Virus record (IMG/VR): IMGVR_UViG_3300047510_001256
Span: 80,688 to 144,687 of that record
DNA: 64,000 bases
Direction: 5' to 3' (one strand)
From: a virus
The translations under genes were made by a program, and so were the position numbers. Numbering within the stretch: the stretch's first letter is position 1; each line of letters begins with the position of its first letter. Under the pieces are notes generated by a model. It was not told the DNA's origin. It worked only from the letters and a program-made list of their open reading frames with translations, and made no database searches. Positions 1 through 64,000 of this stretch are shown one piece after another.

Positions 1-2205
1 AGCATCTCCAGATGCACGAACACCAAAAGTATATCCACTAATTCTACCGGGTTGATATCTAAATGCTTTTCTTGATATTAAAAAAGCTCTAGATACAGAT
101 GCTGGTCCTGCTCCAGGCAAAGAATCATTGATTGGGGATATTGTTAATCCGATTCCAAAATCAATTCCTATAATATACTTAACAATATCAGGTAAATTTT
201 CTACGTCATTGGGAGTCAGTAATCCTTGACCTGGAATAGTTAATTGTAATCTATTTAATTTTTTCCAAGATGTTTCTAACGTATCGCACTGATTACATAA
301 ATCTCCAAAAGTATTATATGCTTGATTCAAGGGGAAAACTAAATTCCTAAACATCAATCCTGGAGACTTGAACTGCATGTCACCATTAATATTAACCGTC
401 GATTTACTAGTTTCGCCAATTACAGTGAAGTAAGTATCATTAGTAGTTCCCGGACGATTTTTCCATTCCGTCCATAAAAATCCAACATCTTCATTAAAAT
501 GTATAGTTCCATCAAATAAACTATATGTTCTTAATGTTCCTATCGGTTCAACTCCCGGTTTTGGAACTCCATCTACAGTATCACCAATGTAATAAATGTT
601 TTCCCCTGCTAAAAATGGACTGATCAGAGCTTCATTATTATCATAGTATGGGAATTGTTTGTTTGTTATTCTAGGATCATCCCCTAAAACATATTCCAAG
701 TCTGTAGAAGCAAAACTTGCAACGTAAGGAAAGAAGTTTAATGCATACCCAGTATCAGTTAATCCTGAAGTCGCTGCGCCATCTCCTCTTGCTGGAGATG
801 GTGATGTTGGTTTAAAATAATCATAAAGTAACATTCCTAACTTAATGAAGTTACAAAATTTCTTATGACTTGTACTAGTTACTGATGTTGTTGAGGATGG
901 ACCTGGAGGATAAGAATAGGAATAAGACTGTGGATATGATCCAATAATAATTGCAGATTCCTCTTTTCCTTCTATGTAAGTGCTTCTATAGTGCTTTCCG
1001 TATTCTCTGTTTCTTCTAGTAACCCATTCAAAGGGACTATTTTCAGATGGATCTGTGCTATAAAAAAGAAAATCATCATTGTCCAATCCATAAGTAGAAA
1101 CATTAGAAAATAATCCTAACTGTGTTTCTGCTTTAGGAATTCCAAGAATACTAGAACTAACTTCACTGAATAAAGGAAACTGTTCTTCTATAGGTAAAAC
1201 TGGATCAACTTGTCTAGTGTCTCTACGATAAATTGCACCAACGCCAGAGAATTTTCCAACACCTACACTAACCAATGGTTTTTGATTTGTTACGGCAAGT
1301 GATAAAAATACAGTAGAATCATCTTGAACAGAAGAAACAGATCTAAGTTCATTTGCTGGCACTGTGCTAGCAATAATATTAATTTGTGCGGGGGTGCTTC
1401 CAGAAGCAGTTCCTGTATTTAAAGTTACCGTTCCAGTAACGTATCCTTTACCACCTTGAATGATAGTATAGGAAGCTATTTGACCATTACCAACACTATC
1501 AACTCTAATTACTAATCCATCACCAGTAGCGGCTTTTACTATATCACCTTGATTATAAGAATTACCAGCAGAAACTATTGCGGGAACACCTTTACCAGTA
1601 ACAACCCCAACTAGTTCACCAGTAGGAAGAACTAATTTATTTTTTATTTGCAATTCCGATGTGAATTTAGTTCCTTCTCCGGAAACTAACGTTCCAACTC
1701 CAGTAATTCTAGCAACAGCATTGTTTAATGGTTGTCCGGATGGGGATGGAATTGTGAATTGTGTTCCTGCTACATAATTACTTCCACTTGATCCGGTTTT
1801 CGGAATGATACTACTTAAAGATCCGGTTAGAGAATCTACAATATAAGTAACAACTCCGTTTCCATCGCCATCAGAAGAGAGAACAAAATCCCCACCATTA
1901 ACAAATCCCCCACCAGGATTTATAACTTCTATAGAAAGTATGCTATCATTTAATATAAAGAAATTTTTTCCAGTTAATCTATAATCAATTTGTTTGAAAG
2001 TTTTACCCTCATCAGTAAAAACAATTGATGTTGCTTTGGAAGATACTGCTTCAGATGATAAAGTTATATTTTGTTCTGATACAAGAATTGTTCCGCCAGA
2101 GTCTGTTAAAACTTGTCCTGTTTGTAAATTATAAAGTGGTTGATTACTGGGCACAACCGGAGCTGGTTGCTTGTCGTGCCCTATTCTAATATCTAATCCA
2201 GACAT
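1..2205 (-). CDS. Large virion structural protein, 3' end outside window (partial)
   Basis: An open frame starts at ATG 2205 behind a strong GGAGGA ribosome-binding site and runs without a stop for 735 codons to the window edge. The N-terminus reads MSGLDIRIGHDKQPAP. The body is rich in Gly, Ser, Thr, Asn and beta-type segments, as expected of a baseplate or tail-fibre protein. Close to the window edge it carries FRYQPGRISGYTFGV, which closely matches a segment of the next gene upstream, so the two share a homologous domain. It starts 4 bp after that gene's stop and is probably co-transcribed from the late promoter at 6080. The exact virion location cannot be assigned. Confidence 0.85.
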   Translation of the reverse strand, partial: MSGLDIRIGHDKQPAPVVPSNQPLYNLQTGQVLTDSGGTILVSEQNITLSSEAVSSKATSIVFTDEGKTFKQIDYRLTGKNFFILNDSILSIEVINPGGGFVNGGDFVLSSDGDGNGVVTYIVDSLTGSLSSIIPKTGSSGSNYVAGTQFTIPSPSGQPLNNAVARITGVGTLVSGEGTKFTSELQIKNKLVLPTGELVGVVTGKGVPAIVSAGNSYNQGDIVKAATGDGLVIRVDSVGNGQIASYTIIQGGKGYVTGTVTLNTGTASGSTPAQINIIASTVPANELRSVSSVQDDSTVFLSLAVTNQKPLVSVGVGKFSGVGAIYRRDTRQVDPVLPIEEQFPLFSEVSSSILGIPKAETQLGLFSNVSTYGLDNDDFLFYSTDPSENSPFEWVTRRNREYGKHYRSTYIEGKEESAIIIGSYPQSYSYSYPPGPSSTTSVTSTSHKKFCNFIKLGMLLYDYFKPTSPSPARGDGAATSGLTDTGYALNFFPYVASFASTDLEYVLGDDPRITNKQFPYYDNNEALISPFLAGENIYYIGDTVDGVPKPGVEPIGTLRTYSLFDGTIHFNEDVGFLWTEWKNRPGTTNDTYFTVIGETSKSTVNINGDMQFKSPGLMFRNLVFPLNQAYNTFGDLCNQCDTLETSWKKLNRLQLTIPGQGLLTPNDVENLPDIVKYIIGIDFGIGLTISPINDSLPGAGPASVSRAFLISRKAFRYQPGRISGYTFGVRASGDA

Positions 2206-2208
2206 ATA

Positions 2209-5200
2209 TCACTGTTCCTCCCAAGTAATGCTGGCGAGTATGTTCCCGCGAGCTGCGTAATTAGTTCCCTGTAAGTATGTAGACTTGGAAGAAGCACAGA
2301 TATATAATGTCTCCTGAACATCGGTTAATGGGAAAGAAAGATAATCTTTATTGTAATCGAAGTATGGAGAAAGTTGATATTCTTCTCCAGAATTTGGAGA
2401 GAAAATAGTGGTTATAGTAGTTCCAGTTCCTGGAATTGGACTTCTTTGTTCAGTATCTGTTTCGATAGCAGACAATCTTGCCAATGTAGAGGTTGGGAAT
2501 GGTTGAGTCACACCACTCAAATCAGGATTTACTGGAGCTCCATTATCACCAGATGGTCCTCCCCATCTTCCCGCAATTAAGAATTTTCCTCTGATGATAA
2601 TCTCATCAATTGTTACTTCATATGCAGAAAAATAATACTTACCAGTATCTGAAGATCTATCCAAAATTCCTAGTGTAGTGAATGCCTGACCAGAAGTATC
2701 TCCTAGAACAGTATATCTAAACCATCCATATACTCTTTGTCCAGGTTGTAAATAATCTCCACCAGTAACTTGAATGCTTGCATCAGGAAGAAGAATTCTT
2801 TTACCTCTCTTTCCAATATTAATACCATTACTAGCACTAACTGCAAAACTACTTCCAACTCCAGGATTATCAAATGTCTGGAACGCAGGAGTTTTAATTA
2901 ATTCAACAGCTAAAGACTCAGAATCAGATGTAACACCAGTAGCGAGACGAGTTGGATAAATTTGAACTCTATTTCTCACGCCATTAATTTCAGTTCTGCA
3001 CTTAATTCCAACTAGTGGTTGAGGTCTTCTAACAACAAGACTGATACTGCCAGAAGTTGCATTGATAGTCCTAGTCAAATAAAGTTTTTTATTTACTGGA
3101 TCCACAAACGATACTCTAACATCTTGATCTGTTGGATTTGTGGTGATGACTTTTGCATTCATATAATAATCACTAATTGGAGGTCTGTTGGCAGAAGAAC
3201 CATTTCCAAAAAATTCAGTAGCACTTCCGTTAAATTGTAAATAAGGAGCATTTACATATCCAGATCCAGGAGTATTATCCTGACCATTCCCTGCAAATGT
3301 ATGCATTGCCCCTGCACCACTATGATTAATCTCATCGAATACGTATCTAGATCCGCCAATCTCCTTAAGAGTTTCCGAAGCATATGAGAATAGTCTTACA
3401 GTTCCTCTATCTCCACCATCAATATAGTATGAAGCACCATACTTGGTTAACTGCTCTGATGTAGATCCATACCCAGACTCACTATTAAGTCTACGATCTG
3501 CATTTAAATATCCATAAGCATTCTCATTGCCGCCTCCGTAACACATATATGTGATTGGAAGAGTAGCGTTACCAAGTGAAGCAACCTTCAACTGGTTAGA
3601 TGCTCTAAGGTGATGAACTCTCACCCATCTTGCTTCATTATTTTCTACTGGAACATAGGCTAAGAATGTTGCACCAACAGCACCATACCAGGAGAATTCA
3701 ATCTTATACATGGTTACTTTTGTTGGATCTAATTCCCAAATACTATTATAAGTTATTTGTTCATTTGTTGTTGGATCTAATACATCAGATCCAGCTTTAT
3801 TTGATAGAACATTATCACTGTAAACGACTTTAGTTGTTGTTCCGTTTAATTTTTCCTGACTCATTCTGGAGCGAGGAACTCTATACTCATAAACTTTATA
3901 ATACTTAGGATCCACATTGAACCAAACCCAGTTCTTGTAAAGTCTCTTATTTACATAATTAATTTGTCCTTTAATATCGTCAGTATTATTGAAAACAGAA
4001 TCTATGTATCCAACAGAATTTGTTGCTGCTGACTGAGCAGGAGGATAAACGTATGGGAAAGCACCATCCACATATTGTTCTGGGAATCCTTCCTGTCCTG
4101 GTCTAGTTTCATCACTATATTGACGACCAGCATAGGTTCTTTCATCAGATGGAAGAACAAATACGGTTGGAGTTCTTAATGATAATCCAAGATTTACTAT
4201 CGTAGAATTCTCTCCAGATTCAGAACCAATCGCAGTTCCTAAAGAAACATCAGAACCATTCTGTCTAACTGCATCAAGATCAAAAACTTCAATATCTCCA
4301 TATGCTTTCGTGGAATCACTTGCCCATGGATTTGTTGTGTTTCCTGATCCATAAATCTCTTCATTTCCTGGATATCTAGAAAATCTTATATACTGATAAA
4401 TGTTTTGTGATCCACTTACTGTCTCAACTCTTTGCTTTATGTCAAGTTGTCCAGTTGTGAATTCAGAAACATACCAAATACTGCCATCTTTAACAAGAGC
4501 AGAGGATCCAGTATCTCTCAAATCTACATTAACTCCATTTGTTTCAAAAGTAAATCCCTGACCAATTTGTAATAACTCTGCTCCTGCAGGAACTTTTACT
4601 TTTAAATATTTGGATGTATTGCCATCAATAAGATTGACAATTTCATAGTTAACTCTTGCTTTTAATAAAGAAGGATCAAATGCTGCTGCATGAACCATCA
4701 CTAATCCATCTCTAAGAAGAGTTAACTCTCCAGCCGAAGATCCAGTTGGACTTGTTGGGATAGAAGAATAGTTAAAATCTGTATCAAATTTACCGAGAGC
4801 TCTCAGTAAAATATTGTTTAAAAGATTGTCTACTGCGGAAGATGCTCCCGATTCTATAACACCAATACCAGTCGAAGGTATACCTAATGTAGTTCTAGAA
4901 ACATAAGTGACACTTCCTATATCACCACCACGACTGATTGTAAGTGGCGTAGTTGTTCTTGTTGTATTTGGAGCATTTCCAGCAAAAATATCCTTAATGG
5001 CATCAAGGATAACATCATATCTTGCTATCTCATCATTTGCTGTTTTAGATCCAATTCCACTTTGGACATATAATGAAACAGTTCCAGGAACATTTGTATT
5101 AAAAAATCTTAATGTATTATAAACAGTAGAAGCATTTCCACCATACTTCAAATCATGTAGAATACCTTCAATAATAAGTCCAGAGTCCTTTCTACATTTT

Positions 5201-6042
5201 GGAGCATCTCCTGCTAAAGTTATACTTGTAGCAGCAAGTTCTTGTAAATATGGTTTGTTAGCCTCAAGTAATCTATACGCAACTGGATATGTTGGACTGG
5301 AAGTTTGGATTTGAGGAATACCAGTCCAAGCATAATCTTGATCTTGTGCCCCAGAAACAGATCCAAATGGAAGAGGATTGTCACGAATAATTGATTGTGT
5401 TCTTCTTACAACAGTAAAATTATCGCCACGACCATCGTTTCTTGATTCAAAGTAATACCCATCAAATTTATCAAAGATGCCATACTTTTTAATTGCTGGA
5501 TTCTTAATTGCAACTCCAGTAGTAGCATTATCAGTAACAGTATATGGTGCTCTAGTTAGTTTAACACCAAAGGTAGCTGCAGAAACACGGCCTGGTTGAT
5601 ACCTAAAGAAACGCTTTGAAGTTAGAATAGTGTATTCATCTGATGGTGCCTCAATCATAGCACCAGCTTCTTCTGCAATGTGAGTTAAACCCCAATCAGC
5701 ATCTCCAATTAATCCCGCATACTTTGGTCTGAGAGTGACTCCATCACTTTGAAAAATTTCTGCAGAAGTAAATTGCTCTGGGAACTGAGACCATTCTGTT
5801 GGGTTAACATCATATGTATTAACATCTGCGAATATACCTAAAGCAACTTCAGATCTAGGAATACCTAAGAGTGACAGAGCAACCTCAGACTGTTGCTTAT
5901 TTTGTTCTTCAACCGGAATGGCAGTTTGATCGCTTGCAACAACAACTGGCACAGAATTTGCTGATGTCTGTTGACCAGGAGGAACTGGAGCAGTTCTTCC
6001 AACTACAACAACAGCGGCATTATTATTTACACCTGTAGCCAT
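2209..6042 (-). CDS. Large virion structural / tail-fibre-associated protein (1277 aa)
   Basis: The protein begins MATGVNNNAAVVVVGRTAP and contains QTSANSVPVVVASDQTAIPV near residues 25-45, a motif common in cyanophage structural proteins. The remainder is long and rich in Gly, Ser, Thr, Asn and Tyr, with no transmembrane segment or enzymatic motif. A segment near residue 145-160, FRYQPGRVSAATFGV, is repeated in the downstream partial gene. A late-promoter box lies 38 bp upstream and a GAGGAATAACC leader precedes the ATG, so late expression is likely. It is probably a baseplate or fibre component. The family is recognised only by type and neighbourhood. Confidence 0.85.
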   Translation of the reverse strand: MATGVNNNAAVVVVGRTAPVPPGQQTSANSVPVVVASDQTAIPVEEQNKQQSEVALSLLGIPRSEVALGIFADVNTYDVNPTEWSQFPEQFTSAEIFQSDGVTLRPKYAGLIGDADWGLTHIAEEAGAMIEAPSDEYTILTSKRFFRYQPGRVSAATFGVKLTRAPYTVTDNATTGVAIKNPAIKKYGIFDKFDGYYFESRNDGRGDNFTVVRRTQSIIRDNPLPFGSVSGAQDQDYAWTGIPQIQTSSPTYPVAYRLLEANKPYLQELAATSITLAGDAPKCRKDSGLIIEGILHDLKYGGNASTVYNTLRFFNTNVPGTVSLYVQSGIGSKTANDEIARYDVILDAIKDIFAGNAPNTTRTTTPLTISRGGDIGSVTYVSRTTLGIPSTGIGVIESGASSAVDNLLNNILLRALGKFDTDFNYSSIPTSPTGSSAGELTLLRDGLVMVHAAAFDPSLLKARVNYEIVNLIDGNTSKYLKVKVPAGAELLQIGQGFTFETNGVNVDLRDTGSSALVKDGSIWYVSEFTTGQLDIKQRVETVSGSQNIYQYIRFSRYPGNEEIYGSGNTTNPWASDSTKAYGDIEVFDLDAVRQNGSDVSLGTAIGSESGENSTIVNLGLSLRTPTVFVLPSDERTYAGRQYSDETRPGQEGFPEQYVDGAFPYVYPPAQSAATNSVGYIDSVFNNTDDIKGQINYVNKRLYKNWVWFNVDPKYYKVYEYRVPRSRMSQEKLNGTTTKVVYSDNVLSNKAGSDVLDPTTNEQITYNSIWELDPTKVTMYKIEFSWYGAVGATFLAYVPVENNEARWVRVHHLRASNQLKVASLGNATLPITYMCYGGGNENAYGYLNADRRLNSESGYGSTSEQLTKYGASYYIDGGDRGTVRLFSYASETLKEIGGSRYVFDEINHSGAGAMHTFAGNGQDNTPGSGYVNAPYLQFNGSATEFFGNGSSANRPPISDYYMNAKVITTNPTDQDVRVSFVDPVNKKLYLTRTINATSGSISLVVRRPQPLVGIKCRTEINGVRNRVQIYPTRLATGVTSDSESLAVELIKTPAFQTFDNPGVGSSFAVSASNGINIGKRGKRILLPDASIQVTGGDYLQPGQRVYGWFRYTVLGDTSGQAFTTLGILDRSSDTGKYYFSAYEVTIDEIIIRGKFLIAGRWGGPSGDNGAPVNPDLSGVTQPFPTSTLARLSAIETDTEQRSPIPGTGTTITTIFSPNSGEEYQLSPYFDYNKDYLSFPLTDVQETLYICASSKSTYLQGTNYAARGNILASITWEEQ

Positions 6043-6079
6043 GGTTATTCCTCGATGGTGATTACTAGTTCTCTTCTGT

Positions 6080-6087
6080 TATTTATA
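6080..6087 (-). promoter_or_regulatory. T4-type late promoter, TATAAATA
   Basis: The minus strand reads TATAAATA 38 bp before the start of the 1277-residue structural gene. This matches the T4 late -10 consensus recognised by gp55. It lies in the 46-bp gap after the upstream tail-fibre gene. Confidence 0.75.
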
Positions 6088-6088
6088 A

Positions 6089-9000
6089 TTAGAAACTAAT
6101 ACCAACTATACCTTTTGCGATAGTAAATGTGTTTCTAATAGAGGCATATCCATTGACTGCATTAGTTCCGACAGTGGTTAAAGTGCCAGTGGCAGCTCCA
6201 ATAACACCCAATGAATCTTCGGATCTTGCCGAAAGAGTTAGCACATAAGTTGGTCCTGTAGTGACCGCCTTAGTAATGACTTCCCATATTAGAGTTCCAG
6301 TTGCTGTAACATTTGGATTGTAGGTGTGTGAACTGGATATTTTAATATAAGATCCTTGTGATACTGCATCATATAAAACTTTAGATACAGTTAATTTATA
6401 ATTACCCGACTGAACTTCTCCAGAAATAATTGTAAAATTGACATCAGATCCAACATCAACATATCTGATACCAAATGCTCGGTATACATTATACTGATTT
6501 GGACCGGGAGGATTAGAAGCAATAATTGCATTTGCTCCCGCCTGACCGATATTAAATAAAACTTGACCAATAGTAGGGTCAGTAGTTGCCAATTGACCAT
6601 TAATAATTCCAGAAGGTTGATACTGAATTACATCAACTCCATTCAATAATATAGGACTCAGGAAGTTAATAGTTTCTACACCTCCAGAAACAGAAACTGG
6701 TAACACTTGTGCTCTGATATTTACATTTGAAAGATCTACTCCAGAACCATTTTCAATATATTGTAATACTGGAGTGAAATTATCAGAAGCACCTTGTTGA
6801 ACAATTAAATTGACGCCATTAAAATCGCTATCATAACTATCAGGAACAGGAATCCATTCGTCGGCAGGACCAAGAATCAAGTTGTTTAATACGTCAGTTT
6901 TACTTGCTCCATAAATTCTTAATCCGGTTCCACAATTTCTGATTGTGCATCCATTAACAGCGAGTACATTTGTCGAGTTGAGAATTACTGGTCCAGGGAA
7001 ATCTCGGAATACACAGCTAGATATGATAGTTGTATCTCCTTCATCAGCAACAATACAAGGAGTTGCAAATCTTTCAACATCAGCACCATTGTAGAATACA
7101 CAACTATCAATTGATAAGTTTTCGGATCCTCCTGCAACTAAAGCAGGACCAGCAGATTGTCTAATTTTAACATTAGTCATCCTAAAGAACTTACTATTAA
7201 TTGCATTAATTACTGCATCATTAGTTTGCGTTTCTGTTCCAGTATCAAAGTTTGACAATGGACCAAGAACTTGGAATTTAGCAGATCCATCAAATACAAT
7301 GTCTCCAAGAGAGCAATCTAGAGCACCTTCTGTGCCAACGTCAGAACCATCAAAATTAATAGATTTAAGCATATTACCACGCTGTCCATCAGCTGATGAA
7401 CTAGTATCGGTAATTCCCTCAGTATTCCAATATTGTCTATGTAATATAGTAGCATCTGCTAACCCTCTTAGAGTAAATCTATCTGGGATTACTAATTGTC
7501 TAATTAAATATGTTCCTCCAGGAATAACTAGGAAATCTCTTCCATTAAACTTAGCAGAATTGATTGCATTTTGTAATGGTTTAGTATCATCATGATACAT
7601 GTAAACACTTTCTGTTCCGATGTTATTATAAAGAGTTACAACATTTTCATCCGGATCAGAAAGTGGTTCTTCCGACCATATAGCACCTCTTAAAGTTACT
7701 TGATTTGTTGCCAGATTTATATTTAAAATATCCGAAGAAACAAATCCATGTCTATGCTGCCCTGGATAGTTTGGTGAATGTGGAATATGGATTTCGTCTT
7801 CTCTAGGATTTGATGGGTTACTTCCAAATGAACCATCATCACCTCTTAAACTATTTGTTGTTACGTCATAACTACCGTAATCCTGATACTGGACGTTGTT
7901 TCCACCAGAAAAATACTTTGCACCAACAACCGCAATCAATTTAAAATTATCTCTATTCAATCCGCCAATAAGATCTGTTCTTGCATTAAGTGCTGGTTGA
8001 AGATCAGATCCTGGGTCAGCAGCTGCAAATCTATATACCAAAACAGATTGGCGAGAATTTTGTCTCTGTAGTGCGATCGTGTTGTAATTTTCTTCGTTTA
8101 AATTATCTGGACTATTGTTAAATACAATTTGATTAGTTGATGGAACGGCACATCCAGAGACATCTCCAGTCTCAGTATCAAATACAGCTGTAACATACAC
8201 ATAGCACCAACGATTGCCGGTTGGTAGAGGATTAGATGCAACGGTTGATTGTGGAGCAGGAACAGTTCCAAATTTAGTCGAGAGATTTTGTGTGCTGCTT
8301 ACACCATAAATTTTAACGTTATGATTTGGTTTAAATTTACTGGCGTCTGGAACTGTAACAACAACTCTAGACAATCCACTGATATTTACGCTTGTAATTG
8401 CGCTGACATTATATCTATTTGGATCACCACTTGCTCCAAATTCTTCCGGAGCACCAAAGTCGGTTTCCGAAGGCAATAGCATATTATTATAGTTTACACC
8501 ATCATTTGTAAACTGCCATCTACCATCTGACTCACTCCATCTTAATGCTGTATCTAAAAGTGATCCTCGGTTTACTTGAATTACAGCATCATCATCACCA
8601 AGACCAGATGGAATTTCGCTATCTGGTAAATCGGAATTCAATCTAATTAAATTAGTTCCAACAAATAGATCAGACAATCCAATTTTAGAACCATTAACAT
8701 TAAGAGATCCTTCAATTACTAGGTCTCCTGTAAATGTGGATTGTCTCTTAGATTCTGATACATTTACAACAAAAGATGCGTTAGTATTTGCTCCCTGAAC
8801 AATTGTTACAACATCACCATTCTTATAATTTCCATTACCCTGATTATTAATTGTTACACTACTAACTTGACCAGAATTTGTTGTAATATTAACGGTTAAT
8901 CCAGATCCATTTGGTGATGTTGTTGATACAGCAGTTCCATTTGTATAACCAGATCCAGGAACTAAACTGTTTACCGCAACACTCTTTCCTTGATATGTTG

Positions 9001-10336
9001 CATTAGGAACATTGGATGATTTAATTACAAATGATGTTGCCGTGTTTATACTTTGAACTATGTAAATTCCATCTAGATGCGGATTACTAGTGTTGAAAAT
9101 TTTAACCCTATCACCAGCAAGATATTCATGCCCTGTTGCATTTACAGTAGCATTTCTAGTTCCATCGGGATTAACGGTAGATGAAACTACAATTGATTGA
9201 ATATTTACTAATTGATATGCAGCATTATTTACATGTAAATTTTGAATACTATCAGTTACATCTCCAGTAGTAAAGTTTGGAGATGTATTAATACCCTGAT
9301 AAATTTCAGATCCTGGAACAGCAGCAGCAACATAATCAAAAGTTCCGCTAGAAGAATTATAACTTAAACTACCAGTGGCAGTAAACAAACTGCGAATATC
9401 TTGTGTTGTGATACCTGCGTATGATAGTTGTCCTGTTCCAGTATCTAAATTGATACTACCCCAAGAATAAGCATTATCAGTTTCTGTTAAACCAGTGTTA
9501 TTTGGATTACCTCCAACTGTGCTAAATCTCTGTCTAATCTGTGAATCTGATACACCAGTAAATCTAATTTGACCAGCATTAGTTCCAGTTGCACTATAAC
9601 TTAGTGATCCATATCCAGACACATTAGAAACAGATACTGATTGTCTAATTTCTGTCTGTGTTATACCAGTATATTGAAATATTCCTGTCGATGCACTATA
9701 AGTAAGCGAACCAAATCCACCATTATTACTTGGACTTAATGCTGCACGAAAATCAGATCTCTTTGGACCAACGTATGTAAAGACTCCAGAATTATTGTAA
9801 GAGAAGGAACCGTATCCAGTTGTCTCAGGATCTCCAGTTTGATTAGCAGTATTGTTTACGCTTAGATCATTGAATTCAATGGCAGAATCAGCAGAAATAG
9901 AAAGTATATTTCCAGAATCATTATAGTTAACAGTAATACCAGTGCCACCTTGAATTAAAGCCGCTACTCTATCATCAACTCTCTCATTAGTAAAATATAA
10001 ATTAGTTCCTTCAGCAAGATCAAACGTAGTAAACTGAGAAAGATTAAACTCAGTTGCACCCTGAACTTCTAAATTTCCAGTGATAAGAACATTTTTAAAT
10101 GTTACATCAGATGTTGGAGAAATTGCTTGCGGAAGAGAAGTCCAGGATACCTGTGAACCACCATTAATGGCAGTAAGATACTGACCTGTGTTACCATCAC
10201 TTCCAGTACTATCAATGATAGATCCAGATACCTTCAGATCTTCGCCAGCTGGAATTGTTAGTCCAGTATTAGCAGTAACTTCTCTTGTTACTGCACCATC
10301 TAGCGAAGCTAAACTATTGACTTTAATAAGGGACAT
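6089..10336 (-). CDS. Tail fibre-like protein with beta-helix domain (1415 aa)
   Basis: The N-terminus (MSLIKVNSLASLDGAVTREV) resembles cyanophage fibre proteins. Residues about 90-150 hold the ATEFNLSQFTTFDLAEGTNLY type segment often seen in fibre shafts. Residues about 170-340 contain five degenerate copies of a unit with the pattern GSLSYS-G-F-YTGIT-IR. Around residues 1060-1160 is a run of short Asn/Gly/Val/Cys-rich repeats (SCVFYN, SCVFRDF, GCTIRNC) typical of a right-handed parallel beta-helix, as in pectate-lyase-like tailspikes. It is probably a distal fibre that binds the host surface. A late promoter lies 32 bp upstream. The receptor cannot be inferred. Confidence 0.85.
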   Translation of the reverse strand: MSLIKVNSLASLDGAVTREVTANTGLTIPAGEDLKVSGSIIDSTGSDGNTGQYLTAINGGSQVSWTSLPQAISPTSDVTFKNVLITGNLEVQGATEFNLSQFTTFDLAEGTNLYFTNERVDDRVAALIQGGTGITVNYNDSGNILSISADSAIEFNDLSVNNTANQTGDPETTGYGSFSYNNSGVFTYVGPKRSDFRAALSPSNNGGFGSLTYSASTGIFQYTGITQTEIRQSVSVSNVSGYGSLSYSATGTNAGQIRFTGVSDSQIRQRFSTVGGNPNNTGLTETDNAYSWGSINLDTGTGQLSYAGITTQDIRSLFTATGSLSYNSSSGTFDYVAAAVPGSEIYQGINTSPNFTTGDVTDSIQNLHVNNAAYQLVNIQSIVVSSTVNPDGTRNATVNATGHEYLAGDRVKIFNTSNPHLDGIYIVQSINTATSFVIKSSNVPNATYQGKSVAVNSLVPGSGYTNGTAVSTTSPNGSGLTVNITTNSGQVSSVTINNQGNGNYKNGDVVTIVQGANTNASFVVNVSESKRQSTFTGDLVIEGSLNVNGSKIGLSDLFVGTNLIRLNSDLPDSEIPSGLGDDDAVIQVNRGSLLDTALRWSESDGRWQFTNDGVNYNNMLLPSETDFGAPEEFGASGDPNRYNVSAITSVNISGLSRVVVTVPDASKFKPNHNVKIYGVSSTQNLSTKFGTVPAPQSTVASNPLPTGNRWCYVYVTAVFDTETGDVSGCAVPSTNQIVFNNSPDNLNEENYNTIALQRQNSRQSVLVYRFAAADPGSDLQPALNARTDLIGGLNRDNFKLIAVVGAKYFSGGNNVQYQDYGSYDVTTNSLRGDDGSFGSNPSNPREDEIHIPHSPNYPGQHRHGFVSSDILNINLATNQVTLRGAIWSEEPLSDPDENVVTLYNNIGTESVYMYHDDTKPLQNAINSAKFNGRDFLVIPGGTYLIRQLVIPDRFTLRGLADATILHRQYWNTEGITDTSSSADGQRGNMLKSINFDGSDVGTEGALDCSLGDIVFDGSAKFQVLGPLSNFDTGTETQTNDAVINAINSKFFRMTNVKIRQSAGPALVAGGSENLSIDSCVFYNGADVERFATPCIVADEGDTTIISSCVFRDFPGPVILNSTNVLAVNGCTIRNCGTGLRIYGASKTDVLNNLILGPADEWIPVPDSYDSDFNGVNLIVQQGASDNFTPVLQYIENGSGVDLSNVNIRAQVLPVSVSGGVETINFLSPILLNGVDVIQYQPSGIINGQLATTDPTIGQVLFNIGQAGANAIIASNPPGPNQYNVYRAFGIRYVDVGSDVNFTIISGEVQSGNYKLTVSKVLYDAVSQGSYIKISSSHTYNPNVTATGTLIWEVITKAVTTGPTYVLTLSARSEDSLGVIGAATGTLTTVGTNAVNGYASIRNTFTIAKGIVGISF
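9310..9830 (-). repeat. Five degenerate protein repeats in the fibre gene
   Basis: The encoded protein shows five successive units of about 30-40 residues: YGSFSYNNSGVFTYVG, FGSLTYSASTGIFQYTG, YGSLSYSATG-GQIRFTG, WGSINLDTGTGQLSYAG and GSLSYNSSSGTFDYV. The first four are followed by a short S/T-x-x-x(I/F)R element. The repeats are conserved as protein rather than as DNA, so they are old domain duplications in the fibre shaft. Limits are approximate. Confidence 0.75.
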
Positions 10337-10367
10337 ATTCTTCCCGCAATATACTATTCCTTCTAGT

Positions 10368-10375
10368 TATTTATA
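10368..10375 (-). promoter_or_regulatory. T4-type late promoter, TATAAATA
   Basis: A perfect TATAAATA on the minus strand lies 32 bp before the 1415-residue fibre gene, in the short gap after tRNA-Gly. Confidence 0.8.
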
Positions 10376-10386
10376 AAGTCATTATA

Positions 10387-10457
10387 AGCGGGTGACGGGG
10401 ATCGAACCCGTGACAAGAGCTTGGAAGGCTCGCATGTTACCGCTACACCACACCCGC
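10387..10457 (-). tRNA. tRNA-Gly (anticodon TCC)
   Basis: A 71-nt cloverleaf has the acceptor stem GCGGGTG/CACCCGC, D-arm TGTAGCGGTAACATG, anticodon stem GAGC/GCTC around loop CTTCCAA (anticodon TCC), and T-arm ACGGGTTCGATCCCCGT. The CCA is not encoded. It decodes GGA/GGG, codons favoured by an AT-rich phage. It lies between a small early-type gene and the late fibre genes. Confidence 0.95.
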
Positions 10458-10461
10458 AGAA

Positions 10462-10475
10462 AAGTCCGAAGACTT
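10462..10475 (-). other. Small UUCG-type hairpin between CDS and tRNA-Gly
   Basis: The minus strand reads AAGTC-TTCG-GACTT followed by TTCT. It is a 5-bp stem with a stable UUCG tetraloop that begins at the stop codon of the 74-residue gene and lies 4 bp before the tRNA. The T run is short, so this is more likely an mRNA/tRNA processing or weak termination element than a full terminator. Confidence 0.5.
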
Positions 10476-10698
10476 AAGTATATTTCCTGTAAGCAGGAAC
10501 ACCATCAGGATCTAACCATTTGGTGTATTCAAAATCTTCAATTGCAGTTGACATTTGAAGAGAATTATCACATAGATACATGTCTTTATATCTATTCGTG
10601 TAAGAATTCATCTTCTGAATTCTAAAGTCTGGATGACCATTATCTAGTGTACCACATTCAACATAACGATAGGGGAATCTTTCAAGTAAGATTTTCAT
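10474..10698 (-). CDS. Conserved small cyanophage-type protein (74 aa)
   Basis: The function is not recognised. The protein ends WLDPDGVPAYRKYT. This resembles the YWLDPNGVLWYPDY segment of the 134-residue protein encoded 200 bp upstream, suggesting a shared small fold. Its ATG overlaps the stop of the Phd-like gene (ATGA), so translation is probably coupled. A strong sigma70-type promoter inside the preceding gene would transcribe it together with tRNA-Gly. Confidence 0.7.
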   Translation of the reverse strand: MKILLERFPYRYVECGTLDNGHPDFRIQKMNSYTNRYKDMYLCDNSLQMSTAIEDFEYTKWLDPDGVPAYRKYT

Positions 10699-10889
10699 GG
10701 AGCATCATCGTGGTCTGTCATCATATCATACCACTCCTTGTCGGCAATGTCAAGAGCTGGAACGGCAGCAACTGCTCTACCATCAGGCATTCTGATCATA
10801 AAGTACTGCTTGTCCTTCTCTATCTTATCCATATACTCTTCAAAGTTTTCTTCAAACTCTTCTTGTGTAACTTCAATTACTTCGTTCAT
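10695..10889 (-). CDS. Phd/YefM antitoxin-like small protein (64 aa)
   Basis: The pattern NEVIEVTQEEFEENFEEYMDK, then a short strand (QYFMIRMPDGRAVAAVP), matches the N-terminal helix-strand layout of Phd/YefM-type antitoxins. Those proteins bind their own promoter DNA through this domain. The acidic C-terminus is short and no recognisable toxin lies next to it, so a DNA-binding or orphan-antitoxin role is inference. The start overlaps the upstream gene by 17 bp. The 3' part of the coding sequence contains a near-consensus promoter (10725-10753). Confidence 0.65.
   Translation of the reverse strand: MNEVIEVTQEEFEENFEEYMDKIEKDKQYFMIRMPDGRAVAAVPALDIADKEWYDMMTDHDDAP
10725..10753 (-). promoter_or_regulatory. 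Sigma70-type promoter inside the Phd-like gene
   Basis: TTGACA (10748-10753), 17 bp, TATGAT (10725-10730) on the minus strand. It would drive the 74-residue gene and tRNA-Gly. It is fully embedded in coding sequence. Confidence 0.6.
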
Positions 10890-11277
10890 GTGTGATATCC
10901 TCGTAGTCCTGTAGTATTCCTCGTTTGAAATGTAATTTTAATCGTGGCCATGTTTCCCATGATCCTTTCCAATTTGCCACATGTACTTCAACATATTTTG
11001 TAATTAAACAGGGAACATATCTACCATGTTGTCCGGTAGGAACCCATTCAAAGTTTAAAAACTTCATCTTGGGATCATATCTTGGATCGTCCTCTTCAAT
11101 AATCTCAAATGTATTTGTTCCCCGATAATCAGGATACCATAGAACTCCATTTGGATCTAACCAATAGTCAGTCATTGTGCCACCAATACCATCTTCAATG
11201 TCTTTGGTTTGACACACTACATTTGTAAATTGCTCACCCAAATCATATGATGAGCGAAAATAATCAAACATTCCCAT
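10873..11277 (-). CDS. Conserved cyanophage hypothetical protein, MGMFDYF family (134 aa)
   Basis: It begins MGMFDYFRSSYDLGEQFTNV and contains TKDIEDGIGGTMTDYWLDPNG, a combination I recognise as a widespread uncharacterised T4-like cyanophage family. No catalytic motif, signal peptide or membrane segment is visible. It overlaps the thioredoxin-like gene by 14 bp and the Phd-like gene by 17 bp, so it belongs to a tight translationally coupled run. No function is assigned. Confidence 0.75.
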   Translation of the reverse strand: MGMFDYFRSSYDLGEQFTNVVCQTKDIEDGIGGTMTDYWLDPNGVLWYPDYRGTNTFEIIEEDDPRYDPKMKFLNFEWVPTGQHGRYVPCLITKYVEVHVANWKGSWETWPRLKLHFKRGILQDYEDITHERSN

Positions 11278-11542
11278 GTTTCTCTACCGTAGCCCTCCAA
11301 AAATCAGATGTCATGTTATTAGATCCTTCAACCTTGGCAACAATGACACCATCAATTAAAGCAACTAAAGTTGGTGTGGCAACTACACCACAATCATTGG
11401 CAAATTGCGTCCATTGATTTCCAACTTTAGCATTGGTGATGGTGATAACATTTTCCCAACCTTCAACTTTCTTTAGTTGTGTCTCAGCATACATGCATGG
11501 ACGGCAACCTTCTTGAACAAACAAATGAATATCAGTCATCAT
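11264..11542 (-). CDS. Thioredoxin-fold protein with CRPC motif (92 aa)
   Basis: Residues 13-17 read CRPCM, the redox CxxC of the thioredoxin/glutaredoxin fold. The cis-Pro loop VVATPTLVAL follows near residues 52-61, and a final beta strand is present. It probably reduces disulfides in the cytoplasm and could supply electrons to the phage ribonucleotide reductase. The start is MMTD; either of two adjacent ATGs could be used. The gene overlaps both neighbours by about 10 bp, within a cluster with glutaredoxin and transaldolase. Confidence 0.85.
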   Translation of the reverse strand: MMTDIHLFVQEGCRPCMYAETQLKKVEGWENVITITNAKVGNQWTQFANDCGVVATPTLVALIDGVIVAKVEGSNNMTSDFWRATVEKHGNV

Positions 11543-11903
11543 CTAACTCCACATCATCTACAAGATCTGTTAATCTTTTTATAAAGTCTTCATCCATAGG
11601 AATGAGTTTTTCTTCACCACGATCAATACGATCTACCATTTCAAGCAACTCTTCAAGAAAATACTTTGGATAAGTATCATCTTCGCCAAGAGATACCCAA
11701 AACCATTCAAGACATTCTTGTTCTGGATCGTCATTTTTGAGTAGAGCATAGTCTTTATAGTTTGATCCCATAAGATCAGCCCAGATTCTAAATGCTCCAC
11801 GAATAGATTGCCAACCAGTCATCCAACAATGACCGATCCAATATTCCCACCAGTTGAGGGTGGTTTTGTTTTTGTTTGTTCCCTTAACTGGTGTGCTATA
11901 CAT
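11532..11903 (-). CDS. Hypothetical protein (123 aa), Trp-rich, acidic C-terminus
   Basis: The family is not recognised. The N-terminal half is rich in Trp (NWWEYWIGHCWMTGWQ) and the C-terminal half is acidic and ends VDDVELDDD. No signal peptide or clear membrane helix is present. It lies between glutaredoxin and the thioredoxin-like gene with 1-bp and 11-bp junctions, so it is part of that operon and may have a redox or nucleotide-metabolism link (inference). Confidence 0.7.
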   Translation of the reverse strand: MYSTPVKGTNKNKTTLNWWEYWIGHCWMTGWQSIRGAFRIWADLMGSNYKDYALLKNDDPEQECLEWFWVSLGEDDTYPKYFLEELLEMVDRIDRGEEKLIPMDEDFIKRLTDLVDDVELDDD

Positions 11904-11904
11904 A

Positions 11905-12150
11905 TCAAATCATACAACAAAGTTCTTTTTCTTTTAGATATTTAATTGATTCTTTGCAACCGCCTAGTGGAATGTCCCCTAATACGATCTGTGGAAATGT
12001 TGCTCCTTTACCAAACTCAGAATAAAACTCTTCTTTTGTAAAGTGCTCTCCCAATTCATAGACAACATAATCTAGACCTTGATGTTGTGCGATGAAAATA
12101 AATTTCTGGCAATGCGAACATCCTGGTTTTGAATAGATTGTTAGACTCAT
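11905..12150 (-). CDS. grx: Glutaredoxin (81 aa)
   Basis: A complete small glutaredoxin: strand MSLTIYSKPGC, active-site CSHC at residues 11-14, cis-Pro loop TFPQIVLGD, and GGCKESIKYL at the C-terminal helix. It is functionally comparable to T4 NrdC, which delivers electrons to ribonucleotide reductase. Its start overlaps the talC stop (ATGA). The presence of nrdA/nrdB elsewhere in the window supports a role in deoxynucleotide synthesis. Confidence 0.9.
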   Translation of the reverse strand: MSLTIYSKPGCSHCQKFIFIAQHQGLDYVVYELGEHFTKEEFYSEFGKGATFPQIVLGDIPLGGCKESIKYLKEKELCCMI

Positions 12151-12815
12151 TTGTTTTGTGCTTCGTAATCTTTGTTGAAAGTTTCAAGTCCCTTATCCGT
12201 GAGAACATGACAATACATTTTGTCAAAAATCTCTGGGGGCATAGTAACAACATCGGCACCACTCATAAAACAACGCGAAACACTATGCACATCTCGTAAA
12301 GAAGCAGCAAGAACCTTGGTATTGATGCCGTGTAATTTATATGTATCAGAAATATTTTGTATCAGTTGAACACCATCAAAAGAATTATCATAGACTCTAC
12401 CAACAAAAGGAGAAACATAAGTTGCTCCTGCTTTTGCTGCTAGAATTGCTTGTGCTACAGAGAAGATAAGAGTTACATTAGTAGTTATCTTTTTACCATC
12501 TGTATTTTCCATGTCTGCAAAATAAGCACATGCCTTTAGTCCTTCTGGTGTGCATGGAAGTTTGATTGTGACATTTGGAGCGATAGTAAAGTAATCTACC
12601 CCTTGTCGTATCATACTAGCATAGTCATCTGCAACAACTTCTGCAGAGATAGATTCAAAATCAGGAAAACTATCGACAATTTCTTGAATGACTTCTTGTT
12701 GTGTCCTGCCAGATTTTAAAATAAGAGTTGGATTTGTCGTGACTCCATCAATTAATCCGGTAGTATATCTTTTATAGATTGCATCAACATCACCTGTATC
12801 AAGAAATATTTTCAT
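12147..12815 (-). CDS. talC: Transaldolase TalC-like (222 aa)
   Basis: It starts MKIFLDTGDVDAI and contains GVTTNPTLI (about residues 24-32), the Schiff-base lysine segment TIKLPCTPEG (K85) and FVGRVYD. These are all signatures of the small fructose-6-phosphate aldolase/transaldolase family. In cyanophages TalC redirects host carbon into the pentose-phosphate pathway to feed nucleotide synthesis. The first Met at 12872 gives a 19-residue extension not expected in the family, so 12815 is preferred. It is followed directly by glutaredoxin. Confidence 0.93.
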   Translation of the reverse strand: MKIFLDTGDVDAIYKRYTTGLIDGVTTNPTLILKSGRTQQEVIQEIVDSFPDFESISAEVVADDYASMIRQGVDYFTIAPNVTIKLPCTPEGLKACAYFADMENTDGKKITTNVTLIFSVAQAILAAKAGATYVSPFVGRVYDNSFDGVQLIQNISDTYKLHGINTKVLAASLRDVHSVSRCFMSGADVVTMPPEIFDKMYCHVLTDKGLETFNKDYEAQNK

Positions 12816-12881
12816 GGGGTTACTTTGAATTGTAATATTAAATGACGACATATAATTAAAAAATAACAACAATTAGTTGAG

Positions 12882-12955
12882 TCGGGATGATAGGATTTGA
12901 ACCTACGACTTCTCGCTCCCAAAGCGAGTGCTCTACCAAACTGAGCTACATCCCG
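12882..12955 (-). tRNA. tRNA-Pro (anticodon TGG)
   Basis: A 74-nt cloverleaf: acceptor CGGGATG/CATCCCG, D-arm TAGCTCAGTTTGGTAGAGCA, anticodon stem CTCGC/GCGAG with loop TTTGGGA (anticodon TGG), and T-arm GTAGGTTCAAATCCTAT. CCA is not encoded. Its own promoter lies 33 bp upstream. The 5' end overlaps the last 10 bp of the 67-residue gene. Confidence 0.95.
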
Positions 12956-13149
12956 ATAGACTCTTTATATAGGAATTGTTCTTTGAGATTATAGAACAAC
13001 TTATGGTGTTTTGTCAAGAGGTAATATCCAGTGAGATCCTTACCATTATCAGTCCACCCATAAGAAATAACAGGTTCATTAATATCTTGTAGATCAAGTT
13101 TACGATCTGTATGAAGATAGTGATTGAAACGCTGGTGGAGGTTGATCAT
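12946..13149 (-). CDS. Hypothetical protein (67 aa) between palindromic promoter and tRNA-Pro
   Basis: The family is not recognised: MINLHQRFNHYLHTDRKLDL then NEPVISYGWTDNGKDLTGYY, a soluble alpha/beta composition. The start lies 10 bp after a perfect 10-bp palindrome and has no clear Shine-Dalgarno sequence. The stop codon falls inside tRNA-Pro (10-bp overlap), which is tolerable but odd. A tandem pair of sigma70-type promoters precedes it, which supports a real transcript. The coding status is moderately certain. Confidence 0.55.
   Translation of the reverse strand: MINLHQRFNHYLHTDRKLDLQDINEPVISYGWTDNGKDLTGYYLLTKHHKLFYNLKEQFLYKESIGM
12988..13017 (-). promoter_or_regulatory. Sigma70-type promoter for tRNA-Pro / talC
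   Basis: TTGACA (13012-13017), 18 bp, TATAAT (12988-12993): both hexamers match consensus exactly. It lies inside the 67-residue gene, 33 bp upstream of tRNA-Pro, and would serve tRNA-Pro, talC and glutaredoxin. Confidence 0.75.
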
Positions 13150-13158
13150 AATTTGCTT

Positions 13159-13186
13159 GCTTCTGTCAGTATTTTATGACAGAAGC
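13159..13186. promoter_or_regulatory. Perfect 10-bp palindrome, candidate operator
   Basis: GCTTCTGTCA and TGACAGAAGC flank an 8-bp spacer. On the minus strand the spacer contains TAAAAT, the -10 box of the promoter 13171-13199, so the palindrome brackets the -10 symmetrically. There is no T run, so it is not a typical terminator. An operator or a leader hairpin are the two readings. Confidence 0.6.
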
Positions 13187-13199
13187 GTGTGAAAATCAA
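13171..13199 (-). promoter_or_regulatory. Sigma70-type promoter with palindrome across the -10
   Basis: TTGATT (13194-13199), 17 bp, TAAAAT (13171-13176). The -35 is weaker than in the other promoters here. It would drive the 67-residue gene and is embedded in the palindrome 13159-13186. Confidence 0.5.
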
Positions 13200-13218
13200 G
13201 ACATTCTAAAGGAATTTT

Positions 13219-13247
13219 ATTATATCTTTATCTTTCTTCAAAGTCAA
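13219..13247 (-). promoter_or_regulatory. Sigma70-type promoter, TTGACT-17-TATAAT
   Basis: TTGACT (13242-13247), 17 bp, TATAAT (13219-13224) on the minus strand. It lies at the 3' end of the zinc-ribbon gene, 48 bp ahead of the second promoter, and its transcript would carry the palindrome as a leader hairpin. Confidence 0.65.
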
Positions 13248-13479
13248 GACGACGCACCTTACGCTTGCGTCTCTGCTCCTGAAACTCCAAATCCTGTCTT
13301 GTTAGAACTGAATTTTGGTGACGAGGTTTTGCCCCCGAGATTATTTCTACTAGGGACAGGTCCAGTCCACTGATGTTGCCACCACGGATGGATGTAAGGT
13401 TCGGACATTGGCAACTGCGTAACTGGGATGGGTGCTCCTCTAATACTTTCCCGCAGCTCTTGCATCTGATAGTTAACAT
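13228..13479 (-). CDS. Zinc-ribbon small protein (83 aa)
   Basis: MLTIRCKSCGKVLEE, then LRSCQCPNLTSIRGG, provides four cysteines in a CxxC...CxC layout, a small zinc ribbon. A following segment ISGLDLSLVEII is reminiscent of a conserved cyanophage family. The tail is Arg-rich. The ATG at 13479 has AAGGA 9 bp upstream; an upstream TTG is less likely. It overlaps the adjacent 94-residue frame for 221 bp, an unusual arrangement discussed in the findings. Confidence 0.65.
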   Translation of the reverse strand: MLTIRCKSCGKVLEEHPSQLRSCQCPNLTSIRGGNISGLDLSLVEIISGAKPRHQNSVLTRQDLEFQEQRRKRKVRRLDFEER

Positions 13480-13543
13480 TTTCAAGCATTCCTTTTATGT
13501 CGTCAAGTTCTTTACGAATTTTTAAATAGCGTTCTTTATCCAT
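13259..13543 (-). CDS. Hypothetical coiled-coil/proline-rich protein (94 aa) overlapping zinc-ribbon gene
   Basis: From MDKERYLKIRKELDDIKG the N-terminal 37 residues form an amphipathic helix (coiled-coil type). A Pro/Trp-rich segment (IPVTQLPMSEPYIHPWWQHQ) and a Ser/Lys/Gly tail follow. The first 64 bp are unique; the rest overlaps the zinc-ribbon gene in another frame. It begins 16 bp after tRNA-Val, without a clear ribosome-binding site. Longer upstream starts would run into the tRNA and are rejected. The function is unknown. Confidence 0.5.
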   Translation of the reverse strand: MDKERYLKIRKELDDIKGMLENVNYQMQELRESIRGAPIPVTQLPMSEPYIHPWWQHQWTGPVPSRNNLGGKTSSPKFSSNKTGFGVSGAETQA

Positions 13544-13559
13544 ATTATATATTGGACTA

Positions 13560-13631
13560 TGGGCGATACTGGATTTGAACCAGTGACCATCTCCGTGTAA
13601 AGGAGGCACTCTACCGCTGAGTTAATCGCCC
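13560..13631 (-). tRNA. tRNA-Val (anticodon TAC)
   Basis: A 72-nt cloverleaf: acceptor GGGCGAT/ATCGCCC, D-arm AACTCAGCGGTAGAGT, anticodon stem CTCC/GGAG with loop TTTACAC (anticodon TAC), and T-arm ACTGGTTCAAATCCAGT. CCA is not encoded. It decodes GTA/GTG. Confidence 0.95.
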
Positions 13632-13674
13632 TAGAGGGTGGTGAGATTCTATCATACTCACAATCGGGAAGGTC

Positions 13675-13731
13675 TCACTGATAGTAAGTGTTTTCCCAAT
13701 ACTTTCGGACTCCTTGATAGTGGATTCTCAT
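13675..13731 (-). CDS. Possible 18-codon mini-ORF between tRNA-Arg and tRNA-Val
   Basis: In the 217-bp gap between the two tRNAs the only open frame with a ribosome-binding site (AGAGG 2 bp before ATG) encodes MRIHYQGVRKYWENTYYQ. It is basic and aromatic. It may be a real micropeptide or chance. Apart from a hairpin at 13824-13845 nothing else is seen in this gap. Confidence 0.3.
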   Translation of the reverse strand: MRIHYQGVRKYWENTYYQ

Positions 13732-13823
13732 ACCTCTAGTCTCCTAGTCGTATGGCGGGTATCACCCCTGTCCTAATCTACATTACCCAGTGCTTGACCA
13801 CATAGGTTATTCTGTCACACCCA

Positions 13824-13845
13824 GGAGAAACCCGTCAGTTTCTCC
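13824..13845 (-). other. 8-bp hairpin just after tRNA-Arg
   Basis: GGAGAAAC-TGACGG-GTTTCTCC on the minus strand, starting 4 bp after the tRNA-Arg 3' end. The stem is strong but has no T run. It is probably a processing or 3'-end stabilising structure rather than a complete terminator. Confidence 0.5.
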
Positions 13846-13848
13846 AAG

Positions 13849-13922
13849 CGTCTCGGACAGGACTTGAACCTGTGACCAACTGCTTAGAAGGCAGATGCTC
13901 TATCCAACTGAGCTACCGAGAC
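13849..13922 (-). tRNA. tRNA-Arg (anticodon TCT)
   Basis: A 74-nt cloverleaf: acceptor GTCTCGG/CCGAGAC, D-arm TAGCTCAGTTGGATAGAGCA, anticodon stem CTGC/GCAG with loop CTTCTAA (anticodon TCT), and T-arm ACAGGTTCAAGTCCTGT. CCA is not encoded. It decodes AGA/AGG, which are frequent in this phage and rarer in many hosts. Confidence 0.95.
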
Positions 13923-13930
13923 ATGAGACA

Positions 13931-13959
13931 ATCTTACCATAGACTGGTCGGATTGTCAA
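13931..13959 (-). promoter_or_regulatory. Sigma70-type promoter for tRNA-Arg
   Basis: TTGACA (13954-13959), 17 bp, TAAGAT (13931-13936), exactly between tRNA-Tyr and tRNA-Arg. The -35 starts one base after the tRNA-Tyr discriminator. Confidence 0.7.
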
Positions 13960-14041
13960 TGGGCAGGGAGGGATTTGAACCCCCGTAGGCAGAGCCAGTG
14001 GATTTACAGTCCACCTCCATTAACCACTCGGACACCTACCC
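13960..14041 (-). tRNA. tRNA-Tyr (anticodon GTA)
   Basis: An 82-nt class II cloverleaf: acceptor GGGTAGG/CCTGCCC with one G-U pair, anticodon stem GTGGA/TCCAC with loop CTGTAAA (anticodon GTA), a long variable arm (GGCTCTGCC), and T-arm GGGGGTTCAAATCCCTC. CCA is not encoded. It is the first tRNA of the cluster after promoter 14128. Confidence 0.95.
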
Positions 14042-14127
14042 TAGAGACCTCCCTGTTTGTGCTTCAATGAGAGGCATGGGAGGGGCGAGACTGACGCGAG
14101 GTTTGGACCCCCGCTGCTCATGAAATA

Positions 14128-14156
14128 ATAGTAACAGATCACTCCTGGTTTGTCAA
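14128..14156 (-). promoter_or_regulatory. Sigma70-type promoter for tRNA-Tyr cluster
   Basis: TTGACA (14151-14156), 17 bp, TACTAT (14128-14133) on the minus strand. The -35 lies in the last codons of the membrane-protein gene. An 80-nt leader precedes tRNA-Tyr; no gene is seen in it. Confidence 0.75.
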
Positions 14157-14582
14157 GGGGCAATCTGGAACCCATGGGGCACAGAGTCGGATCTCTCCTC
14201 CCAGTGCCTGACACTCCTTAGTATAGCACACAGACTTGTCCACTGGTGCCTCTGAGTATCGTGGTGATGGAATCCTAACAGATCCATCGTCTCCTGTCAA
14301 GCGTTCGTATCTACGAATTGCTTCATCAACTTCTAGTTCTACCTTAGCATCCAATTGTTTTTGATGATCTACTGGATCTGGAATGTCATTCTTAAGTCCT
14401 AGTTTTTCAATGAGTGCTGTGTATATTTTCCAGAGTTGCTTCTCATCTATTTTAAAATGATCAGAAAATCCAGCAATGATTAAAGCAATAATTGAAATAA
14501 TAATGAATCCTTTTATGTGCTTTGGATTTAAAGTTGGCAATACTTTAAACTTTCCTTCTTTGAATTCAAAAAGTTTAAACAT
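14139..14582 (-). CDS. Single-pass membrane protein, possible lysis factor (147 aa)
   Basis: From MFKLFEFKEGK a basic N-terminus leads to one clear transmembrane helix (about residues 28-43, IISIIALIIAGF). An acidic helical stretch and a Pro/Cys-containing C-terminus (SPRYSEAPVD, CYTKEC, CAPWVPDC) follow and would lie outside the cytoplasm. Topology and location beside the RlpA-like and lysozyme genes suggest a spanin-like or other envelope role, but no spanin family motif is seen. The start overlaps the previous stop. Confidence 0.7.
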   Translation of the reverse strand: MFKLFEFKEGKFKVLPTLNPKHIKGFIIISIIALIIAGFSDHFKIDEKQLWKIYTALIEKLGLKNDIPDPVDHQKQLDAKVELEVDEAIRRYERLTGDDGSVRIPSPRYSEAPVDKSVCYTKECQALGGEIRLCAPWVPDCPLTNQE

Positions 14583-14895
14583 TGTCCTCATCCATATTAG
14601 TCAGAAAATCTTCAAGTGCTTGATCTAAAGCATCTTTGGGAGATGTGTATCTTCCTTTGTCTCTAAGTTTTTTAGTATCAAAAGTTAGAGTTGGAGTCAC
14701 AGATCCGTCTCTCTCTACTTTAACTTTTGCTCCAAAGATAGTTCCTTTGGGTTGAATGTTTAAGGTGTCAGCAGAGTCTAAAGAAACTTTTATCTTATCG
14801 TTCTCTGCTTTTAAATATCCTGACTTAGCAAGGACATCAACTACATCTCGCTCCCCAGGTAATTCATTATCATCTAGTTGATTAAATTTTGTCAT
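14575..14895 (-). CDS. Hypothetical late protein (106 aa)
   Basis: The family is not recognised. The N-terminus MTKFNQLDDNELPGERDVVD is followed by a beta-rich middle (KVKVERDGSVTPTLTFDTKK) and a helical acidic tail (DALDQALEDFLTNMDEDNV). It has no membrane helix. It is expressed from a late promoter at 14924 with a hairpin leader, and it overlaps the downstream membrane gene, so the two proteins are probably made together. Confidence 0.7.
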   Translation of the reverse strand: MTKFNQLDDNELPGERDVVDVLAKSGYLKAENDKIKVSLDSADTLNIQPKGTIFGAKVKVERDGSVTPTLTFDTKKLRDKGRYTSPKDALDQALEDFLTNMDEDNV

Positions 14896-14900
14896 AGAAA

Positions 14901-14931
14901 GGGGAGGTGATCAGTCTCCCCACTATTTATT
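14901..14931 (-). promoter_or_regulatory. Late promoter AATAAATA followed by a 5' hairpin
   Basis: The minus strand has AATAAATA at 14924-14931. The downstream bases, where late transcripts should begin, form GGGGAG-ACTGATCAC-CTCCCC (14901-14921). The hairpin would therefore be at the extreme 5' end of the mRNA, 5 bp before the start codon. Confidence 0.65.
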
Positions 14932-14937
14932 ATATAA

Positions 14938-15300
14938 TTAGACCCTACTATAGCAAACACTGGCGACTCCTTGCCCTGGATGAGCAATAGAAGAGAACGC
15001 ACCATAAGACAAGTCAAGGGAGCGACCAGCAACGAACGGTCCTCTGTCATTCACATACACAATTACCGACTTACCATTAGATTGATTCGTAACCCGTAGT
15101 TTCGTTCCAAATGGTAGCCATTTATGTGCTACTGATTTTCCATAAGCGTTGAAGCGTTCACCATTAGCAGTAGTCCTGCCATGATATCCATCACCGATTC
15201 CATAATGTGAAGCGAGGGAACATCCGCTCGCTGCCTTTGCTTGAAGGGGTGCTAGTCCCGTAACAGCAACGGCAAGAATTGAAAGTGTTTTAAGAAGCAT
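14938..15300 (-). CDS. RlpA-like double-psi beta-barrel protein with signal peptide (120 aa)
   Basis: From MLLKTLSILAVAVTGLAPLQ the first 24 residues are a signal peptide ending at AKAASG. The mature part is a compact double-psi beta-barrel with the RlpA signatures ASHYG, TANGERFN, HKWLPFGTKLRV and VNDRGPF (likely catalytic Asp), then LDLSYGAF. RlpA-type enzymes cleave peptidoglycan glycan strands. It is probably an exported wall-active protein. The start at 15300 is chosen because the longer frame would not place the signal peptide first. It sits behind a strong sigma70-type promoter. Confidence 0.88.
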   Translation of the reverse strand: MLLKTLSILAVAVTGLAPLQAKAASGCSLASHYGIGDGYHGRTTANGERFNAYGKSVAHKWLPFGTKLRVTNQSNGKSVIVYVNDRGPFVAGRSLDLSYGAFSSIAHPGQGVASVCYSRV

Positions 15301-15431
15301 TAATTTGTATTGAACTCTACATCCCAATAGAAGGGGGGTATACCGCCCCTCTCGGGGGGCACCTTCCTGGGCTCTAAATGTCACACTCAAAGTCTAATGA
15401 TAAAGAGGTCTGGTGTGTTACAGACCCTTAC

Positions 15432-15460
15432 ATAGTATGGCATATTTAGTCATTTGTCAA
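15432..15460 (-). promoter_or_regulatory. Sigma70-type promoter for the RlpA-like gene
   Basis: TTGACA (15455-15460), 17 bp, TACTAT (15432-15437). It produces a leader of about 125 nt with a GC-rich hairpin (GCCCC-CCGAGA-GGGGC) before the RlpA-like start. Confidence 0.75.
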
Positions 15461-15494
15461 GCTAAATAGTCCAGATTGAAAACTGGCACACACC

Positions 15495-15647
15495 ATGTAT
15501 CAGCTACGAGAGAATGACATTCACAGACTAATTACTGCCTGTAAGCACTATCAAAACGAGACTGGATCTGAGTTTGTCTGGGCAGAGTATCAAAATTTAG
15601 TTGACAAATTAAAATTATATCTTGAGCAAAACTTATCACAATCATAA
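15495..15647 (+). CDS. Small hypothetical protein (50 aa), first gene of plus-strand island
   Basis: The frame MYQLRENDIHRLITACKHYQ, continuing to YLEQNLSQS and TAA, is an amphipathic helical protein with phage-like codon use. It is too short for routine ORF calling. It begins 35 bp beyond the divergent RlpA promoter and is followed 21 bp later by another plus-strand gene. The function is unknown. Confidence 0.65.
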   Translation: MYQLRENDIHRLITACKHYQNETGSEFVWAEYQNLVDKLKLYLEQNLSQS

Positions 15648-15668
15648 AACATTTTAATCATAAAATGT

Positions 15669-15863
15669 ATGCCAAGAGAATGGAACACTCCGATTAGAGA
15701 GCCTTGGAATGCTCCTATTCACAACACACTAAAGGCAATAGACAACCACACTCAAGAGTATTTTAAGAGTGGTGATGAATGGCATCTAGAAAAAGCAGAT
15801 ATGCTTAGAAATTATCTTCACGAACTGAAGACTTGGATACACAAACAAGAGGGTAGATCATGA
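15669..15863 (+). CDS. Small hypothetical protein (64 aa), plus strand
   Basis: MPREWNTPIREPWNAPIHNT is followed by a helical segment (EYFKSGDEWHLEKADMLRNY) with conserved-looking Trp/Glu/Leu spacing. No known motif, membrane helix or signal peptide is present. The stop overlaps the start of the next gene (ATGA), indicating an operon with the small membrane protein and the nuclease. Confidence 0.7.
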   Translation: MPREWNTPIREPWNAPIHNTLKAIDNHTQEYFKSGDEWHLEKADMLRNYLHELKTWIHKQEGRS

Positions 15864-16009
15864 TTCAAGATTTTCCATGGGGAGTAGTAATTATCTTAGG
15901 CATGGGATTAATATTTACTGCCTATATCATTTACTACATATTAAGATTAGCATATTTGGAGACTAAAGATGTATCAATACAAGATCAAGAAGATCAACAG
16001 GGTCATTGA
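15860..16009 (+). CDS. Small single-pass membrane protein (49 aa), plus strand
   Basis: MIQDFPWGVVIILGMGLIFT followed by AYIIYYILRLAY gives one long hydrophobic helix with a short acidic C-terminal tail. It overlaps the stop of the 64-residue gene and overlaps the nuclease gene start by 41 bp in another frame. It could anchor a partner or act as a small lysis or export factor; this is inference from topology only. Confidence 0.65.
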   Translation: MIQDFPWGVVIILGMGLIFTAYIIYYILRLAYLETKDVSIQDQEDQQGH

Positions 16010-16307
16010 TGGTGACACTATTGATGTTGATATTGATCTGGGTTTTAGTATCACACTCTCTCAAAGAGTAAGATTAAAAGATATTGATGCTGCTGAAACT
16101 AGAACAACAGACCTAACAGAAAAAGCAGAAGGTCTAGCAGCAAAAGCATGGCTAGAAAAAGAACTCTCCCGTGAGGGAGAGTGGATTATTGAAACAACAA
16201 AAGAGGACAAGTATGGAAGAATACTTGGCACTCTTTATCTTGTTGGTGATCCCGTCACATTAAATGAAAGGATGTTGAATGAAGGTATTGCTAAACCTTA
16301 TTCGTAA
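15969..16307 (+). CDS. Staphylococcal nuclease-like (SNase/thermonuclease) protein (112 aa)
   Basis: A compact OB-fold SNase domain: VIDGDTIDVDID (Ca2+-binding Asp residues), RVRLKDIDAAETR (catalytic Arg), and EDKYGRILGTLYL (catalytic Glu and Arg). All key residues are present. No signal peptide is visible, so the protein acts inside the cell or is released by lysis. It probably degrades DNA or RNA. It is the last of four plus-strand genes and its 3' end overlaps the convergent proline-rich gene by 10 bp. Confidence 0.9.
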   Translation: MYQYKIKKINRVIDGDTIDVDIDLGFSITLSQRVRLKDIDAAETRTTDLTEKAEGLAAKAWLEKELSREGEWIIETTKEDKYGRILGTLYLVGDPVTLNERMLNEGIAKPYS

Positions 16308-17437
16308 AAGTCGGCAGCACCAAAATCATCTGTGTAATTTGGAATCTCAAAGTCAATCACTGGTGGTGAAATCTGAGGATCATCATAGTATAGATTATCA
16401 TCAAATGGTGGAATCTCTTCGTGCCAATGATCTCCTGGATTTTGCTCTATGAATCTTCCAATGAAATCATCGTAATGCTCACTAGGAGAAGCATCATTTT
16501 CAGCATTATTGTGAGGCCCTGAATTACCTGGAGCATCATCATCTCCATTTCCCCATCCGTTGTCTTGATGGTTATCAGGTTTTCCTCCACCTCCTCCATT
16601 GCCAGGAGAATTTTCCGAATCATTATTTTGTCCTCCATCATTCTTTGAATCGCCTGGAGGTTGGTTTGGTTCGGGGTCTTGTCCATCTTGGTGATTACCT
16701 TTACCTGGATTATCGGATGCTCCTGTCTCTCCATCCCATGGCGAGTTACCGACTTCTTTATCATTACCAGGATTACCTTTGCCTGGATCTTCAGGATCAG
16801 GCTCCTCAGGATCCTCTGGGTCTGGGTCTTCTGGATCTTCAGGATCAGGCTCCTCAGGATCTTCAGGATCCTCTGGGTCAACTGGTGGGTCCACAGGAGG
16901 ATCTACAGGGGGGTCCACAGGCGGATCAACGGGTGGTTCAACAGGAGGGTCTATAGGCGGATCAACTGGCGGAACAGGGGGGTTCACAGGAGGATCAACT
17001 GGTGGGGCAGGGGGGTCTACAACTTGTTCTTGTTCTGGTAGATCGCCAACAACAATGCTGTCGTCAACATTATTCCCACTCCCAAAAGATATAGTATCAA
17101 GATTAAAAGAGATGTCATTTTTTCCAACGGGTGTAATGTCTATTCCATAAGCTTTAAATGCTTCTGCTGGAGTGATACTAGTTGGGATAATAGTATCTCC
17201 AGAAGATCCAAAGGATTCTAATGCTGGATTGGAAAAATCAATTCCTGCCGTAACTTCAACTTCACCTACATTAATTGATGGAGCATCTTCTACTGGTGTA
17301 GTGATACTTACATCACCAACTGGTGTATATCCACCAGGGAAACGAGCAGCAGCAGTAGGATCATGTGGTATTTGATCCTGAGATTGCTGACTCGTCTTGA
17401 GTGTTTCTTCGCCTTGTAATCCTAACTGATCTTCCAT
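16298..17437 (-). CDS. Proline/acid-rich repeat protein, putative virion component (379 aa)
   Basis: About residues 1-135 are ordinary sequence with Gly/Val/Thr-rich strands. Residues about 135-220 are a tandem low-complexity region, first PPVDPPV-type units then EDPEDPEEPDP-type units. Residues about 220-310 are Gly/Asn/Asp-rich (NPGNDKEVGN, GNGGGGGKPDN). The end is acidic and Tyr-rich. No catalytic motif or membrane helix is seen. A late promoter box precedes it, and it lies next to the lysozyme. Its extended shape suggests a fibrous or linker role. The convergent nuclease gene overlaps its last 10 bp. Confidence 0.8.
   Translation of the reverse strand: MEDQLGLQGEETLKTSQQSQDQIPHDPTAAARFPGGYTPVGDVSITTPVEDAPSINVGEVEVTAGIDFSNPALESFGSSGDTIIPTSITPAEAFKAYGIDITPVGKNDISFNLDTISFGSGNNVDDSIVVGDLPEQEQVVDPPAPPVDPPVNPPVPPVDPPIDPPVEPPVDPPVDPPVDPPVDPPVDPEDPEDPEEPDPEDPEDPDPEDPEEPDPEDPGKGNPGNDKEVGNSPWDGETGASDNPGKGNHQDGQDPEPNQPPGDSKNDGGQNNDSENSPGNGGGGGKPDNHQDNGWGNGDDDAPGNSGPHNNAENDASPSEHYDDFIGRFIEQNPGDHWHEEIPPFDDNLYYDDPQISPPVIDFEIPNYTDDFGAADFYE
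16785..17030. repeat. Tandem DNA repeat encoding Pro-Asp / Glu-Asp-Pro runs
   Basis: Short units based on ggatc, ggctcctca and ggtggatc recur throughout. A block of 29 identical bases beginning with ggatcttcagg at 16785 recurs 48 bp later at 16833 (16 codons). The opposite strand therefore shows a false Gly-Ser-rich frame. Such tracts expand and contract by slippage, so length variation between relatives is expected. Confidence 0.85.
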
Positions 17438-17456
17438 AATTTTGCCTATATAGAAC

Positions 17457-17464
17457 TATTTATT
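17457..17464 (-). promoter_or_regulatory. Late promoter box AATAAATA
   Basis: AATAAATA on the minus strand, 20 bp before the start of the proline-rich gene and overlapping the region of the lysozyme stop codon. Confidence 0.65.
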
Positions 17465-17965
17465 TTATGTTGACCATAAAGCACCTTCTGCTTTTCTTCT
17501 TCTCATCAGTCCTGCTTCTACCTTAGTGCCAGGATTACGATACAACGCTAATGCTCCTGGAACATCATTCCATCTTCCAGATTGTAATGCCTGAGTGATT
17601 GTTTTGAAGTCAGGACTTCCATAGAAGTTAGCGCCAAGATTATAAGCAAAAGATAATAGTGCTCCTCGTTTCTTATCGCTCATCTGATCCCAGTAAGGAA
17701 TCTTTTTCAACTTAGGAATGAACTGAGTTTTGATTTGATTAATTAAAAGATCATCTGCTTCTTTTTGTGTGATCTTATCAGTAATTTTAAATGGTTTCCC
17801 ATCAAAGTTTCGTGTGCTTCCCCATCCTATGGTGATAGGAAGTCCTCCAGTGTATGGATCGTAGTAGGCATCTAATTCACATCCCTCAAATTCCTTAATT
17901 AAAGCAACACCAACCAAAGGAACTTCATCAGGATTGTTTGCCCGATTGGAATTTATGGTTGGCAT
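17465..17965 (-). CDS. Phage lysozyme / muramidase, T4-lysozyme family (166 aa)
   Basis: The active-site segment KEFEGCELDAYYDPYTGG followed by LPITIGWGST carries the Glu, Asp and Thr of the GH24 catalytic triad. RRGALLSFAYNLGANF-type and LMRRRKAEGALW segments complete the fold. It hydrolyses the MurNAc-GlcNAc bond of host peptidoglycan at lysis. No signal peptide is visible, so release through a holin would be needed. It starts 3 bp after the C39-like gene ends, implying one lysis transcript. Confidence 0.92.
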   Translation of the reverse strand: MPTINSNRANNPDEVPLVGVALIKEFEGCELDAYYDPYTGGLPITIGWGSTRNFDGKPFKITDKITQKEADDLLINQIKTQFIPKLKKIPYWDQMSDKKRGALLSFAYNLGANFYGSPDFKTITQALQSGRWNDVPGALALYRNPGTKVEAGLMRRRKAEGALWST

Positions 17966-17967
17966 GT

Positions 17968-18666
17968 CTACTTTTTTGCTTCAAAGATTCTACCCCAACC
18001 ATCACTACCTTTGGGACACCATCGCTTCGCCAGTTCAGATCTCTTATACACAGCACCCTTGCCATTGGTTACGGGTCCAGTATAACCATCGTTGAGAGAA
18101 CCATATGGATCATTCACAACATAGTCTTCACCTTTCTTACCAATAACTACAGCCATGTGCCCACCAGTAGGAGCAGATAAAGGACCACGATGATAGAACC
18201 CGATAACAACAGGTCTCCCAGCAGCAAGCTGACGATCAAGTTCGGCAAAATTAAGATTATACTCAAAGCGTGAATCAATTCCAAAGTCTTTAAGAACTTT
18301 GGTTTGAACTGAGTGATCAGTTGAGTCGCCAATAGCGAATACCTTTCTAACATAGGCATCATCTCCCTTGGGACCAGGCAATGATCCTGGTTTGAAATAC
18401 TCTAGTGCCATAGCACAGGCAGATGAATTACAGGTTCTCTGGGCATCTCTGTAGTTATCTGTCTGTGGAAAGAATGGCACATCTAATACTGATGGCACTG
18501 CTGGAGCTACTGCTTTTTCTCTGAATGTTTTAACCCACTCAGCAGTATCTTCCATTTCTTCTGGTGCCTTTGCTTCAAGCACCTTCTCAAGTAATTCTAC
18601 TCCAGCAATATGCTTTGGATTCTTTTCATCGTAATGCTTAAAAAAGTTATGTAAATCAATTTTCAT
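17968..18666 (-). CDS. C39-like cysteine peptidase (232 aa)
   Basis: After an N-terminal helical stretch, the papain-like C39 fold is visible: DVPFFPQTDNYRDAQ, active-site TCNSSACAMALEYF, GGHMAVVIGKKG (catalytic His) and VVNDPYG (Asn/Asp). Relatives in phages act as endolysins or virion peptidases. Start 18666 is chosen because GGAG lies 8 bp upstream; the longer frame begins with an unlikely TTG. It overlaps the end of the nuclease-like gene and is followed at once by lysozyme, suggesting combined attack on peptide and sugar bonds of the wall. Confidence 0.85.
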   Translation of the reverse strand: MKIDLHNFFKHYDEKNPKHIAGVELLEKVLEAKAPEEMEDTAEWVKTFREKAVAPAVPSVLDVPFFPQTDNYRDAQRTCNSSACAMALEYFKPGSLPGPKGDDAYVRKVFAIGDSTDHSVQTKVLKDFGIDSRFEYNLNFAELDRQLAAGRPVVIGFYHRGPLSAPTGGHMAVVIGKKGEDYVVNDPYGSLNDGYTGPVTNGKGAVYKRSELAKRWCPKGSDGWGRIFEAKK

Positions 18667-19000
18667 TTTTGTCTCCAAATAATTGAATGTAATACTCTGC
18701 GTCTACTACAACTAGTGGTTTCTTACCATTCTTTTTCATAATAACAATAGGTTCATAGTCACCACAATTAGCGGATGCCTGTTCATATGCTTCCCAGATA
18801 TTTAGTTTCTCCACATTTTTACATTCAATGCTGTGAGGAAACTTTGACCTAGCAGCACGAGCCATAATGAGATCTTCTCCACCAGCACCCATGCTACGTG
18901 ATTCAATATCTTCTGGATGAACATCAAGCATCTCAATGAGTTTATCTCTCACCCATTGTTGAAGTCTACGTCCCTTTGCCTTTGCCGATTGTGGGCGCAT
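18656..19000 (-). CDS. PD-(D/E)xK nuclease-like protein (114 aa)
   Basis: KAKGRRLQQWVRDKL, then ESRSMGAGGEDLIMA, then FPHSIECKNVEKLNIWEAY match the small restriction-endonuclease-like fold with core residues GxxED...ECK. In cyanophages such genes are described as endonucleases. Possible roles are host DNA breakdown or resolution of branched DNA. It begins 25 bp after a late promoter box (GATAAATA). Confidence 0.75.
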   Translation of the reverse strand: MRPQSAKAKGRRLQQWVRDKLIEMLDVHPEDIESRSMGAGGEDLIMARAARSKFPHSIECKNVEKLNIWEAYEQASANCGDYEPIVIMKKNGKKPLVVVDAEYYIQLFGDKNEN

Positions 19001-19024
19001 AATAAAATACCTTCGTCATGGAGG

Positions 19025-19032
19025 TATTTATC
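19025..19032 (-). promoter_or_regulatory. Late promoter box GATAAATA
   Basis: GATAAATA on the minus strand, 25 bp before the nuclease-like gene. It probably heads the late lysis unit (nuclease, C39 peptidase, lysozyme). Confidence 0.65.
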
Positions 19033-19035
19033 TAG

Positions 19036-19227
19036 TCAATTGAACCAGGGATCTGGAATTTTTCCATTAGAATCTTCAGCATCCACCTTTGTTGATAATT
19101 TAGATTCTCTATGTTTTGCTGCTGTTCCTTCAGTCTTTTCAGTATCTTTTCTAGTTTTTTCTTTTTCACAATTTGAAACCAGCAAATGTATCTTTCTTGA
19201 TATCCTGCTTAATACCACCGATAACAT
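19036..19227 (-). CDS. Small hypothetical protein after NrdB (up to 63 aa)
   Basis: A frame overlapping the last 62 bp of nrdB continues into a Lys/Thr/Glu-rich segment and ends KVDAEDSNGKIPDPWFN. Codon use of the non-overlapping part (GAA, GGA, GCA, AAT, GAT) is like neighbouring genes. The ATG at 19227 gives a long overlap; a shorter start near the nrdB stop is not available as ATG. A competing GTG frame is listed under rejected items. The function is unknown. Confidence 0.45.
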   Translation of the reverse strand: MLSVVLSRISRKIHLLVSNCEKEKTRKDTEKTEGTAAKHRESKLSTKVDAEDSNGKIPDPWFN

Positions 19228-20296
19228 AACTTTCTACCTCTGTTTCTTGTGGGGCAACTTGAACTTGTCCTGAATTAAACCAATGTTCTGTCCATGGAAG
19301 TGGATTGTTCTTAGCAGAAATATCATAGATGGGTTTCAAACCAATTGCTTTCATGCGACGATTAGCAGTCCATTGAACATATTGCTGGAGCAGTTTAGAA
19401 TTAAGACCAATCATAGATCCATCTTTGAACAGGTAATCCGCCCATGCTTCCTCCTCAGCAACACAATCTTTGAACATCTGAATAACATTCTCTTCTTCTT
19501 CATCCGCAATCTTAACCATATCAGGATCATCACCAGCTAACCATTTGTTGATAACCTTTTGTGTGATGGTCATGTGCTGTGCTTCATCTCGGGCAATAAG
19601 TTTGATGATCTTCGCATTACCTTCCATCTTCTGACGTTCAGCAAAAGCAAAAGAGCAAGCAAATGAAACATAAAAACGAATTGCCTCTAGAATATAAACG
19701 TTTACCATAGCGCGATAGAGTTTGCGCTTGACCTCATACAACTCACTAGTTGCTGCTGGGACACCCTCTAAGGCGTGTTGCCATTGATTACCTGCGCCCC
19801 ACTGCTGAGCTGCCTGAACAAAGTCATCGTATGCTCCAGTGACGCTCTGGGCACGTTCTAGGATCTTCTCATCAGTCAGGATGTGATCAAAGACATCAGA
19901 AGGATCTGAATATACATTCTTGATGATGTATGTGTAGGAGCGACTATGAATCATTTCCATAGTCTGCCAGATATTCATGGCAGATTCTAGTTCTGGAATA
20001 GAGCAGTAAGGAATAAATGCCATGCCAGGTGCTCTACCCTGAAGAGAATCAAGCATGATCTGATACTTCAGATTAGAAGTAAAGATGTGCCTCTCAGTAT
20101 CAGTTAGTTGCTGATAGTCAGCACGATCCTTGTTAAGCGATACCTCTTGAGGACGCCAGAAGAGTGACAACTGCTTGTCTGTTAACTTATCAAAGTCAGC
20201 ATACCTAAAATTATCGTATCTCTGAAGACCCTGTGGAGCACCAAAGAACATAGGTTGCTTGGTGGTATCCACAGAGTTGGTATTAAGAACTGTCAT
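19166..20296 (-). CDS. nrdB: Ribonucleotide reductase small (beta) subunit NrdB (376 aa)
   Basis: From MTVLNTNSVDTTKQPMFFG the protein aligns with class Ia beta subunits of T4 type. EMIHSRSYTYII and DEAQHM provide Glu/His iron ligands of the di-iron-tyrosyl centre, and the C-terminal tail that binds NrdA is present. A GTG at 20338 would overlap the nrdA stop and add 14 residues; 20296 matches the T4 N-terminus better. It forms the alpha2beta2 enzyme with NrdA that makes deoxynucleotides. Confidence 0.95.
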   Translation of the reverse strand: MTVLNTNSVDTTKQPMFFGAPQGLQRYDNFRYADFDKLTDKQLSLFWRPQEVSLNKDRADYQQLTDTERHIFTSNLKYQIMLDSLQGRAPGMAFIPYCSIPELESAMNIWQTMEMIHSRSYTYIIKNVYSDPSDVFDHILTDEKILERAQSVTGAYDDFVQAAQQWGAGNQWQHALEGVPAATSELYEVKRKLYRAMVNVYILEAIRFYVSFACSFAFAERQKMEGNAKIIKLIARDEAQHMTITQKVINKWLAGDDPDMVKIADEEEENVIQMFKDCVAEEEAWADYLFKDGSMIGLNSKLLQQYVQWTANRRMKAIGLKPIYDISAKNNPLPWTEHWFNSGQVQVAPQETEVESYVIGGIKQDIKKDTFAGFKL

Positions 20297-20318
20297 ACCT
20301 TTAATGTCTTCGTTGAGT

Positions 20319-22625
20319 TTAAATTTTACAGCTGTCACAATCTTCCTCCTGTGAATTTAGAATTTCGTTTAACATATCTTCTATGCTTGTTAGTTGTTCC
20401 TTATCGTGATCATCCTTTTCCTTTTGGAGATCATTTGTATTCTGGTAGTAAGATGTTTTCCAACCATACTTATAAGTTGTTAGGAAATCATTTGCCATCA
20501 CTGAAGTAGGAACTTCATTATCCGGATAATGCTCCGGATTATAGGACCAGTTTCCAGAAATCGCTTGATCAAAGAATTTTTGGATAACAGCGACAATATT
20601 AATATACCCAGAATTGCTAGGCATATCCCAAAGGAGCGTATAGTTATTCTTAAGAGTTTGATACTGAGGGACAATCTGCTTGAGTGGACCCTTCTTTGAT
20701 TTCTTAACGGACAAGTAACCGCGAGGTGGTTCAATTCCATTTGTTGCGTTTGACACAACGGAACTGCTTTCCGATGGCATTTGTGCGGACAATGTTGAGT
20801 GCCTGATACCGTGAGCCAAGATGGATGTTCTAAGACTTTCCCAATCATATGAATACTCCGGTGCTACCAATTCATCAACATCTCTCTTGTATGTATCAAT
20901 CGGAAGAATGCCATCAGCATACTTAGTTCTAGAGAATCCTTCACATGCTCCTTTCTCAATTGCGATTTGATTAGAAGCCTTGAGTAGATAATACTGGAAT
21001 GCCTCAGTCAGTTTGTGAACTTCAGTGAGAGCATTGTCATCATCATACTTGTAACCACACTTTGCCAGGTAGTGAGCTAGACCAATATAACCAACGCCAA
21101 GAGAACGACGGAACTTAGTGCTGCGCTCTGCTGCCTTAACTGGATAGTTTTGATAATCAATCAGTTCTTCCAGACCGCGAACAGACAGATCACAGAGTTC
21201 TTCCAGATCATCTAGATGCTTCAGTTTACCAACATTCACAGCAGAGAGAATACACAGAGCAATCTCACCATCGGGATCGTCAATGTGTTGAATAGGATCT
21301 GTAGGAAGAGTGATCTCCTGACAAAGATTACTCATGTAAACTTTATCTTTGAATGAAGAGTGAGAGTTACAATGGTCAATGTTCATGATATAAACACGAC
21401 CAGTCTCAGCACGTTCTTTGAGAAGATCTAGAATCAGTTCCTGTGCCCGAACAGTCTTTCTTGGAAGAGACTGATCTCGTTCATAAGACTCATACAAATC
21501 GTCAAATCTATCAGTGCCAAAAGCATCATACAAACGAGGAACGTCATGTGGACTGAAGAGAGAAATCTCTCTATCTTGGATGAAACGTTCATAGAAGAGT
21601 TTAGAGATCTGGATACTATAATCTAGCTTACGAACTCTGTTATCTTCAGTTCCCTTATTATTTTTTAACACAAGGATATCTTCTATCTCTTGGTGCCAGA
21701 TTGGAAAGTGGACAGTAGCACTTCCACCACGAATCCCGTTTTGTGTACAGCATCTGACAGTTGACTCAAACTTTTTGAGGAATGGGATAACGCCTGTATG
21801 AGCAACTTCTCCGCCCCTGATCTTACTGTTGATGCCACGAATTCTGCCTGCGTTGATGCCGATGCCCGCCCTTTGAGCAACATAGCGACCAATAGCCATG
21901 TCGCTGCTGAAGATGCTATCAAGGGTGTCATCAGAATCAACCAACACACAACTAGCGAATTGTCGCAGAGGCGTCCTAACTCCTGCCATGATTGGCGTAG
22001 GAATGTTGATCTTGTGCTTGCTGATTGCGTCGTAGTATTTTTTGACATAGTACAAACGTGATTCTGGTGGGTAGTTTGCGAACAATGTGGTAGCAATCAG
22101 AATGTACATATACTGGGGAGTCTCATAGAGAGACCCAGCACTACGATCTTGAACAAGATACTTATCAACAACCTGCCTTAGTCCAGCATAGGTGAATAGT
22201 AGATCCCTATCATGATGAACATAAGAATCAATCTTGTCCCATTCTTCCATAGAATATTTACCAAGAAGTTCCCCGTCATAAATGCCTAGGGATACACCGC
22301 CAACAAGATGATCATGAACATTGGGGAATCCTACTTTCCAACCAGATCCAAAGACCTGCTTATATAGGCCGTACAACAAAAGACGAGCAGCAACAAACTG
22401 GTAGTTTGGATTATCAAGGCTGATAAGGTCACTAGCTGACCGAACCAAGATTTCTTGGATTTCATTTGTAGTAATACCATCATAAAATTGAATACCTGAA
22501 TTCATCTCAACTTCGGAAGATGAGACGCCAGACAAACCATCACAAGCAGACTCAACCATCTTGTGAATCTTTTCAATATCCAGTTGTTCTACATTACTAC
22601 TACGCTTCTTTACAGAAATGCTCAT
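20319..22625 (-). CDS. nrdA: Ribonucleotide reductase large (alpha) subunit NrdA (768 aa)
   Basis: Full-length class Ia alpha subunit. An ATP-cone-like N-terminus (VKKRSSNVEQLDIEKIHKMV) is followed by FASCVLVDSDDTLDSI, the catalytic barrel with GRVYIMNIDHCNSHSSF, and the redox CxxC tail at the very end (DCDSCKI). It reduces ribonucleoside diphosphates, with glutaredoxin or thioredoxin as electron donors. The ATG at 22625 overlaps the gp61 stop (ATGA); a Met four codons earlier is also possible. It is co-transcribed with gp61 and nrdB. Confidence 0.97.
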   Translation of the reverse strand: MSISVKKRSSNVEQLDIEKIHKMVESACDGLSGVSSSEVEMNSGIQFYDGITTNEIQEILVRSASDLISLDNPNYQFVAARLLLYGLYKQVFGSGWKVGFPNVHDHLVGGVSLGIYDGELLGKYSMEEWDKIDSYVHHDRDLLFTYAGLRQVVDKYLVQDRSAGSLYETPQYMYILIATTLFANYPPESRLYYVKKYYDAISKHKINIPTPIMAGVRTPLRQFASCVLVDSDDTLDSIFSSDMAIGRYVAQRAGIGINAGRIRGINSKIRGGEVAHTGVIPFLKKFESTVRCCTQNGIRGGSATVHFPIWHQEIEDILVLKNNKGTEDNRVRKLDYSIQISKLFYERFIQDREISLFSPHDVPRLYDAFGTDRFDDLYESYERDQSLPRKTVRAQELILDLLKERAETGRVYIMNIDHCNSHSSFKDKVYMSNLCQEITLPTDPIQHIDDPDGEIALCILSAVNVGKLKHLDDLEELCDLSVRGLEELIDYQNYPVKAAERSTKFRRSLGVGYIGLAHYLAKCGYKYDDDNALTEVHKLTEAFQYYLLKASNQIAIEKGACEGFSRTKYADGILPIDTYKRDVDELVAPEYSYDWESLRTSILAHGIRHSTLSAQMPSESSSVVSNATNGIEPPRGYLSVKKSKKGPLKQIVPQYQTLKNNYTLLWDMPSNSGYINIVAVIQKFFDQAISGNWSYNPEHYPDNEVPTSVMANDFLTTYKYGWKTSYYQNTNDLQKEKDDHDKEQLTSIEDMLNEILNSQEEDCDSCKI

Positions 22626-23614
22626 ACTTTTTTCCATGCGTTAAAACGAATTTGTGCTTCTAGTCCTTTGTAGGTATTTGATTCTACCACAGACTGAACG
22701 TTATGTCCAGCCATCACCATGTCATTAATATCCTTCTCGGTGATTGAAGAAGGCCAGATGACTACCGGATCTCCGTGCTGTATGGTTTTAGCAATCTTAG
22801 CACAGATCTCTCTGTTGCGTGGTTCGTTGTCGTATACGAAGACGAACTGACAATTATAATTGCTAAGTTCAACATCGCTACCACACATAGCAATGCTGTT
22901 TCCAATGAAGGTGGAATCAAACGGACCTTCTGTGACATATACTAATTCCTCTTTGTTTACTTTATCAAGACCATAAACCTTGGGTTTACTCTCATCAAGA
23001 ATGATTGTAATGTATCTCATCTTTGCTTTAGGAGCAAGAGATCTACCTTGATATCCAAAGAGTTTACCTGTTTCGTCCCTAAGAGGAATTATAATACGTG
23101 GACTATCCTGTTTAAGATTATCAAATGATTTCTTAATGGTGTTGGTCCATTGTTTGAATTTGGGACAATAGTAGAAACTATCTAAATCTTTAATTTGTCT
23201 GTTTGTGAGGTATTCCCTTGCGGGATGTGTTGTATTTAGTTCTGAAATTTTCTCTAGATCAATATCAACTTGTGTTGATTTGAAGATTGGTGTATCAAAG
23301 TCTAGATCATTGATGGTTGACTTTCGCTTAGGTTTAGTTGTATTGCTTTTATACTTCTCCATGATGTATTCATCATGAAGCATCTGATTATTATCTTTGA
23401 GAAAGTTAGCAAGATTCCTACCGGCACCACAATTGTGGCACTTAAAGATCATCTCATTCTGAATGCGAAAGAAGTATCCCCGTGCTTTATCTTGACGCTT
23501 CTTACTATCGCCACAGTAAGGACAACGAAAGTTATACAGATTGGTCTTCTTCTTTGAAAAATTTTGGAGTTGCGGAGAAACTAATTGTATATACTTAACA
23601 TCAAGATAACTCAT
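22622..23614 (-). CDS. 61: DNA primase gp61 (330 aa)
   Basis: An N-terminal zinc ribbon (FRCPYCGDSKKRQ, then FKCHNCGAGRN, about residues 29-65) is followed by a TOPRIM-like catalytic part with IIPLRDETGKLFGYQGRS, YVTEGPFDSTFI and VFVYDNEPRN. It synthesises RNA primers for lagging-strand replication with helicase gp41. The start overlaps the preceding stop (ATGA). A perfect-consensus sigma70-type promoter lies 27 bp upstream. Confidence 0.95.
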   Translation of the reverse strand: MSYLDVKYIQLVSPQLQNFSKKKTNLYNFRCPYCGDSKKRQDKARGYFFRIQNEMIFKCHNCGAGRNLANFLKDNNQMLHDEYIMEKYKSNTTKPKRKSTINDLDFDTPIFKSTQVDIDLEKISELNTTHPAREYLTNRQIKDLDSFYYCPKFKQWTNTIKKSFDNLKQDSPRIIIPLRDETGKLFGYQGRSLAPKAKMRYITIILDESKPKVYGLDKVNKEELVYVTEGPFDSTFIGNSIAMCGSDVELSNYNCQFVFVYDNEPRNREICAKIAKTIQHGDPVVIWPSSITEKDINDMVMAGHNVQSVVESNTYKGLEAQIRFNAWKKV

Positions 23615-24039
23615 CTAGCATGGGGGGTCGTCGTCTCTCTATTATAGTGACTCTCCATCATGTTGTCAACAAAGGTTGGGACAATTGCTGAAGCGGCCCC
23701 AATGACCAACACAGCAAGGGATCCTATGGTAACTGCCTGCCATCTGAATTTCAATAGATCATCAATTGTTTTTTCAACAGATTCTAATCTACCAATGACT
23801 TGATTATGTTCTCTTGAATTTTGATGCTTAACATCTTCAATCATTTTAACAATGAGTTCATCTGTTCTCACACTTTGTTCTAATTTTTCATCATGTTTGG
23901 TTAGTATAGTGGCAATCTTATTATTAGATTCACCTATCTTGTCCACTGCTGCTTCTAGTTTATCTATCATCTGCTTTGATAAATCTTCGTAGATCTCAAA
24001 CTTAGATGACAAAACTTCTAACTTTGCTTTTCCAAACAT
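23611..24039 (-). CDS. Coiled-coil protein with one C-terminal membrane helix (142 aa)
   Basis: Residues 1-92 are predicted helix/coiled coil (KQMIDKLEAAVDKIGESNNK, RLESVEKTIDDLLKF). One membrane helix follows at about 97-118 (AVTIGSLAVLVIGAASAIVP) and a short basic tail ends the protein. The long soluble coil directly before a helix recalls membrane-anchored phage proteins of the XhlA type, but identity is not established. Its 3' end carries the promoter for gp61-nrdAB. Confidence 0.75.
   Translation of the reverse strand: MFGKAKLEVLSSKFEIYEDLSKQMIDKLEAAVDKIGESNNKIATILTKHDEKLEQSVRTDELIVKMIEDVKHQNSREHNQVIGRLESVEKTIDDLLKFRWQAVTIGSLAVLVIGAASAIVPTFVDNMMESHYNRETTTPHAR
23641..23669 (-). promoter_or_regulatory. 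Perfect-consensus sigma70 promoter for gp61-nrdA-nrdB
   Basis: TTGACA (23664-23669), 17 bp, TATAAT (23641-23646), all 12 consensus bases matched, within the 3' end of the preceding gene and 27 bp before the gp61 start. Confidence 0.85.
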
Positions 24040-24056
24040 GTCTCCTAGTTGTTTTA

Positions 24057-24746
24057 CTAAACGTTACGGATAGCAAAGTCAAGAGCACTTTGATATGACG
24101 AAGCGTTCTTGTTGAGCATATAACGGAAGGCATGTTGATTGTCGCCTTCTAGTCCAGCATATGCTGCGGCAATTTTTCTAGCAGAGAATTGATCCAGGTT
24201 CTGAACTCCTCCGTCAGCAAACTGAATCTTTGCGTATGATGTTTCTGATGTGTTTGTTGGTTTGGTTGCTACATCAACAGCAGCATCAAGAACATCGTTA
24301 TATTCTAGAATCATATTAGTAGTCATTTCAACTTCCTCTTTTTTGAGTTTTTGTGTTTGCGAAGACGCCTTCTTTTTGAAGTCTTGAAGTCTCGCCTTCA
24401 TCAAGGTATCCATTTCTTTTGTCTTATTAATCATTTTCTTTTTCGCTTCATCCTTCTTTTTCTGAAGATCCTTCTGGCGATTGAGCTTCTTCATCTGCCC
24501 AATCTGCTTCTGAGCTCTCTCAGTTTCTGATGGGACTGCTTCGGAAATAATAGTTCCTTCTACTTGCTCTTTCATTTTTTTACGTTGAATGCGTGATAGT
24601 AAAGTTTTTGCGCCTTTAGATCTTCCATCAACAAAGTCTTTTTTATTATTATTTTTCCACGTTCTATGTTTACGTGGATTCACAATAACTAAAGAGGGGG
24701 GAATCTCCATACCTTTAATACCAGGAGAACTAGCATTGTTAATCAT
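24057..24746 (-). CDS. Lys/coiled-coil-rich hypothetical protein (229 aa)
   Basis: A basic N-terminal part (PRKHRTWKNNNKKDF, LLSRIQRKKMKEQVE) is followed by a highly charged coiled-coil region at about 85-140. The more globular C-terminus contains FADGGVQNLDQFSARKIAAA and NKNASSYQSALDFAIRNV. It has no membrane helix. It could be a nucleic-acid-binding or head-associated protein. It overlaps the upstream stop by ATGA. The family is not recognised. Confidence 0.75.
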   Translation of the reverse strand: MINNASSPGIKGMEIPPSLVIVNPRKHRTWKNNNKKDFVDGRSKGAKTLLSRIQRKKMKEQVEGTIISEAVPSETERAQKQIGQMKKLNRQKDLQKKKDEAKKKMINKTKEMDTLMKARLQDFKKKASSQTQKLKKEEVEMTTNMILEYNDVLDAAVDVATKPTNTSETSYAKIQFADGGVQNLDQFSARKIAAAYAGLEGDNQHAFRYMLNKNASSYQSALDFAIRNV

Positions 24747-25099
24747 ATGAGATTTAACTCCTCAAGACAACGTTGATCTACTTCATTATTTAGTGATTCA
24801 GGTAATCTATCTAAGAAGCGCATGAACGCTTTTAACATAGACCAATATTGTTTTTCAACTTTATAAAATAACAATGGTGTGGCAGCATCATCAAATACAT
24901 TATACATGACGATGATGTGATTTAGAATTAAATGTGTCTTCAGTTCGCCTGTTGTTTCAAAGCGTTTGAAGAGGCGCTTAATGTATTTGATACGATTAAG
25001 ATCCTCTTCAAAGTCTTCTTTTGTTACTGCCGTGGGATTGTAGTAATGTTTAATAGCGAACATCTCCCAGTTGTCTGGGTTCAATTCATGAAAGTTCAT
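24743..25099 (-). CDS. Conserved phage hypothetical protein (118 aa)
   Basis: The helical protein MNFHELNPDNWEMFAIKHYY with TGELKTHLILNHIIVMYNVF resembles a family common in T4-like cyanophage structural regions, usually beside head or neck genes. No catalytic motif is seen. It follows the Ig-like virion gene by 4 bp and overlaps the next gene, so it is part of the late unit starting at 25852. The function is unknown. Confidence 0.75.
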   Translation of the reverse strand: MNFHELNPDNWEMFAIKHYYNPTAVTKEDFEEDLNRIKYIKRLFKRFETTGELKTHLILNHIIVMYNVFDDAATPLLFYKVEKQYWSMLKAFMRFLDRLPESLNNEVDQRCLEELNLI

Positions 25100-25103
25100 T
25101 TAA

Positions 25104-25823
25104 TTATGGTGTTACGTCAACAAGTTTTAATGTAGCAGCATTGGAAGTAACTTCTTCAGCACCATTGTTTGAAGCAACCTTAACTCTATACTGATAGTTA
25201 TTCAGGTCAAGATCTGTCAGTGCTCCAGCAACAACAGTAAGTGTTGCTGTTGTGAATCCAGTATAAGCACTTGAATCAAGTGTTGAAGTAATGTTAACCC
25301 AACGTGTCTGATCTGCTGCCTTACGCTGCCACTGATACTCTAGAGTTCCACCTTCGGTAACTGCTGCTGTCACAGCAAATGTTCTCAGAACAGATGGAAC
25401 TTCAATATCTGATGTTCCGTTACCAACGTTAACTGGTTGAGCAGAAATACTGATAACTGGCATTGGAGCATCAGCAGCAATATCATCATCAGCATCACCA
25501 GTGTTAGCAGGTGCTGATCCCATTGAAACCAACTGCTGTGCCTTGTGGCGTGTCTCGCCAGCAGCATCTGTATATGTCATATACTCCCACCAACCAGGGG
25601 AGTTCAGACCTCTAGAAGTGTTTGCTTCAAGAGTTGCTTCAGACTCGTCAACAAATACAACTCTACGAGCAGCAGTAGCATAACCCTGTGCTCCAGTGAC
25701 TACACTATCACCATCGGTGATTAAAGTATTGTCGTGGTCATACTTATCTACAGAGTTTTTTTCTGTAGTGCTAAGAACTTTTAAACTTTGTGCGTCTGTT
25801 TCAGCACGGCTATACAGAGACAT
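25104..25823 (-). CDS. Virion protein with C-terminal Ig-like domain (239 aa)
   Basis: The N-terminal half (MSLYSRAETDAQSLKVLSTT ... SPGWWEYMTYTDAAGETRHK) is of the type seen in cyanophage virion accessory proteins. The C-terminal 90 residues form an Ig-like beta-sandwich (LEYQWQRKAADQTRWVNI, YQYRVKVASNNGAEEVTS). Such domains decorate capsids or tails and promote weak surface binding. It is preceded by a late promoter fused to a terminator. The exact virion site is unknown. Confidence 0.8.
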   Translation of the reverse strand: MSLYSRAETDAQSLKVLSTTEKNSVDKYDHDNTLITDGDSVVTGAQGYATAARRVVFVDESEATLEANTSRGLNSPGWWEYMTYTDAAGETRHKAQQLVSMGSAPANTGDADDDIAADAPMPVISISAQPVNVGNGTSDIEVPSVLRTFAVTAAVTEGGTLEYQWQRKAADQTRWVNITSTLDSSAYTGFTTATLTVVAGALTDLDLNNYQYRVKVASNNGAEEVTSNAATLKLVDVTP

Positions 25824-25851
25824 TTACGATACTCCAGCGTTTCCTAAAATA

Positions 25852-25859
25852 TATTTATA
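25852..25859 (-). promoter_or_regulatory. T4-type late promoter, TATAAATA
   Basis: A perfect TATAAATA on the minus strand, 28 bp before the Ig-like virion gene. Its first base is also the end of the T run of the preceding terminator. Confidence 0.8.
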
Positions 25860-25884
25860 AAAAAAAGAGGAACCGAAGTTCCTC
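25859..25884 (-). terminator. Rho-independent terminator with UUCG loop
   Basis: The minus strand reads GAGGAAC-TTCG-GTTCCTC followed by eight T. The 7-bp stem starts at the stop codon of the 50-residue gene. The T run fuses with the next late promoter. Confidence 0.9.
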
Positions 25885-26035
25885 ATTTAACTAACATCTT
25901 TTTCAAGAAGTTTGTGGTAAAATCTATTACCGTATTTTCTTTGAATCTTTTTGTCTTTCCAAGATACTCAGAAAAACTGAGGAGCAGTGCCAATACAACA
26001 CTCACTCCCCAATTTGCTAACAAACATTCTATCAT
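25883..26035 (-). CDS. Small membrane protein (50 aa)
   Basis: The frame MIECLLANWGVSVVLALLLS continues to FSEYLGKTKRFKENTVIDF and FLKKMLVK, then TGA. It has one N-terminal membrane helix and a basic tail. The ATG overlaps the stop of the 57-residue gene (ATGA) and the stop lies in the terminator stem, so the two small genes form a closed late unit. Size and topology would suit a holin-like or antiholin-like factor, but this is unproven. Confidence 0.7.
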   Translation of the reverse strand: MIECLLANWGVSVVLALLLSFSEYLGKTKRFKENTVIDFTTNFLKKMLVK

Positions 26036-26205
26036 GCTTGTGGTTTGAACAGAAGTTCCTTAACAGTTTCTAGAATTGTATTATCAATGCTATTGTCAGT
26101 AGTTGAGACATACTTCTCAAGAAGAGAAATAACGAGATTCTTAACTGCTTCTGATGTTGCGAGTTTGAGTAAAAATGGTTTTACTAATGCTACGAATGCG
26201 TCCAT
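26032..26205 (-). CDS. Small amphipathic-helix protein (57 aa)
   Basis: MDAFVALVKPFLLKLATSEA, then VKNLVISLLEKYVS and LETVKELLFKPQA, gives three amphipathic or hydrophobic helices. GGAG lies 6 bp before the ATG at 26205, so this start is preferred over a Met four codons upstream. It is translationally coupled to the 50-residue membrane protein. The pair has its own late promoter and terminator. Confidence 0.7.
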   Translation of the reverse strand: MDAFVALVKPFLLKLATSEAVKNLVISLLEKYVSTTDNSIDNTILETVKELLFKPQA

Positions 26206-26231
26206 GATGTTCTCCATAAGAGTCGGGATAA

Positions 26232-26483
26232 TTATTTATCCTTTTTATTCTTTGCTTTCCAAGCAGTAGCATATGCGATTGACTTTTCCTTGTCGGATAG
26301 TCCATCCTTAGAGTAACCTTTCTTAATATGCTTCACCATTCTTTCATACTTTTTGCCGGGAGGTGCCTTCTCTTCAATAGGTTCTACTTCTTCTTTCTTA
26401 ACAGATGCCTGCTTGATATACTTTTTGTGATCAGATGATGACTTTTTATATTCCGCAGAATTTTCGTTTGGAATATTAGGCAT
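26232..26483 (-). CDS. Conserved basic phage protein, GKKYERMVKHIKKGY family (83 aa)
   Basis: A charged linker rich in Lys/Glu (SVKKEEVEPIEEKAPP) leads to GKKYERMVKHIKKGYSKDG and SDKEKSIAYATAWKAKNK. This C-terminal module is seen in many phage structural and hypothetical proteins. It is very basic and may bind DNA or a head protein. It begins 9 bp after the 240-residue protein, which ends in a related Lys-rich style. A GTG one codon upstream is an alternative start. Confidence 0.75.
   Translation of the reverse strand: MPNIPNENSAEYKKSSSDHKKYIKQASVKKEEVEPIEEKAPPGKKYERMVKHIKKGYSKDGLSDKEKSIAYATAWKAKNKKDK
26233..26240 (-). promoter_or_regulatory. Late promoter box GATAAATA
   Basis: GATAAATA on the minus strand at the stop of the basic 83-residue gene, 28 bp before the start of the 57-residue gene. 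Confidence 0.6.
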
Positions 26484-26491
26484 CACCTCAA

Positions 26492-27214
26492 CTACTTTTT
26501 TGCTTCTTCAATCTCCTGACGAAGTTCTGCTTCTTCCTTCATTGCCTTCTTCTTATTGATGACGGCACTTACTTTCTTACGACGGGCATGTAGATACTTG
26601 TCAGACTTGTCATGATCACCATCGTTATCAATATCCTTATCTTCTTTACCTACAGGATCCATCTTCTCAGTGATGATCTCTTCAGCAAGAATTCTATCTG
26701 CGAAGTATTCAACATCCTCTTTCTTCATTGGAACGCACTTGTCCTTTCCATTCTCAGTGCCAGCATACTTATATCCTTTCCAGCAAGCCTTGCCGTCAGC
26801 ACCTTTCTCTTTCTCAAGAACGAGAGTATAGTTATCAAACTCAATCTCATACATCTCTTTCTTCATCATCTTCTTCCAAGAAGACTTCTTATCCATCTTC
26901 TCTCCCTTCCCTTCCTTCTCACCCTTGCCATGCTCAGGACCGCAAGATTCATCCATCTTCTTCTCGCACTTAGAGCAACCCTTACCATGACAGGATTCAC
27001 ATTCTTTTTTGTATCCCTCTGCTGTTACGCCAGGAGCAGACTCCATGCCAACATACTTGGTGGGTTTTTTAATTTCTTTCTTTTTGAGAGTAGTATTCTC
27101 AATCTCTGCGCCATGAGATTGTGGATCCATTCCATCAAATACTTCTGCTACATCTACAGGTTTGCCAAGGAAACTTGACATAAGGGATTCAGTAAGAGCG
27201 TCTCTTTTTGCCAT
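26492..27214 (-). CDS. Cys-rich, Lys-rich protein with EF-hand-like loop (240 aa)
   Basis: The N-terminal third is mixed, with MESAPGVTAEGYKKE. A DnaJ-like cysteine segment CESCHGKGCSKCEKK lies near residues 73-87, followed by a basic low-complexity run. The module CWKGYKYAGTENGKDKCVPM lies near 140-160, and a calcium-loop-like DKDIDNDGDHDKSDKYLHAR near 193-212. The last two modules recur in cyanophage proteins. It probably binds zinc and calcium and may be head-associated; this is inference. A late promoter lies 26 bp upstream. Confidence 0.75.
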   Translation of the reverse strand: MAKRDALTESLMSSFLGKPVDVAEVFDGMDPQSHGAEIENTTLKKKEIKKPTKYVGMESAPGVTAEGYKKECESCHGKGCSKCEKKMDESCGPEHGKGEKEGKGEKMDKKSSWKKMMKKEMYEIEFDNYTLVLEKEKGADGKACWKGYKYAGTENGKDKCVPMKKEDVEYFADRILAEEIITEKMDPVGKEDKDIDNDGDHDKSDKYLHARRKKVSAVINKKKAMKEEAELRQEIEEAKK

Positions 27215-27240
27215 TGTATCTAAGTGTGTTCTTCGTTTAT

Positions 27241-27248
27241 TATTTATA
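27241..27248 (-). promoter_or_regulatory. T4-type late promoter, TATAAATA
   Basis: A perfect TATAAATA on the minus strand at the stop of the 67-residue gene, 26 bp before the 240-residue gene. Confidence 0.78.
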
Positions 27249-27447
27249 CTTCTCGGATATCTTTAACCCAAGCGCGGAACATCTCTCCCTCCTCAGTGAC
27301 AGCAATCACATAGTTAACTCCACTACGATGGATTGTTCCCGTTTGACCAGTCGTATTAGACATGATCACATCTCCCTCCTGAAAGATACCTTTGTGTCTG
27401 TATCTCTGGTGAGTTGATTCCTGTCTTAGTTGTTTAAAATTTTTCAT
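27244..27447 (-). CDS. Small beta-barrel-type hypothetical protein (67 aa)
   Basis: IFQEGDVIMSNTTGQTGTIH, then GVNYVIAVTEEGEMFRAWVK, reads like a KOW/SH3-type small barrel (GD-x-V, G-x-x-G-x-I). The same layout is found in other short marine phage proteins. The start overlaps the nucleotidyltransferase-like gene stop by 4 bp (ATGA). The function is unknown. Confidence 0.7.
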   Translation of the reverse strand: MKNFKQLRQESTHQRYRHKGIFQEGDVIMSNTTGQTGTIHRSGVNYVIAVTEEGEMFRAWVKDIREV

Positions 27448-27995
27448 TTCAATCCCATTCCTTCCCTTACAGCGTTGTATAACGATAAAGTATTTGCTTG
27501 TCCTAACGTTTTAGGAATACCTTTCCTAAAAGTAAGCAGATCCATTTCTTTTGCTGCTTCTCTCATCTTACTAGCAGACATACCAGTAGCACCAGGAGCA
27601 TCAGGATCTCGTTCACCAGCAGATACAACTTCCAAGTGTCTATATGTATATTCAACACCATTATATCTACTAATTAAACTTTCATATTCCGGAACTCTAT
27701 CAGATCCAGCAATCAATGTCAAGTCTTCATATGTTCCTTGATATTTTTGAAGTAATTTTATGATAGTATTAATATCTTTATCATAGATGATATGGTCTTT
27801 ATATTGTGGAAACATAAGATGCATATATTGGACCTTTAAATCTGATGGCAATGGATCCGTTGGTTTTTTCTGAGTGTGCGACGGGTAGATAAAGTAGTCA
27901 TCCCTCTTAGCAATTCTTGCTACCGCATCAATCAATTTTTCGTGACCGATTGTTGGAGGATTAAATCTACCCCAGGCAACTACTACTCTGCTCAT
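27444..27995 (-). CDS. HxGH-type nucleotidyltransferase-like protein (183 aa)
   Basis: Residues 9-18 read GRFNPPTIGH, the phosphate-binding motif of the cytidylyltransferase/NMN-adenylyltransferase superfamily. Residues 138-145 read GMSASKMR, equivalent to the ISxTxxR motif. IAGSDR near 96-100 supports a Rossmann core. It should transfer a nucleotide from ATP or CTP to a phosphorylated acceptor; the substrate is unknown. Its start abuts the KxDG protein with a 1-bp overlap, suggesting linked functions. Confidence 0.8.
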   Translation of the reverse strand: MSRVVVAWGRFNPPTIGHEKLIDAVARIAKRDDYFIYPSHTQKKPTDPLPSDLKVQYMHLMFPQYKDHIIYDKDINTIIKLLQKYQGTYEDLTLIAGSDRVPEYESLISRYNGVEYTYRHLEVVSAGERDPDAPGATGMSASKMREAAKEMDLLTFRKGIPKTLGQANTLSLYNAVREGMGLK

Positions 27996-29206
27996 TAGTC
28001 TCCAGCAACCCAGTTCTTAGATACATTAAAGTTAGCAACGCTAAATGATAATCTATCCACTAACTTAACCGCATTGGTTCCATTGCTGATAGCAACATAA
28101 CCTTCAGGAGCAGTTATCTTATATCCATCTTCAGTTCTAAGGTAAGTTCCAAACTGCTCACCCTTCTCAAGTTTACGAACAAAAAAGTTCTTAGCATTCT
28201 GTAATGTAGTATATAGTCCAACCGCCTTGAGTAAAGCAGTTTCATTTGATTCAATGAAATCTAATCCAGCGTATAACTTAGCGAGTTTAGCGGCTTTTGC
28301 TTTTGGTGTCTTAACTTTATCCGCTGCTTTCTTTACCTCATCTTGAAAATATTTCTTAAAGTCATCAACAAATTTCTTAGCACTACTCACTCTTCGTCCC
28401 TGACGAACGTATGTGTTGAAATAAATTTTCAGTCTTGGTCCTACAGTCAGTTGATCGTTCTCTTCAATCTGCTTGGCAACTTCATCTAAAAAATTTCCAG
28501 CAACACGAATAAGACTAGCTCCAGCAGTTTTCATTCGCATGAGTCTTTGCTTCTCTTGCTTTGTGATGAGAGTATCTTTTCCAAGTTGTCCAGTCTCAGC
28601 AGAGAGAACTAAAACATCTGGGCTTTTGTTTAACTTAGATATATCATATCCAAATGTAGCATTTAAATTTTCAACTGAGTTACCTTTATATGTGGTATGA
28701 AATACCACACCTATCTTTGCTCGCTTTGCTTTTTCATAAAATGGAGATCCTTCTGGAATAGCATATGTGATGGTATTAGGTTGAAATGTGATACATCTTT
28801 TACCATCAATGGTTTCGTATTTTTTGTCGTCAGTAAAAAGTAAATCTCCTTGAGCAACTCCTGTAATTCCAAGCGCAGGAAAATATTTTAAAGCATCCTT
28901 AAGTTTAGATACCAATCCAGGAGCATGTCCATGATTCCTATCAACATCCTCCGGAGTTATGTTTATTTTTGCGTCCTTATTAAATACAGATTTTGTTCCC
29001 ACAAAGAATTGATCTGTTCCAGGATACATACCACAAAATATAGCTGGAGCCCCATCCCATTTGGTTGTAATTTTAAAATTATTGTTTCCCTGTCCAGTAA
29101 AAGTTTTAGCAAGTAGATCTAAAAATTTAAACGCATCACTCGCACCTTGCTTACCATCAAGCAAGATACTATCTTCTAAATGTTCTAGGTGTGTGTTCTT
29201 ACTCAT
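27995..29206 (-). CDS. KxDG-motif protein, possible ligase/nucleotidyltransferase (403 aa)
   Basis: Residues 49-55 read KWDGAPA, resembling the KxDG active-site motif of covalent nucleotidyltransferases (DNA/RNA ligases, capping enzymes). FVGTKSVF 20 residues later could be motif Ia, GVAQGDLLF motif III and GVVFHTTYKG motif IV. The C-terminal half is helical and Lys-rich. This assignment is a motif-level inference. The gene lies between a 610-residue protein of unknown function and an HxGH nucleotidyltransferase-like protein, with 4-bp and 1-bp junction overlaps. Confidence 0.7.
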   Translation of the reverse strand: MSKNTHLEHLEDSILLDGKQGASDAFKFLDLLAKTFTGQGNNNFKITTKWDGAPAIFCGMYPGTDQFFVGTKSVFNKDAKINITPEDVDRNHGHAPGLVSKLKDALKYFPALGITGVAQGDLLFTDDKKYETIDGKRCITFQPNTITYAIPEGSPFYEKAKRAKIGVVFHTTYKGNSVENLNATFGYDISKLNKSPDVLVLSAETGQLGKDTLITKQEKQRLMRMKTAGASLIRVAGNFLDEVAKQIEENDQLTVGPRLKIYFNTYVRQGRRVSSAKKFVDDFKKYFQDEVKKAADKVKTPKAKAAKLAKLYAGLDFIESNETALLKAVGLYTTLQNAKNFFVRKLEKGEQFGTYLRTEDGYKITAPEGYVAISNGTNAVKLVDRLSFSVANFNVSKNWVAGD

Positions 29207-31035
29207 CTTAGGACAGTTCTGATTCCCTTTACTTCCATTTTATTTTTTATTTGTTTATAAAATTGTTTAAAATCAGTCGTGATGAAAACTTGGAACTGAG
29301 GAGACGCAGTGATGGCCCCTTTATATCTTACCTCCAAATTTAACAAAGGAAGATTATCAAGTCTCATAGTGTAATACAATTTGGCAGCGGATGCCGTAGG
29401 TTCAAATGCTTGACTCTTACCATTCCAAGTTTCTAACACCATAGCACCAGGCTTCTTAATAGCACTAGGATTACCAATTGAGTTTATTCCCGAAGAAAAC
29501 ATAATATTAAAAATTTCTTTCATCAAAGCTGTGCTCTTTTCATCAACTTTTCCCACAACAATTTTTCCAGTTCTCTTATCAATACTTCCCGTTCCAGTAA
29601 TCAAACTAAAATAGAAGTGGGAATTTTTGACGTATTCGTTAATATCTAATCTAAAAGCAAGATCTAAAAATTCCCTAAAGTTATTAGGGTCTGACATCAC
29701 ACGACGAAATACTTTATCTAAAGTTTCAAAGAAAAAATTATTGGGATATTTTGTTCCTCTATATTCTTTTCCTGTAAGTGAAGCATTTTTATCATCTCCA
29801 GAGAGAGCATTGTTTAATTTAGTTTTCCAATCAGAAGCAGGTTTTGTGGGCCAGTTTGTTGGTTCTACATTATCACCTAATTTTTTTCCAGGAGGAAACA
29901 ATGGAGGTGGTCCAAGTTTTACCATATAAACTTGCTTCCAAAAATTTTCTTCAGCAGTTTTCATCTCATTTTTTTCATTGCTCTGTGCTTTCAAATAAAG
30001 GTATCCAGCTTTTTGCTTACCACTTGCAGAAGCTTCACCAACCAAAGGTTTATTTAAAAGAGTTGGGTCATCATTCAAACCCGATTTTTTCTTTAAAGAT
30101 ATTCCCCAGTAATATTCAACACTATCTTTAGTAAATTTTATAATTAAATCGGACGAATTGTATGCTTTAATTAATTGATCTTTAGTAGGATCTTTTCCTT
30201 GCAACCCAGCTCGCTTGAGTTCAGCGTCCCATTTAGAACCTGTTTGAAATACTTTATTCACATTAGCATTATTTTTTCTCATTAAAAAATTAACCCAGTT
30301 AGAGACAGAAAGTGCTTTTGCTAAATTTACAATATCTCCCTCAATTAATTTTGCTTCTTTGTTACTATGCCCTATAACTTGTGTATAATTTGAATGAATT
30401 TCTTTAGTAATTTTATTAAGTGCTTCATTTCTATCAGCAACATTCATCGTATTGATGTTTGATACCGGAATAATTTTACCCATAGCAATCAAAGTTCCAG
30501 TCATCAATTCATGAGGATCTCCTTTATCCGATGTAAGACCCTTCGCATAGATCACAAAAAGATTGATTGGACTACCTTCTATATTTCCATCTTCATTGTA
30601 TTTAAATGCTCTCAAATAAATTGTGTTTGCTCCGTCAGAGTAAGATGCGTTTCTAGTAAAAGCCCAATCTTCAACAACAACATTCATTAAATTCATCGCA
30701 AAGTATGACTGATATTCTAGTCTAATACTTTCCAAGTGTGGTCCCATAGCATTCCACACTTTACTCAATACATTATTTCTCTGATTGTTATTGTGAACAG
30801 TTATTTTTAATCCGTATCCAGACTTTTCCAACTTCCCAACAGACCTATTGTTATCTACTGGATGAGTATAGGCAAAATCATCATCAGATAAACCACTATT
30901 GTGTTGAGAAATTACTTTAGCAATATCAATTCTCTCAGCAATAATTTTAGATTGTCTCTCGTAAAATTTTTTGGCAACATCCGATGATGGACTTATTTTC
31001 CCGACATTATTTCTAGTAAGTTTTTTTACTGCCAT
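29203..31035 (-). CDS. Large hypothetical protein (610 aa)
   Basis: The family is not recognised. It begins MAVKKLTRNNVGKISPSSDV. It has mixed alpha/beta composition, no membrane helix and no recognisable catalytic motif; KFTKDSVEYYWGISLKKKSG and YLYLKAQSNEKNEMKTAEEN are notable charged segments. A frame extending upstream to 31149 runs through tRNA-Ser and is spurious, so 31035 is chosen. AATAAATA at 31061 would be a late promoter. It is the first gene of a coupled run with the KxDG and HxGH proteins. Confidence 0.8.
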   Translation of the reverse strand: MAVKKLTRNNVGKISPSSDVAKKFYERQSKIIAERIDIAKVISQHNSGLSDDDFAYTHPVDNNRSVGKLEKSGYGLKITVHNNNQRNNVLSKVWNAMGPHLESIRLEYQSYFAMNLMNVVVEDWAFTRNASYSDGANTIYLRAFKYNEDGNIEGSPINLFVIYAKGLTSDKGDPHELMTGTLIAMGKIIPVSNINTMNVADRNEALNKITKEIHSNYTQVIGHSNKEAKLIEGDIVNLAKALSVSNWVNFLMRKNNANVNKVFQTGSKWDAELKRAGLQGKDPTKDQLIKAYNSSDLIIKFTKDSVEYYWGISLKKKSGLNDDPTLLNKPLVGEASASGKQKAGYLYLKAQSNEKNEMKTAEENFWKQVYMVKLGPPPLFPPGKKLGDNVEPTNWPTKPASDWKTKLNNALSGDDKNASLTGKEYRGTKYPNNFFFETLDKVFRRVMSDPNNFREFLDLAFRLDINEYVKNSHFYFSLITGTGSIDKRTGKIVVGKVDEKSTALMKEIFNIMFSSGINSIGNPSAIKKPGAMVLETWNGKSQAFEPTASAAKLYYTMRLDNLPLLNLEVRYKGAITASPQFQVFITTDFKQFYKQIKNKMEVKGIRTVLR

Positions 31036-31060
31036 TCCTACAAGTACAATGCCACAGGAA

Positions 31061-31068
31061 TATTTATT
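31061..31068 (-). promoter_or_regulatory. Late promoter box AATAAATA
   Basis: AATAAATA on the minus strand between tRNA-Ser and the 610-residue gene, 26 bp before its start. Confidence 0.65.
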
Positions 31069-31071
31069 AAG

Positions 31072-31155
31072 CGGAAAGGGTGGGATTTGAACCCACGGTG
31101 CTACTAACACGGCAGTTTTCAAGACTGCTGCCATAAACCACTCGGCCACCTTTCC
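31072..31155 (-). tRNA. tRNA-Ser (anticodon TGA)
   Basis: An 84-nt class II cloverleaf: acceptor GGAAAGG/CCTTTCC, D-arm GGCCGAGTGGTTTATGGC, anticodon stem CAGT/ACTG with loop CTTGAAA (anticodon TGA), a long variable arm, and T-arm GTGGGTTCAAATCCCAC. CCA is not encoded. It stands apart from the other five tRNAs, at the end of the mazG unit. Confidence 0.95.
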
Positions 31156-31161
31156 AATAAA

Positions 31162-31335
31162 TCACCAATGCCTGATGACACCAGCGATAATATAACAATT
31201 AGTTATAAAGTATGTAGCGAACAAAAATGTTCTCATGATGGCAACGGCATCAGATTCTTTATCACAATCACTTGCTTTTTGACCTAATGCCTTTGCCCAT
31301 ATACGCCAGAGGCGTCTACAGGTCGCCTTCTTCAC
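31162..31335 (-). CDS. Small membrane protein after MazG (57 aa)
   Basis: A hydrophilic basic start (KKATCRRLWRIWAKALGQKA) is followed by SDCDKESDAVAIMRT and one membrane helix FLFATYFITNCYIIAGVIRH. The C-terminal 45 residues look like a conserved cyanophage membrane protein. No in-frame ATG precedes the conserved part. GTG at 31335, within the mazG end, is the best candidate start. The function is unknown. Confidence 0.55.
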   Translation of the reverse strand: MKKATCRRLWRIWAKALGQKASDCDKESDAVAIMRTFLFATYFITNCYIIAGVIRHW

Positions 31336-31720
31336 GATTCTCAGAGTAGTAGATATCAAACTGACCACCAGGATAACGCTTCTCAAGTTTCTTCACATTG
31401 CGCTCAAGAACTTCCTCAAAGGAAACTCCAAGTGCCAGAGTTGCTTGAGCAACATACCACATGATGTCACCGAGTTCAATGATCAGATGCTCGCGGTTAT
31501 CTTCATTAAAAGGTTTGCCTTGGAAGATCATCTTCTTAACGATCTCAAGAAACTCACCACCCTCAGCATTAATGCCAACGCCAGCAGTAAGCAGTCGTTC
31601 AATATTGGCACCCTTACGATCCAACTCAACGAGACGATCAGAGAGGGCAACAAAATCTGTTGAAGCATCAGAAGTAACTGCGTCAACAAATGTTTCGTAT
31701 CGTTTGAAATCAATGTTCAT
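31316..31720 (-). CDS. mazG: MazG-type nucleotide pyrophosphohydrolase (134 aa)
   Basis: The all-alpha MazG fold is visible: EGGEFLEIVKKMIFQGK (ExxE) and HLIIELGDIMWYVAQATL (ExxD) carry the Mg2+-binding acidic residues, with NVKKLEKRYPGGQFD near the end. The enzyme hydrolyses (d)NTPs or ppGpp-like nucleotides to monophosphates. Cyanophage mazG is regarded as a host-derived metabolic gene. It follows gp41 by 2 bp but has its own perfect-consensus promoter inside gp41. Confidence 0.92.
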   Translation of the reverse strand: MNIDFKRYETFVDAVTSDASTDFVALSDRLVELDRKGANIERLLTAGVGINAEGGEFLEIVKKMIFQGKPFNEDNREHLIIELGDIMWYVAQATLALGVSFEEVLERNVKKLEKRYPGGQFDIYYSENREEGDL

Positions 31721-31722
31721 GT

Positions 31723-33105
31723 TTAATAAAATTCAGAAAATTTACTTATCCTGTTCTTGTTGTCAAAGACTCCAACATTCGCATCCTCTTCTAGGAAATC
31801 AAGATCAGATGCTAGGTCGCTGTCATCTCCAACATTATAGAGCTTCATCTTCGCTCTGTCAATACCCACTTTGAACTTTCGTTTGTCTGTGGGATCGTTG
31901 TATCTGTTCTTCAACTGCTTCACCATGATGGTGCCTTCCTGTTCTAATTCCTCTGTGGAGATTAAAGCAAACATAAAGTCAGCAGTAGCAGGAAGACCGA
32001 ATGATTCGGAAGTGTCAGTCAGTTCCAGATCAGTATTACCAAATCCAGAACGAGTTGTCTGTGTAGCAGAGACCAAAGGCACCTCATACTTCACAGCAAG
32101 ACCACGAAGTTCTTCAGCAATAGACTTCACGAAAGTGTAAGAGTTCACAATGGAACCTTTGAGTCTTGCTGAGTTACAGATGTTGAGATAGTCAACAAAG
32201 ATGATATCCGGTTTGAATTCTTTCTTAAGAGAAAGTTCATTCAGCAATGCTTGGAAGTGTCCAGCATGTGCTGATGCTGTTGGATACTCTTTGATGATCA
32301 ATCTACCACGAGTCTTGCGACTCAGTTCTTCAACAGAACTTTTGAAACGATGCTCAGGAATGCTCACCAGATCCTTGATGTTAGTGTCAAGAAGGTGGGC
32401 GTCAATCCGTTCAGCAATCTTTTCCTCTGCCATCTCTAGAGTGATGTAGAGGACGTTGTAACCATCCATCAAACACGATCCTGCCATGTGGCACATGAAC
32501 AGAGATTTACCAACACCAGTGCCAGCAAGGGCAATGTTCAGTGTCTTCTTAGGCAGTCCACCTTTAGTGATGTAATTAAAGGTGTCAAGATCAAAGGCGA
32601 TCTTCTCTTCTGTTTGATGATAGAAGTTGTATCGTTGATCAATACAATCTAGATAGTCGTGTCCGATGTGTTCATCAAACGATACTCCCAGGGCCTCTTG
32701 TAGGATACTTGGGATCGCATCCTTTGATAGTTTTTTATCACTTCCTTCCGCGATCTTGACTGACTTGAGTAAAGCATTGTAGATTGCTCGCTCCTGACAC
32801 CATTTCTCTGTGGCATCAACGAGCCAGGAATAATCAATCTCAGTATCCGAGAATGCCTTGACCATCTCCACAGAGTTTTTAAGATCGTCTTCAAAGACAT
32901 CTTTACGAGAGTTAAGTTGAAGAATGACAACTTCTTTCGTCGGGATCTTGTCGTATTTGGTAGAGAAATCATAGATCTCTTCATAGATAAATTTTTCAAC
33001 TTGTTCAGCAAAATAGTCTGGTTTGATATGAGGAATGACTTTACGATAGTATACGGGATCATTCAGCAAGTTGCGAAGAATCGTATTCTCAAGTCGTTCA
33101 CTCAT
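31723..33105 (-). CDS. 41: Replicative DNA helicase gp41 (460 aa)
   Basis: A DnaB/RecA-type helicase with a helical N-terminal domain. Walker A is ALAGTGVGKSLF (about residue 190), Walker B the DIIFVDYLNI segment, and SATQTTRSGFGN and VKQLKNRYND correspond to the later motifs. It unwinds the fork and pairs with primase gp61. Of two close ATGs, the one at 33105 has GGAG at 9-bp spacing. It overlaps the uvsX stop. Its 3' end holds the mazG promoter. Confidence 0.95.
   Translation of the reverse strand: MSERLENTILRNLLNDPVYYRKVIPHIKPDYFAEQVEKFIYEEIYDFSTKYDKIPTKEVVILQLNSRKDVFEDDLKNSVEMVKAFSDTEIDYSWLVDATEKWCQERAIYNALLKSVKIAEGSDKKLSKDAIPSILQEALGVSFDEHIGHDYLDCIDQRYNFYHQTEEKIAFDLDTFNYITKGGLPKKTLNIALAGTGVGKSLFMCHMAGSCLMDGYNVLYITLEMAEEKIAERIDAHLLDTNIKDLVSIPEHRFKSSVEELSRKTRGRLIIKEYPTASAHAGHFQALLNELSLKKEFKPDIIFVDYLNICNSARLKGSIVNSYTFVKSIAEELRGLAVKYEVPLVSATQTTRSGFGNTDLELTDTSESFGLPATADFMFALISTEELEQEGTIMVKQLKNRYNDPTDKRKFKVGIDRAKMKLYNVGDDSDLASDLDFLEEDANVGVFDNKNRISKFSEFY
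31834..31862 (-). promoter_or_regulatory. Perfect-consensus sigma70 promoter inside gp41, upstream of mazG
   Basis: TTGACA (31857-31862), 17 bp, TATAAT (31834-31839), all 12 bases consensus, fully inside the gp41 coding region and about 114 bp before the mazG start. Confidence 0.75.
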
Positions 33106-34105
33106 CGTCATCTACTCCATACTTAAATTGTTTTGAGATCGCAGTATCAATCTGTTCCAGGACTTCAGGTGTGAAGAACTTTTCAGGATCCTTCATGATC
33201 TCCTTACCCCAGAACTTCTTGCCATCAATCTCGTAGCGACCACCACTGCTGGGCCACGGAGCATAGTCTAGCAGACCATGATACCTTTGTAAACCCCTTG
33301 CGTCAAAGAAGAGTTGGACCTCTGCCTTGGATCCTTCCTTTGTCAGACGGGACTTTTTCGCCTCGCATTTAATAATGTTTCCGACATGTTCTGTTCCATC
33401 TTTCTCTTTCTTCTTTGATAAGAAGATAATAGTAGAAGAGGCATACTTAAGACCGCTACCACCGCCCATCTCTTTAGTAGGAACATAGGAACCAATTACA
33501 TCGTAGGTGTGATTTGTCATTAACATGGGGATACCTGCCTTACCAAGTTTCATTGTAAGAACTCGGAAGGTAGATTTTACAATCTGTGACTTGGTGAAGT
33601 CTCTAGCTTCACTGCCTTTGATTGCGTCATCAACTTCTTTCTGAGTTGGCAGATTGCCTAGACTATCTAGGACAAACATCATGGGTTTCTTTTCATCTTG
33701 CTTCAGATAGTTCTCAACAATTTTGATTGAGACCTCACGGAATTCTTGAATAGTTTCTACAGGATATAGTAATACGCGAGAAGTATCAATACCTCTAGAC
33801 TCAAACATGTCACTGGAAATAGCAGACTCGCTTTCAAAATAAACGACCATGCCATCAGGATTACTATCAAGGAAATACCTAACGACACTAAGACAAAAAT
33901 AAGTCTTCCCAACGCCGCTCTCTCCTGCCAAAGCGGTGATCTTGTTTGAAGGAATGCCTCCAAAAATTGAACCACTAACGATGGCATTGAGCATGTAAGA
34001 ACCAGTATCAACGAAACCGCTGATGTCGCCAGCAGCAACTCCATCGGATACGAATCCAACATATTCATTTTTACTTTCTTTGACTATTTGATTTAAGAAT
34101 TCCAT
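33098..34105 (-). CDS. uvsX: Recombinase UvsX, RecA-like (335 aa)
   Basis: RecA/UvsX core with Walker A GESGVGKTYF (about residues 67-76), Walker B MMFVLDSLGNLP, and the DNA-binding loop with GSGLKYASSTIIFL. It polymerises on single-stranded DNA and carries out strand exchange for recombination-dependent replication. Its helper UvsY is at 51579-52052. It lies 2 bp after gp43 and overlaps gp41, so the three replication proteins share a transcript. Confidence 0.95.
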   Translation of the reverse strand: MEFLNQIVKESKNEYVGFVSDGVAAGDISGFVDTGSYMLNAIVSGSIFGGIPSNKITALAGESGVGKTYFCLSVVRYFLDSNPDGMVVYFESESAISSDMFESRGIDTSRVLLYPVETIQEFREVSIKIVENYLKQDEKKPMMFVLDSLGNLPTQKEVDDAIKGSEARDFTKSQIVKSTFRVLTMKLGKAGIPMLMTNHTYDVIGSYVPTKEMGGGSGLKYASSTIIFLSKKKEKDGTEHVGNIIKCEAKKSRLTKEGSKAEVQLFFDARGLQRYHGLLDYAPWPSSGGRYEIDGKKFWGKEIMKDPEKFFTPEVLEQIDTAISKQFKYGVDDDE

Positions 34106-34107
34106 AT

Positions 34108-36609
34108 TTAAAAGAAGCTAAGAACAGAAGTTGTTTTTTCAGATTTCCACCCAATACATTCTAGCACATTCTGAACTGGTTTGAGAAACTTCTTCTCAAA
34201 TTGTAGGGAGTAGTCAACATACTTCTCAAGATTAAACTCCTTTGGAATCTCACCAAAGAAAGCAATCACTGCTTCACCAATTGGATTTGGATCTTTAAGA
34301 TAAACGTATTTGACTTTCTCACCCTCTTGGATGGATTGGTATTTGTATTCAATTTTATGTTTTTTAAGAAGGTAATTATAGATCAGAGATCCCTTGACGG
34401 CAATTGGTGTGCCAGTCTTCTCACCTTTCTTGTAGATTGTATAAGGACTACGATACTTTGCCAGATTATTTACGCCGCTAGGAGTAGCAATCGCAGCATA
34501 GTTTTGTGTCTTGGTATCCTTCTTGACTTCAGCAATGTAATCAATCAGATCTTCATTTGTTTTGTTGATGATGATCTGATATGCCTGATACAATTTGTCT
34601 CTGAAGTATTGTGGAGTTGAGGATCGTGCGGTCTCAAGACCACAGATCTTCAGTTTAGGTTGCTTGTATCTAACACCCTCGCTGTCCCATACATTCAAGG
34701 CATAGCGTTTCTTGGCAGTCCAGAATCCGCGACTAGCGATGTTCTCTCGCTTCATCTTCATCTTCTGTTCGTATGCGTTCACATACTCTGCCAGCGTTTG
34801 GTAAGAACTTTCAATAAAAGGTTCAAGTTCCATCGCACACACCTTGTCAAGGAAATTAACAATTTCCTCATCAGTTTTTTCTCTTCCTTGGAGTATACAT
34901 TTGACAAAAGGACCAAGGTTAAGATACATGGAATCAGTATCCATAGCAACGACATAATCTTCTCCATCAGTTTTGAGAATCTTATTGAGATGTGCGTTCA
35001 TACACTTCTCAATCCAGCGAATAGAAAGCTGACCAGACAAAGTAATTGCTTCAGCAATCTCCAGCATATAATAGCGGAAGTGCTGGTTTCCAATCGCACC
35101 ATAGGCAGAGTTGAGTGAGATCTTCTTTGCCATCTGAATGTTATTGTAGCGAGCAATATCTTTCATCAACTGAATTGTTGGTGTCTTTTCATATTGCTTC
35201 TTTGCCTCAAGCATCTTCTTCTTATAGATCACACGCTCATCATACATCTTCTTCATCATCTTAGGGAGAAACCCTTGCTTGGTTGTATCGTAATACGTTC
35301 CATTGGCGCAGAGAGTTTTATCCTCAAGATCAGAAAGATTCAGTTCTTGATTAAGCAGTTTGTCTACATTGACAGAAGGATGACGCTGTGGCAGTAGAGT
35401 CTCTGGGGAAAGATTATACTGCATGATCAAGTGAGGATACAGAGAGTTAAGGTCAAAGGAAATTACCCAGTCATAAATGCCGGGAATAGGTTCCTTGACA
35501 TATGCTCCAGCATACTTCTTGTCTTTCTCTGATTCAGACTTAGGTGGAATGGCAACTTTATTCTTCAGCAATTCAATGTAAATGTAGTTGTCCCACATAC
35601 GAACCTGCGAGAATACATCCTCAAAGTTTACCTTTGCGTCGTATGCCATAGTGAACGCAAGGTCAAGAAGCTTCATCTTGTCATCAAGTTGATCAACAAG
35701 GCGAACGTCATGAATGTTATATTCAATAAACTTCTGCCAGTCTTTGGTATAGAACTCTTTGAACGTATCGTATTCAGAGTGATCTAGTTTTGTAGCACCA
35801 AGTTCCACAAAGCAGATGTGATTCAAAGCATATGATTCTTGATTAGTATAAGTAAACTTTTTGTAAAGTTGAATGTAATCAAGAATAGACATGCCAAGAA
35901 TATCACATGCTGTCTGCTCTTTATTATTGATTTCAATCTTGCGAGTTGAAACAAGTCTCCACGGCGAAAGCATCCGAAGATACTTGTCACCAAGAATTCT
36001 AGTAATACGATTGGCGATGTAGGGCATGTCAAAGAACTCTACGTTCCAACCTGTGATCACATCAGGATAATTCTCTACCCACCAGTGAACAAAGTTGGTG
36101 AGCATTGCCTGCTCATCTTTGAAATGTAGATAATCTACATCGTCAAACTTATTGTCAAATGGTTTTGCTCCCCAGACAGTGATGCGACCACTATAAGAGT
36201 CCTTCAAACTAATGGACAGGATTGCTTGGTCTGCTGTTTCAATATCTGGGAAACCATTTTCTGCTGCTGTCTCAATGTCAATATTAAATACACGGATCAG
36301 AGAAGCATCGTATTTAATCTCATCCTCAGGATGTTCCTCGGCAATGTATTGATAGAGATAGCGTGTGTTTCCATAGACGGGAACATCTGTTTTAGAACAA
36401 CGCTTTACAAAGTCCTTTGCTTCCTCAATAGATCCTTGAGGAACAGGGGAAATGAGTTCACCTTGTAATGTTTTCCACTCGGAATAATTACGCGATTTGA
36501 TATAGAGAGTAGGGGCAAAAGGAACCTTCTCAGTAATCCTCTTCCCCCCCTGATACCCCACCACCAGCAGGCGGTTCCCCGCCTGTTCTATCTTCGTGTA
36601 AAACTTCAT
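34108..36609 (-). CDS. 43: DNA polymerase gp43, family B (833 aa)
   Basis: The 3'-5' exonuclease motifs are visible (RVFNIDIETAAENGFPD with DxE; GWNVEFFDMPYIANR). So are polymerase motifs A (SFDLNSLYPHL), B (KKISLNSAYGAIGN) and C (MDTDSMYLN). The C-terminal FF tail suits sliding-clamp binding. The N-terminus MKFYTKIEQAGNR matches the T4 start, which confirms that the gene overlaps the 3' end of the upstream small gene by 80 bp. It replicates phage DNA with the clamp gp45 and loader gp44/62. Confidence 0.97.
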   Translation of the reverse strand: MKFYTKIEQAGNRLLVVGYQGGKRITEKVPFAPTLYIKSRNYSEWKTLQGELISPVPQGSIEEAKDFVKRCSKTDVPVYGNTRYLYQYIAEEHPEDEIKYDASLIRVFNIDIETAAENGFPDIETADQAILSISLKDSYSGRITVWGAKPFDNKFDDVDYLHFKDEQAMLTNFVHWWVENYPDVITGWNVEFFDMPYIANRITRILGDKYLRMLSPWRLVSTRKIEINNKEQTACDILGMSILDYIQLYKKFTYTNQESYALNHICFVELGATKLDHSEYDTFKEFYTKDWQKFIEYNIHDVRLVDQLDDKMKLLDLAFTMAYDAKVNFEDVFSQVRMWDNYIYIELLKNKVAIPPKSESEKDKKYAGAYVKEPIPGIYDWVISFDLNSLYPHLIMQYNLSPETLLPQRHPSVNVDKLLNQELNLSDLEDKTLCANGTYYDTTKQGFLPKMMKKMYDERVIYKKKMLEAKKQYEKTPTIQLMKDIARYNNIQMAKKISLNSAYGAIGNQHFRYYMLEIAEAITLSGQLSIRWIEKCMNAHLNKILKTDGEDYVVAMDTDSMYLNLGPFVKCILQGREKTDEEIVNFLDKVCAMELEPFIESSYQTLAEYVNAYEQKMKMKRENIASRGFWTAKKRYALNVWDSEGVRYKQPKLKICGLETARSSTPQYFRDKLYQAYQIIINKTNEDLIDYIAEVKKDTKTQNYAAIATPSGVNNLAKYRSPYTIYKKGEKTGTPIAVKGSLIYNYLLKKHKIEYKYQSIQEGEKVKYVYLKDPNPIGEAVIAFFGEIPKEFNLEKYVDYSLQFEKKFLKPVQNVLECIGWKSEKTTSVLSFF

Positions 36610-36850
36610 GATATGTAAGATACGCTGCTTTTAACTCTGGACCCGGTTCTATCATAGTATCACAATCCATGAACCGGATGGCGCATTGTGACACTTGGTA
36701 ATCTGGTATGTATCTCACCAGTTCTTGATCTTTGACAATCATTGGAGACTTCAGCAGAAGATCTGGATCACCAATTTCGGTTTCCAATTCTTCTGCCTCA
36801 GCTATGATCCAATCACTCTTCAGTTTCAGCAGGAGTATCAGTTGACTCAT
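36530..36850 (-). CDS. Sm-like small hypothetical protein (106 aa)
   Basis: From MSQLILLLKLKSDWIIAEAE the first 50 residues (LKSPMIVKDQELVRYI) follow the strand pattern of small Sm-like barrels seen in other proteins of this window. The C-terminus is Gly/Pro/Glu low complexity (GGEPPAGGGVSGGEEDY) and is encoded in the 80 bp shared with gp43. It overlaps the upstream gene by 38 bp. The function is unknown; RNA or protein binding is a guess from fold resemblance. Confidence 0.7.
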   Translation of the reverse strand: MSQLILLLKLKSDWIIAEAEELETEIGDPDLLLKSPMIVKDQELVRYIPDYQVSQCAIRFMDCDTMIEPGPELKAAYLTYHEVLHEDRTGGEPPAGGGVSGGEEDY

Positions 36851-37184
36851 CTTCGGGGATCTCATCTACAATATCGACAGAATTAAAGTATTCAATTTTT
36901 TCAGCAAAGGCAGCATCAAGATTTGGATCTGGTGCTGTAACACAAACAACCGCATCATAAGGAACTCGGAAAACTCTGTCGAGAGTAAATGGATTCCAAC
37001 GAGCAAATCTTACCTTACTTCTATCAGCAGGATCTTCAGCTTCAGGATTTTCGTAAAGCTCTAGAGCAAAAGGATCACTCAATTGAAGACCAACTCCTTT
37101 TCTATCATCTCCTTCGCCTTGATAAATTTCGCGCACTTCACAGATAATATTCTGTCCAGTTTTCAACGTAACAATGGATGCCAT
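36813..37184 (-). CDS. Sm-like small hypothetical protein (123 aa)
   Basis: MASIVTLKTGQNIICEVREI and SDPFALELYENPE resemble an Sm-type beta-barrel core (TG-x-x-I-x-x-x-V). The acidic C-terminal tail ends DESTDTPAETEE. ATG 37184 is chosen over a TTG 12 bp upstream that lies too close to GAGG. It is the first gene behind the interlocked promoter at 37208. The conserved family is not characterised. Confidence 0.72.
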   Translation of the reverse strand: MASIVTLKTGQNIICEVREIYQGEGDDRKGVGLQLSDPFALELYENPEAEDPADRSKVRFARWNPFTLDRVFRVPYDAVVCVTAPDPNLDAAFAEKIEYFNSVDIVDEIPEDESTDTPAETEE

Positions 37185-37207
37185 AATAGTATTCAAACCT
37201 CTTAATT

Positions 37208-37236
37208 AGTATAGCAAAAAATATGGGGGGCGTCAA
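37208..37236 (-). promoter_or_regulatory. Sigma70-type promoter with -35 in a terminator loop
   Basis: TTGACG (37231-37236), 17 bp, TATACT (37208-37213). The bases TTGAC are exactly the loop of the hsp20 terminator hairpin. The spacer consists of the 3' stem arm plus the T run. It drives the Sm-like genes and probably gp43 onwards. Confidence 0.75.
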
Positions 37237-37243
37237 GCCCCCC
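37216..37243 (-). terminator. Rho-independent terminator after hsp20
   Basis: GGGGGGC-TTGAC-GCCCCCC on the minus strand, then ATATTTTTT. A 7-bp GC-only stem, 9 bp after the hsp20 stop. It is interlocked with the promoter 37208-37236. Confidence 0.85.
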
Positions 37244-37252
37244 TGAGTTTAT

Positions 37253-37687
37253 TTAGAACCAGTCTTTTCTTTTGTGATGATCAGGAACAATCTTACCCAA
37301 CATGATTGTTAAGAGCCCATCCTCAAATTCAACTGATCTAACTTCCGTTTCATCTGTGAGGGTCCAAGATCTGGTGAAAGATCTTTGAGCCATTCCTCTG
37401 TGGATAAACGTTGTGTCTGTTTCTCTGTCTTCTTTTTGTCCTTCCACGAATAGTTTTCCATCTTGGGTATACACGTTAACTTCTTTTTTCTTAAATCCAG
37501 CCAACGCAATCTCAAGTCTAGACTCTACATTACTAATTTCAATGTGATTGTATGGTGGATAGTTGGATGACGTTTCGTGAAGAGTGAAAATTCTATTGAA
37601 GTATTCGTCCATACCGATGGTATTTTTCGTGATCTTATCCATGAGGACAGGAAGATCATTAGCAGTATAACGCATTAAAGTGTTCAT
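37253..37687 (-). CDS. hsp20: Small heat-shock protein Hsp20 (144 aa)
   Basis: Alpha-crystallin domain: HIEISNVESRLEIALAGFKK, VNVYTQDGKLFVEGQK, and the final strand FEDGLLTIMLGKIVP. A helical N-terminus and short tail flank it. It probably acts as an ATP-independent chaperone during infection; hsp20 is a cyanomyovirus core gene. AAGGAG 9 bp before ATG 37687 fixes the start; the longer frame would cover the leader. It has its own promoter and terminator, so it is a one-gene unit. Confidence 0.94.
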   Translation of the reverse strand: MNTLMRYTANDLPVLMDKITKNTIGMDEYFNRIFTLHETSSNYPPYNHIEISNVESRLEIALAGFKKKEVNVYTQDGKLFVEGQKEDRETDTTFIHRGMAQRSFTRSWTLTDETEVRSVEFEDGLLTIMLGKIVPDHHKRKDWF

Positions 37688-37783
37688 TGTTTTTTTTCTC
37701 CTTGATAAGCGAGTGTGTGAATTAGGATCCCTAAGGCATCCGTAGCGTATGGGGGGTGATACCACCTCTCTCCCATCACTACT

Positions 37784-37812
37784 AATTTATCACACTTTTC
37801 AAATTTTCACAA
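37784..37812 (-). promoter_or_regulatory. Sigma70-type promoter for hsp20, with structured leader
   Basis: TTGTGA (37807-37812), 17 bp, TAAATT (37784-37789). The leader of about 90 nt to the hsp20 start can fold (ATGGG with CCCAT, GGTG with CACC, near 37745-37777). No gene is seen in the 166-bp gap. Confidence 0.6.
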
Positions 37813-37853
37813 CCACTGAAAATTACGGATTACTGAAAAATTTAGTTCGGTTC

Positions 37854-38270
37854 TCACTTCTTACGTCCAATATTATACTTAGACTCAAGAGACCACTCAT
37901 CCTTTTCCTTGAATGCCAACACCTTAATTTGATTCAATGGTGCCAGATCTCCAATTCTTTCTTCTTGAACAACGCTGATCAATCCCCAGTCTGAAAGAAG
38001 TTTGGCAATACGATTCCTTCTTTGAACATCATTCAAAGAGAGATTAGTTTTCTTGCCATCCAGAGCAAAGAGTTCTTTAAAATGAACAATGTAGTATCTA
38101 CCCTGCTTGTGTAGGATGTGGCAAGATTGATAGAGTTTTCTTTCTTTACGAGAGGCAACGCCAATGCGAGTGAGAGTTTCTCTTACTTTTAGAAAATCAT
38201 CTGGTTCGGTAAGAACAACCTCCACCATATCAGTAGGTTCCCATTTCACTTCGGTAATTTCAGCAGTCAT
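37854..38270 (-). CDS. regA: Translational repressor RegA (138 aa)
   Basis: The sequence EITEVKWEPTDMVEVVLTEP, RETLTRIGVASRKERKLYQS and HILHKQGRYYIVHFKELFAL aligns with T4 RegA throughout its length. RegA binds AU-rich ribosome-binding sites of early phage mRNAs and shuts off their translation. The start overlaps gp62 (ATGA), as in T4 where regA follows 62. Confidence 0.93.
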   Translation of the reverse strand: MTAEITEVKWEPTDMVEVVLTEPDDFLKVRETLTRIGVASRKERKLYQSCHILHKQGRYYIVHFKELFALDGKKTNLSLNDVQRRNRIAKLLSDWGLISVVQEERIGDLAPLNQIKVLAFKEKDEWSLESKYNIGRKK

Positions 38271-38653
38271 TTCATTCCACCTTTATACAATAATTGTCTT
38301 ATCTTATCTAGTTGATCTACTGTGAGAATTCTCAGTGCGTCAAGTGCCTTATCGTCATTATAACCATAATACTCCTTGACTAATTCAAGATGCTCAAGAG
38401 ATTGCTTTTTCAACCAAGGAGAGAATCTCTTTCTTGGTTTCAAAGTATTTATAAGGAAATCATACTGCATCTTCTTAGGAAGTTGATGATGCTTATTCAT
38501 TTCATTTGCATACATCACAGCATCCATGTGACCAGACAAACATTTATTAATAATATATGGAGGATAGGCACTGATAGCCTCAGTGTCATCCCCCATGATA
38601 TCTTTCTTAGATTGATTGATGGAATATAAGTAATCTTTTAATTCAGGTTTCAT
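38267..38653 (-). CDS. 62: Clamp-loader small subunit gp62 (128 aa)
   Basis: MKPELKDYLYSINQSKKDIM, then AYPPYIINKCLSGHMDAVMY and LPKKMQYDFLINTLKPRKRF, matches T4-like gp62. With gp44 it forms the ATPase complex that loads the gp45 ring. The ATG overlaps the preceding small gene by 4 bp. It is shorter than T4 gp62 (187 aa), as is usual in cyanophages. Confidence 0.92.
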   Translation of the reverse strand: MKPELKDYLYSINQSKKDIMGDDTEAISAYPPYIINKCLSGHMDAVMYANEMNKHHQLPKKMQYDFLINTLKPRKRFSPWLKKQSLEHLELVKEYYGYNDDKALDALRILTVDQLDKIRQLLYKGGMK

Positions 38654-38793
38654 TTAAATACGGCAGTGACACCAACAACTTTAGCGGTAGGGTTGCGGGC
38701 AAGTGCTGTCTGACGAGCATCTTGATAGTTTGCTGCTTCAACAATCTCGTCAAAGACTTTACCGGCAACGTAGAGTTGAACTTTAACTTTCAT
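38650..38793 (-). CDS. Small hypothetical protein (47 aa)
   Basis: MKVKVQLYVAGKVFDEIVEA, then ANYQDARQTALARNPTAKV and VGVTAVFK, forms a compact beta-alpha-beta pattern that looks like a conserved cyanophage family. ATG 38793 overlaps the Dam methylase stop. The upstream Met at 38883 lies in Dam coding sequence and is rejected. It is in the gp44-62 operon. The function is unknown. Confidence 0.75.
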   Translation of the reverse strand: MKVKVQLYVAGKVFDEIVEAANYQDARQTALARNPTAKVVGVTAVFK

Positions 38794-39649
38794 AATTAAT
38801 AAGGACGAGTTCCTTTCGGTCTGCTTGATCCATTGTATACGATCCGGTGGACCGCATGGTGTAGGTGTGTGCAAATTCCGCATCTGTCCACCCGCTGCTG
38901 AGGAAGCGGTCTTTGACCTCGTTTGACGAATTGTAACTGATACACATTGGCATGTTGTGATTCAGATTACATTTGCTAGCAAAGTCAACATGATCAAATG
39001 ACTTATGCATTGAACCTTTACGACCATAAAGATTATCTTTAATGTCATAGGGTGGATCCAAATACATGAATGCCTTGCTGTCACAATCCATCAACATGGA
39101 GTAATCCAAGTTTGTAATGTTCCAGTGCTGAATCAATTGAGAATACTCAGGCAGTTTCTCAATACCATTCAAAGAGAAGTTACTGACACTTGCCTGCTCA
39201 GAGAACGAGGAAGATTCAGTCAGTCCAGAGAAAGAACATTTGTTCACAATGTAGAAACGAACAGCGCGTTCAAACTGACCAGTTGCTGGATCGTTCAGAA
39301 TATCTTTTGAAATTTTAAACAAACCACGAGCTGCTTCTGTAGTGTCAGAGGTATTCTTGAAGTGAAGAAGATGTGCTCTCAGTTGCTCAGGAAACTGCTG
39401 GAGAATGGTCCAGAAATCGTAGAGAGGACCATACAGGTCATTGACCCACACAGGCATGTATGGGTAGCGTCTAGAGACCTCTAGGGCAACGCTCCCGCCG
39501 CCCAGGAAGGGTTCCCGATACTCGCGGTAGTCCGACAGGTCAGGGAAGTATTGGAACAGCTTGGAGACCGCCCTAGACTTGCCTCCCGGATACCTGAGGG
39601 GAGTCTTCAGAGATTTGGTAGTCCGCTTGGTTGTATTTAAGGTATTCAT
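38783..39649 (-). CDS. DNA adenine methyltransferase, Dam/D12 class (288 aa)
   Basis: LRYPGGKSRAVSKLFQYF (residues about 18-35, SAM-binding FxGxG equivalent), REPFLGGGSVALEVSRRYP, and FMYLDPPYDIKDNLYGR with the catalytic DPPY motif identify a class-alpha N6-adenine methylase. It methylates phage DNA, probably against restriction or for regulation; the target is not readable. Its first 77 bp overlap the preceding small gene. No partner endonuclease is adjacent. Confidence 0.93.
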   Translation of the reverse strand: MNTLNTTKRTTKSLKTPLRYPGGKSRAVSKLFQYFPDLSDYREYREPFLGGGSVALEVSRRYPYMPVWVNDLYGPLYDFWTILQQFPEQLRAHLLHFKNTSDTTEAARGLFKISKDILNDPATGQFERAVRFYIVNKCSFSGLTESSSFSEQASVSNFSLNGIEKLPEYSQLIQHWNITNLDYSMLMDCDSKAFMYLDPPYDIKDNLYGRKGSMHKSFDHVDFASKCNLNHNMPMCISYNSSNEVKDRFLSSGWTDAEFAHTYTMRSTGSYTMDQADRKELVLINYES

Positions 39650-39800
39650 AAAAAATGTGTTTCATTTCACGTTGGGTCATACCGCAATGTTTTGCTGCGG
39701 CGGGCAATGTCATTCTAGCACGAAACAAAGCTTCGTTTGCTTCTCTCACATTCTGTGGGGTTGTCTTCACAGCATGTTCTTTTAAATGCTCATAGTTCAT
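39573..39800 (-). CDS. Small helical, HTH-like hypothetical protein (75 aa)
   Basis: EANEALFRARMTLPAAAKHC followed by GMTQREMKHIFYEYLKYN resembles a helix-turn-helix of short phage regulators (A-A-x-x-x-G-M-T). The family recurs in cyanophages by my recollection. Its last 77 bp overlap the Dam gene in another frame, with C-terminus SEDSPQVSGRQV. A regulatory role is plausible but unproven. Confidence 0.72.
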   Translation of the reverse strand: MNYEHLKEHAVKTTPQNVREANEALFRARMTLPAAAKHCGMTQREMKHIFYEYLKYNQADYQISEDSPQVSGRQV

Positions 39801-39986
39801 TTACTTTTCATCCATTTCAAAATCTTCAATTTGATCAGCAGAAACTTCATGCTCACCAGCAATTAGATACCAGTGATGACCAGCGCGTTCTCCAAGGTAT
39901 TTCATTTGATCTTCCTCAAAGATATTCTCACGCATCGCTGCTTGAATTTTAAAATGGATTAGTTCTTCTTTAGTAGGGACGTTCAT
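39801..39986 (-). CDS. Small acidic hypothetical protein (61 aa)
   Basis: MNVPTKEELIHFKIQAAMRE, then FEEDQMKYLGERAGHHWYLI, GEHEVSADQIEDFEMDEK. Helical, acidic C-terminus, no membrane segment. The start overlaps the gp44 stop (ATGA) and it abuts the next gene. The function is not recognised. Confidence 0.72.
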   Translation of the reverse strand: MNVPTKEELIHFKIQAAMRENIFEEDQMKYLGERAGHHWYLIAGEHEVSADQIEDFEMDEK

Positions 39987-40924
39987 TTGAATTCACAACT
40001 CATCATAATTTCAGTAAGGAAAGCTAGGAGATTAATCTCCTGATCAGCAACTTGCGGCACATAAGTTTGATACTTAGCACAGACTAACACCAACTCAGGA
40101 ATATATTTTTTGACGACATATTCATCCGAGGTGTTATAGATCTTGCTGATCACATTGGTAGGATCATTGTTAAGATTATCAACGACCCACTTCCTGACAG
40201 AGGTGTAGTCTTTACTCTTCATGGAAGCATACAAAGATTCTACACGAATGTCTGGGATTAAGGCAAGAGCATCAGGACCAATAGTTCCATTAGAAGCAAG
40301 TGCCTGAATCTCATTAATCAATCTACGCCAGTCAGGATAATACCTTTGGAGTAGTTTGGCAATCACACGATCATCATGTTCAATCTGTTCATGAACAAGA
40401 ATAGTTTTGATACGCTTCAGAAATTGAAGTTGAATATCTTTCTTATCTTCTTCAGGAACTTTGAACTGAACTACAGAACAACGAGAATGAAGTGGTTCAA
40501 TAATCTTGTTGATGAAGTTACAAGTAAAGATGAATCTACAATTACTATGAAACTCCTCTACAGCATTACGCAGCGAAAGTTGAACATCATTGGTGGTGTT
40601 GTCTGCCTCGTCAATAATGACGACTTTATGCTTAGCACCAGATGTTAAGGAGACAGTTGTGGCGAATTGCCTGACTTTGTTTCGGATGGTATCTAGGAAT
40701 CTACCTTCATCAGAACCATTGATAACGATGTAAGAAGCACCAAGTTGTTCACACAATGCTTTCGCAATCGTTGTCTTTCCCACACCAGCAGTGCCAGACA
40801 AAAGAAGATTAGGAATCTCACCCTGATCTAGAAGTCCATTAAAGATATCTTTAATACCATCCGGAAGAATACAATCTTCCACACACTTTGGACGATATTT
40901 CTCAACCCACAAAAAGTCACTCAT
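39983..40924 (-). CDS. 44: Clamp-loader large subunit gp44, AAA+ ATPase (313 aa)
   Basis: MSDFLWVEKYRPKCVEDCIL is the typical start. Walker A is LSGTAGVGKTTIAK (about residue 50), Walker B VVIIDEADN, sensor 1 FIFTCNFINK, and the SRC motif LHSRCSVVQF is present. It is the ATP-driven motor that opens and places the gp45 clamp. ATG 40924 is preferred over one four codons upstream that overlaps the previous stop. Confidence 0.95.
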   Translation of the reverse strand: MSDFLWVEKYRPKCVEDCILPDGIKDIFNGLLDQGEIPNLLLSGTAGVGKTTIAKALCEQLGASYIVINGSDEGRFLDTIRNKVRQFATTVSLTSGAKHKVVIIDEADNTTNDVQLSLRNAVEEFHSNCRFIFTCNFINKIIEPLHSRCSVVQFKVPEEDKKDIQLQFLKRIKTILVHEQIEHDDRVIAKLLQRYYPDWRRLINEIQALASNGTIGPDALALIPDIRVESLYASMKSKDYTSVRKWVVDNLNNDPTNVISKIYNTSDEYVVKKYIPELVLVCAKYQTYVPQVADQEINLLAFLTEIMMSCEFK

Positions 40925-40926
40925 AT

Positions 40927-41436
40927 TTAAATCCATTCAGGTTTTCGTTGCGGCATACGAAGATAATTAGATGAAGCCCAAGGTTTGGATGCGATATAAC
41001 GTTTGTAAGCAGTAAAAGTGTCAATGCTTGTGTCATGTTTAAATTCATCTGGCATCGCACGAACGAAGGGTGTCACCTTATCTAATTTACCTTTTGGGAA
41101 AAGGTAGTATGCTTGGAGCAATGTATTATAGCACGAATGCGTCTTGCCGTAACGCACTGAGTATTCGTCACACAGATTCATTCCCCACTTAATAAGCCAG
41201 TAGGAGTTATCCACTGACTCCGCTGCCCATTTTGTACATGGATGATTACGGAAAGCACCTTTCTCTGTCTTATAGGGCGTCCCGTCTGTCTTTCCCAAAG
41301 TTCCATAAGAATGATACCAAGAAGAAGCAATGATGCTAAGCATCTGACAACATTCCAGGGGCATCTTAACAATATGTTTATCGGGAAGACAGATAGCACT
41401 TTCAGCAGGGAATGGATGTGTGACGAAGATGTTCAT
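40927..41436 (-). CDS. Conserved phage protein, DKHxVKM family (169 aa)
   Basis: MNIFVTHPFPAESAICLPDK, HIVKMPLECCQMLSIIASSW, AFRNHPCTKWAAESVDNSYW and DEYSVRYGKTHSCY form a strongly patterned protein with conserved His, Lys, Trp and Cys. I recognise the pattern as a widespread T4-like phage family but know no established function. The arrangement of charged invariants suggests an enzyme. It overlaps gp45 and gp44 neighbours by a few bases. Confidence 0.78.
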   Translation of the reverse strand: MNIFVTHPFPAESAICLPDKHIVKMPLECCQMLSIIASSWYHSYGTLGKTDGTPYKTEKGAFRNHPCTKWAAESVDNSYWLIKWGMNLCDEYSVRYGKTHSCYNTLLQAYYLFPKGKLDKVTPFVRAMPDEFKHDTSIDTFTAYKRYIASKPWASSNYLRMPQRKPEWI

Positions 41437-42098
41437 TGTTCAAGAGCTATGTAGTAAACAAGATCCATAGTTTTGTTCTTCCATTGTGAAATACCAGCAG
41501 TTGCGATGCTGACTTCATAATCACCAGGGAGAAGGACAAGGTTCTCAACCTTCATGTTAACAGAGAAGTCACCAGTGGCATCACCTTGAAACGATTGTTC
41601 ATAGGTGTTGCTGGTCTCATCTTCAAGGTCACATACTGTAGCAACTACCTTACCTTCAACAGAAGCGATTGCCATATCCTCAAGATTAAAAATGTTTGCT
41701 GCTTTTTTGAGTGCCTTGATATCATTCTCAGCAACGTCAAATTGAACATCAAATCCAGAAATCTTTACATCACGATTAGGTGCTGCCTTGAGAGTGATCT
41801 CAGGATTGCTGAAGTAATACTTTGAATACCTAGATCCACTACGAATAGTCACATAGTTATCGTTGGTGAAATCCAGAGTGGGATCCTGAAACAGAGTAAT
41901 TACATTCAGGAAATTACTCAGATCATAGATAGCAAAGTCCTTGGGAAATTCTTCAGCACAAGTATACTTAGAAAGGATGTGTTCAGCATTGCTGATTGTC
42001 CTCAGTTGATTACCAGCACTCACCACAATAGATGGATTGATGCTGGCGTAGTTCGCTAGAATATCCAGTGTTTCTTTACTTAATTTAACTTTACTCAT
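41433..42098 (-). CDS. 45: DNA polymerase sliding clamp gp45 (221 aa)
   Basis: MSKVKLSKETLDILANYASI, SAGNQLRTISNAEHILSKYT and FAIYDLSNFLNVITLFQDPT match T4-like gp45, which forms the trimeric ring for gp43. In T4 it is also the transcription co-activator at late promoters with gp55/gp33. ATG 42098 is chosen; a Met three codons upstream lies within the preceding gene end. Confidence 0.94.
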   Translation of the reverse strand: MSKVKLSKETLDILANYASINPSIVVSAGNQLRTISNAEHILSKYTCAEEFPKDFAIYDLSNFLNVITLFQDPTLDFTNDNYVTIRSGSRYSKYYFSNPEITLKAAPNRDVKISGFDVQFDVAENDIKALKKAANIFNLEDMAIASVEGKVVATVCDLEDETSNTYEQSFQGDATGDFSVNMKVENLVLLPGDYEVSIATAGISQWKNKTMDLVYYIALEQ

Positions 42099-42405
42099 AA
42101 ACCCCATTACGCAGATCTGTCATGGTAGCAATCTTATGCTCATTCAATTTTTGTTCTTTCTGATCCAACCAATAAATTAGAAGGAAAGCATAGTGAATGA
42201 CTTTGAACAAATCCCTACGCCACTGCCCTTTGCTTGGGCGATCAATATATTTTTGAATATTACCAGCAATAAATCCTTCACGCCAGGAAGGACGAATCTT
42301 TTCAATAGTCTGAAGACCATCTTCATCACTATAGTGCTGCTGATAAGTAGAGCTTACATAAGCTTCGTATTCCCTCAGCAATTCATCTTCATTAAACTTA
42401 AACAT
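42091..42405 (-). CDS. Conserved hypothetical protein before gp45 (104 aa)
   Basis: MFKFNEDELLREYEAYVSST, then RPSWREGFIAGNIQKYIDRP and KGQWRRDLFKVIHYAFLLIY. GGGAGG 5 bp upstream sets the start at 42405, which overlaps the preceding stop (TGATG). Helical, with one amphipathic Trp/Arg-rich stretch. The function is unknown. It is transcribed with gp45 from the promoter at 42435. Confidence 0.75.
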   Translation of the reverse strand: MFKFNEDELLREYEAYVSSTYQQHYSDEDGLQTIEKIRPSWREGFIAGNIQKYIDRPSKGQWRRDLFKVIHYAFLLIYWLDQKEQKLNEHKIATMTDLRNGVYE

Positions 42406-42560
42406 CACTCCTCCCATAGAAATAGCATATCTGTATAATAGCACTCTTTAATCTCTCCGTCAAGATCTTGGACTTTGATGCGAGTGTCAACATCAACAAT
42501 CTTAACGGTCTCGCCGTCTTTAGTGACGGCGAGAGCACCAACTTCAATATCAGTTATCAT
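42405..42560 (-). CDS. Small beta-rich protein (51 aa) between CobS and gp45
   Basis: The frame MITDIEVGALAVTKDGETVK continues IVDVDTRIKVQDLDGEIKEC and ends MLFLWEE before TGA. It is an SH3/KOW-like beta pattern. The start overlaps the cobS stop and the stop overlaps the next ATG. Its 3' half doubles as a promoter for the downstream unit. It is too short for routine calling but overlaps and codon use support it. Confidence 0.72.
   Translation of the reverse strand: MITDIEVGALAVTKDGETVKIVDVDTRIKVQDLDGEIKECYYTDMLFLWEE
42435..42463 (-). promoter_or_regulatory. Sigma70-type promoter upstream of gp45 unit
   Basis: TTGACG (42458-42463), 17 bp, TATTAT (42435-42440), within the coding sequence of the 51-residue gene, 30 bp before the 104-residue gene and gp45. 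Confidence 0.6.
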
Positions 42561-43677
42561 ATTCAACCTCTAAACGAATAGGTTCCAGAGGATCAGCGTC
42601 AGGATTCACAGAAGCATCCATCTTATCATAGAGTTCCATGAACATCTGCTTAGTCTCTTCATCAAATCGGTTGACACAAACATTGATGGACTTCATACGA
42701 TCATTGAAGATAGTGAAGGCACGAACAATGTGAGTCAGACGACGAGTAGAAATGATCTCGTCAACACCACCATCTTTGAAAGTCTTACGGATCACATCTG
42801 CCCAGTCAGAGAGTTTCTGACAGAAATCAGAGTCATCACCGCCAAGAGAAGCAAGCAGTTTCTCAAGAATCTTCTGTTCTACTTTGGCAGTAGGATAATC
42901 TTGCTCAAAGGTGAGAGCAAAACGCTCAAGAAATGCCTCGTTAAGAACATTGGTGCCGATAAAACGACCATCATCAGAACCTTTACCTTTGGTATTGGCA
43001 GTAGCGATGATGTTAAAACCAGCAGCAGGTTTCACATAGCGACCGATCTTCTTCAGGAATACACCATTGCCCTCAAGAATAGATTGAAGACAAAGGATCT
43101 TGTTAGAGGCAAGGTCAACTTCATCCAGTAGAAGAATAGCACCACGCTCCAGTGCTTCAATCACGGGACCATTGTGCCAAGCAGTGTTACCATCCTGAAG
43201 ACGGAAGCCACCCAGAAGATCATCCTCGTCGGTCTCAATCGTGATGTTGACGCGAATGAGTTCACGCTTCAGTTGAGCACATGCTTGCTCTACAGAATAA
43301 GTCTTACCATTACCAGACATACCAGTAATGAACAGAGGGAAGAACTTCTTAGATTGGATGATCTTCTTCACATCGGTAAAGTTACCGAACGAAACAAAGT
43401 TGTCATCTTTGCTAGGAATGAGAACTTGATCATGACGCTCCATAACAGCAGGAGCAGCAGGAGGAGCAGCATAGGTTTGCTCAAGTTTCTCTTGAATGGT
43501 CAGGTTCCACTTACCATGACCAGATTTATATTGCTCAAGACGCTTTTTAACAGTAGGCAGGGAGACACCAAAGTGATCTGCTGCTGCCAGAAGTTGAGGA
43601 GTAGCAACTTCGCTACCATAAGAAATAGTCAGATAGTCAACCAGTTGATCGTTAGTCATAGAAACAAGTCGGGGCAT
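42550..43677 (-). CDS. cobS: CobS-like AAA+ ATPase (375 aa)
   Basis: The N-terminal 70 residues are helical and HTH-like (LLAAADHFGVSLPTVKKRLE). The AAA+ core has Walker A ITGMSGNGKTYSVEQA (about residue 118), Walker B AILLLDEVDLAS, sensor FNIIATANTKGKG, and the ERF arginine-finger region NEAFLERFALTFE. It is named after the cobaltochelatase subunit CobS and is a cyanomyovirus core gene. Its neighbour is a VWA protein, the usual partner of this MoxR/CobS class of ATPase, so a remodelling complex is plausible. Confidence 0.9.
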   Translation of the reverse strand: MPRLVSMTNDQLVDYLTISYGSEVATPQLLAAADHFGVSLPTVKKRLEQYKSGHGKWNLTIQEKLEQTYAAPPAAPAVMERHDQVLIPSKDDNFVSFGNFTDVKKIIQSKKFFPLFITGMSGNGKTYSVEQACAQLKRELIRVNITIETDEDDLLGGFRLQDGNTAWHNGPVIEALERGAILLLDEVDLASNKILCLQSILEGNGVFLKKIGRYVKPAAGFNIIATANTKGKGSDDGRFIGTNVLNEAFLERFALTFEQDYPTAKVEQKILEKLLASLGGDDSDFCQKLSDWADVIRKTFKDGGVDEIISTRRLTHIVRAFTIFNDRMKSINVCVNRFDEETKQMFMELYDKMDASVNPDADPLEPIRLEVEYDN

Positions 43678-43700
43678 TGGTCGTTTGTGTTGATGAAATA

Positions 43701-43741
43701 AGTATAAGGCATACCCGCCGCCATGGGAAGGGGCGGGTGCC
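43701..43741 (-). promoter_or_regulatory. Hairpin plus sigma70-type promoter before cobS
   Basis: An imperfect GC-rich hairpin (GGCACCCGCC with GGCGGGTATGCC, 43708-43741) lies 18 bp after the VWA gene. Overlapping it are TTCCCA (43724-43729), 17 bp and TATACT (43701-43706). It could be an attenuating terminator combined with a cobS promoter. The -35 matches only 4 of 6. Confidence 0.5.
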
Positions 43742-43758
43742 AGTTTGTCAGGTGGTCC

Positions 43759-45939
43759 TCACGCGATGTGTTGGATAAACGAGGTGAGGATTTTCTTGTT
43801 ATTCTGTTTAGCTTTGGTCATCTTCTTGAATGCTTTGGTGATGGCAGTTTTACCAGCACCATCTTTCACATCAAGATCAGCATCTTCATTCATCGCATTG
43901 TTAGCGATGGCATAAAGAGAAGTGAAAGCAATCGGACTAGGAATAACCACAGAGCGATCTTTCTTCCAATCCTTCATGAGTTTGTCATAGTCTTCGCGCC
44001 AACCACCATAACCGCGAATGAATCCAGTCAGACCAGAACCCTGAACAATACGGAATCCGAGAACATTCACACCAGGATTGCGATCACGAACTTGTTGAAT
44101 CAGTTGGTTGGTAAGATTCTCAAATCCATTCTTCAGTTGTTGATACACGCGACCAGTTTTACGATCACGAAGACACCACTGACCATCAATACGATTCGCT
44201 CCAACTTTACGAACCTCACCATCAGGATCAGCAGCATATGCTTTACCAACAACAGATCCACATGCTTCACCATCAGTCAGAATACAGACATTCACTTTCT
44301 GAATATCACTAGATTTCCTGAATTGAGGAATGATGTAATTCAGAGAAACAATCGCTTCATTCAAAGGAGTGCCGGAGAGACCGAGACCATGAGTAGCAGA
44401 ATAGTTAGCATACATGGTTTGAGCATAAACTTCACGCCAGATATTCTTACACTGGCGTTCATATTCACGAGAATTAGAACGAGAAGAAATAAGATTCAGC
44501 ATAAAGAAAGTCTTAGGAATGAAGAACTCTTTCTCTTTGATGCCATCGTGGTAGGAGCGAATCTCATCCATGTAGGAGGAATTGTCTGCCTTAGTATTGT
44601 TAGTAATGGCACGACGAGCAACACCCCACTCATTCGTGAAAGCATAGACTTCAAAAGGAATCTGAACTTTCTTACAGAAGTTGGTAAGGGACAGAAGTTG
44701 CTTCAGAGTATTCAGAAGAACATCCGACATAGATCCAGACCAGTCCAGAACAAAGATCAGACCATGATTCTTACCTTCAGGAATCACACTAATCTTCTTG
44801 AAGATATCTTCCCTGAACATGTAAGTATGAAGCTTGGAAGTGTCAAGAACGCCAGTCTTAGATACAGCAGCACGGGCATACTGATCAGCAGACTTACGCA
44901 TCTCAAACTCTTTCACAAGGTAGTTAACTTCCTTGATGGATTCGTTTTTGAACTTACGATACTCAAAATCTACATTAGAATAATCATTCTCAAAATTTGC
45001 TGCGTTGGCAAACCGAACTTGGTAGGCGTCAATCCAATCATGAACTTCCTTCCAATCAGCAACGATGTTATTCAGATCAACAGACTCAGCAATCTCAAAG
45101 TAACGAATGTCAGAGCGACCAGCATTATTCAGTTGCTCAACTTTCTCGTCAAAATTATCTTGAGTTTTTATCTCGTCAGGATCGTTATGATGACCGCCAC
45201 CTTGGCTCGTAGATTCATCTAGATCATTCTCGCCTTCATCCTCTTGATTATCAGCACCAGCAGAAGGTTGTTGATCAGAAGACTCTTCATCGGAATTAGA
45301 CTCCATCTCCATCTGTTCAGATTGATCCTGAGATTGTTCGCCCTGAGCAGAAGAATTTTGAGTCAGACTCTCGGGTTCTTCCTGTTCTTCCTGCTGTTGT
45401 TCTTTAGAGAACTTATAGATCTCCCGTGCCAGATCAACTGCCTCATCAAAAGTTTCAACTTCAGCAGCACGATCTACATACTCAATCTCTTCATGAGAGA
45501 AGGGAACAAGACAAGACGCACCAATCTTATAATGAATGTTGATGCGATCAATCAGATTATACTTGCTCAGATCTTCATCATTGGTGCCGAAGAAATCATC
45601 GTCAGCAAGTTCTTTGTATCCACGGGCAAAGGTCTTGGGCAGACCTTGATACCGACGCTTCATAAGTTTCTCAACACGAACATCTTCAATGATGTTGAGA
45701 TAACCTTTGGGAATATCCATCTTGCCGAACCACTCGGTAGGAGTGAAGAGGGCATGACCCACTTCATGTGCCACCAGCATATCGTATACAAACCCAGACG
45801 CCCGCTCCCAGAGAGGCAGGGTCAGAATACGATTGTCAATGTCAAACGATGCTGTAGGGCAACGCTTGTGCTCCACAATCAGGTTTTCGGTAGCAAGCAG
45901 TCTCGCCAGACCGCCCTTGATTTCGTGGTTGATCGTCAT
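43759..45939 (-). CDS. VWA-domain protein with N-terminal HExxH motif, CobT/MoxR-partner type (726 aa)
   Basis: From MTINHEIKGGLARLLATENL a zinc-protease-like helix MLVAHEVGHALFTP (HEVGH at residues 58-62) appears, then a helical part. A long Gln/Glu/Ser/Asp-rich linker follows (about 190-270). The von Willebrand A domain has MIDAS motif LDWSGSMS near residue 398 and LTDGEACG later. The layout resembles CobT and other VWA partners of MoxR/CobS ATPases. ATG 45939 is chosen because the longer frame starts inside the gp46 terminator. Whether it cleaves protein or only remodels is unknown. Confidence 0.85.
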   Translation of the reverse strand: MTINHEIKGGLARLLATENLIVEHKRCPTASFDIDNRILTLPLWERASGFVYDMLVAHEVGHALFTPTEWFGKMDIPKGYLNIIEDVRVEKLMKRRYQGLPKTFARGYKELADDDFFGTNDEDLSKYNLIDRINIHYKIGASCLVPFSHEEIEYVDRAAEVETFDEAVDLAREIYKFSKEQQQEEQEEPESLTQNSSAQGEQSQDQSEQMEMESNSDEESSDQQPSAGADNQEDEGENDLDESTSQGGGHHNDPDEIKTQDNFDEKVEQLNNAGRSDIRYFEIAESVDLNNIVADWKEVHDWIDAYQVRFANAANFENDYSNVDFEYRKFKNESIKEVNYLVKEFEMRKSADQYARAAVSKTGVLDTSKLHTYMFREDIFKKISVIPEGKNHGLIFVLDWSGSMSDVLLNTLKQLLSLTNFCKKVQIPFEVYAFTNEWGVARRAITNNTKADNSSYMDEIRSYHDGIKEKEFFIPKTFFMLNLISSRSNSREYERQCKNIWREVYAQTMYANYSATHGLGLSGTPLNEAIVSLNYIIPQFRKSSDIQKVNVCILTDGEACGSVVGKAYAADPDGEVRKVGANRIDGQWCLRDRKTGRVYQQLKNGFENLTNQLIQQVRDRNPGVNVLGFRIVQGSGLTGFIRGYGGWREDYDKLMKDWKKDRSVVIPSPIAFTSLYAIANNAMNEDADLDVKDGAGKTAITKAFKKMTKAKQNNKKILTSFIQHIA

Positions 45940-45961
45940 GTCGTTTCGCTCGTATGAAACC

Positions 45962-45989
45962 AATATACACGAAAAAAGAGGGGGCACAA
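45962..45989 (-). promoter_or_regulatory. Candidate promoter with -35 in the gp46 terminator loop
   Basis: TTGTGC (45984-45989), 16 bp, TATATT (45962-45967), mostly within the loop and T run of the gp46 terminator, 22 bp before the VWA gene. It is weaker than the example at 37208. Confidence 0.5.
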
Positions 45990-45997
45990 CCCCCCTC
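45972..45997 (-). terminator. Rho-independent terminator after gp46
   Basis: GAGGGGG-GTTGTG-CCCCCTC then TTTTTT on the minus strand. The 5' arm begins within the gp46 stop codon. Confidence 0.88.
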
Positions 45998-47726
45998 AGT
46001 CCAGTTCGTGAACTGTCTCCTTGAGCACCGAGAAATTTTTAATCTTCTCAGCAGTAAACGTTCTACCAAACTTGTCCTTCATTTGTTCTTTGTGACTGAT
46101 GACAAATACATTTGTTTTATCATCAAAGTTCCTCAGAATCCAACCCAGTTCACCAGTGCCATTTTGATCAAGTGATCCGTCAAAGATCTCATCAAGAATT
46201 AGGAGATTAGTATCCACGCTATTCTTAAGTTTAGCAATAGCTCTCCAAGTAAGCAGAAGAGAAATATCAATCCTAGCTTTCTCTCCCTCCGAAAAAGATT
46301 CATAGGAGAAGGTATCTCTGTATCTTGATTTGATAGTTTCTTCAAAGTTTTCATCCAGGGTAAAGTTCACATAGAAGTCCATGGATTGTAGATACTGATT
46401 GATCAGTTTGTTCATCGTGGGCAAATACCTTTTGATGATTCTGGTCTTGATACCATTGTCCCTCAGGAGCATGGCAGCAGCAGTCATACAATCTCTTTCT
46501 ATTTTAACCTCGGATAGACTTTTTTTAAGATTCTCGTAATCTTTCTTAAGGGAATCTAATTTCTCGTATGCCTGTCCCTTCTTCTCTTTTTGTGTCTTGA
46601 GGTTCTTAATGTCATCAGAGATTGATGTCATTGCTCTATCAAGATACTCAGATTCCTTCTTAGTCGTAACCATATCAGTATTAATCTGATGTTGAAGAGT
46701 GCTGAGTCTAGAAAGTTCTTTCTCTCTTTCTTCTTCAACTTTAATCTGTTCGGTCAACTCAAGAAGTCCAGTCTCTATCTTAGAGATTGTAGAATTGAGC
46801 TTAGCAATCTCATTTACTTTAATTGCTTGTTCGATACTTTGAGTGCAAGTTGGGCAGTTGTCATTCTGATTAAAGAAAGCAATGTTCTTATTTGCGTGTT
46901 CAATCTTTCCTTCAAACTTACCGCGAAGACCATTCAATTGTTTGATCTTACTCTTATCAAAAACAACCTTACTTATCTCTTCGGCAACAAATCCCATGTC
47001 TTCTGCGAGTGAGAAGTATTGGAGATCAAGAGAATTCTTTTTCTCTAGATGAGATTTGAGTTCCTGCTTTCTTTCGTTGATACGATTGTCAACATCTTCC
47101 TCAACTTTCTTGATAAAAGATTCCTGCATCGCAACTTTTTCCTCAGCAAGATCAGATTGATAATCAATATCTTTCACCTGATCAGTAGCAACTTTCAACT
47201 TCTCTTTCAGTTTGGTATTCATGACAGAGAAGATTTGAATATCAAGAATGTCCTCAATAATCTCACGGCGTTGTGCCACTGGCAGGCGCATGAATGGGAC
47301 AAAGGTAGAAGAACCCAGCACCACAATCTGAGTAAATGACTTGTAGTTCATCTTCAGAATGTTCTGTTCTAGTTGTTTTTGATAATCAATCGTAGTGGAA
47401 GATTGATCCAACATCTGACCATTCTGATAGATCTCAAACAGATTAGGTTTGATACCACGAACAATTCTATATTGATTCTTGCCGATACTGAATTCAATCT
47501 CTGCTTTACAATCAGAACCATTAATGCTGTTCACCAGCATAGGCTTATTGATCTTACGGAATGGTTTCCCAAAGAGAGAAAAAGTCAACGCATCTAAGAT
47601 GGTTGACTTACCAGATCCATTTGTTCCTACAATCAGATTCGTTTTGCTGGAGGTCAAATCTATTTCGGACCATTGTGCTCCAGTGGAAAGAAAGTTCTTC
47701 CAACGAATTTTTTCAAAGCAAATCAT
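45996..47726 (-). CDS. 46: Recombination endonuclease subunit gp46, SbcC/Rad50-like (576 aa)
   Basis: Walker A VGTNGSGKSTILDALTF (about residues 33-49), then a long coiled coil interrupted by the zinc-hook-type CPTCTQS (about 290). The C-terminal signature SEGEKARIDISLLL and Walker B LLILDEIFDGSLD complete it. With gp47 it resects DNA ends for recombination-dependent replication and host DNA degradation. It ends directly in a terminator. Confidence 0.95.
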   Translation of the reverse strand: MICFEKIRWKNFLSTGAQWSEIDLTSSKTNLIVGTNGSGKSTILDALTFSLFGKPFRKINKPMLVNSINGSDCKAEIEFSIGKNQYRIVRGIKPNLFEIYQNGQMLDQSSTTIDYQKQLEQNILKMNYKSFTQIVVLGSSTFVPFMRLPVAQRREIIEDILDIQIFSVMNTKLKEKLKVATDQVKDIDYQSDLAEEKVAMQESFIKKVEEDVDNRINERKQELKSHLEKKNSLDLQYFSLAEDMGFVAEEISKVVFDKSKIKQLNGLRGKFEGKIEHANKNIAFFNQNDNCPTCTQSIEQAIKVNEIAKLNSTISKIETGLLELTEQIKVEEEREKELSRLSTLQHQINTDMVTTKKESEYLDRAMTSISDDIKNLKTQKEKKGQAYEKLDSLKKDYENLKKSLSEVKIERDCMTAAAMLLRDNGIKTRIIKRYLPTMNKLINQYLQSMDFYVNFTLDENFEETIKSRYRDTFSYESFSEGEKARIDISLLLTWRAIAKLKNSVDTNLLILDEIFDGSLDQNGTGELGWILRNFDDKTNVFVISHKEQMKDKFGRTFTAEKIKNFSVLKETVHELD

Positions 47727-47727
47727 A

Positions 47728-47997
47728 CTAATCTTCTTCAGGAGTGGGTGGGACTATGAGATCATCTCTAGTGATTATAACATATCTTTGATCGCGTTGC
47801 TCGCAAACCTTTACAAAATGTTCATCTTCTATCTGGAAGATCTGAAGGGGAGGGTAATGCTGTGGTCCTGCTTCTAACATATAGTAGTAGCGTTCAGCAT
47901 CTTCCTCATCTTCAAATACAGGTATAACATATTCTCCCTCCTCATCAACGATGGAGTAGACACCTTCTTCTTTGTCCTCCAGTGTAATGATGAACAT
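47728..47997 (-). CDS. DUF3110-like protein between gp46 and gp47 (89 aa)
   Basis: MFIITLEDKEEGVYSIVDEE, FEDEEDAERYYYMLEAGPQH and QIFQIEDEHFVKVCEQRDQR fit the pattern of the cyanobacterial/cyanophage domain DUF3110 (MF-x-x-x ... G-x-x-x-V ... F-x-x-x-x-D-A-x-R-Y). The function is unknown. Insertion between gp47 and gp46, with a shared base at the gp47 end and a 1-bp gap to gp46, is typical of cyanophages. The acidic Pro tail ends PPTPEED. Confidence 0.75.
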   Translation of the reverse strand: MFIITLEDKEEGVYSIVDEEGEYVIPVFEDEEDAERYYYMLEAGPQHYPPLQIFQIEDEHFVKVCEQRDQRYVIITRDDLIVPPTPEED

Positions 47998-49040
47998 TAT
48001 ACTAACTCAAGACTTTCAATATATAGGTTTCGCATGAGATTCTTAAGGTTTGATTTGTCTACGGACATTTCTACTTCATCAATATATTCATTGAGAAGAG
48101 TGACTGTATCTTTGACTTCAAGATCGGGATCATCAACTAGATCATTTTCAACTAATGTTTCGAGAATCTTAACATCGTGAGCACCTGCCTTGTAGAGATC
48201 ATCAACTAATTTTTCAAAAGCATAATAGTCTTGCTTTTGCTCAACGATGATCTTTACAAAACACTTGGAGTAATCAGTTGCTGTGTATTCAAACTCACCC
48301 TTACTATCGTTGTAGTAAATCTTCTTGAAGATCTTGAAAGGATTCTTGTGGAATGTCAGCTTCTGAACATCAGGTTCAAAGGTATGAAATCCTCTAGTAT
48401 CATCACAATCATTCCAGAACATTTGATAGGGATTACCGAGATATGTGATGTTACCTTTGGTGCTCCTGTGGTGAAAGTGACCAGAGAAAACCCTCTCAAA
48501 CTTAGAGAACATTTTTGGATCCATACCATGATCCATTGTCATACCAGGAGTCACTTCAAATCCATTGAGTTCAAGATGACCCATCGCAATTTTAGCAGGA
48601 GTCTGTTCAATAAACTCTTTGGTCTGTTCTAGATTACCAGAGTTAATCCAGGGAATCAGAGCAATCTTACTACCGCCAAGATCAATTGTAGTTGCTTGTC
48701 CGTAGATGTGTATATTATTGTATTCAGAAAGAAGAAGATCTGGTGAGTTAATGTCGTTGGTATTTTTATAGTAAGTATCGTGATTACCAAGAATCATGTG
48801 AACTTCAACATTCATTTTCTGAAGAGTATCAAAATATGAATGGCGAATACGCTGCCATACATTAAAGTCAATACTCTTTCTGTTGTCAAAGGTATCACCA
48901 AGATCAATAACATGTTTGATCTTATTTTTAATCAAGTATGGAAAGAATACTTCCTGATAGAAACTATTAAAGTATTCCCAGAACTGATTAGAACCTTTTC
49001 GTCCGTCTAAATGTTGATCTGTAATGAGAGCAATTTTCAT
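47997..49040 (-). CDS. 47: Recombination nuclease subunit gp47, SbcD/Mre11-like (347 aa)
   Basis: Calcineurin-like phosphoesterase motifs: LITDQHLDGRK (DxH), VIDLGDTFDNRKS (GD), MILGNHDTYY (GNHD), MGHLELNGF and FSGHFHHRS (GHxH). The active site is complete. It partners gp46 in end resection. The start overlaps gp55 by 4 bp, so both follow the gp55 promoter. Confidence 0.95.
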   Translation of the reverse strand: MKIALITDQHLDGRKGSNQFWEYFNSFYQEVFFPYLIKNKIKHVIDLGDTFDNRKSIDFNVWQRIRHSYFDTLQKMNVEVHMILGNHDTYYKNTNDINSPDLLLSEYNNIHIYGQATTIDLGGSKIALIPWINSGNLEQTKEFIEQTPAKIAMGHLELNGFEVTPGMTMDHGMDPKMFSKFERVFSGHFHHRSTKGNITYLGNPYQMFWNDCDDTRGFHTFEPDVQKLTFHKNPFKIFKKIYYNDSKGEFEYTATDYSKCFVKIIVEQKQDYYAFEKLVDDLYKAGAHDVKILETLVENDLVDDPDLEVKDTVTLLNEYIDEVEMSVDKSNLKNLMRNLYIESLELV

Positions 49041-49534
49041 CGGTTTTCCATTCTAACTTCAATGTTTTCTTTAATAGATGTCATGTCAGAATAACTTTGA
49101 TTCATACCTGCCATGTCACCATCAAACTTATCAGTATACATCAGGTGATCAAAACCTGTCTTCTCAACAATCTTTGCCTTAATATCTAATTGCTTTTTCT
49201 CTTTTTGAATACGCCGCAGAAAAGCATACCAGATAATTTGTGTGAAGTAGGCAAATGGATTCTTTGATTTTTCTGGATTAAAGTTATCAATATACTGGAC
49301 ACAATTTTCTATACCATCAGAAATCATTTCTTCCCTGAACATGTAGTTCACGAAGTTTGGTTTATAGGAAAGGTGTGTAGCAATCTTGAGAAAGCATTCT
49401 CCAATGTAATTAGGAATACGCGGTTTTGGTTTACCAGTTTCAATTGCCTGATTAACTTTTGTTTTGTAAAGAATTAATGCTTCTAAAAATTCTTTATTAT
49501 TAACGTAGTATTCTTTGCTTTTTGTTTTGGACAT
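49037..49534 (-). CDS. 55: Late-transcription sigma factor gp55 (165 aa)
   Basis: MSKTKSKEYYVNNKEFLEAL, PRIPNYIGECFLKIATHLSY, MISDGIENCVQYIDNFNPEK and NPFAYFTQIIWYAFLRRIQK contain the sigma region-2-like helices of T4 gp55. It directs host RNA polymerase to TATAAATA promoters, many of which are present in this window. ATG 49534 is chosen because the frame further upstream runs through the sigma70 promoter 49566-49594. Confidence 0.93.
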   Translation of the reverse strand: MSKTKSKEYYVNNKEFLEALILYKTKVNQAIETGKPKPRIPNYIGECFLKIATHLSYKPNFVNYMFREEMISDGIENCVQYIDNFNPEKSKNPFAYFTQIIWYAFLRRIQKEKKQLDIKAKIVEKTGFDHLMYTDKFDGDMAGMNQSYSDMTSIKENIEVRMENR

Positions 49535-49565
49535 ATTCCATTGGATGTTTTCTGGGCGTGTCTGA

Positions 49566-49594
49566 ATCATAACAGATGCTGGGGATCCTGTCAA
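49566..49594 (-). promoter_or_regulatory. Sigma70-type promoter for gp55-gp47
   Basis: TTGACA (49589-49594), 17 bp, TATGAT (49566-49571), 31 bp before the gp55 start. Its -35 is one half of the palindrome TGTCAAG-GGGG-CTTGACA (49589-49606). Confidence 0.8.
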
Positions 49595-49600
49595 GGGGGC

Positions 49601-49629
49601 TTGACAAACCTCAGAAACTAACCTAGAAT
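49601..49629 (+). promoter_or_regulatory. Plus-strand sigma70-type promoter, divergent from gp55
   Basis: TTGACA (49601-49606), 17 bp, TAGAAT (49624-49629) on the plus strand. No plus-strand gene is downstream, so any transcript would be antisense to the 148-residue gene and uvsW. Confidence 0.5.
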
Positions 49630-49669
49630 AAGCTTGTCGGGAAAAGATAAGAGTATAGCTTATAGCTTG

Positions 49670-50116
49670 TTATGACTTCTTAAAGATCTCCTCTAGTTTC
49701 TTTTTAGTATCTTCTACTGAACCTAGATAACCTTTTTCCGATAGATCATTAATATTTTGTCTTGCTTTGGAGTCTGTATAAGATCCCATGTCAAGTTTAT
49801 CTTGTTTATGTTCTTTAGGATGTTTTGATTTTTGTTCAACAACATCTAGATAGAATTCTTTAATATTATCATCAAGTTCCGATAAAGTAATTATCTGATT
49901 CATTCTGATAATAAACATGGTCTCATATGTGGCATGGATCCATTCACGGAGAACGAATCCTTCCACACTTTGCTTGCCTTTCTTTTGATTCATTGTTTCC
50001 ACAATCATAGGATTCTCAACTAGGATTGAATCCTCATCAGGTAGGTAACAAATTTTTGCTACCAATTCTTCACCTGAACTTAACTTGATTGTGGAATAAA
50101 ATTCTTCTTCCATCAT
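49670..50116 (-). CDS. Sm-like conserved hypothetical protein (148 aa)
   Basis: EFYSTIKLSSGEELVAKICY, then SILVENPMIVETMNQ and YETMFIIRMNQIITLSELDD, follows the Sm-type barrel strand order (L-x-x-G-x-x-x-x-A-x-V ... NP). It is followed by a charged helical tail. The layout resembles the two Sm-like genes at 36.5-37.2 kb. It overlaps the uvsW stop. RNA or replisome binding is only a guess. Confidence 0.75.
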   Translation of the reverse strand: MMEEEFYSTIKLSSGEELVAKICYLPDEDSILVENPMIVETMNQKKGKQSVEGFVLREWIHATYETMFIIRMNQIITLSELDDNIKEFYLDVVEQKSKHPKEHKQDKLDMGSYTDSKARQNINDLSEKGYLGSVEDTKKKLEEIFKKS

Positions 50117-51579
50117 GTTAGGTTGACTTTGATAATTTCATAGTTAAAATTCTCCTCTTGATAGATCTTTAATCTTTCACGAAGATGACGAAGTGTATAA
50201 TTCTCTCTCCCTGACTCTGAAGAAATATTATCAGCAATGTCGTATAGTGTTGCTATTTCTTTGCCCTCTCCCTTTCTAAGAACTCTTCCAATACTTTGGA
50301 GATTCCTGACACGGGATTTAGAGGGGCTAGCAAAAATAATATTGTGAAGACGTTTAATGTTGATACCAGTGCTAAAAGTTCCGTAGGACGCAATAATAAT
50401 GGCATCATTTTCTTGTTCAGTAATTTGACGAACTAATTCACGATCTTCTGTATCTGTGGAACCATGGACAAAGAACACTTTGCGATCATGATCTACATTG
50501 CTATTTATGAGTTCATACAAAGGTTCCCCATGCTTCTCCACATAGTTGAAAAGCACTAGTGTGTTACCTTCTATATCCTTGACTAGGTTCTTGATCAGAT
50601 TGTTTCTCTTCTTGTTAGTAACAATAAATTCCATCTCTTCGTGGTAGTCTTCAAAGTATTGATACTCATGTTTACAGAGTAATACTTTAATTCTAAGATT
50701 GGATAGGTATCCTTTTTTGATCAGATCATCAGTTTTAGTTACCTTTTCACATGATCCGAACAATCCTTCCAGCACCCACTTGTGTGTCTTGCTACCATCA
50801 AGTGTTCCTGTGAATCCAAAACGATACTTCGCATTATGTAACTTAGTCATCAGACCAGTCAGTGATTTTGCTTTGAATAGATGTGCCTCGTCTCCAATGA
50901 CACAATCAATGTCATCAAAATATAGTTTGGGGAACTTGTAAATGGATTGCCAAGTAGAGATAATGATTTGTTTGTCAGTGTTCTTATCTTTACCTGAATA
51001 AATTTTATGCATGTAATGATCTGCCTTCCAACCATACTCATTGAAGTCCTTCACCATCTGTTCTACAAGTGAAGTGGTTGGAACAATAATTAAAATTTTA
51101 TTATTTCTTGCGTGATAGTATCTAACAAGAGAATAAATCATTAAAGATTTACCAGATCCTGTAGGTGACAGAAACAATCCTCTGTTGTTTTTGATTGCTC
51201 TGTATACAGTTTCGTATTGATAATCTCTTGGTTTGACTGAGGAGATTTTATCCATGAAACCCTTCACTGCTGGAGGGGTCACAAAATCATTATCCTCTAT
51301 GACATCACCATAATATTTGTTTGGTAGATACTCAATCTTGTATGCTTTCTGCTGAGCCCATTCTTGTAACTGATTGAGTAGACCACAATAGATCTCCCCC
51401 GTTCCTGGGGAGTATAAACGAATCGTTCCATCCCAGTATTTGTATCTGGGATTTCTTTTTAGGAATTTTGCTTCAGGAACTTCAAACGTAAAGTAGTCTG
51501 AGAGTTCCTGATGGACATGAAGATCACCTTTGATTTGAAAGTAAACTTCGTTCTTCTTCTGAATGGTGATTAGTGTCAT
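50113..51579 (-). CDS. uvsW: RNA-DNA and DNA helicase UvsW (488 aa)
   Basis: Superfamily 2 helicase: motif I FLSPTGSGKSLMIYSL (about residue 140), Ia IIVPTTSLVEQM, II CVIGDEAHLFKA, III FGFTGTLDGSKT, V IASYGTFSTGINI and VI LQSIGRVLRKGEG. UvsW unwinds R-loops and drives branch migration, shifting replication from origin-dependent to recombination-dependent mode. It begins at the uvsY stop codon. Confidence 0.95.
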   Translation of the reverse strand: MTLITIQKKNEVYFQIKGDLHVHQELSDYFTFEVPEAKFLKRNPRYKYWDGTIRLYSPGTGEIYCGLLNQLQEWAQQKAYKIEYLPNKYYGDVIEDNDFVTPPAVKGFMDKISSVKPRDYQYETVYRAIKNNRGLFLSPTGSGKSLMIYSLVRYYHARNNKILIIVPTTSLVEQMVKDFNEYGWKADHYMHKIYSGKDKNTDKQIIISTWQSIYKFPKLYFDDIDCVIGDEAHLFKAKSLTGLMTKLHNAKYRFGFTGTLDGSKTHKWVLEGLFGSCEKVTKTDDLIKKGYLSNLRIKVLLCKHEYQYFEDYHEEMEFIVTNKKRNNLIKNLVKDIEGNTLVLFNYVEKHGEPLYELINSNVDHDRKVFFVHGSTDTEDRELVRQITEQENDAIIIASYGTFSTGINIKRLHNIIFASPSKSRVRNLQSIGRVLRKGEGKEIATLYDIADNISSESGRENYTLRHLRERLKIYQEENFNYEIIKVNLT

Positions 51580-52052
51580 TACAATCCATTAGTAAATTTC
51601 TCCCATTCAATAGCGTTCTTAATAAGATAATTTCTCTGGTTAATCATCTTCATGACGTTATCCAGATAATTGAGCATGACTTCAATAAGTTTTACCTTAC
51701 CTTCTAGGTTAAGAATATCTTCGTCTGAATCCAAATAAACACGCATTTTTTCTGAAGTCTTAATGCTGGAACCAAATGGTTTCTCGGCATATACTTTTGC
51801 GTCTGCTTCACCTCCGTAGTATTCTCTTTTGTCTTTAATTAATTTTCGGATTTCAAACTCTAGCGATACCTTCAACAACGAAAGATCGCTATGATGGTTT
51901 AAGTATTTATTGTGCTGGTAAGGAGTCTCTAAAGATAACTTGCTGAGATTCTCTGTGTATTCTTTGTTCTTAACATCAAAGTCAATTTGACTATCTTGAT
52001 TCCATTCCTCTTTAATTTTATCAAATAATTTAATCAGTTTATCCAGGTTCAT
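51579..52052 (-). CDS. uvsY: Recombination mediator UvsY (157 aa)
   Basis: MNLDKLIKLFDKIKEEWNQD, then YQHNKYLNHHSDLSLLKVSL and IRKLIKDKREYYGGEADAKV, matches T4-like UvsY (helical, basic, YY-G segment). It loads UvsX onto gp32-coated single strands. ATG 52052 is preferred over a GTG at 52073; both overlap the end of the gp3-like gene. It is followed by uvsW as in T4. Confidence 0.9.
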   Translation of the reverse strand: MNLDKLIKLFDKIKEEWNQDSQIDFDVKNKEYTENLSKLSLETPYQHNKYLNHHSDLSLLKVSLEFEIRKLIKDKREYYGGEADAKVYAEKPFGSSIKTSEKMRVYLDSDEDILNLEGKVKLIEVMLNYLDNVMKMINQRNYLIKNAIEWEKFTNGL

Positions 52053-52551
52053 AGACTTTAAATCGCTTATCACGGAAACTCATGGTAGCATACTTGAACG
52101 ATGCCTGTGCTGTAATCACTTCGTTCTCTCCCACTGTAGCATCAAAGTTAATTTGAGACAAGCTGTATGGGAACAGATATTGGAAGTCTGCTATTAAATT
52201 TGGATTTAAATTTGACGTATGAATAATTAATCTTGCTGAAGATAATTTCAATGGTGCCGTATCTTCAGACTGACCATTGACACGAATCCAATTAAAAATC
52301 TCAGCATAATTTTCCATGTCTTCATCAATAATAAAATTGACTTGAAGATCTCCATACGATACTCCACCACCACCAATGATAGGGAATGATCTCCACATGG
52401 TAGGAACCTCAGTTACAGGAACTGAGATATCAGGAAAGTTAACAGATTGACAAAAGAAATCAACACCAGGAAATATCTCTAGTTCTAATTGAAATCCTAT
52501 TGGCGTTAAAAAATTTCTATTTTTAGGTTGTGTTTCCGCCCAATTACTCAT
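52039..52551 (-). CDS. 3: Probable tail completion / sheath-terminator protein gp3 (170 aa)
   Basis: The sequence NFLTPIGFQLELEIFPGVDF, CQSVNFPDISVPVTEVP and GGVSYGDLQVNFIIDEDMEN is beta-rich and resembles tube-like tail proteins. Length (170 against 176 in T4) and position between gp23 and uvsY, where cyanophages encode gp3, support tail completion and sheath stabilisation. A gp19-like tube paralogue is the alternative. Its start lies within the end of the preceding 50-residue gene. Confidence 0.7.
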   Translation of the reverse strand: MSNWAETQPKNRNFLTPIGFQLELEIFPGVDFFCQSVNFPDISVPVTEVPTMWRSFPIIGGGGVSYGDLQVNFIIDEDMENYAEIFNWIRVNGQSEDTAPLKLSSARLIIHTSNLNPNLIADFQYLFPYSLSQINFDATVGENEVITAQASFKYATMSFRDKRFKVYEPG

Positions 52552-52696
52552 TTTCTATTCCATATAAACAATTGTAGTCATCCCAATAATAGTCATCTGT
52601 CTCATATATTGGACAAGGTTCTTCAAATAAAATGCCTACTCTGTATTTATTTACCCTGTCTAAGAGGCACAAAAAATCCTTATCTTCCATATTCAT
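52544..52696 (-). CDS. Small acidic hypothetical protein (50 aa)
   Basis: The frame MNMEDKDFLCLLDRVNKYRV continues to FEEPCPIYETDDYYWDDYN and ends GIENE, TAA. It is strongly acidic and Tyr-rich. It overlaps the preceding small gene by 17 bp and the gp3 start by 8 bp. A second ATG two codons in is an alternative start. Coupled overlaps on both sides support coding. The function is unknown. Confidence 0.65.
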   Translation of the reverse strand: MNMEDKDFLCLLDRVNKYRVGILFEEPCPIYETDDYYWDDYNCLYGIENE

Positions 52697-52844
52697 CAAT
52701 AGCATCCAATGCTTTATTCAAATACTTATGTGCTAATTCTTTGGGACTTATATTCCAATTGTAAATATTTTCATTGTATAATTCATTTTTTAATTTTAAA
52801 AGAATATGTTTAAATTCTTGTTTATTCAGTTCCCCTCTAGGCAT
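52680..52844 (-). CDS. Small hypothetical protein (54 aa) after gp23 terminator
   Basis: The frame MPRGELNKQEFKHILLKLKN continues ELYNENIYNWNISPKELAHK and ends ALDAIDEYGR. It is helical, with a pattern typical of small cyanophage proteins. It is the first gene behind the gp23 terminator; TATACATA at the T run could be a degenerate late promoter. The function is unknown. Confidence 0.7.
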   Translation of the reverse strand: MPRGELNKQEFKHILLKLKNELYNENIYNWNISPKELAHKYLNKALDAIDEYGR

Positions 52845-52871
52845 TGCTCTTAAGCAGACATACCTATGTAT

Positions 52872-52898
52872 AAAAAAAAGACCCCCTCAGAGGGGGTC
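52872..52898 (-). terminator. Strong rho-independent terminator after gp23
   Basis: GACCCCC-TCTGA-GGGGGTC followed by eight T on the minus strand, 21 bp after the capsid gene stop. It ends the late head-gene transcript. Confidence 0.92.
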
Positions 52899-52919
52899 TG
52901 TGTTGTTATGTGAATAGAC

Positions 52920-54407
52920 TCACATAAGGTTCTTGATTTGTACTCTTCTGTAGTACTGGTTGCGGTTAGCGGTCAGATCGCCTTGATCTGGATTGCCATT
53001 TGTCTTGGTTACAAATGGATTAGCAACCATGCCATAACGAGTCTTGAATGCAATCTTAGGCTGGAAGGTGTTAGGATCAATAGATCTTAACTGCTGGAGT
53101 GGAACATATGGGCAATAGAACAGACCAGCATCATAAGGTGAGGATCCCTTATAACCCATTACATAGTAATGAGTGTTGGAAATGTTAGCCGAATATGGGT
53201 CGATGTAGACTTTGATGCGACCATTCATGGTTCCTACCATGAGGTTGCCGGTGTCGTCTACTTCACCGATACCAGGACCACCAGCACCACTTAGACCTGA
53301 GGTGTAATCCAGAACACCAGCCATTGCCATTGCGGAAGCAACGTCAGCAGAAGTGATGAGGAAGTTACCTTTGCCTCTGCGAGTCTCTTGAGCAATAGCG
53401 TTAGCATCACGCTCCATTTGGAACATGAGACCCTTCCACTTCTCAACTGACCAACGACCATTGGAGTCAACGTCGAGGTCAAACTGACCAGCAACGGCAA
53501 CGTTGTTCTGAGCACCAGGCTTAGCAATGGTGTATACTGTACGAACTACTTCTCTGTTGATCTCAGCAAGAATCTCGCTTGAGAGCAGGTTAGCAAGTTC
53601 ACCCTCAGCATCAAGACCATGAATTGCTCTGAGGTCTTGTGCCAGTTCTAGAGTATACTCAGCCTTGAGTGCTCTTGTTCTTGCGAACACAGAAGTCTTC
53701 TCAATACTGAAGCTCATTTCGTTGAAGAGAGTTGTGCCTGAACCTAGGGTTTCAGCGTCATCTCTTTCAATTCCACGAACGCCTGTTGCGCCACCTTCGT
53801 ATGTGCCAGGAGTTGGACTATCGTTAAGGATAGCTGGGTTAGCAGCAAGATTTCCTGGAGTCTGTGATTGAACTGTACCGAGTGGAGTGATGTTATCACC
53901 AGTGCCTGCGGTATAATCAATGTTGTAATTAGGAATACCAGAAGTTGCTCCAGTTGGCGAAGTTGCAGAGAAGTTTGCATCAGGCTCGTTGAAGAGTGCT
54001 TCTGGACCTTGACGAAGGCCAGAACCTTGCTCCTGATAGTGCGACTTCATTGCGAAGATTAGACCAGTAGGACCGCTCATTGGTTGAACGCCACAGATAT
54101 CATATGCCATTAGATTAGGCATTGCTCTGCGAACGAGACCGATGAGGATTGGGTCGAAACCAGCAAGACCACCAGTTTCTGGTGTTCCAGATAGACCGCC
54201 ACCCGATAGGGCACCGCCTGAACCAGTTAACCCACCAACTGTGTTTGGTGCTTCTGAAAGCATACCGCGCTCCTCGCGGATCATTCTTTCTGTGTTTTCT
54301 AGTAGTTGAGCGGTAACTGAAAGCTTATGCTTATCCGCAATTTTACCTGCGGCATCGCTATTAAGAACAGGGGACCACTTTTCTACTAGAGCTCTTGGAC
54401 TTGACAT
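52920..54407 (-). CDS. 23: Major capsid protein gp23 (495 aa)
   Basis: MSSPRALVEKWSPVLNSDAA, a helical removable N-terminus, then the HK97-fold core with RRAMPNLMAYDICGVQPMSG, IFAMKSHYQ and MGYKGSSPYDAGLFYCPYVP. Sequence and size match T4-like gp23. The N-terminal about 65 residues, ending near LSEAPNTVGG, are probably removed by protease gp21. It has a GGAG ribosome-binding site. It follows gp22 and ends in a strong terminator. Confidence 0.97.
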   Translation of the reverse strand: MSSPRALVEKWSPVLNSDAAGKIADKHKLSVTAQLLENTERMIREERGMLSEAPNTVGGLTGSGGALSGGGLSGTPETGGLAGFDPILIGLVRRAMPNLMAYDICGVQPMSGPTGLIFAMKSHYQEQGSGLRQGPEALFNEPDANFSATSPTGATSGIPNYNIDYTAGTGDNITPLGTVQSQTPGNLAANPAILNDSPTPGTYEGGATGVRGIERDDAETLGSGTTLFNEMSFSIEKTSVFARTRALKAEYTLELAQDLRAIHGLDAEGELANLLSSEILAEINREVVRTVYTIAKPGAQNNVAVAGQFDLDVDSNGRWSVEKWKGLMFQMERDANAIAQETRRGKGNFLITSADVASAMAMAGVLDYTSGLSGAGGPGIGEVDDTGNLMVGTMNGRIKVYIDPYSANISNTHYYVMGYKGSSPYDAGLFYCPYVPLQQLRSIDPNTFQPKIAFKTRYGMVANPFVTKTNGNPDQGDLTANRNQYYRRVQIKNLM

Positions 54408-54447
54408 TTTTTTGCTCCGTTTGTTTTTAGAAAAGTTTGAACGTTAA

Positions 54448-55614
54448 TTATGAATTCCAGGTATGAAGTGCTCTGGTATATGCCGCCATTGATGGTGACA
54501 TATCCTCAGAGATTTCAACTGGATTTTCATCAACTGTGCTCCTTACAGAATCAGACTTAAAGTATGATTCTTTGATGGTTGTTAGTTTCTTCAGATAATC
54601 CTCTTCGGATTTAAACTCAACACCTTCAGATAGAGCAGCAAGTTTTTCTTTCTGAGTATCAGCTAGACCTTCTGAAACAGTGTTCAGAATTACAACGCCT
54701 TTAACTTCAGAGAGTTGCTTACTAATTTCAATATTGCTCTTAACCTGTTCGTTAAGGCGATTTTCCATTTCACGAATAGTTTCAGCCATCTCCTCAACGA
54801 CATCAACTTTGTCGTCTGGGATGTTGACGTGGTGCGAACTAAGAACATTCAGGAATCCTGAAATGAGTTCTTCGTTGAGTTCGTTTTTAATGCCACGATC
54901 AATGGCCACTTGGTTTTCTTCTAACCAGCGGTTGATTGCGTAGTTCACTGTGCCATCTACTTCCTCGCTAATTTCTGCTTTAGCAGATTCTACTTGTGCT
55001 GAAAGTTGAGCGGCAAAGTGCTCTACAAGTCTGTCGTACTCTTCTGAGATCTTTGCTTTCACTGCTGCTTCAAAGATTGTTGCTACTTTTTCTTTGAATT
55101 CTTCGGAAAGATCTAGACCTTCTGTGAGTGCTTTTACGTCGTCAGATACGTCAAATGATTCAAACGATGGTTTGATGGGATATGTAACTGCTGCTCCAGT
55201 TGACGTTCCATAAGCAACCTGAACACCAACAGTAGGTGCTGGATCAGGATGATGATTTGGATGACGTTGTTGTGGATCACCAGAAACTGGTGAAATGGGA
55301 GCAGCTGCCTTAGCACCAGGATTCTCTTCGCCATCTTCATTATTGGAATGAAGAGGAGCAGAAGTGCTGCCTCCCAAATCTGTTGGAGACTTTGCTCCAT
55401 ATGCCTTATCAGCAGATACTGTTGGAGCAGGTTCTTTTGCTGGTGTATTGCGCTGCTGGGGATCACCCGAAACAGCTGTGGGGTCTGAACCAGAACCAGG
55501 AATTACATCCGCTTTGACTGTAGGAGCAGGCTCCGCAGTCATAGTTGGCATACTTTCCATCAAATTGTTCTGAGCAACAAACTCACCAAACTTTTCGTTT
55601 AACATATCTGACAT
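54448..55614 (-). CDS. 22: Prohead core scaffold protein gp22 (388 aa)
   Basis: The N-terminal 150 residues are low complexity, with three copies of a PAPTV unit and two of VSGDPQQR. The remaining part is acidic helical/coiled coil (LSEEFKEKVATIFEAAVKAK, VDVVEEMAETIREMENRLNE), as expected of an internal scaffold that gp21 degrades. Position between gp21 and gp23 agrees. A late promoter box lies 40 bp upstream. It is longer than T4 gp22 (269 aa) because of the repeat region. Confidence 0.9.
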   Translation of the reverse strand: MSDMLNEKFGEFVAQNNLMESMPTMTAEPAPTVKADVIPGSGSDPTAVSGDPQQRNTPAKEPAPTVSADKAYGAKSPTDLGGSTSAPLHSNNEDGEENPGAKAAAPISPVSGDPQQRHPNHHPDPAPTVGVQVAYGTSTGAAVTYPIKPSFESFDVSDDVKALTEGLDLSEEFKEKVATIFEAAVKAKISEEYDRLVEHFAAQLSAQVESAKAEISEEVDGTVNYAINRWLEENQVAIDRGIKNELNEELISGFLNVLSSHHVNIPDDKVDVVEEMAETIREMENRLNEQVKSNIEISKQLSEVKGVVILNTVSEGLADTQKEKLAALSEGVEFKSEEDYLKKLTTIKESYFKSDSVRSTVDENPVEISEDMSPSMAAYTRALHTWNS

Positions 55615-55653
55615 CTGAGTTTTCCTCTTAACTTTGATATTTAGTGCTAATGT

Positions 55654-55661
55654 TATTTATT
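55654..55661 (-). promoter_or_regulatory. Late promoter box AATAAATA for gp22-gp23
   Basis: AATAAATA on the minus strand, 40 bp before the gp22 start, in the gap after gp21. Confidence 0.7.
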
Positions 55662-55664
55662 AAA

Positions 55665-56312
55665 TTAGAGATTTGAAACAAATCTCTCAAACGCACGGAC
55701 AATGTTTTCTTCCAATGCGTGTTTTGCGGAGTTATCAATGCTGTTTTTGAGGGACGAAATTTGACGTTCTCTCAAGATTCCACCTTCCCATACCCACTCT
55801 TTTCCTTCCATAATTCCATTCACAAATGCGTCTGGAGCAGAGGGATCTGCTACAATATCAGCAGCAGTGGCGAGCATGAAATCATCACGAACATAGTTAG
55901 CACCATTCTTTTCTTCTAGAGATCCCATGCCTCTAGAAGACACTCCAAGTCTGACTCCTTCATCTAGGAGAGACTTAGCAATCTTACCCATAGGAGTATC
56001 AAGAATTCTTGCCTTGCCAATGAAGTTTGTTCCTTCTTTTTTAAGCGATGTAATCTTATGTGATACTCTATCCAGATTGACTGTAGGACCATCGGGATGA
56101 CCTAACTCACCGAGAGCACGACCAGAGACAACATACTCTTCATTGTAACGATTTACTTCCTTCTCAAGAATTCCTAACGGATAAACTCTTCCGTTACGAT
56201 TCTTAATCTCGGATTGTAAAAACACTCCTTCAATGTAGAGATTCTTTTTGCCGCCAGATTCTTCAACTAGAACCTGAACTGATTCAAAATTTCCCTCGGT
56301 GATTAGTTTCAT
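55665..56312 (-). CDS. 21: Prohead protease gp21 (215 aa)
   Basis: LYIEGVFLQSEIKNRNGRVY, GRALGELGHPDGPTVNLDRV (catalytic His) and VRLGVSSRGMGSLEEKN (catalytic Ser) are hallmarks of the T4 gp21/herpesvirus-type serine protease. It cleaves gp22, gp23 and core proteins during head maturation. The start overlaps the small core gene by 4 bp. Length equals that of T4 gp21. Confidence 0.95.
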   Translation of the reverse strand: MKLITEGNFESVQVLVEESGGKKNLYIEGVFLQSEIKNRNGRVYPLGILEKEVNRYNEEYVVSGRALGELGHPDGPTVNLDRVSHKITSLKKEGTNFIGKARILDTPMGKIAKSLLDEGVRLGVSSRGMGSLEEKNGANYVRDDFMLATAADIVADPSAPDAFVNGIMEGKEWVWEGGILRERQISSLKNSIDNSAKHALEENIVRAFERFVSNL

Positions 56313-56506
56313 TCTTCTTGTTCCTGTGCGGATGTTTTATCCATGATTTCATCATACATTGTGTTAGCAAGAATCTCTTTGTAAGCATCTAATACTTCTG
56401 AAGATCTTGCCATCATCACATCATTGATAAGATCAATTGCATTAGATCTATTACCAGAAGCAACCTGATCTACTGCCTTTGATATTGATTGTAAAGTTTC
56501 TGACAT
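56309..56506 (-). CDS. Probable prohead core protein (65 aa), gp67/68 position
   Basis: MSETLQSISKAVDQVASGNR, then SNAIDLINDVMMARSSEVLD and acidic end DKTSAQEQEE. Small, helical and acidic, encoded between portal gp20 and protease gp21, where T4 has core genes 67 and 68. Sequence similarity to T4 is not evident by eye, so the assignment rests on position and composition. A late box precedes it. Confidence 0.65.
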   Translation of the reverse strand: MSETLQSISKAVDQVASGNRSNAIDLINDVMMARSSEVLDAYKEILANTMYDEIMDKTSAQEQEE

Positions 56507-56527
56507 AACTATATCAATTTACGATAT

Positions 56528-56535
56528 TATTTATT
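56528..56535 (-). promoter_or_regulatory. Late promoter box AATAAATA
   Basis: AATAAATA on the minus strand at the gp20 stop, 22 bp before the prohead core gene. Confidence 0.65.
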
Positions 56536-58237
56536 TAGACGAGGAAGAGGGTTTAGGTTTAGGTGCAGCCTTCATTTTTTGAAGTTCTCTTTGATGTTCA
56601 GCATCCGCAGCTTCTTGATCCCTCATCATTTGATCCTCAGCATTTTGAGCATCCATCTCTGGCGCAAATGCTTGGTTCTGACGATCCATCATGTCAAAGG
56701 TATTGACATCAGCAGGATCCATAATGAGACCCATACTAATTTCAGCATTCATTTGCTTATCAATTTCCTTATATTCTTTCTCACTTTGCATCAGAACCTT
56801 CTTACGGATCCACTCAATAGAAACATACTTACCAGCAAACATATCAAATTGAGTTGCGATTTGAATTCTTTGAAGATTTAATTCTGCTTCCTTAAGTTCA
56901 TTGAAGTGATTATCAAATAAGAAGTCATATTGAATATGCTCCTTCATGTCATCCCAATCTTCTGGGGTAATAACTTTTTTGAGAATCAGTTGAGTCTTCA
57001 GAACATCGTTGAAGATCTCTGTAAATCTTTTACGGAGACGACCGATGAATTTAGTAAACTTAAGTTCATCCCTGAGAACCTCTGTGGTCTTACCAAGATT
57101 AAACCCTTTGTTGTCATCAGTAAGGCGGGAAGGTGGTAGATTGAGTGAGTTGTAAAGTTTCTTTTTGAAATACTCAAGATCCTTGAGTTCACCAAGATTC
57201 TGACCGCCTGGTAATACAGAGATCTCAGTTCCTCTGCCGCCTTCACGACGAGGAAGCCAGAAGTCTTCAAGCATTGACATATGCTTTTTGTCATCACGAA
57301 TCTCTCCTGTGTTAGCATCATATACAAGTTTGTTGCGATAGCGAGCCATAACATCACGAAGATATTGCTCTGCTTTCACCTTAGGAAGATTACCTACATC
57401 AATGTAGAAGATTCTTCTTTCTGGTGCGCGTGATAAACGATAGATAACAATTGCGTCCTCAATCATTCTCAGTTGATTGTGAACTTTAATTGCTTTATGA
57501 AGGAAACTAAGAGTCATCTTTTTAGTCATATCTTGGAGTCCAGATCCGCAATATGTAATTGCGTCCGAAGCAATACGAACTCCTTGAGAAATTCCGTAAT
57601 CAGATATTCCGCTTACGGCAGGCATGTTCCCGCCAAATCCTCTGGGGTTATAAACATAATAATCAATATACTCCCCCCAATCATATTCTAATGCTGTGCC
57701 CTTTAAAGCATGTTCATCTGATGAATCTTTTCCAATCTTTTGTCTTACTTTCTTAATTTTAAGAGGATCAATCTGTCTCAGTTCTGTGATTCCCTTATTT
57801 GGATTAGCAAGATCAACTACTTTGTGATAATATAAACGACCATCAATATACCATTGACGAATAATATTATGTGCGTTTAAATCAAAATCTAACATTTTCA
57901 AGATGTAATCAAATTCATCTCTAATTTTATTTTTTAAATTAGCACCAACATTTAAATTTGATAATTCAATTTCTACCGGAGCATCATTGGCATCGGTAAC
58001 TAAAAATTCATTTACAATCTCATCCACGGCAGAGTCAATCTCTGGATGAAGAGCCATGGCACGATAACGCTTGATGAGTTCAAACTCATTTCTTGCATTA
58101 CCACCCTCCACATCAACATATGTGCCGAAGTATCCACCGGCAACTGTAGTAATATCTTCATTAGAAGTGGGCGGAACAGGAGATTGACCTACCTGATCCG
58201 CCCTTTTATTAATGAGAAATCCAAATAATTTACTCAT
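56531..58237 (-). CDS. 20: Portal vertex protein gp20 (568 aa)
   Basis: MSKLFGFLINKRADQVGQSP, YRAMALHPEIDSAVDEIVNE, YHKVVDLANPNKGITELRQI and NLPPSRLTDDNKGFNLGKTT match T4-like portal proteins. It forms the dodecameric DNA gate of the head. The C-terminal segment is a charged helix rich in Gln/Met/Ala. A perfect late promoter lies 30 bp upstream. This gene is the common marker for cyanomyovirus diversity. Confidence 0.96.
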   Translation of the reverse strand: MSKLFGFLINKRADQVGQSPVPPTSNEDITTVAGGYFGTYVDVEGGNARNEFELIKRYRAMALHPEIDSAVDEIVNEFLVTDANDAPVEIELSNLNVGANLKNKIRDEFDYILKMLDFDLNAHNIIRQWYIDGRLYYHKVVDLANPNKGITELRQIDPLKIKKVRQKIGKDSSDEHALKGTALEYDWGEYIDYYVYNPRGFGGNMPAVSGISDYGISQGVRIASDAITYCGSGLQDMTKKMTLSFLHKAIKVHNQLRMIEDAIVIYRLSRAPERRIFYIDVGNLPKVKAEQYLRDVMARYRNKLVYDANTGEIRDDKKHMSMLEDFWLPRREGGRGTEISVLPGGQNLGELKDLEYFKKKLYNSLNLPPSRLTDDNKGFNLGKTTEVLRDELKFTKFIGRLRKRFTEIFNDVLKTQLILKKVITPEDWDDMKEHIQYDFLFDNHFNELKEAELNLQRIQIATQFDMFAGKYVSIEWIRKKVLMQSEKEYKEIDKQMNAEISMGLIMDPADVNTFDMMDRQNQAFAPEMDAQNAEDQMMRDQEAADAEHQRELQKMKAAPKPKPSSSSK

Positions 58238-58266
58238 AACATAAGGTCTATAACTGTGCTATGACC

Positions 58267-58274
58267 TATTTATA
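58267..58274 (-). promoter_or_regulatory. T4-type late promoter, TATAAATA
   Basis: A perfect TATAAATA on the minus strand, 30 bp before gp20. Confidence 0.82.
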
Positions 58275-58285
58275 GACCTTAGTTA

Positions 58286-58924
58286 TTAGGTGGTTGTTCC
58301 GCTTGCTGTTGCAATTTGAGCACCAGTGTCAGGAATACTTCCACCTTGACCTCTTCCTTGTGTTGCTGTCCAGTAGGAATACTGGAATTCAACTGTAAAT
58401 TCTTCAATCTGATCATTGCTGTCATAAGCAAGATCAATCTGAGAAACTGAGGTTGGGAATGCATACTTCAGAAGATATGTTCTGATAGCATTAGAATTTG
58501 TATTGGCGCTATCTTCTGTAGTTTCAGCAGCTCTTTCAAGTTGAAGAACTTTAAGATCTACTGAATATCTACCATCAGATCCACCAAGGTTTGGAAGATC
58601 AGCACCATTAAGGTTGTGGTTGTTGATGCCATTAAGCCACATCTCAAACCATCCTCTGGTGTTCATGTCCTTATCATTAAAGAATGTTGCGGACCATGTA
58701 TCAAATGTTCTGTCTCCAGCAATTTTGATTGTTCTTCCACGGAAAGGAACTTCAATCACTCCAAGACTAGATCCTGGTAGAGCAGCAGACTTACAAAGTA
58801 AGTTTACTTGCTCGTTTGGTGTTGATCCAGGACCAACACCTGTTGGAAATGGAATTTCGACACGGAACATATTAGGCTTAACGCCTTGTCCGATCTTTCC
58901 AATAAAACTACTAATTGATGCCAT
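58286..58924 (-). CDS. 19: Tail tube protein gp19 (212 aa)
   Basis: MASISSFIGKIGQGVKPNMF, RVEIPFPTGVGPGSTPNEQ, LLCKSAALPGSSLGVIEVPF and the RTIKIAGDRTFDTWSATFFN segment are typical of T4-like tube subunits. The C-terminus carries a flexible Gly/Ser/Thr tail. It builds the inner tail tube inside the gp18 sheath. It follows gp18 by 39 bp with a GAGGTAAAC ribosome-binding site. Confidence 0.95.
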   Translation of the reverse strand: MASISSFIGKIGQGVKPNMFRVEIPFPTGVGPGSTPNEQVNLLCKSAALPGSSLGVIEVPFRGRTIKIAGDRTFDTWSATFFNDKDMNTRGWFEMWLNGINNHNLNGADLPNLGGSDGRYSVDLKVLQLERAAETTEDSANTNSNAIRTYLLKYAFPTSVSQIDLAYDSNDQIEEFTVEFQYSYWTATQGRGQGGSIPDTGAQIATASGTTT

Positions 58925-58963
58925 TTTTGTTTACCTCTTATCTTTGTTGTTTGGGGTTAAATA

Positions 58964-61126
58964 TCAAACTCCTGTTACTTCACTGAATGTAACACCAGTT
59001 CTAGTAGCAGTTAATGTGATGGTAATGAAGTTAATTGAGCGTGTTGGTTGTAGATAGATGTCAGCAACAAACTCGTTACGATCAATAACAGATGGTGTGT
59101 TATTTGATTCGTCACAAACAACGAGGAAATCTGTAAGTCCTCTATCTGCTCTAATTTCAGCAAGATAAGAATTTACAGCACTAGAGAAACCAGATCTTGT
59201 GACGGTATCGTTCTGTTCAAACAGAACTCCCTGTGCAAGAGCATCAACTCGCCTCTCAATATTGAGGAATAGACGGCGAACGTTAATTCTATCAAATGCA
59301 GATGGTGAAGAAAGTGCTGTCTTATCTCCAAAGAGAGTAATACCGCTTCCACGGAGAGAAACGATTGGATTAATTCTTTCTGAGTAGAGGTCGTCTCTAT
59401 CAGATTGCGATGGATTGTATGCAATTTTAACAGCATTTCTAAGTGAACCTCTGTTTAAACCTGCTGGTGAATACCAGTCGGCAAGTTGTGCAGAGGTGGA
59501 TACACATAGTCCAGCAACATCTCCATTACATGGAATGTAACGATAGACATCATTGAAGCGATCATAGAGATACTTATAACCACTATCAAATACCGCATAG
59601 GATGTTGATTGGAATGAGGAGAAGAAACTTAGAATATTATCTTTGCAAGCAGATGCTGAAAGTGGCACATCTCCATTAGTTAATTGATCCCCTCTGTGTG
59701 AAGAGATGAAAGCGATACAATCTTTTCTTTCGGAAGCAATACTAATTGCAGTTGATGCCTTAGCTAATGTATTTGCTCGCGTAGTCTTTGAACCACCCAT
59801 CAGAACAAAGTCTAAATCAGTAGCGTCATAAGATCTGAAAATTTCCAGTGCGTCGTTTGGATAATCAAATCCATCATCATCTCCACCAGAGAGTGAGAAT
59901 GATTCATATCCAATGATTCCAAGAGCTCCAGGTGCAACATCATTTACATTATCATTTACACCATCGGTCCAATCTGCTCCGGAGTTAGTAACAATCGCAA
60001 ATGGATTGCTTCCTAGAACTACTGTTGACGAACCTTGATTTACTGAAGTTAAGTAATATGTATTCAATCCTTCAGGTGATTTACCACCCTGAAGCTTCGA
60101 CAGATACTGGAATGTTTCTAAAACAACTCCCGTAGATTTAGAGATAACAGCAACGTGAAACTCATCTCCACTAAATCCAAGATCAGCACCTTGAGCTGAA
60201 GTTCCTGGACGAGGACCAATCTGATTGAGTTTGATAGAAAAAGAACCAACTTGAATTGTTTCAGTTCTATACCAATCTGCTACTGATATAACTTCAATTA
60301 CGTCATTAATTACAGCTCCGATGGTTACTGTTACGTTTTCTGCTGGGGCTGCACCACCTAAAGATGTGCCTGGAACTACGATTGTATTTCCAACTGCATA
60401 TCCAGCACCACCAGTAACTGACGTTAATGTGACAGCACCGCCTTCTGTCAATGGACCTGCTCCATCAGCGTCAGCAACAACGAGAACAACTGATGCTCCT
60501 TTTACTGGATCAACGTATGTATAAGTTCCGGCAACTCTATCTGCATCTGCAGCAGCACCTGCCGTGATTGATCCACTAACAGCAACACCTGTATCGGGAA
60601 TATCAACTTCGTCTCCAGCAGCAATAGTATCACCAACAATGTATCCAGTGTTAGTAGGAGCATCGTAGTTATAAAGTTTTGCTGTCTTTCCGCCAACAAA
60701 GGTCAAAGTTGTTCCGTTAGTTGTAACTGCTGGATCAGCAGCTAGAACAATCTTTTGATCAAAACCTCTATCTACTGCAACTACCTGAAGATCGTTACCC
60801 CAAGATCCTGGAGATACTGCGGAAACCTCATTTCCTGCTCCAGAATCTGCAGTATCAACATCTGCAGAAACTGCTCTAGATACTACGAGGCGACCTCCAT
60901 AGTTGAGGAATTCTGAGGCAACAAACCAGTCCTCAGCATTAGCATCAACAGGACCACCAAATGTATCTACCAATTCTTTTTGGGAATTAATTGCTACTGG
61001 TGTTTCAACTGGACCCTTTTGGAAAGCAGCAGCGAAAGCTGCTCTAAGAGCCTGTGAATTTACGATAGTTGTATTAGTAAGATCGCGCTCCCTAATAACT
61101 ACTCCAGGCGAGACTTGACTGGCCAT
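58964..61126 (-). CDS. 18: Tail sheath protein gp18 (720 aa)
   Basis: MASQVSPGVVIRERDLTNTT is the standard sheath start. A variable domain (about 100-300, Gly/Thr/Val-rich) is inserted before the conserved ends, with RKDCIAFISSHRGDQ, YNPSQSDRDDLYSERINPIV and FDRINVRRLFLNIERRVD near the C-terminus. It forms the contractile sheath. A late promoter lies 38 bp upstream. Confidence 0.96.
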   Translation of the reverse strand: MASQVSPGVVIRERDLTNTTIVNSQALRAAFAAAFQKGPVETPVAINSQKELVDTFGGPVDANAEDWFVASEFLNYGGRLVVSRAVSADVDTADSGAGNEVSAVSPGSWGNDLQVVAVDRGFDQKIVLAADPAVTTNGTTLTFVGGKTAKLYNYDAPTNTGYIVGDTIAAGDEVDIPDTGVAVSGSITAGAAADADRVAGTYTYVDPVKGASVVLVVADADGAGPLTEGGAVTLTSVTGGAGYAVGNTIVVPGTSLGGAAPAENVTVTIGAVINDVIEVISVADWYRTETIQVGSFSIKLNQIGPRPGTSAQGADLGFSGDEFHVAVISKSTGVVLETFQYLSKLQGGKSPEGLNTYYLTSVNQGSSTVVLGSNPFAIVTNSGADWTDGVNDNVNDVAPGALGIIGYESFSLSGGDDDGFDYPNDALEIFRSYDATDLDFVLMGGSKTTRANTLAKASTAISIASERKDCIAFISSHRGDQLTNGDVPLSASACKDNILSFFSSFQSTSYAVFDSGYKYLYDRFNDVYRYIPCNGDVAGLCVSTSAQLADWYSPAGLNRGSLRNAVKIAYNPSQSDRDDLYSERINPIVSLRGSGITLFGDKTALSSPSAFDRINVRRLFLNIERRVDALAQGVLFEQNDTVTRSGFSSAVNSYLAEIRADRGLTDFLVVCDESNNTPSVIDRNEFVADIYLQPTRSINFITITLTATRTGVTFSEVTGV

Positions 61127-61163
61127 GTGATTCTCTCCGTGACATCCAAATGTAATCTAAAAT

Positions 61164-61171
61164 TATTTATG
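61164..61171 (-). promoter_or_regulatory. Late promoter box CATAAATA for gp18
   Basis: CATAAATA on the minus strand, 38 bp before gp18, in the 49-bp gap after gp17. Confidence 0.65.
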
Positions 61172-61175
61172 AAAA

Positions 61176-62822
61176 TCAATAGTTCCACATGTATGAAACT
61201 TCTTCTTGAGATTGTCCATACCAAACTGACTCATCGCTTACAAAAGTCTCATCCCCAAGTCCGTCATCTATAAATCCAAATGGTGCCATATCCTGTTCTA
61301 TCTGATCTTTTTGATCCTCATAAATTCTTTTACGAATATCTTGATCAGTCATTTCTTTGAAATAATCTTGCATGACCAACCAGGCAAACAAGACCATACA
61401 CATCACTAAGTCATCATGATATCCTTCATCGGCTTCAAATGATTGTTTCTTCTGAATAAATGTTGTTAACTCAGATAAAATTTCATAGTCATTAAAAATT
61501 AATTTATCTTCCTCAATAATTGCCTTTAAATTAGAACATCCAATCTTCTTTACAGTCACACTCATCTTGACACCAAGTTGAGTCTTATTACCAGAAAATC
61601 CCTGACCAACTATCTGACCAGCACGACCACGCATCGCACACATCAACACATTGGGATATTCAAGATCGTAATTTAATGTGGAAGCAATACTATCACCAAT
61701 ATCATTTACCTCACATAAAATATAAGGCATATTATATTCTTTTGCTACCTGAAAAATTACACTGGGAAATAGAACTGGTTTGATTGTATTATTTCTATAC
61801 TTAGCAACGATACGATACGGTAATGTAGTAATATCATATACAATAAATGCTGAGTAGTCGCCACCAATACCTCTAGCAACGTCAACAGTTATAATATACT
61901 CATGATTTTCAATTGCCTTTTCATATACATCTAATCCAGCATTTGATTTAATTGGATCAACAAATGTAAGATTTTGAAGTTTGGATGCTGAAATTAAAGT
62001 ATCAACCGAACCCAGGAAGTTACATTCAAATTCTTGAGTAAACTGACGCTCTGATGTATTGGCAATTGTTATTCTTTTCCAATCAGCATCTCTTCCAGGA
62101 ACTTGAGACCAATGAACTTCATTAAAGACATATCCATTCTTTCCATTCACAGCATTCATCCACATCTTGTAGAAGTGGTTCATACCATAAGGAGTAGAGA
62201 TAATAATAACCTTTGTTGATTTACCAGATGTAATTGTAGGATATACAGAGGCAAAGAATTCTTCTGCGATGTGGTTTGGCACGAAAGCAAATTCGTCCAA
62301 AAAGAGTATGTTAAACGACATACCCCGGACAGCAGAAGCAGATGTAGAAGCGGCAAGGATTTTGGATCCATTTTCCAATTCCATAGAACCTTTGTTCCAA
62401 ACTGCCACACCTTGTTGCATCCACTTAGGTAAGTTCTCGTAACCTAATTGTAGACGACCTAACAGGTCTCTAGCAGTTGAAGCTTTGTTTGCCAGAATAC
62501 CAATGTTGACGTTATCATTAAAGATAGCGTAATACAACAGATAGGAAACCACAGTCGTTGATTTACCAGTCTGTCTAGGAAGTTTGGCAATGTTAAATCT
62601 GTTTTCATGGAAGTCACTAATCAGTTTCTCCTGAAAGTCCCACATTTCAAATGGGACAATACCTTCGTCAAGAGAAATGATCTTCATGTAGTTTCTTGCG
62701 AAATACACGGGATCCTGTTTACATCTTAAATATTCTTCTACTTGATCTTTGGTAAATTCAATTTCAACTCCAACCTTTTTAAGATTGGGATTACCAAGAT
62801 ATAATTCTTTATTACCGCTCAT
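61176..62822 (-). CDS. 17: Large terminase subunit gp17 (548 aa)
   Basis: ATPase: Walker A KLPRQTGKSTTVVSYL (about residues 79-94), Walker B FNILFLDEFAF and coupling motif IIISTPYGM. RNase H-type nuclease: ITVDVARGIGGDYSAF (Asp), CEVNDIGDSIAS (Glu/Asp) and GYHDDLVMCMVL (Asp). It packages DNA into the prohead and cuts it. The start overlaps the zinc-ribbon gene by 11 bp. No small terminase (gp16) is seen in this window. Confidence 0.97.
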   Translation of the reverse strand: MSGNKELYLGNPNLKKVGVEIEFTKDQVEEYLRCKQDPVYFARNYMKIISLDEGIVPFEMWDFQEKLISDFHENRFNIAKLPRQTGKSTTVVSYLLYYAIFNDNVNIGILANKASTARDLLGRLQLGYENLPKWMQQGVAVWNKGSMELENGSKILAASTSASAVRGMSFNILFLDEFAFVPNHIAEEFFASVYPTITSGKSTKVIIISTPYGMNHFYKMWMNAVNGKNGYVFNEVHWSQVPGRDADWKRITIANTSERQFTQEFECNFLGSVDTLISASKLQNLTFVDPIKSNAGLDVYEKAIENHEYIITVDVARGIGGDYSAFIVYDITTLPYRIVAKYRNNTIKPVLFPSVIFQVAKEYNMPYILCEVNDIGDSIASTLNYDLEYPNVLMCAMRGRAGQIVGQGFSGNKTQLGVKMSVTVKKIGCSNLKAIIEEDKLIFNDYEILSELTTFIQKKQSFEADEGYHDDLVMCMVLFAWLVMQDYFKEMTDQDIRKRIYEDQKDQIEQDMAPFGFIDDGLGDETFVSDESVWYGQSQEEVSYMWNY

Positions 62823-63048
62823 TATAATTCTTCAGTTCCTTATCATAATTATGTAGGGTCTCCATTCTTTCTTCCCATCCCCTACCATCTGTAGTTCCTT
62901 TAACTGGATTGATACATGTGTCATCTCCAAATCTGTCGCACACTAGAGATGCCAGTTCTGTATCGTTTCCTTTCTTATTAGTTCCTGTCCAATAGTGTTG
63001 CCCATCTATCCACTGAGCCCCACATTTAGGGCAGGTCTTTATGTCCAT
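62812..63048 (-). CDS. Small zinc-ribbon-type protein upstream of gp17 (78 aa)
   Basis: MDIKTCPKCGAQWIDGQHYW begins with a CPKC knuckle. A second Cys pair is less clear (LVCDRFGDDTCINP). The rest is charged and helical (GWEERMETLHNYDKELKNYN). It overlaps gp17 by 11 bp. It could be a small DNA-binding packaging helper; the family is unconfirmed. Confidence 0.7.
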   Translation of the reverse strand: MDIKTCPKCGAQWIDGQHYWTGTNKKGNDTELASLVCDRFGDDTCINPVKGTTDGRGWEERMETLHNYDKELKNYNER

Positions 63049-63128
63049 GTTTTTAGTCCAGAGGATACAATATTATATTTAGTTTGAGTGTATCCGTCCG
63101 TTACAATAGTTACTTAAGTTATGTAAAC

Positions 63129-64000
63129 TCAGTAGATCTCCCTCCATTGTAGAGAACAAGCAGCAACCGATGTATCATTAGTTGCTGTAGAAACAGTTTT
63201 AATAGCAACCACAAATACCTCTGAATTAGTGGAATCTAAATTTTGAGTAATTACATTTTTCTTTGCTGTTGTTATAGATCCATATGTTACGGGAGATAAT
63301 GAGTTTGGTGAAGAACCTGCTGGAATAATACCAACTGAAAAAATATCAAATGTTCCTGTAATTGTTTCAGCATTTATACAATATTCAACACCACTATTAT
63401 CATTAGCAGAAATCCAATTCAATGTGCCACCATTCAATGTTGTAGTCAATTGAGTAGCATTGGATAATTTAATTAATTCATAATAGCAATCACCGCTAGT
63501 AACGTAGATTCCTAAAGTATTTGGTCTTACTGAAATTCTATTTGGATAACCTTGAAAACTATTTTTTAAACGAATTGCCATTAAAGGAAATAAACTTCCT
63601 CCAGGAGATTTGGTTGTTCTTGTTGCTCCAGTAGCAGCAGCCCAATCAATACCATTTTCAATATATCCTCCTTCCGACATCACAGTAGAGCAGATCTGAT
63701 CCATAGACCCACCAGCAGTTGTGCCAGTATTTCTAATCTCACATCTCACTGGAAGATTTGGATTAGACATATAAACTTCTGTCAATTCATTTGAGCAGTA
63801 GTATTCGTGTGCTAAAACAATTACGCCATCATGAACGAATCCACAACGAATTCTACCAACGCCAAGCCATTGAAAGTCAATATAAATCAGTTGAGTTTTT
63901 GAAATATTGATATTAAACTTGGAAGGACCAGTGCCATCACATGGATCAATATTCCATTCTGATTGTGGCACTCTTCTCTTGTAGTTTCCTACTGTTGCTT
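63129..64000 (-). CDS. Virion structural protein, 5' end outside window (partial)
   Basis: The frame is open through the window edge; reading continues upstream as ATVGNYKRRVPQSEWNIDP, so a GTG at 63971 is not the true start. The visible 290 residues are beta-rich with Asn/Thr/Gly, including YIDFQWLGVGRIRCGFVHDG and AIRLKNSFQGYPNRISVRPN. This pattern is seen in cyanophage baseplate or neck-associated proteins. The stop is followed by an 80-bp gap with no gene before the zinc-ribbon protein. The exact role is unknown. Confidence 0.8.
   Translation of the reverse strand, partial: ATVGNYKRRVPQSEWNIDPCDGTGPSKFNINISKTQLIYIDFQWLGVGRIRCGFVHDGVIVLAHEYYCSNELTEVYMSNPNLPVRCEIRNTGTTAGGSMDQICSTVMSEGGYIENGIDWAAATGATRTTKSPGGSLFPLMAIRLKNSFQGYPNRISVRPNTLGIYVTSGDCYYELIKLSNATQLTTTLNGGTLNWISANDNSGVEYCINAETITGTFDIFSVGIIPAGSSPNSLSPVTYGSITTAKKNVITQNLDSTNSEVFVVAIKTVSTATNDTSVAACSLQWREIY

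Follow-up and report, generated by a model that had tools for sequence, protein, structure and literature searches.

Gene organization at the gp55 locus

The window, by which we mean the whole 64,000-nucleotide stretch of DNA that was analysed, is part of a 144.7-kb T4-like virus record. The genes around the site are all encoded on the minus strand: tail tube, uvsY, uvsW, the Sm-like gene GC139 (148 aa), gp55, gp47, a gene for a DUF3110 protein and gp46, in that order. The site itself is the junction of a uvsY-uvsW-Sm-like operon with a gp55-gp47-gp46 operon. The genes and promoter elements are as follows.

49037..49534, minus strand: gp55, late sigma factor (PHROG 234, E 2.7e-67; ATG at 49534)
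49566..49571, minus strand: -10 box TATGAT of the gp55 promoter (predicted start ~49559)
49589..49594, minus strand: -35 box TTGACA of the gp55 promoter (11/12 together with its -10 box)
49589..49606, no strand: palindrome TGTCAAGGGGGCTTGACA (arms TGTCAAG and CTTGACA around GGGG) with both -35 boxes
49601..49606, plus strand: -35 box TTGACA of the antisense promoter (invariant in aligned relatives)
49624..49629, plus strand: -10 box TAGAAT of the antisense promoter (17 nt from the -35 box)
49630..49653, plus strand: predicted start region of the antisense RNA (TGT at 49635-49637, with G49636 as the putative +1)
49670..50116, minus strand: T4-GC139, 148-aa Sm-like protein (Pfam PF16243, Sm_like, E 1.1e-9; PHROG 471, E 1.4e-37)
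50113..51579, minus strand: uvsW helicase (Pfam UvsW_N and helicase domains)
51579..52073, minus strand: uvsY (Pfam UvsY, E 4.3e-40)

GC139 carries the label 'methylamine utilization' in public records. Between 49010 and 50296 there is no plus-strand ORF of at least 40 aa, which speaks against a plus transcript serving as mRNA. The 49-50 kb interval has no Rfam match at the gathering score. Elsewhere in the window, an abiF sRNA match above the gathering score (14047-14083, minus strand, 45.1 bits) adjoins tRNA genes, and a manA cis-regulatory RNA (13631-13845, minus strand, 94.9 bits) lies directly between tRNA genes. The abiF RNA was earlier reported from cyanophage S-CREM1 (PMC9964418).

Two divergent promoters at one palindrome

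The left arm of the palindrome is the -35 box of a minus-strand promoter and the right arm that of a plus-strand promoter. Both promoters match the consensus at 11 of 12 positions, and they are the top two of 26 promoter-like sites between 47000 and 52500. A preliminary description of this DNA had the palindrome supplying -35 boxes to both strands at ideal spacing, and this is confirmed: TTGACA is found at 49594-49589 (minus) and 49601-49606 (plus), each 17 nt from its -10 box. The minus-strand TTGACA-17-TATGAT was correctly described as leading into gp55, the ATG of which lies downstream, ~25 nt below the predicted transcription start and in line with the starts in relatives. The plus-strand promoter has sigma-70/SigA-type elements (-35 TTGACA, -10 TANNNT, spacer 16-18 nt). 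Its assignment as antisense to uvsW stands for the direction but not for the order of targets, the first opposed gene being GC139 and uvsW the second, both on the minus strand. We refer to it as the antisense promoter.

By simple arithmetic, the 14 specified bases of the palindrome would be expected ~2e-4 times in 64 kb, against the one exact occurrence. The palindrome is not a genome-wide repeat, with a single exact copy in 144.7 kb, nor is it an intrinsic terminator: it has no T-run, and a terminator scan found none. Another -35 box beside a C-run occurs in a promoter-like site at 37208-37236 (minus strand; TTGACGCCCCCC...TATACT), ahead of a 127-aa ORF.

Promoters of this strength are seldom directed against the genes. 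In the window, a perfect TTGACA-17-TANNNT occurs once on the plus strand, as the antisense promoter, versus nine times on the minus (gene) strand. In whole genomes, perfect TTGACA-17-TANNAT likewise occurs often on the gene strand but rarely against the genes. Twelve genomes carry the perfect motif at this site: our own record, S-PM2, Syn1, S-RSM4, P-SSM2, HTVC008M, S-SCSM1, AG-345-L05, Syn9, S-CAM1, ACG-2014d and S-CAM8. In 10 of the 12 it is the only such match against the genes; the exceptions are S-PM2, with one other match, and HTVC008M, with two.

Conservation of the antisense promoter

Among 2.9 million IMG/VR contigs, 46 contain the exact 18-mer, and 45 of these have it between GC139 and gp55 in constant orientation. 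The sole contig with the palindrome outside a gp55 region (L109:7776-7793) is GC-rich DNA, where the match is probably due to chance.

We gathered 80 gp55 loci from IMG/VR together with several cultured phages, yielding 67 non-redundant upstream regions. The preliminary description had named loss of the plus-strand -10 box in close relatives as evidence against its proposal. The box is not lost: the best antisense promoter reaches at least 10/12 in 67 of 67 regions, versus 4.6% of dinucleotide shuffles, with two regions (L066 and L076) reaching this score only through a weaker match elsewhere in the region. A strict TTGAC[AG]-17-TANNNT is present at the homologous place in 63 of the 67, and the sense (gp55) promoter scores at least 10/12 in 63 of 67. 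When the relatives are aligned, no letters of the region are better conserved than those of the antisense -35 and -10 boxes. All 238 loci having GC139 or uvsW directly upstream of gp55 carry the antisense promoter at 10/12 or better, a redundant set whose count is not one of independent events.

Among cultured phages, the antisense promoter is found at the same place in Syn9, S-CAM1, S-CAM8, ACG-2014d and the Pelagibacter phage HTVC008M. It is weakened in P-SSM4 (TACACT) and ACG-2014f (TTGCCA), and Sinorhizobium phage phiN3 has it with a 16-nt spacer. We also collected 80 loci of distant phages through their uvsW, 50-96% identical to the query. Among the 67 with gp55 close downstream, the antisense promoter scores at least 10/12 in 49 and at least 11/12 in 38, where single-base shuffles give chance levels of ~22% and ~3%, respectively. 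Judged by this conservation, the antisense promoter is more than a chance match. Few elements of the region match its conservation across marine T4-like phages. It therefore very probably serves a function in its own right, either antisense control of uvsW or the initiation of DNA replication, and is no accident.

A covarying dyad at the predicted antisense start

Conservation extends beyond the -10 box, the first ~20 nt after it being conserved in Kyanoviridae. The triplet TG[TC] stands at the predicted antisense start in 94% of 54 non-redundant sequences, versus 6% at random places. It is flanked by dyad arms that vary among phages yet remain complementary. Perfect 4-bp stems form in 25% of sequences, versus 4.6% after right arms have been shuffled between sequences (z 7.7), a control that does not remove relatedness. 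The 13 distinct perfect 4-bp stems are very diverse and include ACCC/GGGT, CCGG/CCGG, AGGC/GCCT and GACT/AGTC. In distant phages the arm sequences diverge, and in the window the dyad is degenerate.

Two roles for the dyad were considered and rejected. In Kyanoviridae before redundancy removal, its non-Watson-Crick departures resembled plus-strand G-U pairs, as in an RNA hairpin. We withdrew this idea: in the non-redundant set, G-T and A-C departures match expectation, and a hairpin is also disfavoured because a standard start leaves the 5' arm of the dyad untranscribed. The second role, as an intrinsic terminator of the uvsW-GC139 mRNA, fails for lack of a GC-rich stem with a U-tract on the minus strand in 56 relatives.

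A second copy of the start module

The start region (49630..49653) is repeated near-identically ~91 kb away in the same genome. This second copy, outside the window (G000:C1:39228-39268, minus strand; TTGACAAACCTCAGAAAGTGACCTAGGAT + AAGCTTGTCCGGTAAAGATGAGA), is matched at C1:39240 by a sequence model of the module and drives a 52-aa ORF after a baseplate-lysozyme-like gene. According to the same model, a genome usually holds one further copy besides the gp55 site, on the gene strand. Further copies were located in S-PM2 (162737), Syn1 (16507), S-RSM4 (177768) and S-SCSM1 (208836, before nblA), whereas in Syn9, P-SSM4 and ACG-2014d the further copy lies inside runs of small hypothetical genes. 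Within a given genome, lineage-specific letters are common to both copies (own genome, S-PM2 and S-SCSM1), and the letters of the window's degenerate dyad recur in its second copy. Among 80 IMG/VR stretches with the Kyanoviridae form of the module, 75 have it at the gp55 site, 4 in the lysozyme/GC49 region and 1 at another place.

In one contig (L172:3900-4020), the module and a divergent partner promoter occur together in an unrelated neighbourhood of 2OG-oxygenase-like and tail genes. From this contig, the divergent promoter unit may be able to move between sites.

The antisense promoter belongs to the uvsW operon

The distance between the two -35 boxes varies among 64 relatives: they overlap fully as TTGTCAA in 27, are 0-6 nt apart in 22, 7-15 nt apart in 8 and more than 15 nt apart in 7, and all of these last seven keep both promoters. 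In HTVC008M the boxes are 57 nt apart. Because the boxes overlap in 27 of 64 relatives and lie within 6 nt in another 22, mutual exclusion of two polymerases is physically likely there. Competition at the palindrome would thus be common, yet it is not the conserved core of the arrangement.

Two relatives carry an inserted gene between GC139 and gp55, each named by eye from its translation: a methyltransferase-like gene in L066 (1878-2435) and a 2OG-oxygenase-like gene in L153 (5090-5633). Despite the insertion, the antisense promoter stays at the 3' end of GC139 (L066, 1801-1829; L153, ~5052-5084), while gp55 is preceded by separate elements, a complete promoter in L153 and a TATAAT in L066. 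Foreign genes at exactly this position also suggest an insertion hot spot. In the distant set, the predicted antisense start lies 8-50 nt (median 23) beyond the stop codon of the preceding gene. From these two insertions, the variable spacing and the position just past the stop codon, we assign the antisense promoter to the uvsW side: by position, it is a 3'-end feature of the uvsW operon and not an accessory of gp55.

Proposed antisense restraint of uvsW and GC139

The most likely reading, which we put forward tentatively, is that a host-type (SigA/sigma-70) antisense promoter restrains uvsW and GC139 and marks an operon border. The minus-strand promoter would drive gp55 and the genes after it, and the antisense RNA would start at ~49636 and read back through GC139 into uvsW. 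During the phase of unmodified host polymerase, antisense transcription would hold uvsW and GC139 low through collision, RNA pairing or both. It would also mark the border of two operons that have no intrinsic terminator between them, and would fade once gp55 takes over. We infer the firing of the promoter, its timing, the length of the RNA and its effect.

In T4, a late promoter drives expression of UvsW, which unwinds R-loops at origins (PMC3016281); early restraint of UvsW would therefore make sense. Late control of uvsW in the phage of the window is assumed here by analogy with T4; there is no exact TATAAATA late promoter near uvsW in the window. No sense-strand terminator-like site was found in the antisense-promoter stretch of 56 relatives. 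Nor did a simple pattern scan reveal a conserved terminator for the predicted antisense RNA, a feature that cis-antisense RNAs may have but do not need: among 56 loci it gave 4 terminator-like sites, scattered and without a common position. Interference alone would leave unexplained why TG[TC] and the covarying dyad are conserved at the predicted start, and also why a related copy lies on the gene strand elsewhere. Codon-level constraint is not marked in GC139 or uvsW; any increase is slight and confined to the extreme end of GC139.

Alternative functions

The chief rival, possible but rather unlikely in our estimate, is that transcription from the antisense promoter primes replication at an R-loop origin similar to T4 oriF. 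The RNA would anneal behind the polymerase and prime the leading strand, the displaced strand, bearing the dyad, would admit the primosome, and UvsW, encoded next door, would later clear the R-loop. The T4 oriF primer RNA, the uvsY transcript, starts downstream of uvsW and heads to its 3' end, on the same side and in the same direction as the antisense promoter of the window. Furthermore, T4 oriF and oriG need nothing beyond a promoter and an A+T-rich unwinding element; no product is required (PMC3016281). The predicted RNA of 116 non-redundant Kyanoviridae-type loci is G-rich (0.32) over its first 25 nt, and A+T content peaks (0.77) in the next bin, +25 to +50. The dyad at the predicted start, the usual single further copy of the module and the lack of marked codon-level constraint downstream are also consistent with an origin. 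In contrast, the A+T-rich step is missing in the distant set (0.70 vs ~0.68), a GC-skew turn was looked for at the site and not found, and the layout is not homologous to that of T4, where uvsY itself is the convergent gene. The broader proposal, that promoter and covarying dyad together constitute a transcription-primed R-loop origin across marine T4-like phages, beside the UvsW gene and usually with a second copy, is a shade less probable still.

Two further functions, about equal to each other in likelihood, seem improbable. The plus RNA could be short and regulate in trans, its 5' end being the same as that of the RNA made from the second copy. The ~20 nt after the -10 box, conserved in Kyanoviridae and closely alike between the two copies within a genome, would suit such a role. 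It has neither an Rfam match nor a conserved terminator, however, constraint is slight past ~50 nt, and the arm sequences diverge in distant phages. Alternatively, the dyad could be the operator of a phage regulator acting on both module copies as a small early regulon, with the antisense site as one target. Its centring on the predicted start and the lineage-specific letters common to both copies (own genome, S-PM2, S-SCSM1) would fit. Against an operator, the arms vary widely among lineages while symmetry is kept (13 stems), which looks more like structure than the site of one protein, and the dyad of the window is degenerate.

Very unlikely, and already weakened, is a switch in which polymerases compete for shared or abutting -35 elements and antisense firing tunes gp55, which was the purpose first proposed for the site: -35 boxes that overlap or are at most 6 nt apart in 49 of 64 relatives and an exact palindrome kept in 45 phage contigs favour it, but both promoters are retained at spacings from full overlap to 57 nt (over 15 nt in 7 of 64), and in L066 and L153 the antisense promoter remained with GC139 when the inserted gene displaced gp55. 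Control of gp55 by an antisense RNA, also suggested earlier, does not agree with the orientation, the predicted plus RNA facing GC139 and uvsW and not gp55.

Relation to known systems

The closest known system by kind is CfrI of cyanophage S-PM2, an RNA whose ~225 nt are antisense to both psbA and a homing endonuclease gene (PMC2984593, PMC5931967). Both are cis-antisense RNAs reading against genes in a marine T4-like phage; CfrI has been shown experimentally and lies at psbA, whereas the RNA of the window is a prediction for the uvsW-GC139/gp55 border. By place and direction, the nearest system is T4 oriF, with its promoter downstream of uvsW and its RNA directed toward the uvsW 3' end. The likeness is one of position and direction: in T4 a MotA middle promoter yields the RNA, which is the mRNA of uvsY (PMC3016281), whereas the promoter of the window is host-type and has no ORF. 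Cyanophages have been reported to be without motA (PMC2984593). The elements and spacing, TTGACA-17-TANNAT, are the same as in host sigma-70/SigA-type promoters of cyanophages (PMC2984593, PMC5931967), from which the antisense promoter differs in reading against the genes and in carrying the conserved TG[TC] and start dyad.

A near-unique anti-gene promoter has thus been kept in phages of cyanobacteria, Pelagibacter and possibly Sinorhizobium, the proteins of which have diverged to ~50% identity. Such conservation implies that annotation has overlooked a core function of marine T4-like phages, either in regulation or in replication. An early-gene regulatory element has reportedly been described for Syn9 by Doron et al. 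2016 (doi 10.1038/ismej.2015.210), and it is possibly the same as the antisense module. Among the papers compared, none describes the antisense promoter. Its novelty is provisional, and the Syn9 transcriptome of Doron et al. 2016 is the study most likely to have met the RNA or the motif. The site offers one defined position for testing a replication origin and the timing of UvsW and gp55 without MotA/AsiA, and in cultured phages its homologues map to 123705-123733 in Syn9 and 84446-84474 in S-PM2.
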